Origin: a virus
Length of the DNA stretch: 33,949 nt
IMG/VR virus record: IMGVR_UViG_3300011116_000787
Location: 1-33,949 of that record
Reading direction: 5' to 3' (one strand)
The notes under the pieces are model-generated. The model had not been told where the DNA came from. It saw only the letters and a program-made list of their open reading frames with translations, and searched no databases. Both the position numbers and the translations under genes were made by a program. Shown one piece after another: positions 1 to 33,949 of the stretch. Position 1 is the stretch's first letter; each line of letters starts with the position of its first letter.

Positions 1-7
1 TTCTAAC

Positions 8-238
8 TTATTCGGTAAAGAACGGTCCCCATTTACCTCTGGATTGTTTTCCATCTTGTCTGTCTTCAAGTTTATCGAGCAATTCGTGAGTTTTGATTAG
101 AGTATCAATTCTGTTGATCAAATCTGCAACCACTGATGTAACCATCGGACGCTCAGTTCTAGCAGCAAATGATAGTGCATTTCGCAGACTTGCTTCTGCT
201 TCCTTCAACGATTGTTCAACAGTTTGTGATAGTGCCAT
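8..238 (-). CDS. Small helical protein of unknown function
   Basis: A 76-residue protein I do not recognise by family. Most of it should form helices, with an amphipathic stretch around residues 35-62 rich in Leu, Asp, Lys and Glu, and a basic Trp-containing tail. Its ATG is preceded by a weak purine-rich AGAAG site. It overlaps the 3' end of the gene upstream by 34 bases, so the two are probably translated from one message. It is the last gene of a leftward run of small genes. No enzymatic motif is visible. Confidence 0.7.
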   Translation of the reverse strand: MALSQTVEQSLKEAEASLRNALSFAARTERPMVTSVVADLINRIDTLIKTHELLDKLEDRQDGKQSRGKWGPFFTE

Positions 239-423
239 ACTTCTGGATTTTCTAGATCTTTACAACGTGGATAAAAGATGCCGTCACGATAACAGGCATC
301 TTCTGGATTTGGTACATCATATTTTATCACAGCAGGTGGTGTGCTGTCAATTCCACAAATTAGTTTAGAGTTTAGTGCATCATTGATACACAACATCACC
401 AGTGGTGCAAGTAATTCTAGCAT
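205..423 (-). CDS. Small hypothetical protein with hydrophobic N-terminus
   Basis: A 72-residue protein of unknown function. The first 13 residues are hydrophobic and could be a short membrane anchor, but are too short for a clear signal peptide. The C-terminal half holds two Cys (near residues 43 and 53) in an acidic, aromatic context. The ATG is preceded directly by AAATAAAT and has no clear Shine-Dalgarno site. An in-frame ATG at codon 9 is an alternative start. The gene follows the stop of its upstream neighbour by 7 bases. Confidence 0.65.
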   Translation of the reverse strand: MLELLAPLVMLCINDALNSKLICGIDSTPPAVIKYDVPNPEDACYRDGIFYPRCKDLENPEVWHYHKLLNNR

Positions 424-430
424 ATTTATT

Positions 431-679
431 TTAACTTCTACCTCTTAAGTTATAAGGATCAACACCAGGCGGAATAGGATCATCCCACTTACTATCACAA
501 GTTTCATCACTCCAATAATACTTGAGTTTATCACCATTTGCAGAAATATTCAAGTGATAGGTTTTACCATTTTGAGTATAAACCCCGACCCATAAGGTGC
601 GTTCGTTCATACTTTCCAGGTGAAACATCTTCACATCTTCCAGCACAATTTCGTCTGGGTTTTCTGTAAATCTACTCAT
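431..679 (-). CDS. Small hypothetical protein
   Basis: An 82-residue protein of unknown function. The sequence alternates charged and aromatic residues in a way that suggests a small beta-rich domain (residues 12-55), followed by a Trp/Asp/Pro-rich tail. Its ATG overlaps the stop of the preceding gene (ATGA, 4 bases), which supports both the start choice and translational coupling. No catalytic motif is visible. Confidence 0.7.
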   Translation of the reverse strand: MSRFTENPDEIVLEDVKMFHLESMNERTLWVGVYTQNGKTYHLNISANGDKLKYYWSDETCDSKWDDPIPPGVDPYNLRGRS

Positions 680-846
680 TGTTCTTCCATCACAGGATAC
701 TGCTCATAACCTTTATTATATCCATCCTCGTGGATTGCGAGAGCAAACTTCAAGAGTTCTTCCTCAAGACAAAACCAAGTTCCATCATCTTCATCAAAAC
801 TAAACCCAACCTTTATAGCAAGTTTTAGAATTTCTTTGTTAGTCAT
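676..846 (-). CDS. Small hypothetical protein, start revised
   Basis: A 56-residue acidic, helical protein of unknown function that begins Met-Thr-Asn-Lys. I chose the ATG at 846 and not an in-frame upstream start at 876. It forms an ATGA overlap with the gene before it, and the extra ten residues of the longer form would lie inside that gene's coding end. GTAGAGAAA just upstream could serve as a weak ribosome site. Both ends are 4-base overlaps with neighbours, typical of this cluster. Confidence 0.65.
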   Translation of the reverse strand: MTNKEILKLAIKVGFSFDEDDGTWFCLEEELLKFALAIHEDGYNKGYEQYPVMEEQ

Positions 847-1127
847 TTTTTCTCTACCCAAGTACAAGCAAAACAAATCCTCGACATAAATCTCACAAAC
901 CTATTAGGCACTTTTCCTTCTACTGGAGTATAAGCAATACCATCACCAGGAGAACCACCAAACAGATAACAAGTCCAGTTAGATAGTTTTGGTATGGTGA
1001 GTTGATAGTCAGGGAATTTAGTTTCGTACCAATCAAACACACCATCCTCCTTTGCCTGTTTCATAGCATCTTTCAATCCCTGCTCCACTTGTTCTGGTGT
1101 TTGTGGTTCTGGTTTCCATTCAGTCAT
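843..1127 (-). CDS. Small hypothetical protein
   Basis: A 94-residue protein of unknown function. The N-terminal third is Pro/Glu/Gln-rich and probably helical. The rest holds several aromatic residues and three Cys (near residues 53, 85 and 88). The start overlaps the stop of the upstream gene by 4 bases and the stop overlaps the downstream ATG in the same way. No known domain could be assigned. Confidence 0.65.
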   Translation of the reverse strand: MTEWKPEPQTPEQVEQGLKDAMKQAKEDGVFDWYETKFPDYQLTIPKLSNWTCYLFGGSPGDGIAYTPVEGKVPNRFVRFMSRICFACTWVEKK

Positions 1128-1291
1128 CGTATCCCACTACCAAAAAGTTGTTTCAGTTCATTATACACCAAAATCAAATCTTTGTCGGTATGTAAATGAC
1201 CGACATCTTTTGCTCCTCGTAGAAACTCATAGAGTTCTTTTGCTTGTTGTTCTGAAAGTTCTACGACATAACTTTTTTTGACTTCAATCAT
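1124..1291 (-). CDS. Short hypothetical protein (55 residues)
   Basis: Read by hand because it is short. The reading frame runs from an ATG at 1291 to a TGA at 1124 and encodes 55 residues beginning Met-Ile-Glu-Val-Lys-Lys. It contains a helical segment of the form ELSEQQAKELYEF near residues 11-23. Both ends make ATGA overlaps with neighbouring genes, which is the main evidence that it is real. Function unknown. Confidence 0.65.
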   Translation of the reverse strand: MIEVKKSYVVELSEQQAKELYEFLRGAKDVGHLHTDKDLILVYNELKQLFGSGIR

Positions 1292-1467
1292 TTTAATCTT
1301 TCCAAGACATTACGAATATGAGACATTGAAAGATAAAACTCACGAGTGTTTTGTCCTCCCAATACAATTGCGTCGAGTTCTTTAAGTGCTTCGTTGATGA
1401 GTTCTCTTCGTTCTGCTTCCTCAAACATTTCGTCAGGATAGGGTTCCATAGTGTAACCTTCAGTCAT
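1288..1467 (-). CDS. Short acidic helical protein (59 residues)
   Basis: A hand-read frame from ATG 1467 to TGA 1288, encoding 59 residues. Residues 13-32 are strongly charged and helical (Glu/Arg/Leu-rich), as are the last twelve. The stop overlaps the next ATG by 4 bases and the start lies 8 bases inside the upstream gene. An in-frame ATG at codon 7 is a possible alternative start. No family recognised. Confidence 0.6.
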   Translation of the reverse strand: MTEGYTMEPYPDEMFEEAERRELINEALKELDAIVLGGQNTREFYLSMSHIRNVLERLK

Positions 1468-1615
1468 TCTTCATTCTCATAATGGTTTCTACAAGGTCCA
1501 TAATGGTGGGGTTTTTATCCATATATTCACCATCACGGTCTACTGGTGCTGGATTATTACAGAATACATCATCCCACCAGTCGGCAATCAAATCATAGAG
1601 TTTTTGTTCATTCAT
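1460..1615 (-). CDS. Short hypothetical protein (51 residues), start revised
   Basis: A 51-residue acidic protein containing DLIADWWDD near residues 8-16. I place the start at ATG 1615 because GAGGAG lies about 8 bases upstream of it, inside the end of the preceding gene. An earlier in-frame ATG at 1621 would sit almost on top of that site, and a still longer form would lie deep in the neighbour. Function unknown. Confidence 0.6.
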   Translation of the reverse strand: MNEQKLYDLIADWWDDVFCNNPAPVDRDGEYMDKNPTIMDLVETIMRMKND

Positions 1616-1838
1616 CTTCATCCTCCTCAATAATCTCCCAGTGTGCATCTGATTTATCACCGAAACGATTAGTTCCAGTTCTAGTTGATACCCACATACA
1701 ATACTTACGGTTCTCAGATACTAAAAACAATTCTCCATTAGTATCCTGTTCAACAATACAAACAGGATTACCTTCCATTATGTTAGCAAGACGATTCTTC
1801 GCTTTGCTGCTTTTGGGTTTTACGGTTATTCTTTTCAT
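1608..1838 (-). CDS. Small hypothetical protein
   Basis: A 76-residue protein with a basic N-terminus (Lys/Arg-rich, residues 2-16), a beta-like middle and a very acidic C-terminus that ends in alternating Glu and Asp. GGAG seven bases before the ATG is a good ribosome site. It overlaps the 3' end of the upstream Cys-rich gene by 56 bases, the longest overlap of the cluster. Function unknown; the charge asymmetry could fit nucleic-acid or protein binding. Confidence 0.65.
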   Translation of the reverse strand: MKRITVKPKSSKAKNRLANIMEGNPVCIVEQDTNGELFLVSENRKYCMWVSTRTGTNRFGDKSDAHWEIIEEDEDE

Positions 1839-2058
1839 TCAAGATCTCCACTTTGAGTTTGCGGATGCCTGTTACAAAATAGGCAAAGTCTCGTGCTTCA
1901 GTGATACGTTTGGTTTCACCACAAACATCACAAACTGCTTCATAAACAGAAGAACAACCTACAGAATAGACACCATACTTGTCACCACAATCAAAACAAG
2001 TACGATATGCGTTCTCAAGTTTTTTTACGAGTGCTTGTTTCTGACGAATAGTGTTCAT
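1783..2058 (-). CDS. Small zinc-ribbon-like protein
   Basis: A 91-residue protein with two Cys pairs, CFDC near residues 21-24 and CDVC near 43-46, plus a further Cys at about 35. The spacing of two CxxC knuckles roughly 20 residues apart resembles a zinc ribbon, so a metal-bound nucleic-acid or protein-binding fold is likely. The C-terminus is Lys/Gln/Asn-rich and probably disordered. A possible extended -10 promoter lies just upstream (2080-2088). Specific role unknown. Confidence 0.65.
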   Translation of the reverse strand: MNTIRQKQALVKKLENAYRTCFDCGDKYGVYSVGCSSVYEAVCDVCGETKRITEARDFAYFVTGIRKLKVEILNEKNNRKTQKQQSEESSC

Positions 2059-2079
2059 GATTTTATTGATTATGGATGT

Positions 2080-2088
2080 ATCCTATCA
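2080..2088 (-). promoter_or_regulatory. Possible extended -10 promoter
   Basis: On the minus strand the sequence TGATAGGAT lies 22 bases before the ATG of the Cys-rich gene. It matches the TGn-TAWGAT form seen at better promoters in this window. No -35 match is visible, so this is weak. Confidence 0.3.
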
Positions 2089-2439
2089 CGCTTCCTCTTC
2101 TTCAGGAGGTGACAGTGTGACAGTTTCTTCACTGTCTACTCTTTCCAACATTTCTTGGATTTCTTCTAGACTATATGTTTTTACGTCTCCACGATCAACT
2201 TGCGATGCAAGTTCTTGTAAGTATTCCAGAAACTCTTTGGGATAAACATCATCTTCATTCAATGATGCCCAAAACCATTCAATACATTCTGCCTCTGGAT
2301 CATCTTCTTTGAAGACAGCATAACCATCATAATTAGAGCACATCAAATCAAACCAAATACGAAATGTTGATCTGATACTTTGCCAACCAGTCATCCAACA
2401 ATGACCAATATAATACTCAATCGAGTTCAGTTTCTTCAT
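2086..2439 (-). CDS. Hypothetical acidic protein, start revised
   Basis: A 117-residue protein of unknown function, Trp/Tyr-rich in its first half and strongly acidic in its last 40 residues, ending in a run of Glu. I prefer the ATG at 2439 over one at 2463, because GGAG sits 8 bases ahead of it. The longer form adds only eight residues, encoded inside the neighbour. It overlaps that neighbour by 23 bases. Confidence 0.65.
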   Translation of the reverse strand: MKKLNSIEYYIGHCWMTGWQSIRSTFRIWFDLMCSNYDGYAVFKEDDPEAECIEWFWASLNEDDVYPKEFLEYLQELASQVDRGDVKTYSLEEIQEMLERVDSEETVTLSPPEEEEA

Positions 2440-2680
2440 AATTCCAACTCCAAGTACGTTCAATCAATCCAATATCAAATCCAAATTTGTATGCCCAAAA
2501 CAGTATAGAAAGTGTACTACCAGATCCTGACTTAATTTGGATGAAAGGATATGATGGACAATCATTCCAACTTATTGATGCTTGTAGTAATGACCATCCC
2601 TTGATGTTTAGGATTGAAACATACCAATCATGCCCATAATCATATTGATGTTTTAGTCTAATCAGTTGGGAAATCTTCAT
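2417..2680 (-). CDS. Small hypothetical protein
   Basis: An 87-residue aromatic-rich protein of unknown function (many Trp and Tyr), with a Gly/Ser-rich turn near residues 50-56 followed by a hydrophobic stretch too short for a convincing membrane helix. It overlaps the upstream zinc-ribbon gene by 23 bases and the downstream gene by 23 bases. No motif suggests an activity. Confidence 0.6.
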   Translation of the reverse strand: MKISQLIRLKHQYDYGHDWYVSILNIKGWSLLQASISWNDCPSYPFIQIKSGSGSTLSILFWAYKFGFDIGLIERTWSWNYEETELD

Positions 2681-2873
2681 CTAATTCTTTTGCACGTTTC
2701 TCCCATGTTACACCACTTGTCGATCCTTTGCAAGGGTTTATACATGTATCATCACCATAATTATTACATACTAACCCAGCAAGATCATGTGGGTCACCTT
2801 CTTTACCAGTTGCCCAGTAGTGTTGATCATTGATCCATGTAGCACCACATTTAGGACATGTCTTTGTGTTCAT
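2658..2873 (-). CDS. Small Cys-rich (zinc-binding) protein, start revised
   Basis: A 71-residue protein that opens with a CPKCG knuckle at residues 6-10. It is followed by further Cys near 36, 44 and 48, and a conserved-looking segment of the form GDPHDLAGLVC. Metal binding through the Cys cluster is likely. The start is placed at ATG 2873, where the CPKC motif is N-terminal, and not at the in-frame 2888. It overlaps the end of the membrane-protein gene upstream by 23 bases. Confidence 0.65.
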   Translation of the reverse strand: MNTKTCPKCGATWINDQHYWATGKEGDPHDLAGLVCNNYGDDTCINPCKGSTSGVTWEKRAKELDEDFPTD

Positions 2874-3081
2874 TCTCGTACTCTGCAAGGAATTTTTTGA
2901 AGTCTTGTGTATCCTTTACCAATGCTCTTTTGAGTTTCCAACCCATCCACTTCATCTGAAGTTGTACAAATGCGTAACGTAGTTGAAGATCAGCGTAGGC
3001 AAAGAGTTTCATTGTCTCCTCAATCCCAGCATATGCGAGGAGAATAGTAAAGAACACTAAGACAAAATAAGTTCCGTACAT
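2851..3081 (-). CDS. Small predicted membrane protein
   Basis: A 76-residue protein with one N-terminal hydrophobic segment, about residues 3-20, able to span a membrane. A helical, basic and then acidic cytoplasmic-looking tail follows. It has no cleavage site, so it looks like a single-pass anchor. The upstream gene ends with AAATAAATA, which loosely resembles a late promoter. Function unknown. Confidence 0.65.
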   Translation of the reverse strand: MYGTYFVLVFFTILLAYAGIEETMKLFAYADLQLRYAFVQLQMKWMGWKLKRALVKDTQDFKKFLAEYENEHKDMS

Positions 3082-3107
3082 TGTAACTCTATGCTACATT
3101 TTGATAT

Positions 3108-3425
3108 TTATTTGTCACCCTGTTGCCAGAAACTATCCCAAGCACCTTTACATTCAGGACTAGGATCATTTGCATCACAGGATAACTGCTCATCCTTTAT
3201 TTTACTAACAGTTTCAGACCATGCAGTAGCAAATGCTACATCCCAATCATTCATCACGAATTGTGTGTATTCGCTGATAATTGATGTTAGTGATTGTATT
3301 TTATCCCAATCATGCCTTTCTGCTGCATCATAAATGCACTCAGATAGGTCTTTAATATAAGTGAACTTGGTTACAACTGCTTCCAGTTCATTCATACTTT
3401 CCCATACTTTTTGATAGTTAGTCAT
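3108..3425 (-). CDS. Hypothetical helical protein
   Basis: A 105-residue acidic protein predicted to be mostly helical, with Trp spread along its length and Cys at about residues 30, 83 and 92. Its ATG lies 8 bases inside the end of the upstream gene, so the two are likely translated in sequence. No family recognised. It is part of the leftward transcription unit starting at the promoter near 3693-3721. Confidence 0.65.
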   Translation of the reverse strand: MTNYQKVWESMNELEAVVTKFTYIKDLSECIYDAAERHDWDKIQSLTSIISEYTQFVMNDWDVAFATAWSETVSKIKDEQLSCDANDPSPECKGAWDSFWQQGDK

Positions 3426-3672
3426 TGATCTCCATTGTGGTGTAAGGTGTAATTCTGGTTGCTACATCACCAACAGTTTTTGCATTGATTGGAGCATAGA
3501 TTTGGTTTGATTTCTTAGAAATAAATCCCCAGATCGTAGCAACTTTCTTGCCATTATTGTACTCGTACTTCTTCTCATGAACAAGCATCACACGATACAT
3601 TCTAGTATTATGATCTGTGATCTCGTAATGATAACCTTTTGGTGCTCTTACAGGAAGTTCAGAAACGTGCAT
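3418..3672 (-). CDS. Small hypothetical protein, first gene of its unit
   Basis: An 84-residue protein, probably beta-rich, with a basic central segment and several Tyr. Function unknown. It is the first gene after a good sigma70-type promoter at 3693-3721, whose -10 hexamer ends 21 bases before the ATG, leaving a leader of only about 14 bases. The gene overlaps the next one by 8 bases and so appears to head the run of small leftward genes. Confidence 0.7.
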   Translation of the reverse strand: MHVSELPVRAPKGYHYEITDHNTRMYRVMLVHEKKYEYNNGKKVATIWGFISKKSNQIYAPINAKTVGDVATRITPYTTMEIND

Positions 3673-3692
3673 GATGTGATTGTTACTTTGCC

Positions 3693-3721
3693 ATTATACT
3701 ACAAAACCGCCCTAGTGTCAC
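3693..3721 (-). promoter_or_regulatory. Sigma70-type promoter inside a terminator loop
   Basis: Minus-strand -35 GTGACA (3716-3721, five of six to consensus) and -10 TATAAT (3693-3698, perfect) are separated by exactly 17 bases. The -35 lies in the loop of the hairpin at 3703-3731. It would drive the small-gene cluster at 8-3672. Confidence 0.65.
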
Positions 3722-3731
3722 CAGGGCGGTT
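3703..3731 (-). terminator. Rho-independent terminator of the KTSC-like gene
   Basis: A perfect 9-bp stem (AACCGCCCT paired with AGGGCGGTT, 3705-3713 and 3723-3731) with a 9-base loop is followed on the minus strand by four T. It lies 48 bases past the stop of the gene at 3779-4003. The stem is nearly the same as that of the terminator at 9914-9938. Confidence 0.75.
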
Positions 3732-3778
3732 ATTGCGAGACTTAGCACATTGTCAAACTATTCAGTTGTATGATATGA

Positions 3779-4003
3779 TCAGACTGCTTGCAGTTGACCG
3801 TCAGCACGATACTGAGCGATCAGTTTGCCAACGCTTTGACCACCAGCAATAGCACTCTCCAGACCTTCACGCACAAGGGTTTGATCCTTAGCGATGAAAC
3901 CGTATTCGGTATCGTTCGAGGTAAATTTCACGCCCACAGCGTTGTTATCACCGAAAGACACGGAAGCGACGGCGGAAGAGTTAGCGATGTTCAGAGTGTT
4001 CAT
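3779..4003 (-). CDS. KTSC-like domain small protein
   Basis: A 74-residue protein whose layout resembles the KTSC domain, a small fold named from the C-terminus of lysyl-tRNA synthetase. It has N-terminal Ser-Ser followed by a beta segment, then a V-x-F-T-S turn, a Y-x-F strand, a helix with Ala-Gly-Gly, and a C-terminal helix with IAQYR. Function is unknown in phages. It sits alone between two tandem promoters upstream and a strong terminator downstream, so it should be transcribed independently and heavily. It looks richer in GC than its neighbours. No strong Shine-Dalgarno site is visible. Confidence 0.65.
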   Translation of the reverse strand: MNTLNIANSSAVASVSFGDNNAVGVKFTSNDTEYGFIAKDQTLVREGLESAIAGGQSVGKLIAQYRADGQLQAV

Positions 4004-4075
4004 GATGAAAAAATAAAGTTAGGGTTTGACAATGAGTGTCTTTAGGGCGCATCTCATTCCCTTGATTACCTAGTA

Positions 4076-4104
4076 ATCTTACCACGAGGATCGTGGATTG
4101 TCAA
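4076..4104 (-). promoter_or_regulatory. Proximal sigma70-type promoter of the KTSC-like gene
   Basis: Perfect -35 TTGACA (4099-4104), 17-base spacer and -10 TAAGAT (4076-4081) preceded by TGG, an extended -10. One palindrome fills the spacer and a second overlaps the -10, as expected of operators. Confidence 0.65.
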
Positions 4105-4171
4105 GGGATTGATTGATCAGCGTTTCTTATCGGTGGGATAAGCGTTGCTGCCGTTTCCTGATTACTTAGTA

Positions 4172-4201
4172 ATCATACCATGGTGATCATGGATTGGTCA
4201 A
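4172..4201 (-). promoter_or_regulatory. Distal sigma70-type promoter of the KTSC-like gene
   Basis: -35 TTGACC (4196-4201), 18-base spacer and -10 TATGAT (4172-4177) preceded by TGG. The stop codon of the upstream sulfotransferase-like gene (4198-4200) lies inside the -35 hexamer. Confidence 0.6.
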
Positions 4202-4776
4202 GGGGTTGAACGATAAGGATTGATTATCAGTTCACCACCAGCGTCAACGATTGACTTATACAATATAATATCATTATTAAAAATGATGTTCATATCTTGA
4301 ATTATGTCTGAAGGTAATTTAGTTTCTTTTAAACTTTTGTTAAACGATTTAAGTTCAATTTTCTCATTGAAAATAGTTTCAATAAAATTACAAAATAAAT
4401 TCAAATGATTGAAGTCAAATAATCTATCAAGATATACTTTATTATTGATTGTTAATTGTTTATACTGAGAAATTCTTTTAACATTTTTATTTTCTTTCCA
4501 CCAGTTTTCAAATTTTACTGGTTTAAGACTTCTCAGTGAATTTTTATTATAAAATGAAATGCATCTTTGAATAGGTTCTCTAACAACAGCAATTTTGTAA
4601 TAATTATTTTCAATAAAAGGAACTATAATTTTATCGAAGTCCTCTGCATTTATATGCCTATATTTTGGACCATCAATAGAAACATCAAATAGATGTTCTA
4701 AAGATGAATGAATAGATTGAGATGCTGTTCTTTCAAAGGTAAAAACAACTAACTTGTGTTTATGTGAAATCAACAC
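4198..4776 (-). CDS. Sulfotransferase-like protein
   Basis: A 192-residue protein resembling the PAPS-dependent sulfotransferase family. FERTASQSIHSSL (residues 14-26) fits the 5'-phosphosulfate loop, and REPIQRCISFY (66-76) fits the 3'-phosphate motif with its Arg and Ser. Such enzymes move sulfate from PAPS to a sugar, lipid or peptide; the acceptor here cannot be told. The start is a GTG inside the last codons of the upstream gene, and no strong ribosome site is seen. The gene is visibly AT-richer than its neighbours and sits between core phage genes, which suggests acquisition. An inactive relative is possible. Confidence 0.65.
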   Translation of the reverse strand: MLISHKHKLVVFTFERTASQSIHSSLEHLFDVSIDGPKYRHINAEDFDKIIVPFIENNYYKIAVVREPIQRCISFYNKNSLRSLKPVKFENWWKENKNVKRISQYKQLTINNKVYLDRLFDFNHLNLFCNFIETIFNEKIELKSFNKSLKETKLPSDIIQDMNIIFNNDIILYKSIVDAGGELIINPYRSTP

Positions 4777-4916
4777 TTGATGCCAACATACTCAAACTCC
4801 TCTTCATCTGACGAATCATTTAGTGTCAGATTGCAAAAATCTTCATAGTCAATGCCAAGATACTTAGCAAAGTCTTCATAATCATCGTGTGATTTCAAGT
4901 CTCTTTCAGTTAGCAT
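4770..4916 (-). CDS. Small acidic hypothetical protein, start revised
   Basis: A 48-residue very acidic protein of unknown function, with a DSSDEEEFEY-type run near its end. A longer in-frame start exists at 4958. However, the sigma70-type promoter at 4943-4971 would start RNA downstream of that codon, and the ATG at 4916 has AGAGG seven bases ahead. I therefore use the shorter form. It overlaps the sulfotransferase-like gene by 7 bases. High negative charge could suit binding to a basic partner or mimicry of DNA, but this is speculation. Confidence 0.6.
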   Translation of the reverse strand: MLTERDLKSHDDYEDFAKYLGIDYEDFCNLTLNDSSDEEEFEYVGIKC

Positions 4917-4942
4917 GATGAAACCTCTGGATTTAGACTTAG

Positions 4943-4971
4943 ATTTTACGATGGACATGGGATTATGTCAA
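4943..4971 (-). promoter_or_regulatory. Sigma70-type promoter
   Basis: Perfect -35 TTGACA (4966-4971), exactly 17 bases, and -10 TAAAAT (4943-4948). The TGA stop of the upstream small gene (4968-4970) lies within the -35. It would transcribe the 48-residue acidic gene and perhaps the sulfotransferase-like gene. Confidence 0.6.
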
Positions 4972-5114
4972 GCGTTGAAACGATCTGCTAGTCTTTCATG
5001 ATCCGCTTGGGAGGATCTTTCATCCTCCTCATGATCATCTTCTCCGTGAAAGAGTAATTCTACTCTTTCTATCACATAATCCTCTGTATCTTCAAGATAA
5101 AATGCTTTTGGCAT
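4968..5114 (-). CDS. Short acidic protein (48 residues)
   Basis: A hand-read frame from ATG 5114 to TGA 4968. The product starts Met-Pro-Lys-Ala-Phe-Tyr and is dominated by Glu, Asp and His after residue 24, suggesting a disordered acidic tail. No good ribosome site is seen. Codon use looks protein-like and the frame fills an otherwise empty 188-base gap between two genes on the same strand. Function unknown. Confidence 0.5.
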   Translation of the reverse strand: MPKAFYLEDTEDYVIERVELLFHGEDDHEEDERSSQADHERLADRFNA

Positions 5115-5146
5115 CAGTCTGAAATTACGGGTAATACTATGTATAA

Positions 5147-6256
5147 TCAGTTTGCAGATTGTTCAGAAACCACAACAGTATCATCCAATTTGGTATACAG
5201 TTGTACAAAAGATTGTTTGGTTTCTTCATCAAACCTGTTCAAGCACAGTTCAATCGCTTTCATTTTATCACCAAAGATACTATAAGCGCGAATGATATGT
5301 GTCAGGCGACGAGTAGAAATAATCTCATCAACACCACCATCAGCAAACGTCTTACGAACAATATCTGCCCAGGAGCAAAGATGTGAAATATATTTCTCGT
5401 GTTCACCAATCAAGGGAACATTCAGTTGTTCACACAATGCACGCAAGATCTTATTCTCTACAGTAGGCGTAGGATATTCTTGCTCAAAGGTAATTGGAAA
5501 ACGCTCAAGAAACGCTTCATTCAACACATTGGTGCCAATAAAACGTCCATCATCAGAACCCTTACCTTTGGTATTGGCAGTAGCAACTACAGTAAATCCT
5601 GCAGCAGGTTTGATATACTCACCAATCTTCTTCAAGAAGACACCTTTACCTTCCAGAATAGATTGCAAGCACAAAATTTTATTGGATGCAAGATCAATCT
5701 CATCAAGCAACAGAACTGCACCACGCTCCAGTGCTTCAATCACGGGACCATTATGCCACACAGTTTCACCATTGACTAGGCGAAAACCACCGATCAGATC
5801 ATCTTCATCGGTTTCTACAGTAATGTTGACACGGATCAATTCACGACCCAGTTGAGCACACGCTTGCTCAACACCGAACGTTTTACCATTACCCGAAAGA
5901 CCCGTAATAAATACTGGATAGAAGATACGGGAAGCAATAACTTTCTTGAGACTGCTAAAATTACCAAACTGGACGAAGGTATCATCTTTACTAGGAACAA
6001 GATTTTGTGTTACTTTAGCAGTTTTACCAAGCGACACACTGTTATCCACAATACTTTCCAGTTGTTCTTTCGCTTCTTGCACAGTCAAGTTCCATTTACC
6101 ACGACCAACTTTGTATTGGTTCAGATATTTAGACATAGTAGCATAAGAAACACCATGGGTGTTGCAATATGCTTGCAGCATATCAGTGTTGATCTCAGTA
6201 CCAAAGTTGTCACTCAGGTTGTTGAAATGAGAAGTAAAGTCAATAGTGCGTGGCAT
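5147..6256 (-). CDS. cobS: CobS/MoxR-like AAA+ ATPase
   Basis: A 369-residue AAA+ ATPase. GLSGNGKT at residues 119-126 is the Walker A loop and VLLLDEID at 181-188 is Walker B. ATANT (226-230) fits sensor 1, and Arg252 in an AFLERF motif fits the arginine finger. About 90 residues of helical N-terminus precede the core. The family includes CobS of cobaltochelatase and MoxR/CbbQ chaperones, which work with VWA-domain partners; a CobT-like VWA protein lies three genes upstream. T4-like cyanophages commonly carry a cobS homologue of uncertain role. It has its own extended -10 upstream, but read-through from the cargo gene is likely. Confidence 0.85.
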   Translation of the reverse strand: MPRTIDFTSHFNNLSDNFGTEINTDMLQAYCNTHGVSYATMSKYLNQYKVGRGKWNLTVQEAKEQLESIVDNSVSLGKTAKVTQNLVPSKDDTFVQFGNFSSLKKVIASRIFYPVFITGLSGNGKTFGVEQACAQLGRELIRVNITVETDEDDLIGGFRLVNGETVWHNGPVIEALERGAVLLLDEIDLASNKILCLQSILEGKGVFLKKIGEYIKPAAGFTVVATANTKGKGSDDGRFIGTNVLNEAFLERFPITFEQEYPTPTVENKILRALCEQLNVPLIGEHEKYISHLCSWADIVRKTFADGGVDEIISTRRLTHIIRAYSIFGDKMKAIELCLNRFDEETKQSFVQLYTKLDDTVVVSEQSAN

Positions 6257-6277
6257 GTCTTTGTTTGAACTGAAGGT

Positions 6278-6286
6278 ATCTTATCA
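6278..6286 (-). promoter_or_regulatory. Extended -10 promoter of the CobS-like gene
   Basis: TGA-TAAGAT on the minus strand, 22 bases before the ATG, followed by AC as at the CobT-like gene. No clear -35 hexamer is visible. Confidence 0.4.
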
Positions 6287-6308
6287 AGGATTGGGGTGGT
6301 CTGGTGCA

Positions 6309-6331
6309 TTTGGTGGACGGTTCATCAACTG
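6309..6331 (-). repeat. 23-bp element, copy 1 (upstream of CobS-like gene)
   Basis: This 23-bp sequence matches 20 of 23 positions of the element at 9936-9958. Its plus strand begins TTTGGTGGAC and ends CAACTG. Both copies lie between the 3' end of a cargo gene and the promoter of a cob-like gene, at the same distance (27-28 bases) from the -10. Confidence 0.6.
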
Positions 6332-6340
6332 TCATACTCA

Positions 6341-7348
6341 TCATTTCAAATTATACTTGCTACTATCACAAAAAGTATTGCAAAAACTACAATCATCTTC
6401 CCATGATTTTTTTAACAAACTTTCATAAAAAGGAGATTTCAAAATTTCTTGGATTGTATGATTATGCAAAGATAATGACTGTATTCCACCATTTTTTTCA
6501 ATCAATGGCACAACTGTTTTTATAAATGAAATTCTTTTAGGTTCTTTGTTTTCAATACTTAAATCTGGAGTTGGATCACCAGAAATAAAAAAGTTTTTAT
6601 AAACAAAATAAAAATCTCTAGGCATCATGCAGCATGGATACACTATTCCCTCAGGTGAAATTTCAATCAAATAATCTCCTATTTCACCAAATAGTTTACA
6701 ATAATGTCTAGGGGAATTATTATCAACATACGATACTTGATATTTCTCTTTTTTTATAAGAGAAGATGCTGCAAAATTTACGGTTTCTTCAAGTCTTTTT
6801 GGGATAAGTCTTGGCTGAACAAAAGAAAATTCTGATCCAATACTATTAGAAATTTTTTTCTGATCTTCTATTTCATCTTCATTATGAGAATATGGAATAA
6901 ATTTCCAAGTTGACTTACCACCAGCATCAGTAAATGCTTTTATATTTTCTATAACTTTACTTGTGTTTGAATTAATACGATATTTGTTATTGTTTGGTTT
7001 TATACTGTCTGGAGCAAATGTGCATTGAACTCCAGTTTTTCCTAGTTCTTTCCACCACTCTATATTTTTTGTTGATCCATTACTATCAATGTAAACTGAC
7101 GAATGAAGCATCAAATATTTTATAATATCAATAAAATTAGGATTTAATGTAGGTTCCGCTACTGCTCCAGACAAATAAACATCAGAAACATAATATCGTA
7201 AAAATGTTCTTGGTAAGAATTTTTTTACTGTATCTAATGATAAATGAATAGTATTTAATATTTTTTTATCTACTATTTCTCTAACACATAAAGGACATTT
7301 TAGATTACAATAATTTCCAACTTCCAATCTAACTTTCCATTTTTGCAT
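6341..7348 (-). CDS. Radical SAM protein with SPASM-like C-terminus
   Basis: A 335-residue protein. C14-x3-C18-x2-C21 is the radical SAM signature that holds the [4Fe-4S] cluster used to cleave S-adenosylmethionine. SGAVAEPTLNP (60-70) resembles the GGE-type SAM-binding strand. The C-terminal third adds Cys217, Cys239-Cys240 and C320-x2-C323-x3-C327, like the auxiliary cluster ligands of SPASM or Twitch domains found in peptide- and sugar-modifying enzymes. GAGGAAATTAA gives a strong ribosome site. The gene is AT-rich, sits between phage core genes and overlaps a 44-residue basic ORF by 20 bases. Substrate unknown. Confidence 0.8.
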   Translation of the reverse strand: MQKWKVRLEVGNYCNLKCPLCVREIVDKKILNTIHLSLDTVKKFLPRTFLRYYVSDVYLSGAVAEPTLNPNFIDIIKYLMLHSSVYIDSNGSTKNIEWWKELGKTGVQCTFAPDSIKPNNNKYRINSNTSKVIENIKAFTDAGGKSTWKFIPYSHNEDEIEDQKKISNSIGSEFSFVQPRLIPKRLEETVNFAASSLIKKEKYQVSYVDNNSPRHYCKLFGEIGDYLIEISPEGIVYPCCMMPRDFYFVYKNFFISGDPTPDLSIENKEPKRISFIKTVVPLIEKNGGIQSLSLHNHTIQEILKSPFYESLLKKSWEDDCSFCNTFCDSSKYNLK

Positions 7349-7463
7349 TTAATTTCCTCAATAAAAATTTTAGTGCTTGCTTCCTAGATTTTAGCACACC
7401 TTTACATGTACCTTTAGTTTTTTTTGGTTTTTTACTATGGTGTTGCCAGTTAGGTGTTGACAT
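7329..7463 (-). CDS. Short basic protein (44 residues) next to radical SAM gene
   Basis: A hand-read frame from ATG 7463 to TAG 7329. The product is Lys/Arg-rich (over a third of the residues) with one Cys at 20 and a helical, leucine-containing second half. Its start lies inside the last codons of the thioredoxin-like gene and its end overlaps the first 20 bases of the radical SAM gene, so all three could be coupled. It could be an old phage gene for a nucleic-acid-binding protein, or a peptide substrate of the radical SAM enzyme. The sequence does not decide between these. Confidence 0.55.
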   Translation of the reverse strand: MSTPNWQHHSKKPKKTKGTCKGVLKSRKQALKFLLRKLNAKMES

Positions 7464-7734
7464 TTGCTTTATGCTTGTTGATAGTATTCTGCCAAAACTC
7501 AGATGTCATTTGTTTAGATCCAGTCAACTTTGCAACGATTACACCATCAATCATAGCGATCAATGTGGGTGTTACATCAACACCACAATCGCGTGCAAAT
7601 TGTGACCACACACCATTCTGCTTTGCATCAGTAATTCTAACGACATCTTGCCATCCTTCAACCTTCTTTAGTTGTGTTTCTGCGTACATACAAGGACGGC
7701 AACCTTCTTGTACAAAAAGTGTAATTTCAGTCAT
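7450..7734 (-). CDS. Thioredoxin/glutaredoxin-like protein
   Basis: A 94-residue thioredoxin-fold protein. GCRPC at residues 11-15 carries the CxxC redox pair just after the first beta strand, and VTPT (54-57) supplies the usual cis-proline opposite the active site. It is close to the usual length of glutaredoxins and short thioredoxins. Thiol-disulfide exchange in the host cytoplasm is expected; a known phage use is electron supply to ribonucleotide reductase. The start forms an ATGA overlap with the CobT-like gene, so the two are probably co-translated, which might instead tie it to that protein. Confidence 0.8.
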   Translation of the reverse strand: MTEITLFVQEGCRPCMYAETQLKKVEGWQDVVRITDAKQNGVWSQFARDCGVDVTPTLIAMIDGVIVAKLTGSKQMTSEFWQNTINKHKANVNT

Positions 7735-9884
7735 GCGATTTGCTCCACAAACTTTTGAAGTACGAACTTGTTAGTCTTTTTACCCTTGAACATCTTACGG
7801 AAAGCATTACCAATCTCCCGTTTGGAAGCATCATCATCAACCTTCAGATCAGCATCAACACTCATAGAGGATTGTTGCAAACCAAAGTATAGATCAAATG
7901 CTTTACTCTTCATACAGACACTATTATTCTTCTTCAGATCTTCCCTCATATGATCTAAACTATTATACTGACTTTCTTTGCCATACCAATACCAGAAACT
8001 ACGAAGTGATCCACGTTCAAGAATACGGAACCCAACGAAACTAACACCAGCAATCTCATCTTTGACATATTCAATTAGTTTACTGGTAAACTCTCCATCC
8101 ATATCAGCAGGAGAATAGGTACGACCATTCTTAGTGTTACGAATTACAGCACCTTTGTACAATGGACGGCGACCTTTCTGCTCACCACCATCATAATAAG
8201 TCTTACGAATAACATTATACGAAGGGCAATATCCTTCACCGTCAGTAAGAACAATAGCGTGACACTTTTGAACTTTGTGCTTATTGATAAATTGCTTCAT
8301 GATAGGAGAAGAAGCAATAATACACTCGTTCAGTGGTGTACCACTAAGCGAAAAACGACGAGGATAATCATAGTAACTCGCTAGAAAAGATTTAGCAGTC
8401 AACCACAAGTTCTGCATCATCTTATCAAGATCCTTATTCTTAGCACTACTGCTCAGAATATTCACCATACGGAAAGACCCATCAACATTGATGTCATTCT
8501 CTTTCCACACTTTACATACATTCATCTTGGAGATGTTGTAAGCATCTGTGGTATTATCACCCATGTTCAGTGTAAATGCGTCCGTGGTGAAAGCATACAC
8601 ATCAAAGGGAATGTTCACCTTACGGCAGAACCAAACCAACTGAAACAGTTGTTTCATAGTATCTAGCATAACGTGTTGCATACTGCCAGACCAATCGAGA
8701 TAGAACACCAGACCATGATTTTTACCATCAGGAATAGTCGTTACTTTCTTGAACAGATCTTCGTTGTACTTATAAGTATGCAGTTTAGAAGTACTCAACA
8801 CACCAGTGCGAGAAGTAGTAGCACGAGCATAAGCATCTGCTGACTTCTTCATCTCAAACTCTTTAACCAAGTAGTTAACTTCTTTAGCAGCAGAGTTCTT
8901 GAATTGCTGATACTTTACCAAATCCTCTTTGATGTAGTATTTCCCAACATCACCTGATTCTTCAGCATGAAAGTGATTATCCAGATACTTTTTAATAGTA
9001 TCAAAATCTACAACAACATTATCCAAGTTCAATTCAGGAACACCAACATATTGTGTTGCCTCTGCCTGATACTCAATCAGATCATTACTGTTATCATTGA
9101 ATGATTGTTGAGTATCAGATTTATCCAGACCAGGATCAGAAGATTGCTCAGGTTTCTCTACTTCCTGATCACCAACTTCAGGTTTATCTTCACCAGTCCC
9201 ATCTTTTTCCTCTTCCAAACTTTCAAAGTCATCATCATCCTGATCACCCTCAGTTTGTGACTGTGGTTGCTGAGTAGTTTGCTGCTGTCCAGCATCACTC
9301 TGCTGTTGTGGTTGCTTAACTACTTTCTGCTGCTGCTTAGAGTATTCATGAATACGCTTAGCAAGATCAAGAACCTGCTCAAAAGTTTCTGCCTTTGCAA
9401 TTTCAGTTACAAACTGTTCTTCATCATCATTGAAATCAATGCAAAGATATGCACCAATCTTGAAGTACAGATTGATCTTATCAATCAGTTTCATCCGATT
9501 GATATCAGTATCTTTCACACAGAAGAAATCATCCTGGTTCAGTTCATGATAAGCAGCATAGAAATCACGAGACAAACCAGCAAACTTATTCTTCATCAGA
9601 CGCTCAATCCGAGCATCTTCAACCACATTCACATAATCAGGCGGAACATTCTTATACTTCTCCTCAAAGTTCCACTCACGAAATGGTGTGAACAAAGCAT
9701 GACCAACTTCATGCGCTACAAGCATATCATAAACCTGATTGCTTGCTTTCTGCCACATCGGCAGCGTCAAAACACGGCGATCAACATCAAACATAGCAGT
9801 TTCTACCTGCTTATGCTCAACGATCAGGTTTTCAGTAGCAAGCAATCGTGCTAGATTGCCCTTGATTTCGATGTTGACTGCCAT
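7731..9884 (-). CDS. CobT-like VWA protein with HExxH motif
   Basis: A 717-residue protein with three parts. Residues 1-180 hold HEVGH (58-62) plus a downstream ED pair (89-90), like a zinc metallopeptidase site. Residues about 184-265 are low-complexity, Gln-rich and then strongly acidic, as in CobT linkers. The C-terminal half is a VWA domain with a DxSGS MIDAS motif at 397-401. VWA proteins of this type partner MoxR/CobS ATPases to insert metals or remodel proteins; a CobS-like gene lies nearby. It has its own terminator and extended -10 upstream. Real cobalt chelation is unproven. Confidence 0.75.
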   Translation of the reverse strand: MAVNIEIKGNLARLLATENLIVEHKQVETAMFDVDRRVLTLPMWQKASNQVYDMLVAHEVGHALFTPFREWNFEEKYKNVPPDYVNVVEDARIERLMKNKFAGLSRDFYAAYHELNQDDFFCVKDTDINRMKLIDKINLYFKIGAYLCIDFNDDEEQFVTEIAKAETFEQVLDLAKRIHEYSKQQQKVVKQPQQQSDAGQQQTTQQPQSQTEGDQDDDDFESLEEEKDGTGEDKPEVGDQEVEKPEQSSDPGLDKSDTQQSFNDNSNDLIEYQAEATQYVGVPELNLDNVVVDFDTIKKYLDNHFHAEESGDVGKYYIKEDLVKYQQFKNSAAKEVNYLVKEFEMKKSADAYARATTSRTGVLSTSKLHTYKYNEDLFKKVTTIPDGKNHGLVFYLDWSGSMQHVMLDTMKQLFQLVWFCRKVNIPFDVYAFTTDAFTLNMGDNTTDAYNISKMNVCKVWKENDINVDGSFRMVNILSSSAKNKDLDKMMQNLWLTAKSFLASYYDYPRRFSLSGTPLNECIIASSPIMKQFINKHKVQKCHAIVLTDGEGYCPSYNVIRKTYYDGGEQKGRRPLYKGAVIRNTKNGRTYSPADMDGEFTSKLIEYVKDEIAGVSFVGFRILERGSLRSFWYWYGKESQYNSLDHMREDLKKNNSVCMKSKAFDLYFGLQQSSMSVDADLKVDDDASKREIGNAFRKMFKGKKTNKFVLQKFVEQIA

Positions 9885-9905
9885 TGCTTTTCTTGATTTG
9901 ACAGT

Positions 9906-9914
9906 ATCTTACCA
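9906..9914 (-). promoter_or_regulatory. Extended -10 promoter of the CobT-like gene
   Basis: TGG-TAAGAT on the minus strand, 22 bases before the ATG, the same distance as at the CobS-like gene. It starts immediately after the T-run of the terminator at 9914-9938. No good -35 is visible. Confidence 0.45.
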
Positions 9915-9938
9915 AAAAACCGCCCTCTCAGGCGGTTT
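9914..9938 (-). terminator. Rho-independent terminator after the methyltransferase gene
   Basis: An 8-bp perfect stem (AAACCGCC with GGCGGTTT), a 6-base loop and six T in a row on the minus strand, counting the end of the stem. It lies just after the FkbM-like gene and should separate that unit from the CobT-like gene. Confidence 0.85.
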
Positions 9939-9958
9939 AGTGGACAGTTCTTCAACTG
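9936..9958 (-). repeat. 23-bp element, copy 2 (upstream of CobT-like gene)
   Basis: Matches 20 of 23 positions of the copy at 6309-6331. Here it contains the stop codon of the FkbM-like gene (9952-9954) and touches the left arm of the terminator. Confidence 0.6.
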
Positions 9959-10587
9959 GTTTCTTTGATATACAATGCGTCTCCCCATCCAACACCTTTC
10001 CAATCAACAACTTTTCTTTTGAAGTTATATTCAAGTAAAAACTCATCAATATCTTCTATAAGAGCACAATTTTCATATAATTTTTTATTATTTACTTCAC
10101 AATAAACAGTATCAATGTGTTGTAATGTTTTTGTTCCACCCTTTAGAACTTCCAATTCATATCCCTGCACATCCATATTTAAAAAATTACATCTAGCACA
10201 ATCTTCATAATAATCATCTAACTTTTTGAGACTAACAAGTTCACGCTTATTGAAAATAATATCAGGATAATCTACAAGAACATCTTGTGGTTTTAAAACT
10301 GAACTACACTCTGTAAATGCAGGACTTACATACATTTCAACTTCTGTATTCTCATTACCAAGAGCAACATTATACGTTTTTATATTGGTATTGTGTTCAC
10401 TATTATATTGATTTGCACGATCTTGTAATTCAATATATGGATTTGGTAAAGGTTCAAACGAAACTATTGTTGTTATTCCTTGCTCAAAATAAGAAGGAAT
10501 TTCTTCACCTTTATTTCCACCAACATGAATTATACCAGATATATTAACTTGATGTTCTGATTGTATTGAAGCAATACTTATAATCAC
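9952..10587 (-). CDS. FkbM-type SAM methyltransferase
   Basis: A 211-residue protein with the layout of FkbM methyltransferases. HVGGNKG at residues 21-27 is the SAM-binding glycine loop, FEPLP (44-48) the acidic strand end, and NMDVQGYE (137-144) the conserved D-x-x-G-x-E block, followed by LKGG. Members O-methylate sugars or small molecules, which would fit surface-glycan or glycolipid modification. The start is a GTG 13 bases after the upstream stop, with no strong ribosome site. It is AT-rich compared with neighbours and looks acquired. The stop lies in a 23-bp repeat, followed by a terminator. Confidence 0.8.
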   Translation of the reverse strand: MIISIASIQSEHQVNISGIIHVGGNKGEEIPSYFEQGITTIVSFEPLPNPYIELQDRANQYNSEHNTNIKTYNVALGNENTEVEMYVSPAFTECSSVLKPQDVLVDYPDIIFNKRELVSLKKLDDYYEDCARCNFLNMDVQGYELEVLKGGTKTLQHIDTVYCEVNNKKLYENCALIEDIDEFLLEYNFKRKVVDWKGVGWGDALYIKETS

Positions 10588-10599
10588 GTTTTTTATGGT

Positions 10600-11265
10600 T
10601 CAAGCAGGTGGTAACTTGACTGGGTTTGGTCCAGTCATTCTATCATAAATCTTTTGTGCTCTAGGATCTTGTAGTTTTTGACCTTTATCCCAAGTTGCTT
10701 TTGATGCGTTTGCTGAAGTATTAGTAGTCGATTCCTCTGATACTTTCTTCTTCTTACCCATCTGCTTATTATAAAAATCCATGAACGCTGGAGAATTGAT
10801 ACCTGTCTTAGGATCATTCATTCTACGCTCACGAGAAGATTGTGATCTACGCTGTTCACGCTCATACTTCTCTGGATTGTTTCTAGCATACTGTGCTTCG
10901 TATACCATATATGCTAGTGCTTGCTCTACACTATATCCAGCAGCAGTAATTTCTGATAGAACTGTATCAAATAGATCAAATTCTTCAGGGAAAGGATTAC
11001 CTACAGTGTGTCCTTTCGCTTTCTTAGCAATATGCTCAGCATCCTTCATTGTTTGCTTAACATATTTCTCACCTTCTTTCTTTGATAACTTAGTGGTGCT
11101 CATCTTAGGACCAGACTTTTTAGCACCAACACCTGCCTTATTTCTAAACTCGCTTTCTGCTTTCTTTTCTGCTTGTCTTTCTTGTGAAGCAAGTCTTCTC
11201 ATTTCTCTACGATCTTCATCTTCGTAGACAGACATATATGCTTCGTATAACTCTAGTGGGTTCAT
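10600..11265 (-). CDS. Basic helical protein, possibly a virion component
   Basis: A 221-residue, Lys/Arg/Glu-rich and largely helical protein. The N-terminal 60 residues are charged and probably disordered. Residues about 92-120 form a segment of the type PEEFDLFDTVLSEI-x-AAGYS, a short helical unit I associate loosely with T4-like cyanophage structural proteins. The C-terminus is Ser/Thr/Lys/Pro-rich. A perfect T4-type late promoter (11292-11299) lies 27 bases before the ATG, which supports late expression and a particle or packaging role. No enzyme motif; function uncertain. Confidence 0.65.
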   Translation of the reverse strand: MNPLELYEAYMSVYEDEDRREMRRLASQERQAEKKAESEFRNKAGVGAKKSGPKMSTTKLSKKEGEKYVKQTMKDAEHIAKKAKGHTVGNPFPEEFDLFDTVLSEITAAGYSVEQALAYMVYEAQYARNNPEKYEREQRRSQSSRERRMNDPKTGINSPAFMDFYNKQMGKKKKVSEESTTNTSANASKATWDKGQKLQDPRAQKIYDRMTGPNPVKLPPA

Positions 11266-11277
11266 TACTGATAGAAA

Positions 11278-11454
11278 TTACGTCCTATCGGTATTTATAA
11301 TTACCTCTTCCCAACAGTCAGGATATACAATTACACGAATACAACGCAATCTATCTTGACATTCTTTCACACATATTCCAATGTAGTGTTCGTCAATGAA
11401 GTCTACTGTACCTTTAGTATCCTTATACTGGACTTCTTGACCTAACTGGAACAT
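11278..11454 (-). CDS. Short hypothetical protein (58 residues)
   Basis: A hand-read frame from ATG 11454 to TAA 11278. The 58-residue product looks like a small beta barrel: a V-x-Y-K-D-T-K-G-T-V opening typical of SH3-like or KOW-like folds, then four Cys (28, 32, 38 and 47) that could bind a metal. It is preceded by a good sigma70-type promoter and carries the neighbour's late promoter in its last codons. Function unknown. Confidence 0.6.
   Translation of the reverse strand: MFQLGQEVQYKDTKGTVDFIDEHYIGICVKECQDRLRCIRVIVYPDCWEEVIINTDRT
11292..11299 (-). promoter_or_regulatory. T4-type late promoter
   Basis: A perfect TATAAATA on the minus strand, 27 bases before the ATG of the 221-residue protein, inside the 3' coding end of the 58-residue gene. 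Confidence 0.65.
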
Positions 11455-11477
11455 GATTTTTCATCGGTGGCAGAGTT

Positions 11478-11506
11478 ATCCTACTTATACTTGCAGGATT
11501 TGTCAA
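11478..11506 (-). promoter_or_regulatory. Sigma70-type promoter of the 58-residue gene
   Basis: Perfect -35 TTGACA (11501-11506), 17-base spacer and -10 TAGGAT (11478-11483). GCAGG and CCTGC flank the -35 as an inverted repeat. Confidence 0.55.
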
Positions 11507-11516
11507 GCCCTGCTAA

Positions 11517-11524
11517 AATAAATA
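11517..11524 (+). promoter_or_regulatory. Late-type promoter motif before the KdsB-like gene
   Basis: AATAAATA on the plus strand, one mismatch from the T4 late consensus, 17 bases before the chosen ATG of the CMP-KDO synthetase gene. Confidence 0.35.
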
Positions 11525-11541
11525 TTGAAAATGTTTTTGTT

Positions 11542-12258
11542 ATGTATAACGGCAAACGGATTACTTGTGTTATTCCAGCACGAATGAAATCAAGTCGGTT
11601 TCCTGGTAAACCACTTGCTAGGATACTTGGACGTGAGATGGTAGTACGTGTCGCAGATATTGCAAAACAATCTAAGTATTTCGATCAGATCATCGTAGCT
11701 ACAGAAGACGAAATTATCAAACGATTATGTGAAATCAATGGATACCAATCCCAACTCACAAGTCAACACTATACCTGCACTCATCGCGTGTCAGAAGTAT
11801 CTCAAACTCTGGAAAGTGATTATGTTTTTAATCTGCAAGGAGACGAACCGTTAACTGATCCTGCATGGATTGATCGTATCATTGAGTTTGGTGTTGATCA
11901 CGATTATGATATGGTTCAAGCATCAAGACAATTAGAACCTGATGAACTTGAGGACGAAGATGTTGTCAAAATGATTGAGAATAATGGTAGAGTTGTTCAT
12001 ATGCAACGAACACCAGATGTAGTGTGTAATAATATCACTGTACAATTAGGATTATATTTTTATCGACGAAATGTAATCTGCGACTTTCCTAATCTTGATA
12101 TGGGATTTGTTAAGTATTGGAAAGGATTGGATACGATTGGGTTTTGTGGTAAGTATGAAGTAGTGCCATTTGATCTAAAGTGTGGTAAAATAAGAGCAGT
12201 AGATAGACAATCTCACATCCAAGAAGTTGAACATGAACTTTCAAAACAGCAATATTGA
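11542..12258 (+). CDS. kdsB: CMP-KDO synthetase (KdsB family)
   Basis: A 238-residue nucleotidyltransferase. IPARMKSSRFPGKP at residues 11-24 is the CTP-binding loop of the CMP-KDO synthetase family, and LQGDEPL (98-104) is the second hallmark. KdsB joins CTP and 3-deoxy-manno-octulosonate to give CMP-KDO for lipopolysaccharide or capsule. The substrate segment reads TCTHR where KdsB usually has SGTDR or SGTER, so another keto-sugar acid is possible. I chose ATG 11542 because the family starts just before this motif; a longer frame from 11467 would add 25 unrelated residues. First gene of a plus-strand cassette. Confidence 0.85.
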   Translation: MYNGKRITCVIPARMKSSRFPGKPLARILGREMVVRVADIAKQSKYFDQIIVATEDEIIKRLCEINGYQSQLTSQHYTCTHRVSEVSQTLESDYVFNLQGDEPLTDPAWIDRIIEFGVDHDYDMVQASRQLEPDELEDEDVVKMIENNGRVVHMQRTPDVVCNNITVQLGLYFYRRNVICDFPNLDMGFVKYWKGLDTIGFCGKYEVVPFDLKCGKIRAVDRQSHIQEVEHELSKQQY

Positions 12259-12688
12259 AAATGCAGCAAAGATGTTCAGTAGAGCATCTAGAATTGGTTT
12301 GATTGGTAATGGTGGTAATCTTTCGGTTGCTCAGCACATGGCATCAGACATTTATCGCCACACTGATAAGTTTTGCTTTGCTCCTGATAGTATCTCAATC
12401 ACAGCGTTTGATGTTGATGGTGGATGGCATCATAAATGGGTTGATTATGCTTGTCAGACAGCAGATCTAATTATTGGTATTAGTTGTAGAATACAATCTC
12501 CTCTTGTTTCTGCATTAGAGGATGTTGAGTATGGTATGCCTGTGCTGTTGATTGCTCCAAAAAAGCATAAGAGAATTGAAACGATTGTGATTGATGTTGA
12601 AACCTATCACGAATTTGAAGTCAATGCAATCTGGACATTATATGCCCTGATGGAGTATAATGGCATTACACTTCCCAAATTACCATGA
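12233..12688 (+). CDS. SIS-domain sugar isomerase-like protein
   Basis: A 151-residue SIS-fold protein. LIGNGGNLSVAQH at residues 23-35 matches the phosphosugar-binding loop of GmhA-type sedoheptulose-7-phosphate isomerases (GNGGS-x-x-x-A-x-H). It is shorter than typical GmhA (about 190), so the exact reaction is unsure; aldose-ketose isomerisation of a phosphosugar is the family role. The ATG at 12233 follows an AAGAAG site; an upstream TTG is unlikely. It overlaps the KdsB-like gene by 26 bases and the HAD gene by 4, forming a coupled three-gene unit. Confidence 0.75.
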   Translation: MNFQNSNIENAAKMFSRASRIGLIGNGGNLSVAQHMASDIYRHTDKFCFAPDSISITAFDVDGGWHHKWVDYACQTADLIIGISCRIQSPLVSALEDVEYGMPVLLIAPKKHKRIETIVIDVETYHEFEVNAIWTLYALMEYNGITLPKLP

Positions 12689-13038
12689 TCGTTCCTGATA
12701 TTGATGAGAAGGCAGAAATCTACTGCTTTGATATTGACGGCACTCTTTGCACAGAAGAAAACTGTAATCTTGCAGATGCTAAACCAATTCTTTCACGAAT
12801 TAGTATTGTCAACCGTCTCTATGAAAGAGGTGCTAAGATTTATCTGATGACTGCCCGTGGAATGCTTAGTTCAGATAACAATGCAGAAAAAGCTGACAAA
12901 CTAATGCGTGATTTGACGGAAAAGCAACTCAAAGAATGGGGTGTTCAATACCATCAACTATTTTTTGGCAAACCTCGTGCAGCATATTACATCGACGATA
13001 AAGGTTGGGGAGATAAAGATTTTTTTCGTCAGTTCTAA
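12685..13038 (+). CDS. HAD-family phosphatase-like protein
   Basis: A 117-residue HAD-like hydrolase. DIDGT with nucleophile Asp16 and Asp18, MTARG with Thr56, KPRAA with Lys96 and YIDDKG with Asp104-Asp105 supply the four HAD motifs in order. There is little cap, as in small phosphosugar phosphatases linked to capsule genes. In this operon it could remove phosphate from a sugar intermediate made by the SIS protein or destined for the KdsB-like enzyme. ATGA overlap with the upstream gene indicates coupling. Its TAA stop interleaves with the TAG stop of the opposing gene. Confidence 0.8.
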   Translation: MIVPDIDEKAEIYCFDIDGTLCTEENCNLADAKPILSRISIVNRLYERGAKIYLMTARGMLSSDNNAEKADKLMRDLTEKQLKEWGVQYHQLFFGKPRAAYYIDDKGWGDKDFFRQF

Positions 13039-14021
13039 AGTTTAGAAAATAGATCTGCACATCTACTACTACAATCAGAATTGATGAATTTTTGTGATTT
13101 AGTTTTCAACCACTCATAAGACTTTTGATACTTTTCATCATACACGAATTCCAATCCATCTTGAAGAAATCCGTTTGATTTTAGATCATCAAATAATTCT
13201 TTAGGCGATTTCAACACATCAAGTCCAAGCATTTTTCCTGTAAGAAATCTTTTATCATCCAAAGATAGATCATTCCACTTTTCTGTCCAGTGAAAATATT
13301 CTTTTTGTGTATCATTTAGATAATCATATCCCCACTTCAAAAATCTAAGAACCTTTGACTGGATTTGTTTACCACCTTCATCAACAGTCTTTGTTCTATA
13401 CTTTTTGATATCGTCATAGATTATAATATTTTTTTCTAAAAATTCTGCATAGTAAATGTCTGTGCCTGGCCAAGGAATATAAATGTTTTTGTGAGTTAGG
13501 AATAAATCTGATAGTACAAATTGTCTTGGTTCTCTATCAGACATCTGCACCCAATTCCACTCATCAGGTAAAACTAATTTGTTCCAATGTTTCCATATAT
13601 CACATTCTCTCCATGGTAAAAGAAATGTGATTGGTTTGGGTGCAGTATCAATAACTTCTTGAACTGTTTCCCACTCATCATCACGAATAGTTGCTACATC
13701 ATCTCTTGGTAAAAAAAATAATGATCCTTTAGGTTCATATTCTTTTGCAGTTGCAGTTACACCAAGATCCCATAGGAATGGACAGGTTCCATAATATGAA
13801 CGAACAACTTTGCTAGTGTTTATTTTATGATGATGTGGTTCAGTAAATGTATAAACTTTAGTTGCATTGAAGCACTCTGGTTGTGTATACATAAAATCAC
13901 GCCTGCCGAGAACTTCACGGCAAACACCAGGAATTACACCAAATAAAAAAGAGGTATCTGAAGATAACCCCAGATACCTACAAATTGAATGGTGCCACTT
14001 ATCAGATTGATCAGCGAACAC
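13035..14021 (-). CDS. Possible glycosyltransferase or surface-glycan protein
   Basis: A 328-residue protein without a motif I can name with certainty. Its middle alternates strands and helices, with GSLFFLPRDD near residue 100, ITFLLPW near 130 and a Pro/Gly-rich NIYIPWPGTD near 195-204. This resembles the nucleotide-sugar half of GT-B glycosyltransferases, where a late strand ends in a small acidic turn. The C-terminal third is helical and Lys-rich. The start is a GTG directly after an in-frame TAA; a start at Met44 is possible. It lies against the sugar cassette end to end, which favours a glycan role. This is inference. Confidence 0.45.
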   Translation of the reverse strand: MFADQSDKWHHSICRYLGLSSDTSFLFGVIPGVCREVLGRRDFMYTQPECFNATKVYTFTEPHHHKINTSKVVRSYYGTCPFLWDLGVTATAKEYEPKGSLFFLPRDDVATIRDDEWETVQEVIDTAPKPITFLLPWRECDIWKHWNKLVLPDEWNWVQMSDREPRQFVLSDLFLTHKNIYIPWPGTDIYYAEFLEKNIIIYDDIKKYRTKTVDEGGKQIQSKVLRFLKWGYDYLNDTQKEYFHWTEKWNDLSLDDKRFLTGKMLGLDVLKSPKELFDDLKSNGFLQDGLEFVYDEKYQKSYEWLKTKSQKFINSDCSSRCADLFSKL

Positions 14022-14026
14022 TTAGA

Positions 14027-14428
14027 TCAGTAAATACCATTATAAATTGGGTTTGAACCGTCAAATGTTGTTCTTGCAAAACCAACGGTTACTGTTTCTT
14101 CCACGAGAATTGTATCAACTTCTTCGTCGGTAAGAATACCTTTTTCAAGTAAAAGTTGAACTAGACCTTCAGTAGAAACCTGAATGGTAGTTTTATCAAT
14201 AGGTGTCCATTTTAAGGGACCTTCATACTCTGCAATCGTGCCAAATTCACCAGCAAGAGCTCTATTGTAAAGTTCTCTTGAATGCTCTACCTGATCATTT
14301 GGAGCTGCAGTATATGGAAGATACTCTTCTGGAAGATCAGTGAAATCGACTTCTAGATCGATTGCGTTATGCTCTGGATTTGCCCATCTTGGGTTACGAG
14401 CATCTCTAATTGTGTAATACTGTGACAT
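14027..14428 (-). CDS. Possible tail-fibre accessory protein
   Basis: A 133-residue acidic protein placed directly after the fibre genes, with AAGGAG ahead of its ATG. The N-terminal part holds ARNPRWANPEHNAI, and the centre has a helical segment of the form SRELYNRALAGEFG. The C-terminal half has an acidic LLLEKGILTDEEVD helix. Position and acidity are reminiscent of small fibre-assembly chaperones that follow fibre genes in tailed phages, but I see no defining motif and the assignment is a guess. Confidence 0.5.
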   Translation of the reverse strand: MSQYYTIRDARNPRWANPEHNAIDLEVDFTDLPEEYLPYTAAPNDQVEHSRELYNRALAGEFGTIAEYEGPLKWTPIDKTTIQVSTEGLVQLLLEKGILTDEEVDTILVEETVTVGFARTTFDGSNPIYNGIY

Positions 14429-14453
14429 TGTTCTTAGTTCTCCTTTTTATATA

Positions 14454-15023
14454 TCAAGCGTAACGCAACCAAAGGGTTGACGAATATGCAACTGTGGTAT
14501 TAACAGTAACACTGTTTACTGTCACTGTACTGATTGTTGCAGTACCTGAAGTGATAGTACCTGATGATGTAAATGCAGTAGCTGGTTTACCAGGAACAGT
14601 AACAGTACCAGAAGTCGATACAGTACCTGAAATTGTGCCAGAACCAGTACCAGATCCAGTTCCTGTACCAGTGTTAACTAATGCAGCACCTGAATCGTAT
14701 CCCATACATCTCCAACTTCCAGCAGGTTGTGAAGTTGTATAAAGACGACCAGTAGAGTCTGAATAGTAAAGGGATGATCCAGCGAGTGTATCCCCTGGGT
14801 TATACACAGTGATCGAACCACTTTGTTGTAGGAAAGCGTAAGATCCAACAGCACCAACAGTAGTGTTAGCGTTTACTGCAGCAGTAATTGCAACGTTTGA
14901 AATACCGCTAATTCTTTGATTAGCATCAACTGTAACCTGAGCAACGTTTGTAGCATCACCATAAGTACCTGCTGTAGCACTTGTGGTTTTTGTTACGTTT
15001 ACTCCGTCTCCGTATAAAGCCAT
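14454..15023 (-). CDS. Small tail-fibre-like protein
   Basis: A 189-residue Gly/Ser/Thr/Val-rich protein with no charged core, typical of trimeric fibre shafts or tips. The C-terminal third is a tandem of short T/S-G-T steps (residues about 117-175) that would give repeated beta strands. It begins with a GDGVNVTKTTSATAGTYGD segment. GGAG lies ahead of the ATG and a CATAAATA late motif lies at 15044-15051. A receptor-contact role is possible but not shown by the sequence. Confidence 0.65.
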   Translation of the reverse strand: MALYGDGVNVTKTTSATAGTYGDATNVAQVTVDANQRISGISNVAITAAVNANTTVGAVGSYAFLQQSGSITVYNPGDTLAGSSLYYSDSTGRLYTTSQPAGSWRCMGYDSGAALVNTGTGTGSGTGSGTISGTVSTSGTVTVPGKPATAFTSSGTITSGTATISTVTVNSVTVNTTVAYSSTLWLRYA

Positions 15024-15043
15024 TTTGTTTTAATCTCCTTGTG

Positions 15044-15051
15044 TATTTATG
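15044..15051 (-). promoter_or_regulatory. T4-type late promoter (CATAAATA)
   Basis: CATAAATA on the minus strand, 21 bases before the ATG of the 189-residue fibre-like gene, in the short gap after the 794-residue gene. Confidence 0.5.
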
Positions 15052-15060
15052 GTTTGCAAA

Positions 15061-17445
15061 TCAAACTTCTTCAAGAACGAAGCGGAAACGCTTTCCACTT
15101 CTTCTGTTAATAATATATAGATGCTCTTCACCTTCTTGTACTAGGTATGAACCCCAAGTACCGTCAACGCTGTTAGCACTACCTTCGTTTGACAAATCTA
15201 AGTCGTTTGAGTAAACGTTTGCCCAACGGTTTGCAGACGAACCAAGATCAATTGTGTTGTTTGCGTTTGGTGCTATGTTTCCAGAAACTGTTGCTGCACC
15301 AATTGTTTTGTTGGTGAGAGTTTCAGTACCAGCTAATGTTGCAAAATCAGCATCAGTAACTGCAGTATTGAATTGTGCAATAGTGCCAGTTACTGTGTTA
15401 CTACCAAGAGAAATTGATTTGTTAGATAGCGTGTCAGTTGTAGCACGACCAACAAGAGTATCAGTTGAGGTGGGGAATGTAATAGTTCCACTATTAGAAA
15501 CTGATGAAATTACTGGCGAAGTTAGAGTTTTGTTGGTTAATGTATCCGTGGAAGACGTAGTAACAACGTTTACACCTTCAACAGCAATTCTACCAGCAGA
15601 TGCTCTTGTAATTGAAGTATCACTTGCGTGTCCAAGTTCAATAGCACCAACACCTAAACCAATCGTGGTTGATGATGTAATACCTGTGACAGGTAGTGAA
15701 GTACAGTTAGTTAGAGTACCTGCAGAAGGTGTTCCGATGTTTGGAGTTGTTAGTGCTGGAGATGAGGCAAATACAAGTGCTCCAGATCCTGTTTCGTCAG
15801 TTAAAGCAGCAGCTAAGTTTGCTGATGAAGGAGTTCCAAGGAAGGTAGCAACGTTAGCAGCAAGACCACTGATGCCCGTTGATACTGGAAGACCAGTACA
15901 GTTAGTGAGTGTACCAGAAGAAGGAGTACCTAATACTGGAGTTGTTAATGTTGGAGATGTTAAAGTCTTATTGGTAAGAGTATCAGTTGAAGATGTAGTT
16001 ACAATATTAACACCTTCGATTGATACAACACCAGCAGAAACTCTAGCAAGAGTTGTATCCGTGGCATGACCAAGTTCAAGCGAACCTACACCTAATGAGG
16101 TAAGGGTTGAACCCGTAATACCAGAAATCGGCAATCCAGTACAGTTAGTTAGAGTACCTGAAGAAGGAGTTCCTAATACTGGAGTTGTTAGTGTTGGAGA
16201 AGTAAGTGTCTTACTAGTAAGAGTTTGAGTATCGGTTGTACCAACAACATCACCAGTAGGAAGTGATTTTCCTAAAACTTGTGAAGAAGTTAGAACTGCA
16301 GTGCCGTTGATCTCGTACTGCTTACCAGTAACAAGGTTAATGTCTTGGTTAGATGTCCATGCATTTAATGCACTGCCCCAAGTAATAGTCTTATCAGTAG
16401 CACCCTTGAGTGTAATACCACCACCATCAGCGGTTACATCGGTTGGAGTAGCAACAGAACCAAGTTCAAGGTTCTTATCATCAACGGTAACAGTTGTGGA
16501 GTTAACAGTTGTTGTTGTACCGTTGACTGTTAAGTCACCAGTAACTGTTAGGTTACCACCTACAGTAGCAGCAGCAGATACGTTTACGGTAGTTGCCTGA
16601 AGGAATGCTGCTGTAGAAACTCCAGAAGAGTTAATATTTCCAGTAAATGCCAAAGCAGTTACAATTCCAGTTACATTAATATTACCTTGAACCGAACCAG
16701 TAATAGTTGGGTTTACTAAGGTTGGATTTGTACCAAATACAAGTGCTCCAGATCCAGTTTCGTCAGTTACTGCAGAAGCAAGGTTTGCTGATGAAGGAGT
16801 TCCAAGGAATGTTGCTACGTTAGTACCAAGACCAGAAACACCAGTTGATACTGGGAGACCAGTACAGTTAGTAAGTGTACCCGAAGAAGGAGTACCTAAT
16901 ACTGGAGTTGTTAATGTTGGAGAAGTTAGAGTTTTGTTGGTAAGTGTTTGTGTATCGGAAGTACCAACAATCGTTCCTGTAGGAGCACTTTGCCCATCAA
17001 GTAAATCTGCATTTAGGTTAGTAACAACAGTTGTTGATGCAACGGTAAATGGTGCAGTTCCTGTAGTTACATTTGATACAAATCTAGATGCTGTATGAAT
17101 ACCCGAAGAATTGATATTAGTATTCTGTAAATCTGTAACTGTAGAAACACCAGTTGCATTAATATTACCAGTAAGTCCCTTTGAAGCGGTTAGGATACCA
17201 GCAACAGAAGCATTTCTAGATACAATTAAATCTACAGTTGTTGTAATTCCTGTAATGTTTTGGTTCCTTGCCGAAACTTCATCATAAGTTAAGTCTCCAG
17301 TAACATTGATATTTCCAGTAACGGAAAGATCTTGATACATGAAAACGTTTGAGGCGAAAGTAGATATGCCAACATGCGAGGATAAACCTGCAACTATCTG
17401 TTGACCTGCTCCACCGAATTTCGCCAGTTCTCTGGCTCTAGACAT
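15061..17445 (-). CDS. Repetitive tail-fibre protein
   Basis: A 794-residue fibre-like protein dominated by Thr, Ser, Gly, Val and Asn. At least three long copies of a unit built on [14 protein letters not shown] and [15 protein letters not shown] occur, with partial copies between them. This pattern is widespread in phage fibre shafts. The N-terminal 40 residues differ and may attach to the baseplate. The last 70 residues (LGSS-x-x-RWAN ... [11 protein letters not shown] ... INRRSGKRF) are shared with the 455-residue neighbour and may be a trimerisation or tip module. A TCTAAATA late motif precedes it. Confidence 0.8.
15690..16965 (-). repeat. Imperfect direct repeats within the fibre gene
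   Basis: Near-identical DNA blocks recur at about 15700-15745, 15885-15990, 16120-16235 and 16850-16960. A longer shared block of over 200 bases is found at 15770-15990 and 16739-16965. They encode the repeated [13 protein letters not shown] units and could support recombination that changes fibre length. Confidence 0.75.
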
Positions 17446-17471
17446 ATTGGATATAATTTATACTACAAGAG

Positions 17472-17479
17472 TATTTAGA
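17472..17479 (-). promoter_or_regulatory. T4-type late promoter (TCTAAATA)
   Basis: TCTAAATA on the minus strand, 27 bases before the ATG of the 794-residue fibre gene. The same variant precedes the gene at 27909-28427. Confidence 0.4.
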
Positions 17480-18847
17480 TTATACCTCTGTTAGATTAAT
17501 CTTAAATTTCTTACCGCTTCTATTGTTAATCATGAAGATATCATTTTCACCTTCTTGCAATGTCCAATCTCCCCATGTTCCATCTACACTATTTGCACTA
17601 CCTTCATTACTAAAGTGCATATCAGCAGAGTAAATATTTGCCCAGCGAACAGAAGAAGATCCTAAATCAAAGGTATTATGTGTTGTTGGTAAAATTGTCT
17701 TAGAAGTTACAAATCCTACAACGATATCTGGATTTCCTGATAGTCCAGTTGCAGATCCAGTTAATGTTCCACTAAATGATCCACTGAAAAGGTTAGCAGT
17801 CGCAACACCTGTGACACTAATAGTATCACCCTTTAATTGAGGAATTGTAGAAATACCACTCGCTTGATTGATGGAAGTAACGGAAATTCTTCCTAGAGTA
17901 GAAATTCCAGTAGAGTTGATTTCTCCAATAAGATTACCATTGACTTGTCCTGTGAGTGGTCCACTAAATGTTGATGCAGTGACAATACCAGAAGCATTTA
18001 CTGTAGTTGCTACAAGTTGAGTGATTGTAGAAACGCCAGATGAATTAATTTTTCCTGTGATACCACCATTAACCGTAATGTTATTAACAGTTAAATCAGT
18101 TAATGTGGTAATACCAGAAACTAAAGTATGTCTTCCTACTTTTAGATCTTGAGTTACTGTTAATGCAGTTCCAACAGTTGCTGCAGCACTAACATTTATT
18201 GTTGTTGCTTGTAAAAATGCTGCTGTAGAAACACCAGTTGAATTTAATGGTCCAGTAAATCCAACACTACTTCCTGCGGCAACAAATCCGCCAGTAGCAG
18301 TAATAATGCCAGAATGATTTGCTTTTGCTATCTGTTGCCAACCAGCGGTGCTTGAGGCAGAATACAGTTGTCCATCTTGTAGGGATCTAGCAATTGAACC
18401 AGGAAAATCTGTAGCAAGTTGAGAAGTTAAATCTGAATTATTAGCAACACTTTGACGAATAAGATTTCCAATTGCTTGAGATCTTATCTGTCCTGCATCA
18501 GAAATTGTTGTGATCCCAGAAGTTCCAAAAGTTGAGATGCCAGTTACACGTAAACTTTCTAAAATACCAGTTGGTCTGATAGAAGCGATACCAGAAACAG
18601 GACTGGTAATTGACATTCCAGTACCAACTCTAAGAGTTGTAATACCTGTCAAAGAATTATTTCCAGTTCCATCCTGTACCGTTATTGTTCCTTGAACACC
18701 AGTCAAGGAAACTCCGCTACCAACAAAAGCAGTTGCTGTTACAACACCAGAACAAATAATACCGTTTGTTACACCAATTCCAAACGGAAAAATAACCTTA
18801 TCAGTATTAGTTCTATTGACAACCGTATTTACGCGAAGCTTTGACAT
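17480..18847 (-). CDS. Tail-fibre-like virion protein
   Basis: A 455-residue Gly/Thr/Ser/Val-rich protein, probably a fibre. It repeats a short pattern of the type GISTxTxLxVTxI and [16 protein letters not shown], part of which also occurs in the 794-residue neighbour. The final 70 residues are clearly homologous to the end of that neighbour ([37 protein letters not shown]). The two genes therefore seem to be paralogous fibres or two segments of one fibre. AGGAAC precedes the ATG, and a CATAAATA late motif lies 34 bases upstream. Confidence 0.75.
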   Translation of the reverse strand: MSKLRVNTVVNRTNTDKVIFPFGIGVTNGIICSGVVTATAFVGSGVSLTGVQGTITVQDGTGNNSLTGITTLRVGTGMSITSPVSGIASIRPTGILESLRVTGISTFGTSGITTISDAGQIRSQAIGNLIRQSVANNSDLTSQLATDFPGSIARSLQDGQLYSASSTAGWQQIAKANHSGIITATGGFVAAGSSVGFTGPLNSTGVSTAAFLQATTINVSAAATVGTALTVTQDLKVGRHTLVSGITTLTDLTVNNITVNGGITGKINSSGVSTITQLVATTVNASGIVTASTFSGPLTGQVNGNLIGEINSTGISTLGRISVTSINQASGISTIPQLKGDTISVTGVATANLFSGSFSGTLTGSATGLSGNPDIVVGFVTSKTILPTTHNTFDLGSSSVRWANIYSADMHFSNEGSANSVDGTWGDWTLQEGENDIFMINNRSGKKFKINLTEV

Positions 18848-18881
18848 TATAAGTTCCTGAAGTGTTCTACTTTTCTTTTTT

Positions 18882-18889
18882 TATTTATG
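18882..18889 (-). promoter_or_regulatory. T4-type late promoter (CATAAATA)
   Basis: CATAAATA on the minus strand, 34 bases before the ATG of the 455-residue gene, just after the stop of the 193-residue gene. Confidence 0.5.
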
Positions 18890-18890
18890 A

Positions 18891-19472
18891 TCAGAGACTA
18901 CCTAGATTTAAAATATCTATTGTAAAAATTCTTCCGTCACCAACAACCAATTCATCTCCTTCATTCAGAACTAACTCCGAATAAATTGACCATGCACGCT
19001 CTGCATTTGGTATGGTTGATGCATCGATGGTTATTGATCCTCCAAGACCAACTTCAGTATTCAAATATTCAACAACACCAGGACTTGATCCAGTAACAAC
19101 AGAACCAATACCAATTTGTTCTGGAGGAAAACCAACAGTAATAGTTGCAACACCAATATTAAGACCAGAAACAACTCTGGTAGATTGTGTTGCAGTTACA
19201 CCAGCACCTACAAAGTTTATAACAGTAATGGAACCAGCAAATCCAACTGGTGTTACACCTTCATCTTCTACAGTGATACCATTAATAGATCCTGCTGGTA
19301 CATTAGGACCCCAATAACGAAGTCCATTTACATCACTGTAAAGAACATAGTTATTATTAGATGGATTTCCTAAGTTAGGTTCTGTCTGCTCTAGACTAAT
19401 AAAGGAATATCGATCTGTTGTTAGACCAGCAGCACTGGTAAGTCCTACTCTACCAGAAAGAAGTCTTGCCAT
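18891..19472 (-). CDS. Virion structural protein of unknown role
   Basis: A 193-residue protein with a beta-rich, Gly/Val/Thr-biased composition like its fibre neighbours. The N-terminal 55 residues contain a TDRYSFISLEQTEPNLG segment. The last 40 residues, with ELVLNEGDELVVGDG, resemble the C-terminal part of the adjacent 112-residue protein (RLVLEVGDILKI), suggesting a shared small beta domain. Its ATG overlaps the stop of that gene by one base, so the two are co-translated. I cannot place it in a T4 gene family. Confidence 0.6.
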   Translation of the reverse strand: MARLLSGRVGLTSAAGLTTDRYSFISLEQTEPNLGNPSNNNYVLYSDVNGLRYWGPNVPAGSINGITVEDEGVTPVGFAGSITVINFVGAGVTATQSTRVVSGLNIGVATITVGFPPEQIGIGSVVTGSSPGVVEYLNTEVGLGGSITIDASTIPNAERAWSIYSELVLNEGDELVVGDGRIFTIDILNLGSL

Positions 19473-19810
19473 TACTTAGCGTTCTCCAGTACACTAATAA
19501 TACACTTCATAGTATTACTGAAATCACCTTTGATTTTTAGAATATCTCCAACTTCTAAAACCAATCTACCATCAATAAATGACATTGAATCTTGGGAAGG
19601 AATTCTTCCTAGATTGATAATTTCAGTATCAGTACCATTTCTACTATGATATGCTGTGAACGATGTTACTGAAGTTCCAGAACCAACGTTAGCAACATTT
19701 CCGTAAATAAGTAGAGCAGCAACACCTGGCGGGCAGGTGTAAATTCCAACAGCACTTGTTGTAAGCGTGTGGGTAATTGTTTTAAATTTATTTAATGGAA
19801 TAGCAGCCAT
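19472..19810 (-). CDS. Small beta-rich virion protein
   Basis: A 112-residue protein that looks like a compact beta sandwich: alternating hydrophobic residues, Gly turns and a final RLVLEVGDILKIKGD hairpin. It fits small domains that cap or join fibre parts. It sits 3 bases from the preceding 677-residue gene, and its stop TAA overlaps the next ATG by one base. No T4 homologue recognised by eye. Confidence 0.6.
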   Translation of the reverse strand: MAAIPLNKFKTITHTLTTSAVGIYTCPPGVAALLIYGNVANVGSGTSVTSFTAYHSRNGTDTEIINLGRIPSQDSMSFIDGRLVLEVGDILKIKGDFSNTMKCIISVLENAK

Positions 19811-19813
19811 GGT

Positions 19814-21847
19814 TTATTGTGCTCCTAGTGCAATGATAAGTGGTGTTAGAGTTGCTTGAATACTCTTATTGAACGCATCTCCAGTGATAGTTCCAGTTTG
19901 CTGATTGATTGTAAGTCCATCACCAATTCTAAAGTTTCCTTTTTCGTCGGTTGATGTATAAACGACTTTACCACCATTTTCAGATACAACCATATTTTCT
20001 GGAATTGATACACCACCATTTGCAGGAAATGCAGTTGTGATTGTTATACCAGTACCAATATATTCAAAAGTATATGACGAAGCGAGAATTAGTGATTGTT
20101 TTGCAAACGGAACCGTAGATCCAACACCAATATTTGATGGTAGATTTTGATCAAGAGTGATCGTAGACACGCCTGCTGTAGGCGTTGTAGCACTATTTAT
20201 AGTAAAGTATGATGGACTAATTACTGCAGTAGCAGTTGCCGTAGCAATGCCTGTAATTGGGGCACCAATGGTAATTGTAGGAGCAGTTCTATATTGCGTG
20301 CCAGATGAAATCAAATCAATTGAAGTAACTGATCCAAATCCACTGACATTTGCAACTGCTTCTGCAGTAATTCCATTAGGACCAGTAGGAGCACTAATGG
20401 TAACTGTTGGTGGATTTGCTGAAGTATATCCAGCACCAGAGGACGTTATATTAACGCGAATAACTTCATTAAAGAGTTCTCCAATGTAAAGTGCTTGTCC
20501 TGTAAATGGTCTCCTTGTTCCCAATCCAGATACAACAATAACATTGTCTTCCGCTACTGCAGCAGCAGTTAGAATGCCTGTATAATGAACTGTGCCAACA
20601 CCAGATGCAATTAATCCATAGTTACCAAATGATGCGTTTGAGTTGTTAAGATCACATGTTCCACCAGAGTAACATGTGATTGCCTTATCAGTAGCGATTG
20701 TAAAGATAGAAACTAACTGAGCGTATCCATCATTTGTAATAGAAACACCAACACCACCTTGATTGTATTGTGTGTAACTATCAACGACCATGGATTTCGT
20801 GCCTTCTGCATGATTTCCATTAATCTTCATTCCAATGCTATTTGGAACAAAGTTTGTGCAGTTTCTTACATATGGTGATTGTGTAATAATACCAGTGTTT
20901 GATGCTGGATTAAATGCAACCATTGCACCAGTGTTTGCTGATCCAACAAATGACATGTTTTGTAACAAGTCACCATTATCAACATAGAACAAATCTTGTC
21001 CAAGATTTGTTGGAATGACTTGTGTATTTCTTAGATCATCACCATCAATTGTGACATTCTTTGGAACAATGATTGGATTATTCTCTGGATAGACACCACC
21101 AGTTACACGAATAACCTGTCCTGCTGTTGCAATACCGCAAGCAGCTTTAATTGTTCTTTTTGCTGTTGTTGGAGATCTTCCAGTATTCCCATCATTTCCA
21201 TCTTGAGTAACAAAGATGACATTAAATTCACTAGAACCAACACCAGTCCACACAAGTTCACCAGTAGCAGTGGCACCAAGAACGGAACCAGCAGATCCAA
21301 CAGATCCAGCAGCGTCTAAGAATGTTCCACCAATCTGAACATATCCATTACCACTATCAGTACTTGGACGCTTTACTTGGAATAAGTATTGTGGAACAGA
21401 TGTACCAACACCAACTCTATTTGTTACATCATTATAATAAAGTTGATTAGCACCACCAAACTTACCATCAGATTTTCTATACTGAACTTGGAAAGTTGTG
21501 CCAGCGGCATTAACTTGAATTTCTGCAAGGTCTGTCCAAGAAACAGCAGTACCAACAGATCTTAGAACTTGTCCATTATTTCCTGCACTATTATTTGAAT
21601 CATAAACTTCTTCATAGAACTGAACTGTTCCACGAAAATCAGCATCTCTTACTGGTTGTGTGCTACCGATACCAATTTGTCCAGCAGCAACGATACCATC
21701 AAAGTTTGCAGTTGATGCAACATCTAATCCATACCTAGCGTTAGTTTTACCAATACCAGTTTTATTAGTATCAGCATCTACAAAAAGAGCCTGATCTCCA
21801 ACTTCAAGACCCTTCTCAACAGAAAACTTCTTATTGACAGATGCCAT
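19814..21847 (-). CDS. Large beta-helix virion protein
   Basis: A 677-residue structural protein. Residues 1-190 hold repeated D-x-x-x-G-G-T steps typical of fibre shafts. From about 210 (VTQDGNDGNTGRSPTTAKRT) a right-handed beta-helix like that of pectate-lyase-type tailspikes follows, with IRVTGGVYPENNPI and IDGDD turns. A shared GxHAxGxKSMVV motif links it to the 1753-residue neighbour. Near residue 490-540 are GAGY/GTQY-P-x-x-x-I repeats also seen in the hub protein. AGTG/GGAG precedes the ATG and a GATAAATA late motif lies 26 bases upstream. Probably baseplate or fibre. Confidence 0.7.
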   Translation of the reverse strand: MASVNKKFSVEKGLEVGDQALFVDADTNKTGIGKTNARYGLDVASTANFDGIVAAGQIGIGSTQPVRDADFRGTVQFYEEVYDSNNSAGNNGQVLRSVGTAVSWTDLAEIQVNAAGTTFQVQYRKSDGKFGGANQLYYNDVTNRVGVGTSVPQYLFQVKRPSTDSGNGYVQIGGTFLDAAGSVGSAGSVLGATATGELVWTGVGSSEFNVIFVTQDGNDGNTGRSPTTAKRTIKAACGIATAGQVIRVTGGVYPENNPIIVPKNVTIDGDDLRNTQVIPTNLGQDLFYVDNGDLLQNMSFVGSANTGAMVAFNPASNTGIITQSPYVRNCTNFVPNSIGMKINGNHAEGTKSMVVDSYTQYNQGGVGVSITNDGYAQLVSIFTIATDKAITCYSGGTCDLNNSNASFGNYGLIASGVGTVHYTGILTAAAVAEDNVIVVSGLGTRRPFTGQALYIGELFNEVIRVNITSSGAGYTSANPPTVTISAPTGPNGITAEAVANVSGFGSVTSIDLISSGTQYRTAPTITIGAPITGIATATATAVISPSYFTINSATTPTAGVSTITLDQNLPSNIGVGSTVPFAKQSLILASSYTFEYIGTGITITTAFPANGGVSIPENMVVSENGGKVVYTSTDEKGNFRIGDGLTINQQTGTITGDAFNKSIQATLTPLIIALGAQ

Positions 21848-21873
21848 CTACTATTACACTCCTTCGTTATCAG

Positions 21874-21881
21874 TATTTATC
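21874..21881 (-). promoter_or_regulatory. T4-type late promoter (GATAAATA)
   Basis: GATAAATA on the minus strand, 26 bases before the ATG of the 677-residue gene. It overlaps the stop of the 1753-residue gene by two bases. Confidence 0.5.
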
Positions 21882-24800
21882 AAAGAGTTCTCATAATGAA
21901 CGCTAAAGCATAATATGGAGGTAGGTTTTGGTTTGTTGGTGAAATTCCAGCAGATTCAATTGTGAATGTAGTTGAAGATTCTTGATCTGCAACCTGCACA
22001 GAACCACCACCACCTTGGTTTACAGGTTCATCCGAAACTGAGGTAACAGCTGTGAAACTATTTGCAGAACCGTTTGTTACATTGTGAGTGTGAGCAGGAA
22101 GTTGAGAATCAGTTGTACCACCAATACCAGCAACGGAATAGTTATTTCCTGCGCCAACAATAAACCTATCTCTCAAGTCTGGAGTTCCACTAGATCCATT
22201 ACATAATGCCCATCCAGTTGGGATAGATGCAATAGATCCAGACCACATGATAATACCACCGACAGGAATTGTACCTGCACCAATGAATGAAGATCCTGAT
22301 GAAACCTGAACATTACCAACATGTGTTGTATTTCCTACAAATGTTGATATTCCAGTGATAAACACATTACCATTGAATGTGCTAATGCCAACAGTCTGGA
22401 ATTGGTATTGATCTGCACAATAGGTTACGCCAATACCAATCTTATCAAAAACATAATGATCGCTAGAACATTCGTGAGAAATCTTACCCCAACGCTTCCA
22501 TCTTACACCAGCATTTGCTTCATTTGTTCTAACCCATCCAATATATCCACCACGGGTAAATGTGGTTCTGAAAAGTATATTATCGGTTGCACTTGATGGA
22601 CAAGTGTCACCAGCACGAATACCAACATAAACTGTTTGTGCAATATCACCTGCACGATTGCCTTTCAGTGCAAGATCAACAACTTCAGTATTACCCTTAC
22701 TATAGAAGTTATTGTTGACAGTTAGATCATCAACAGTTAGTGTTGCATAAGTTGTTTTTTCTGAACTTGCAGCATCACCAATACCACCTGCACCACCACC
22801 AAATCCTGTAGTGTTATTGATCTTACGCTTACCAATAAAGAAATCTCCAGTATCATTCATACCAGTGTAAACAACTAATCCACCCCTGGTTTGAACTGAC
22901 TGTGCAAGAAGTACTGCATTATCATCAAGAACTCTATCTTGAGCTTGTGGCATCGCAGTGGAATAATTTCCAGGACCATATCCAAGATATTCAAAAGTAT
23001 GTCCTGAAGCACGAAGAATAGAATATCTTCTATTTTCTACAGGAAGAACATTGATCCTTCTGACTGCAACGTTAGTATCATGAGGAACAGCATTAGATCC
23101 TAGTACACCACGGATGATACTTGTTGCACCAGTATTAGAAATTCTTACGATTTCATCTTCAATCAAGAGATAATCACCTCTCTTGAGCATGGATGTATTG
23201 TCAAGAGAAATTGATGTTGTTGTGGTTGTAATACCAGAAGTTAGTCTTGTCGTTACACCATCATAGATTGGAATTCCTCTTCCTCTTCCACGAATAGAAA
23301 TACCTGTTCCATGTGCAGTCGCAACACCAGCATATGCAGGAGCATTGCTTGTTACGCCAATATTAACACGTAGAGAAGATCCATATCCTACTCTTTCACT
23401 AACAAAGTGAGTTCCATTATAAACTGTAGAGAAACCTGTACATCCAGCAATAACAATTTGATCACCACTTCTCAATCCAATATCAGAAGTAAGAAGAACA
23501 GTTGCAATACCACTTAATGCGTCATGGGTGATATTGACTACATTTGTTGCAATACCAACATGATAGAAGAAACCACCAGTTGAAACACCAGATGCAGTGC
23601 CAGCATATGTGATCGTCTTAGAGTTAGGAACAGAAGCAATTCTAAACAATCCATTATATGCAGTGCTTCCTACACCAACAACTTGGATTGCATCACCAAG
23701 TCTATTATCAATTGCAGATACAGTAGCGGTAGCATTTGTACCAGGAGCATGGAAAGGAACTCCTCTTACAGTAACAGTGTCTCCAACAGCATATCCAGAT
23801 CCATTATCTACAAGGGTAATAGCGGTGATAGCACCACCAGCAGATACAGTTACATTTGCTGTTGCACCTTTACCACTTCCACCATCTAATCTAATGTTGA
23901 AATAGTTTTCTACACCACCACTGTTGGTTCCATAATTTGTTCCACCAGAAATTGATGAAAGATTAGAAATACCACTTAGTCCATGCTCTACAGCAGTGTT
24001 AATTGTTAAAGTAGATCCAGAAACTGATGCCCCAGTGATGCCAATACCAATGCCAGTTTGTTCAAATAACGAGAATAATGCTTCCTTTGAAATACTATCA
24101 GAAGGATCGCTGCTTTCTACCTGCCCAACTAGATCACGTAATGCATAACTTGTTGTTGCATTTGGATCATCTTTTTGAGTGTCTTTTCCAACCGCAGGAA
24201 TAAGATCGTTGATATTTTGTGAGAACTTGTTTGATGCAGTTGAAAATGGAGTTACATCTGGAGTTTTTAGATATCCTAAGATTGTTAGATCATAGACACC
24301 ATCTTGGATATCTTTCTTATATTTTTGAACTTCAGTATTAGTATAGATCTGATAAGATGGACCAAAATCTTTTTTGACAAAATATGGACTGAAAGTTCTA
24401 CCAGATCCTACAATAGACTGATCAAATACTGTGTATGGAATACCTGTGGTTACAGTTGAAATTGATCCTGGGTTTGTATTGAGACCGATTGTAAATGTTT
24501 TGCTGTCAGTAATTGAAAGAACTTCAAATAATCCATTGAAACCAGCATTACTAGTACCACTTTGATTATTTGTACTTCTTAGACGATTGATCTCAATGAG
24601 GTGTCCAGACTTTAATCCGTGAGGATATTGTGTAGTAACAACACCAACATTTGAAGACCAAGAAGCATTAATAATATTAGTCTTTGTTCTTAGATTTGTT
24701 ACTGATGTAAGTGTAGTATTATCATTTTTATAATTTGTATCATCAATTACAGCACTACTTTCTTCAATTGAAAACCCGTTTTGAGGAGGTGATGCAATTG

Positions 24801-27141
24801 TAGCATTATCTGGGATAACATACCTTAAACGATAAATCTTCTCATTATCGGTTCTATTATCAGGTGCTCTGTAGATGAAAGCATTACCTGTCTTTGGCGT
24901 AACTTTTGCTTGGTTAGTTACGATTGCAGCACGTAAACTATTTGCTGCACCAACATTGATGTGCCATCCACTATTATCATATTGAATTGGATGTCCAGGA
25001 TCTCCAGGGTTCTTATCAGCAACCTCAGAGACAATTCTTAGTTGTCCACCAATATTGTTAATACCAGTAAGTTCATCGCCAGATAATGCATTATTATAAG
25101 TTGTTGCGATCTGGATTTGATCTGCATTCAGACCATTTGTGATTGCATAGTAAAGAGTTTTATGTTCTAATCCATCTGGTAGAGATCCTGTCTCAGAATA
25201 AATTCTGATCGATTCTCCTGGTAAAAGTCTATGATTTTGTTGTAGGGTAAATGTATTTCCAGTGATTGAGTTGATGCCTGCAGATCTACCAACTAGATAT
25301 TCTTTTCTTGCAGAAATTCTATTGTCTGGATTAGATCCAGGAACAGGCATTAAAACTCTAGCACCATAAACAATATTATCAATATTGCAATGAATAGTTT
25401 CACCAACTTTATTACCAATGATATAACCACCCGTGCTTTTTAGCGGAACAGTATCTCTTTGATTATATCCATAGAAATAGAGTTTGATATCTGTTGATAA
25501 TCCAGCAGTAACTTCTACATCAAGAGGAAGATAGTTAACTTCGACTTGTTTTGCAAAGTTTTTCTGTGGTGGTATAATTTCTGTGATATATCCTTGATCA
25601 TCTTTCAAGAATGCGTCTCTTCTAAAATTATCTGCCTCTAACGATTTTGCGCCAAAATTTGAGTTGGAGTTTGTGATTGATTGATCTCCACCACTTTCAG
25701 CAACAAAGTGTGCAGCATAACCAATAGCGAAAATAGAAACACACTGAATGTATGCGTTATTCGATGTTTTGACGTGAAAATTTTGCCAAGTTGGTTTATG
25801 TCTTGCTCTACTATCTGTATGTAATGAAACAGAAGTTCCTAGAGTTGCTTGATCTTGCCAAATACCAGATGTCGTATTGTATTTGACATAAGCATTATCA
25901 TCTTTGTTTAAACCAATTCCAGTGAATTGTGCAACAACCATTGATTTGAAACCAGTGGCTTTATCACCATCTGCGTGCATTCCATTTAGACCATATGTTG
26001 ATCTAACTGAGCAGTTAAAAATGTAAGGAGAACATGATGTTACTGTGTCGCTTTCAACTGTCACAATCGGATTTTTTCCGACTAAGCTAGGATTTGCAGT
26101 CGAAGTTGGAGTAGATGCTAAAGAATATGTAAACGTTGTATCGTTGATAATTTGAGATACAACATAGCTACCATCATATTCAGCATTATCTACACCAAAA
26201 ACAAGAACTGGAGTTCCTACAGAGAACTCATGATTTGTTCTTGTGACAACAGTAACAACAGGCGTTGCTACAGATGCTGATGGATTAGATCCAGAGTAGA
26301 TATCTTCAATTTCAATATCACCGATTTGAGAAATTGCCCCAACAATTCTCGATTCATCAACAGTTGCTTGGAAATCGTTGTTTGCAGGATAATCTGGAAG
26401 TGCTCTACCAGAATTTGCCCCATAAGCTAAAGTAAGCTTACGGTAGTACATGTCAAGATCTGTACCACCCTTTCCAGCAACAGTGTTTACACCATCAGCA
26501 TATTCAAAACATGTTAGTTTATGGTGCGAATAGTTTGGAGAATAAACAGATTTTGTAAAGTCTCTATAAATTCTATCACCAGGATCTGCATCAAATAAAC
26601 TAAATCCAAAGAAGAAACAACCACCAGTTACTCTAAAAACTGCAGATCTTGGAATATTATCATTATTTGGTTGAGGAACATACTTTGGTCTGATCTTTGT
26701 CTTTCTGAGATCTGATCCAATAATAGAAGTACCACGAGGTAAAATTACACCACCATGAATTGAGTTGAAGAGATATAATACGTTATCTGGATCTTGAATA
26801 TCAAAATTAGTGCCTACAGAAAACTGATTGATTGATGCTGCAGAACCATTTGCATCTGTTAGGTTACCGCTAGTATCAATTGCAAGTCCTGGTCTATTAT
26901 CAATATAATGTACGCCAGGAGAAACCATGATCGTGGTTTTATCAAACCGATCATTGTTTTGTCCTACTTGATATGAAAACCTAGCACTTTCTAAAAGAGC
27001 ACGTTGAATAGTCTTGAAAGGACGTGCTCTTGAATTACCAGTATTGCTGATATCGTCTGTTGCGTCAAGTTCTTCGGGATTGACGTATATTACATTTCCC
27101 TGAACGTTCTTGAGAAAATTTTCCAGTCTACTTAGTGGCAT
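21880..27141 (-). CDS. Giant baseplate/tail-fibre protein with Tail Collar domain
   Basis: A 1753-residue structural protein. The N-terminus has IYVNPEELDATDD and SRARPFKTIQRAL, then IMVSPGVHYIDNRPG, the start of a beta-helix. The middle is a chain of beta domains including a GSGYAVGDTV repeat. The last 110 residues are a phage Tail Collar domain: IPVGGIIMWSGS, PTGWALCNG, PDLRDRFIVGAG, LPAHTHN and PPYYALAFIMR. Collar domains in T4 gp12 and related proteins shape the fibre end near the baseplate. The length is far above gp10 or gp12, so several baseplate functions may be fused. A perfect TATAAATA lies 33 bases upstream. Confidence 0.85.
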   Translation of the reverse strand: MPLSRLENFLKNVQGNVIYVNPEELDATDDISNTGNSRARPFKTIQRALLESARFSYQVGQNNDRFDKTTIMVSPGVHYIDNRPGLAIDTSGNLTDANGSAASINQFSVGTNFDIQDPDNVLYLFNSIHGGVILPRGTSIIGSDLRKTKIRPKYVPQPNNDNIPRSAVFRVTGGCFFFGFSLFDADPGDRIYRDFTKSVYSPNYSHHKLTCFEYADGVNTVAGKGGTDLDMYYRKLTLAYGANSGRALPDYPANNDFQATVDESRIVGAISQIGDIEIEDIYSGSNPSASVATPVVTVVTRTNHEFSVGTPVLVFGVDNAEYDGSYVVSQIINDTTFTYSLASTPTSTANPSLVGKNPIVTVESDTVTSCSPYIFNCSVRSTYGLNGMHADGDKATGFKSMVVAQFTGIGLNKDDNAYVKYNTTSGIWQDQATLGTSVSLHTDSRARHKPTWQNFHVKTSNNAYIQCVSIFAIGYAAHFVAESGGDQSITNSNSNFGAKSLEADNFRRDAFLKDDQGYITEIIPPQKNFAKQVEVNYLPLDVEVTAGLSTDIKLYFYGYNQRDTVPLKSTGGYIIGNKVGETIHCNIDNIVYGARVLMPVPGSNPDNRISARKEYLVGRSAGINSITGNTFTLQQNHRLLPGESIRIYSETGSLPDGLEHKTLYYAITNGLNADQIQIATTYNNALSGDELTGINNIGGQLRIVSEVADKNPGDPGHPIQYDNSGWHINVGAANSLRAAIVTNQAKVTPKTGNAFIYRAPDNRTDNEKIYRLRYVIPDNATIASPPQNGFSIEESSAVIDDTNYKNDNTTLTSVTNLRTKTNIINASWSSNVGVVTTQYPHGLKSGHLIEINRLRSTNNQSGTSNAGFNGLFEVLSITDSKTFTIGLNTNPGSISTVTTGIPYTVFDQSIVGSGRTFSPYFVKKDFGPSYQIYTNTEVQKYKKDIQDGVYDLTILGYLKTPDVTPFSTASNKFSQNINDLIPAVGKDTQKDDPNATTSYALRDLVGQVESSDPSDSISKEALFSLFEQTGIGIGITGASVSGSTLTINTAVEHGLSGISNLSSISGGTNYGTNSGGVENYFNIRLDGGSGKGATANVTVSAGGAITAITLVDNGSGYAVGDTVTVRGVPFHAPGTNATATVSAIDNRLGDAIQVVGVGSTAYNGLFRIASVPNSKTITYAGTASGVSTGGFFYHVGIATNVVNITHDALSGIATVLLTSDIGLRSGDQIVIAGCTGFSTVYNGTHFVSERVGYGSSLRVNIGVTSNAPAYAGVATAHGTGISIRGRGRGIPIYDGVTTRLTSGITTTTTSISLDNTSMLKRGDYLLIEDEIVRISNTGATSIIRGVLGSNAVPHDTNVAVRRINVLPVENRRYSILRASGHTFEYLGYGPGNYSTAMPQAQDRVLDDNAVLLAQSVQTRGGLVVYTGMNDTGDFFIGKRKINNTTGFGGGAGGIGDAASSEKTTYATLTVDDLTVNNNFYSKGNTEVVDLALKGNRAGDIAQTVYVGIRAGDTCPSSATDNILFRTTFTRGGYIGWVRTNEANAGVRWKRWGKISHECSSDHYVFDKIGIGVTYCADQYQFQTVGISTFNGNVFITGISTFVGNTTHVGNVQVSSGSSFIGAGTIPVGGIIMWSGSIASIPTGWALCNGSSGTPDLRDRFIVGAGNNYSVAGIGGTTDSQLPAHTHNVTNGSANSFTAVTSVSDEPVNQGGGGSVQVADQESSTTFTIESAGISPTNQNLPPYYALAFIMRTL

Positions 27142-27145
27142 TACC

Positions 27146-27153
27146 TATAAATA
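27146..27153 (+). promoter_or_regulatory. T4-type late promoter (plus strand)
   Basis: Perfect TATAAATA on the plus strand, 31 bases before the ATG of the coiled-coil gene and only 4 bases outside the start of the opposite gene. Confidence 0.6.
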
Positions 27154-27174
27154 CTGAGACACCGTTCTTCATTG

Positions 27175-27182
27175 TATTTATA
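27175..27182 (-). promoter_or_regulatory. T4-type late promoter (minus strand)
   Basis: Perfect TATAAATA on the minus strand, 33 bases before the ATG of the 1753-residue gene. It faces the plus-strand copy 21 bases away. Confidence 0.6.
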
Positions 27183-27184
27183 CT

Positions 27185-27907
27185 ATGGCAAGTGGTCCAA
27201 AGACAGAATATTTGATTTCATCATATAAAAAAGCAGTTGCTCAAGATAGTCAACAAAAAGAGCAACTTGATCAAGTTATTTCAGGAATTGAAATAAGAAC
27301 GTCAGATGATGCAGATCCCGAATATGTCATTGAAGGTATCAATGATCAAATCAATCGGTTTGACCCTGCAACAAAGGGATTAGATAGAAGAATTTTAGAA
27401 ATCAATAATCAAATCAAAACTATACAAAATCAAATTCTTGTTTTAGGGCAACAAGCAAACGTTATTGGATGCGGAACAACATCTGTAGCAGTTGTGAATG
27501 TTGATGAAGATAGAGTTATCTTACATTCCTGGGCATTTACAGCACCAAATCCATTTTCTAAAAGTACTCAAGAACTTTCTACAAATACTGTTGGTGTTGG
27601 AACTTATGATGCAGTGACACAAGTTTCTATCGGAACTTATGCTGGATTTGCTACACCTATTGTTGGTGATTGTGTAGGATACTCCAATTCAATCACAACA
27701 CTCAATAACAGTTTGACAACTTATCGTGCAGAAAGAGATGCTGTAATTGTTCAAATCAACGTCATCAAAGAAGCAAGAGCATCTTATGAATTGCAACGAT
27801 ATGGATATCAAACTGCAAAAACACAATTAGATGCTCAAATACAAAAAAAGAGCACTTTGATAAGTACTCTCCAAGATCCTAATAATCAAAGATATTTTGA
27901 AGAATGA
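27185..27907 (+). CDS. Coiled-coil virion-associated protein
   Basis: A 240-residue protein with two coiled-coil arms (about residues 8-90 and 165-230, rich in Gln, Lys, Glu and Ile) around a central beta segment with Cys96 and a Gly/Val/Thr-rich part. Such a helix-beta-helix layout would give a hairpin-shaped structural protein. It is the only plus-strand gene in the structural region and is preceded by a perfect late promoter but no clear Shine-Dalgarno site. Its TGA ends one base before the opposing stop. Family not recognised. Confidence 0.7.
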   Translation: MASGPKTEYLISSYKKAVAQDSQQKEQLDQVISGIEIRTSDDADPEYVIEGINDQINRFDPATKGLDRRILEINNQIKTIQNQILVLGQQANVIGCGTTSVAVVNVDEDRVILHSWAFTAPNPFSKSTQELSTNTVGVGTYDAVTQVSIGTYAGFATPIVGDCVGYSNSITTLNNSLTTYRAERDAVIVQINVIKEARASYELQRYGYQTAKTQLDAQIQKKSTLISTLQDPNNQRYFEE

Positions 27908-27908
27908 T

Positions 27909-28427
27909 TTATGCTAAGGGAAATTCTTCTACTTTTTCTCTAGTTTTTGTTACAAAGTAATTTTTGAACTTATAATCTGGTGAACCAAAATCATGTACTT
28001 CTGCAATACATGATGTCTTTTGAGTAAACCTTGACAATGAAGCAAAAAATTCTTCAGCATCTTCTAATTTAGTAAACGATGCTGTCTGAGGTTCAATTTT
28101 TTGAGTAAATTTTTTATCCTTACTAATATAATTTATTTTATTAAATCGAGTTGTAACAATACGATAATATAATCTTACTGCAGGAATAGTTTCTTTAGAT
28201 GGAGTTTCCATTAAAGATGCTTTTTCATTATAAGGATAGGGAAGATTTTTACAGAATTCTTTTGCTAATTCTTCAGTACTAAATGTATGTGCATGAGTTG
28301 GATTTAATTTTGACAGAAATTGTATTTCATCAAGATTAATTTCAGCATCCGTTTCTGGTGCATCATCAGCACTAGTTAAGTAATATATTGATCCGTTGTG
28401 AGTTTTTATAGCAATTCTATATAACAT
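27909..28427 (-). CDS. Hypothetical protein with duplicated domain
   Basis: A 172-residue protein that seems to contain two related halves. Each starts with Y-R-I then a strand ending Y-Y-L-T or N-Y-I-S, followed by a Thr-Phe/Ser-Phe turn and an acidic helix (STEELAKEFCKNL and TKLEDAEEFFASL). A third partial strand (NYFVTK) ends it. No known family. A TCTAAATA late motif 21 bases upstream suggests late expression, so a minor virion or assembly role is possible. Confidence 0.65.
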   Translation of the reverse strand: MLYRIAIKTHNGSIYYLTSADDAPETDAEINLDEIQFLSKLNPTHAHTFSTEELAKEFCKNLPYPYNEKASLMETPSKETIPAVRLYYRIVTTRFNKINYISKDKKFTQKIEPQTASFTKLEDAEEFFASLSRFTQKTSCIAEVHDFGSPDYKFKNYFVTKTREKVEEFPLA

Positions 28428-28448
28428 TTTACGTTTATAACTCTTTTT

Positions 28449-28456
28449 TATTTAGA
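28449..28456 (-). promoter_or_regulatory. T4-type late promoter (TCTAAATA)
   Basis: TCTAAATA on the minus strand between the tRNA-Leu gene and the ATG at 28427, in a gap of only 32 bases. Confidence 0.4.
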
Positions 28457-28459
28457 TAA

Positions 28460-28544
28460 TAGGAACGGTCGGGATCGAACCGACAAGGACTTTATGTCCG
28501 ACAGATTTTAAGTCTGTTGTGTTTACCAGTTTCACCACGCTCCC
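28460..28544 (-). tRNA. tRNA-Leu(UAA)
   Basis: The 85 bases fold as a complete type II tRNA. They give a 7-bp acceptor (GGGAGCG with CGTTCCT), a GTG/CAC D stem, an ACAGA/TCTGT anticodon stem with loop CTTAAAA (anticodon UAA), a long variable arm with GGAC/GTCC stem and a GTCGG/CCGAC T stem with TTCGATC loop. The long variable arm supports leucine. The acceptor has two G-U pairs, including position 1-72. CCA is not encoded. Confidence 0.92.
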
Positions 28545-28545
28545 A

Positions 28546-28620
28546 TGGTAGGACCGCCGAGAATCGAACTCGGTTCTGCCGCTTATAAGGCGACGGCTTT
28601 AACCAATAAGCAACGGTCCC
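28546..28620 (-). tRNA. tRNA-Ile(UAU)
   Basis: A full cloverleaf: acceptor GGGACCG with CGGTCCT, D stem GCTT/AAGC, anticodon stem GTCGC/GCGGC with loop CTTATAA, four-base variable loop, and T stem CCGAG/CTCGG with TTCGATT. The anticodon UAU reads AUA isoleucine codons. A CCA follows the discriminator A in the DNA. One base separates it from tRNA-Leu, so both are cut from one precursor. As in its neighbour, the first acceptor pair is G-U. Confidence 0.9.
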
Positions 28621-28626
28621 TCATAA

Positions 28627-28770
28627 TCAATGCTTTGGTCTTGGCTTAGAATTTTTTCTTGGATTAAATTTAAATTTTGTGTCTGCTTCTTGACACCTTT
28701 TGATGTGTGACCCAAAATCAATTTTACCATTACATAGATGACCACACATAGGGCATCTAATCTGAGACAT
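28627..28770 (-). CDS. Short zinc-finger-like protein (47 residues)
   Basis: A hand-read frame from ATG 28770 to TGA 28627. Cys6, Cys9, His22 and Cys26 (CPMC ... SHIKRC) make a C2HC-type zinc-finger pattern, followed by a basic, Lys/Arg/Pro-rich tail. Binding of nucleic acid is likely. It overlaps the upstream 63-residue gene by 14 bases and ends 6 bases before tRNA-Ile, so it is probably part of one transcript with the tRNAs. Confidence 0.65.
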   Translation of the reverse strand: MSQIRCPMCGHLCNGKIDFGSHIKRCQEADTKFKFNPRKNSKPRPKH

Positions 28771-28948
28771 ACTCGATGCGTACTCCTGTTGAATGTGTCT
28801 TAGTAAACTCTAGCACACTCAAGAATTGATCTGGTGTTTCGCAACGCACTTCTTCATAGGACCCGTCAGTGCCGTGAAGATAAAACGTCCTGTTACTAAT
28901 ATTTATCTTAACACTTTCGATAAATTCGTCAGTCAGGTGAAGATCCAT
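28757..28948 (-). CDS. Small hypothetical protein, first gene of the tRNA unit
   Basis: A 63-residue acidic protein with an alternating beta pattern (residues 11-35) and a helix with DQFLSVLEF. Function unknown. It is the first gene behind the strong promoter at 28970-28998 and is followed, without a visible terminator, by the zinc-finger ORF and two tRNAs. No strong ribosome site is seen. Confidence 0.65.
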   Translation of the reverse strand: MDLHLTDEFIESVKINISNRTFYLHGTDGSYEEVRCETPDQFLSVLEFTKTHSTGVRIEYVSD

Positions 28949-28969
28949 AGTGTTTGCTCATCAGGTTCC

Positions 28970-28998
28970 ATCATAGCATGGAACCTTGAGCATGTCAA
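28970..28998 (-). promoter_or_regulatory. Sigma70-type promoter with palindrome over the -10
   Basis: Perfect -35 TTGACA (28993-28998), 17-base spacer and -10 TATGAT (28970-28975) preceded by TGC. An 8-bp perfect inverted repeat (GGTTCCAT/ATGGAACC, 28964-28985) covers the -10. The stop of the upstream virion gene (28995-28997) lies in the -35. Confidence 0.65.
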
Positions 28999-29831
28999 CC
29001 CTCGACTTGAAGTTTTTCGATGTCCTTGCGTTCTGCTTGAACCAGATAGTATGCATCAATAGCACCACCACTAGAATTACGAATAACAACTCTAATTCCC
29101 CATTCGATGTGATCAACGAAAAGTTCTTGATAAAAACGATGAGGAGTTAATTGAACAGTAATTGTTTCAGGATCTACAAGATCTTTCCAATAATCTGGAA
29201 GTTCAATAATACCATCAGTTGTTACACGACCACGTACATAAACACCGTGTTCTGGTCCTTCAAGAGATCCATGATATAATTTCTTTCCAGGCTTTGATGG
29301 ATGCTCAATCTCAAATGCTTTGCTATTTGCTGAAAATGATCCGTTCACATGCATATTCCCATAATGTGTATAAAGTGGTGCTGCAGAAGATTTAGCAACA
29401 CAAGTATCTTCTTGGACTGGTTGAGTGTTTGTTTCTCCACCTACTGCTACATTATACCCCACTCTGTTCGATAAGCCAAGTGCGTTGTTGATACCAATTT
29501 TATTCAAGATACCAAGTTTGTTTGACATACCAAAGAAGTTACTCAAACCAAGGTTATTCATATAACCAGTGTGCTGAGTTCCCGCAGTAACATCTAATCC
29601 TAAACTAGGAATTCCTGGTGCAAATGGAGCAATTGCAGGTCCAATATTGACTGCTGCACGGGCAAATCCAATATTAGTTGGAGCACCAAAAAATGCAGGA
29701 CCACATACAGCTAATGTACCTGAAAATGGATTAGCATCATCATCCAATGTCAATGCAGATTGATCTAATCTTGCTGGTATTTCTGGTCCAACGTATAGTT
29801 TTCCTGTTGAAAGTTCGCCTGCGATTGCCAT
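28995..29831 (-). CDS. Virion structural protein with repeat region
   Basis: A 278-residue structural protein. Residues about 90-125 carry short repeats of the form N-x-x-G-x-x-N (NNLGLSNFFGMSNKLGILNKIG). The C-terminal part (from about 165) holds KAFEIEHPSKPGKKL, GSLEGPEHGVYVRG and ELPDYWKDLVDPETITVQLTP-like text, a module found at the ends of many phage tail or spike proteins. AGGAG precedes the ATG. It follows the spike-like protein in the hub gene order. Confidence 0.7.
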   Translation of the reverse strand: MAIAGELSTGKLYVGPEIPARLDQSALTLDDDANPFSGTLAVCGPAFFGAPTNIGFARAAVNIGPAIAPFAPGIPSLGLDVTAGTQHTGYMNNLGLSNFFGMSNKLGILNKIGINNALGLSNRVGYNVAVGGETNTQPVQEDTCVAKSSAAPLYTHYGNMHVNGSFSANSKAFEIEHPSKPGKKLYHGSLEGPEHGVYVRGRVTTDGIIELPDYWKDLVDPETITVQLTPHRFYQELFVDHIEWGIRVVIRNSSGGAIDAYYLVQAERKDIEKLQVEG

Positions 29832-29832
29832 A

Positions 29833-30378
29833 CTATTCTCCTACAATTGTTTGTTCTAGTAATGTATTTACAATATCTGCAACAGATGTTGGAATGAGTT
29901 TTGTTTTTCTTTCATGCAAGAAAACAGGATTTCCAGAAACAATATTCCACCCGTCAGAAACATTGAGCATAGTATAAAATGCTTTGGTTGTTACGTTTGT
30001 ACCAAGTATCGTAACGTTGTTGTCAGCATCAAGTCTTATGTTGTGCTTTGAGTTTATAACAACATCACCTTCTGATGCTGTTGTCTGCATAATAATGTTT
30101 TTAGCCCTCATTGAGATATCACCTTTTGCTTCGATATTGATATCTCCATCAGAAGTAATATTGATTGGACCAGATCCTTCTTGGACTAAGGAAGATCCTT
30201 TCTCATTAGATTTAGCCCATAAACACCATCCACCATCTTTATAGATGTGTAGTGCTGCTCCAGATCCACCACCAAGTTGAACGTGGTGTTTTCTTAGAAT
30301 TTTATCATCAGTTTCTTCACCAATCTCCAGAAATCCGTGCTCTGGATTATGAATATTGATGGGAGGACAACTATTCAT
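29833..30378 (-). CDS. Spike-like beta-helical baseplate protein
   Basis: A 181-residue protein. Residues 75-130 consist of short regular strands (ITSDGDINIEAKGDISMRAK and so on), the pattern of triple-stranded beta-helices in the T4 gp5 C-terminus and VgrG spikes. The N-terminus has two Cys and His-rich segments. It directly follows the gp5-like gene with stop and start adjoining (TAAATG), so it may serve as a separate needle or spike for that hub. Metal-binding His at the tip cannot be confirmed. Confidence 0.65.
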   Translation of the reverse strand: MNSCPPINIHNPEHGFLEIGEETDDKILRKHHVQLGGGSGAALHIYKDGGWCLWAKSNEKGSSLVQEGSGPINITSDGDINIEAKGDISMRAKNIIMQTTASEGDVVINSKHNIRLDADNNVTILGTNVTTKAFYTMLNVSDGWNIVSGNPVFLHERKTKLIPTSVADIVNTLLEQTIVGE

Positions 30379-32340
30379 TTATCTACTCACACAATCTACA
30401 ACACGAAGAACTTTTTCTGGTGGAATGTCAACTTTGATTTCACTTCTTCTAGTATATTTCATAACAGGTCTGATGATTGCACCAACACCAGTCGCACTAT
30501 TTATTGCTAGGTTAGGAAGAATTGTGCATCCAAGTTCAGACGAAATAATATCTGCACCAACAATTCTTCCTTCATCATCTAAAACTGGTTTGAGAACACC
30601 ACATTCACTTTCAATCATATCGTTTTCAGTATAACCAATACCAGTATTAACAATTTTTACACCATCAATTTCACCAACAACATCTTCGCCTTGACTATCT
30701 GGGGTAACTTCTGATGTTGGAATATATCCACCTCCAGTTTCAAGCATTACAATATTAGTTACTTGTCCATTTTGAACAATTGCCTGTCCAGTAGCACCAT
30801 ATCCATTATCACATTGATCTACAAACTGAACAAATGGTGATCCAGAGTATCCAAATCCTACGTCAGTCATATTGACACCAACAACTTGTCCAAGACTGTT
30901 TACGACTGCTCTAGCTGCTGCTCCAGCACCACCACCACCAAAGATTACAACCTCTGGTGGACCGCATGTAATATTATAAGGATCACATCCACCAATAATA
31001 TCCAATGCTTCTGCTTCTCCTTCCTTCCCTTGTCCTGGGAACCAAGAAGAAATATTATCTTTAGCATTCTTTTTCAAATTACTAATATATTTGGAAATAT
31101 TGATTGTTCTTTTGAAATTTGCTACATCTTCTGGTGTTGGACCAAAATTAATTGCCCAATTGTATGGTTGTGGTTCGCAGAAATCACCTTCACATTTTAA
31201 GAAACTCAATCCTACCTGTGCATAGCTGATTGCCTTATCAACATAAGACATAAAACTTCCAATAGGTCCTAAGATTTGCTCAATAGCACTCATAGCAGGA
31301 CCGATTGCTTCTTGAATTTGTTCAGTGACTGTTGCAATCAATCCTCCGACAAACTGTTCTGCTGCACATAATGGAATATTGATAATTTTACCAATCATTT
31401 GAACTAAAAATTTGGTAATAAAATTTTTCAATCCTTTGATGATATTTTCAATGACACAATAAATTGTGTCCATTGATTTCTTAATAGCAATATCTTTTAA
31501 GAAACTTTCTGGGAAAATAAAGTTTAAAAGATCCTTTACACCATTAAAAATTTTTCTGAACAAATATTTTCTTGCCTGTCTCATTAATTCAGAAAAAGCA
31601 CCAGAAATCAAATCTGCAGTTTCATTGATTAATGATGGGATATCTGCGATTTCATTTAATACTGGATCAAGAAATCCATCTTTGAATTCCTTCAAATCTT
31701 TAACAACTTCAATAAATGTCGCCAATGAACGTGCAACTTCTGCTAAAAATCCTTTACCTTGTTTACATTTTTTAGCACGTCCTACAATTTTTTTCTTTAC
31801 TTCGTTATTCTGTTTTCCCTGAAGACTTTCTTTTCCATCAGCAGTTTTACCTTGTCCAGGAACTCCATTCCCTGTTGGAGATCCTCCAGTAGCAGGTTTT
31901 ACTGCAGTTGAATATTTTAATTGTCTATTAAAATCAATTGGTTTAAAACCGCTAGTTCCTTTATCGACTGCAGTTTGCCATGCAACAAGATTTTTTTCTG
32001 CTTCTCCACTAAACAATGCGCCCAAAATAATAGGCTGCTGCATATCATCACCATCTAGGAAAAATCCTAAGACAGTTTCACCACCTTGCAATGAAAAACT
32101 AGTACCACCAAAATTCTTACCTGCTCCCAGCGATGGTGGTACTAGGAAATGTGCCCAAGGCAGTTCACTATCAGGAACTTCATTGGATGCTGGATGACGA
32201 CCTAAGATCCTGACTTTTGCACGATAACCATACTTAGTGCTAAATTCTCGCCAACTTGGATCAGCAGTTACCTGTCCGATGAACCAATGAAATCCATCTT
32301 CTCCGATAAAGTTGATCTTAGATAGGCGTTGCTCCAGCAT
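30379..32340 (-). CDS. 5: gp5-like baseplate hub protein without lysozyme domain
   Basis: A 653-residue protein. Residues about 15-115 match the OB-fold start of T4 gp5-like hub proteins: FIGQVTADPSWRE, AKVRILGRHP, AHFLVPPSLG, ETVLGFFLDGDDMQQPIILG. The next 300 residues are helical and hydrophobic, unlike lysozyme. No E-8-D/T-type muramidase site is evident. The last 170 carry GFGYSGSPFVQF and GGGYIPTS repeats. It overlaps the upstream 70-residue gene by one base (TGATG). A hub role is likely; cell-wall cleavage is doubtful. Confidence 0.75.
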   Translation of the reverse strand: MLEQRLSKINFIGEDGFHWFIGQVTADPSWREFSTKYGYRAKVRILGRHPASNEVPDSELPWAHFLVPPSLGAGKNFGGTSFSLQGGETVLGFFLDGDDMQQPIILGALFSGEAEKNLVAWQTAVDKGTSGFKPIDFNRQLKYSTAVKPATGGSPTGNGVPGQGKTADGKESLQGKQNNEVKKKIVGRAKKCKQGKGFLAEVARSLATFIEVVKDLKEFKDGFLDPVLNEIADIPSLINETADLISGAFSELMRQARKYLFRKIFNGVKDLLNFIFPESFLKDIAIKKSMDTIYCVIENIIKGLKNFITKFLVQMIGKIINIPLCAAEQFVGGLIATVTEQIQEAIGPAMSAIEQILGPIGSFMSYVDKAISYAQVGLSFLKCEGDFCEPQPYNWAINFGPTPEDVANFKRTINISKYISNLKKNAKDNISSWFPGQGKEGEAEALDIIGGCDPYNITCGPPEVVIFGGGGAGAAARAVVNSLGQVVGVNMTDVGFGYSGSPFVQFVDQCDNGYGATGQAIVQNGQVTNIVMLETGGGYIPTSEVTPDSQGEDVVGEIDGVKIVNTGIGYTENDMIESECGVLKPVLDDEGRIVGADIISSELGCTILPNLAINSATGVGAIIRPVMKYTRRSEIKVDIPPEKVLRVVDCVSR

Positions 32341-32552
32341 CAGTTCTCGTAAATTCTACACTCAAGTGCATTAGGATTTTGATCACAATAAATTTCAAAA
32401 GGAGTTGGATCGTGATGTTCCCCAGGATGATTTGCTTGATATATTTTTAAGTCTTCTAGTTCCTGTTCTAGAAAACGGCGGCGTTGTGAAGAAATGCCAG
32501 GATCATAAAGATCTGTGGCATCCTTTTCGATGTGGTCTTCGATGGTTTTCAT
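32340..32552 (-). CDS. Small protein between hub genes
   Basis: A 70-residue acidic protein, helical to about residue 40 and Pro/His-rich after it (HPGEHHDPTPFE), with Cys56 and Cys65. I do not recognise the family. It overlaps both flanking hub genes by one and four bases (TGATG and ATGA), so it is translated with them. This suggests an assembly or minor hub role. Confidence 0.65.
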   Translation of the reverse strand: MKTIEDHIEKDATDLYDPGISSQRRRFLEQELEDLKIYQANHPGEHHDPTPFEIYCDQNPNALECRIYEN

Positions 32553-33811
32553 GTTAGTTGTGCGTAGGAATCTCTTACTAAAGTCAATCCAGTAAAATCG
32601 CCCTTTGAAGAAAACTTATGTGCCAACGACTTGATCATATAATATCCCGAACTAGGATCGGAACCAAAATCAGATTCTTGCTTATTTATCTTAGAAAAGT
32701 TGCAGAATATTACTTCCCCAACTCTTAAATTAAAATTCATTGGCACCGTTATTGATAAAGTTTGAGAAAACAGTGATGCGTATCTTGCAATTCCTTGCGA
32801 TTGGAACAATGGTTGATATTGTGGTGTATCTAATTCACCCTTCGTAGATAGCGTTCCTGTATCGATTACTCCCATAATAATTCTCGATGGATAAGTATCG
32901 ATCTTATTAGGAATATTCTCAACTTCGTTCGATAACGTTAGTTGTTTGTTTATACTTTGACCAAAGTAATAATCTTGAAAGTCTGGCGATCTTGTAATAA
33001 TATTATAGAACCAATTAGAAGATCTGTACATGCCTAGTCTTAGTTTTTCTAGGATATCATGACTTTCTTTCCAAACTGGAGGCGAAACAAGTTTGTAATT
33101 ATTGTCTGGACTTAGTGCGTCAACAGTCTCATGATAATTGTACTTGAGAATTCTATCTTTATTCTTCTTTGCTTCATTGAAAATATTATCAACACTTCTG
33201 AAGTAATATCCGTCTAATGCTTCATAGAAAAAATACCCTGCAGTTCCAGAATTCTTTCCATTATTGACTAACGGAATAGATTTTGGACATAACCAAGTGC
33301 AAGTAAATAAAGGTTTCTTATAGTTTCCCATAAAACTATAAGTATTTGAAGTCTCTTCAAGTTTTCTTATTCTTGATGATTTGATACGAAGATCTTTTTC
33401 TAAAATCTTTCTAATGATTGTATCGACTTTACCAGTATATTTTCGATATAATCGAGTTGTATGATTACTGAATGCTCCTTGTGTTTCTAAGATTAAAGTA
33501 TAAACTTCTCGTTTTGCTGTTGCAGTTCCTGTTTTGATATTGCTGATGACTAAAGGATTATTTTGATCAAATCTCATTTCTCCTGAAGGATGTGTAATTG
33601 TAAGGTATACAACTGCACCACTTCTTACAGGGAGTTTTGCTAACTTACCACTGGTGTCTAGGATATCAATCTCAAAGTGAATTGAACTATCTGTAACATC
33701 TTCATAGTAACTGATGAGACCAGACTGTAAACGAACATCTTCAAACCTATCGCCTTTGGGAGAAGCAATTAGAAGTTCTGTTACTTTATGTCCTTTTAGG
33801 AAATTGGACAT
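32549..33811 (-). CDS. gp27-like baseplate hub protein
   Basis: A 420-residue protein placed just before the gp5-like gene, as gp27-like hub proteins are in relatives. The N-terminal half has strand-rich text (GLISYYEDVTDSSIHFEIDI, VYLTITHPSG) and a TLILETQGAF segment. The C-terminal part (TLSITVPMNFNLRVGEVI, GYYMIKSLAHKFS) is like the second barrel of gp27/gp44-type hub proteins. It probably forms the trimeric hub ring on the gp5-like protein. Overlaps are 4 and 1 base with its neighbours. Confidence 0.7.
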   Translation of the reverse strand: MSNFLKGHKVTELLIASPKGDRFEDVRLQSGLISYYEDVTDSSIHFEIDILDTSGKLAKLPVRSGAVVYLTITHPSGEMRFDQNNPLVISNIKTGTATAKREVYTLILETQGAFSNHTTRLYRKYTGKVDTIIRKILEKDLRIKSSRIRKLEETSNTYSFMGNYKKPLFTCTWLCPKSIPLVNNGKNSGTAGYFFYEALDGYYFRSVDNIFNEAKKNKDRILKYNYHETVDALSPDNNYKLVSPPVWKESHDILEKLRLGMYRSSNWFYNIITRSPDFQDYYFGQSINKQLTLSNEVENIPNKIDTYPSRIIMGVIDTGTLSTKGELDTPQYQPLFQSQGIARYASLFSQTLSITVPMNFNLRVGEVIFCNFSKINKQESDFGSDPSSGYYMIKSLAHKFSSKGDFTGLTLVRDSYAQLT

Positions 33812-33949
33812 TATGCTGTTATCTGTGACATCATCTGAGCATATTTAGCAGCAGCCTGGTATGGCGATGCTCCACCACCACCGATGATTTGCGTTCCACC
33901 ACCTACAGGAACAGGAACAATCGTAGTGTTTGGTTCTGCTAATGCAATG
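33811..33949 (-). CDS. 3' end of a further virion gene (partial)
   Basis: Only the last 45 codons lie in the window, ending with TAA at 33811 that overlaps the next ATG by one base (TAATG). The visible part has PVPVGGGTQIIGGGGASP followed by a helical AAAKYAQMMSQITA end. A Gly/Pro-rich tail on a helix is common in large tail proteins, but too little is seen to name it. Confidence 0.6.
   Translation of the reverse strand, partial: IALAEPNTTIVPVPVGGGTQIIGGGGASPYQAAAKYAQMMSQITA

Follow-up and report, generated by a model that had tools for sequence, protein, structure and literature searches.

A tandem of candidate palindromic promoters and a conserved leader hairpin upstream of a KTSC-like viral gene

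The promoter pair and its flanks

The window analyzed here is a viral stretch of 33,949 nucleotides (IMGVR_UViG_3300011116_000787). Three minus-strand genes frame the locus: ORF62 (4770-4958), a conserved upstream neighbor; a sulfotransferase-like gene (4198-4776; Pfam Sulfotransfer_2, E=2.8e-5), variable or absent in relatives; and a KTSC-like gene for a 74-aa protein (3779-4003), 3' of two promoter-like units and a leader hairpin.

The initial annotation described two copies about 96 bp apart, each with a sigma70-type promoter, a GATTACnnnGTAATC palindrome at the -10 and a second palindrome in the promoter spacer. All of these elements are present, on the minus strand. The proximal promoter, P1 (4104-4076), comprises TTGACA (4104-4099), 17 nt, and TAAGAT (4081-4076); the distal promoter, P2 (4201-4172), comprises TTGACC (4201-4196), 18 nt, and TATGAT (4177-4172). 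Each matches the sigma70 consensus at 10 of 12 positions and looks like a promoter. The proximal -10/+1 palindrome is GATTACCTAGTAATC (4064-4078; arms of 6, loop of 3) and the distal one GATTACTTAGTAATC (4160-4174); they are the only exact GATTACnnnGTAATC sites in the window. The spacer palindromes occupy 4082-4096 (minus strand CCACGATCCTCGTGG) and 4178-4192 (minus strand CCATGATCACCATGG). In the 5' to 3' direction of the minus strand, the distal unit reads TTGACCAATCCATGATCACCATGGTATGATTACTAAGTAATC and the proximal one TTGACAATCCACGATCCTCGTGGTAAGATTACTAGGTAATC. The copies lie 96 bp apart at the -10 side and 97 bp apart at the -35 side, since their promoter spacers differ in length (17 and 18 nt). 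At 96 bp they agree at 32/38 ungapped positions, and no other short-range direct repeat in the window does as well; the maximum in 100 Markov-simulated windows was 28/38 and the mean 24.9. A further feature, new to this analysis, is that the P2 -35 box includes the TGA stop codon of the sulfotransferase-like gene. As in the initial annotation, no regulator gene for the palindromes was identified.

The 74-aa protein had no significant match in a Pfam search, and members of its family score 12-14 bits to KTSC (PF13619), under the cut-off of 25. Its AF2 model (pLDDT 89.3) matched KTSC-annotated phage proteins in Foldseek (TMq 0.74, 0.63, and 0.72; E-values 0.005 to 0.3), with no useful match in the PDB. 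The predicted fold is KTSC-like.

Nine viral loci with a KTSC-like gene, retrieved by protein search, served as relatives. In six of them (L004-L009; KTSC 91-95% identical) the promoter and both palindromes are present and P1 keeps its position; the distal copy, and with it the tandem, is found only in the window, L004, and L005. Across these seven loci the arms of the -10/+1 palindrome are invariant in 10/10 copies, while the three bases between them are variable (TAA, TTA, TAG). Of the ten copies, nine retain an intact spacer palindrome. Two relatives (L010/L011; KTSC 84% identical) and a third (L012; 62%) have other promoters, and L010/L011 lack these palindromes. No such palindrome was found in the 150 nt upstream of the KTSC-like genes of S-CAM1, S-PM2, S-RIM44, ACG-2014e, and P-HM1. 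The initial annotation expected homologues to keep both palindromes and to show covariation in them. The closest relatives do keep both, but the innermost spacer pair is broken in L006, and the sole two-sided change in this set is CCACG/CGTGG versus CCATG/CATGG. That difference divides proximal from distal copies, and may represent a single event.

The flanks form a mosaic. Relatives with a single promoter have either a sulfotransferase-side or an ORF62-side flank; in the window, the two follow one another. The sulfotransferase-like gene ends right at the single promoter in L006 and L009; in L007/G001, it is reduced to its last codons 5' of a single promoter; in L008, it is absent, and ORF62 adjoins the promoter directly through the flank GCAACGCTTATC..ATAAG..AACCCC. 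In the window, L004, and L005, the order is sulfotransferase end, distal promoter, a linker resembling the L008 flank (4105-4158 in the window), and proximal promoter. Among relatives, then, the sulfotransferase module is present, truncated, divergent, or absent right up to the promoter. The gene (4198-4776) is 43-58% identical among relatives, compared with 71-95% for its neighbors, and its last residues are kept, the picture of a putative allele-swapping spot.

Exchange between promoter cassettes would produce just such a flank pattern; gain and loss of the sulfotransferase module are both possible. The mosaic tilts the balance modestly toward reading the tandem as a scar of gene shuffling. 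The duplication as a repressor or antirepressor circuit, suggested initially, is not supported: the flanks fit promoter-level recombination better.

Palindromic promoters in other genomes

A BLAST search of phages with the promoter copy returned chance matches only, mainly Pseudomonas phages. This proved uninformative, and pattern searches were therefore used. The pattern GGTATGATTACnnnGTAATC has matches in 26 viral contigs, for the most part placed as a promoter directly 5' of a small gene or tRNA; many of the viral contigs searched are fragments, and chance counts for such matches are inexact. Outside this KTSC family, the matches include three more divergent KTSC-like groups, several small genes, and a tRNA operon. 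One site lies within a gene (L035) and was judged to be chance; three others (L082, L083, L086) may lie outside cyanophages and be chance matches as well.

Cultured phages carry related sites. TAT[GA]ATTACnnnGTAATC lies 12-13 nt 5' of the cobS start in S-RIM8, QB2, and Syn9, and 11-15 nt 5' of small-gene starts in S-RIM44, S-CAM7, and S-CREM1; few matches were found to the reversed pattern that served as control. When cobS promoters were chosen without regard to the motif, 4 of about 21 had the palindrome, exact in G009 and with one outer mismatch in Syn9, QB2, and S-RIM8. The palindrome is therefore not required for a working promoter. In 172 kb of G001 there are two sites.

The host sites NtcA (GTAn8TAC), LexA, and Fur-type do not fit the palindrome, and the P-SSP7 MarR paper contains no site matching it. 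A search of 84,980 bacterial and archaeal genomes with TATGATTACTnAGTAATCA found five scattered stretches, none in a cyanobacterium, and these were set aside as background. Judged by this distribution, cyanophages reuse the -10/+1 palindrome as an optional module, putatively promoter and operator.

Two other site families came to light. An unrelated viral contig (L036, 1860-1980) has an array of five TGATTACTnAGTAATCA-like sites 5' of a 128-aa ORF. A dispersed palindrome, GTGnCAGTTnnnnAACTGTCCAC, occurs in the window on the minus strand at 9945-9958 and at about 6310-6330, and at many cyanophage loci. Its TGTCCAC end is followed 28-29 nt on by a TATAAT-like box in 9/13 forward cases, with scattered distances in the control direction. 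It has the look of an activator box for one class of cyanophage promoters, and it is present at most inspected cobS promoters.

The spacer palindrome has a narrower distribution. A 5-bp palindrome at the fixed register has a probability of about 0.002-0.004 per copy. When the 15-nt register is kept fixed, 4-5 of 5 positions are paired in the KTSC family and in L078 (p 0.001-0.03 each); L076/L091 and L086 also show stems once the register is moved by one base. Others, such as L085, L087, L089, and L082, have no spacer stem. The initial annotation had read the differing yet self-complementary spacers as what selection for symmetry would give. In favor of this are the compensated difference between the two copies and the differing self-complementary spacers of unrelated phages (L078, CCAG..CTGG; L076, CCCAA..TTGGG); against it, the spacer palindrome is missing from many promoters that have the -10/+1 palindrome. 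Spacer symmetry with changing sequence is thus real for part of the promoter set and absent from the remainder. Covariation, in the spacer palindrome as in the leader hairpin described below, comes to very few independent events.

A conserved 5' leader hairpin

Just 3' of the proximal promoter lies an element missing from the initial annotation: a 28-nt leader hairpin, GGGAATGAGATGCGCCCTAAAGACACTC (4034-4061, minus strand; covariance model match 4028-4062, 55.5 bits). The predicted transcript includes GGGAAUGAGAUGCGCCCUAAAGACACUC. An exact 22-mer from the leader is found in 21 viral contigs, and the looser pattern GGGAAUGAGAUGCGCCnnAAAGACACUC in 46 stretches from 45 viral contigs; the latter had no match in the 84,980 bacterial and archaeal genomes. 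The hairpin also is found in Synechococcus phages DSL-LC02, S-CREM1, S-P4, and S-E7. For this region, Rfam 15 yielded chance matches only, at either threshold, placing the leader in no family.

The leader precedes at least eight unlike small-gene families, mostly at 19-42 nt from the start codon (74 nt in L023). Small proteins with the pattern LL..G..G.EIL.ILD often follow it (for example, in L019, L020, L021, L048, and L055). In L022/L028, it lies between tRNA-Met and tRNA-Asn in tRNA clusters, with no evident protein gene 3'.

The search pattern itself sets most leader positions, which makes their invariance in part a product of the search. Two cases do not depend on the pattern: L012, which has a loop insertion and came from the protein search, and S-CREM1, which came from BLAST. 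The free stem positions occur in two combinations only, GAG-A-UG..CA-CUC and GAG-C-AG..CU-CUC. All five stem positions are paired in 38/38 aligned sequences, with one pair swapped from U-A to A-U. Sliding or shuffling the partners destroys the pairing, and 0/500 shuffles equaled the alignment on paired cells plus covariation score. RNAalifold recovered the same stem unprompted, together with C14-G27. The pair swap was probably one event, because all B-type sequences precede one gene family. Taken alone, the hairpin is not unusual in stability.

Searched with the covariance model, ten genomes or contigs had a single copy each, ACG-2014e had one weak partial match, and the other isolates searched, including Syn9, S-PM2, P-SSM2, and S-CRM01, had no convincing copy. 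The leader is single-copy in G000, G001, G005, G006, G008, DSL-LC02, S-CREM1, S-P4, and S-E7, though the 3' gene differs; the contigs behind L018/L030 have two copies. A leader that is mostly single-copy per genome is odd for a regulon operator. The hairpin probably acts as an RNA element. That GGGAAUGAGAUGCGCCnnAAAGACACUC defines a new virus-restricted class of cis-acting RNA (mobile from gene to gene, usually single-copy, at the 5' ends of small genes), and that a cyanophage regulator not yet described binds the palindrome and defines a promoter class, is a more tentative proposal to which we give somewhat less than an even chance.

A portable promoter cassette?

We propose that the locus holds a portable cyanophage promoter cassette that occurs twice, with operator, shuffling, and leader steps (probability about 0.5). 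The observations beneath this reading are the sequence itself, its conservation and recurrence, the flank mosaic, and one compensatory hairpin pair. Each copy would be a strong host-type (sigma70) promoter, as its consensus match and conservation suggest, with the transcript predicted to start at the G of GTAATC, about 7 nt past the -10 box. The GATTACnnnGTAATC palindrome would then reach from about -9 to +6, and a dimeric DNA-binding protein that blocks or times the transcript start most likely binds it. Symmetry, invariance, and recurrence make such an operator over -10/+1 about an even proposition. The spacer palindrome, which keeps symmetry and not sequence, may have a structural role or may be a relic of a promoter/stem-loop composite. 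Recombination at the promoter level would have joined a module of sulfotransferase gene plus promoter to a flank of ORF62 plus promoter, as in T4-type PeSL (promoter-early stem-loop) shuffling. Transcripts from either promoter would carry the conserved bulged leader hairpin, most likely a site for a phage or host RNA-binding factor that acts on the downstream gene.

Other explanations account for parts of this picture. The -10/+1 palindrome might be no operator, but TATGAT followed by a favored initial transcribed sequence, GTAATC[A/G]AG, that mirrors it by chance, the tandem being a plain duplication. Half of the left arm is indeed the -10 box itself, and GTAATC with purine-rich sequence persists where GATTAC is lost (S-RIM2 cobS, L061). 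However, a -10 box has no need of a following TAC or of an exact mirror, both arms are invariant in KTSC relatives while the 3-nt center varies, and the flanks of the two copies differ, each resembling a different class of relative; we consider a chance mirror rather improbable. Alternatively, the spacer palindrome could be a weak terminator that belongs to the upstream gene and is joined to the promoter, a PeSL-type composite with the -10/+1 palindrome as second stem. Such composites exist in this phage group: cobS and VWA-gene promoters have a clear terminator hairpin and T run just 5' of the -10 box (-20.6 kcal/mol, z -5.6), and differing self-complementary spacers occur in several unrelated phages. 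The KTSC promoter stem, though, has just 5-6 bp, and the two stems jointly come to about -8 to -10 kcal/mol; what comes after the stem is TATGATTAC rather than a T run, and a terminator scan of 4064-4201 found no terminator-like site, so this composite is unlikely here. The window has its own VWA-domain-like gene promoter (9885-9960, minus strand), where a strong terminator, CCGCCTGAGAGGGCGGTTTTTT, lies directly 5' of the -10 box in a clear terminator/promoter composite.

Two further ideas fare worse. In one, the KTSC-like protein would repress its own promoter through GATTACnnnGTAATC. Four divergent KTSC-like gene groups do lie behind the palindrome (the window, L075, L089, and L078), and KTSC has been called a DNA-binding domain (PMC9503650). 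Yet Syn9, QB2, S-RIM8, S-CREM1, and S-CAM7 have the palindrome and no KTSC-like gene by profile, and S-PM2, S-CAM1, ACG-2014e, P-HM1, and AG-345-D19 have the gene with no site found in the genome. Because gene presence does not track the palindrome, the KTSC-like product is unlikely to be a general palindrome binder, and autorepression is very improbable. The other idea, raised in the initial annotation, is an extruded promoter DNA hairpin that gates polymerase, as at N4 virion RNA polymerase promoters. Its basis is predicted folding: single strands form two hairpins better than shuffles do. Any palindrome has that property on paper, however; both promoters fit the host sigma70 consensus, and T4-like phages use the host RNA polymerase. 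Hairpin gating can hardly be credited.

The cassette reading bears on the poorly known gene timing of ocean-abundant T4-like cyanophages. Its palindromic promoter recurs in cultured phages such as Syn9, for which host systems that permit direct testing already exist. Compact and well conserved as an RNA, the leader hairpin might represent a novel type of phage regulatory RNA, and the promoter tandem offers a one-place view of promoter cassettes becoming gene-swapping joints.

Known systems resemble individual parts of the cassette. As in the operator-overlapped promoters of lac O1, tet, and lambda type, the symmetric site lies at -10/+1, where a bound dimer would block the open complex; unlike those promoters, this site has no cognate repressor found, and T4-like cyanophages are not known to have one of this kind. 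T4 middle promoters combine a MotA box with an extended -10. The related cobS-type promoters have a TGTCCAC box at a fixed distance 5' of a TATAAT-like box, although its sequence and position differ from the MotA box, and in its place the KTSC promoter carries a good -35 box. Like the translational operators of T4 RegA, gp43, and gp32, the leader is a short conserved 5' element before a start codon; it differs in sequence and structure, precedes many unrelated genes, and has no Rfam family.

The PeSL cassettes of T4-like phages, reportedly described by Arbiol in 2010 and Comeau in 2014, resemble the arrangement in several respects. They differ in that the stem here is weak and without a T run, with no intrinsic-terminator site at 4064-4201; in the extra fixed palindrome over -10/+1, followed by the conserved leader hairpin; and in the lack of many dispersed genome copies, given two exact GATTACnnnGTAATC sites per 34 kb here and two per 172 kb in G001. 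PeSL exchange was considered unlikely for the single S-PM2 region examined in PMC4503421. The likeness lies in a sigma70-consensus match, putatively an early host-type promoter, with a stem-loop at the borders of swapped genes; in promoter copies that match while gene content differs on one side; and in a gene-exchange border, marked here by variation of the sulfotransferase module.
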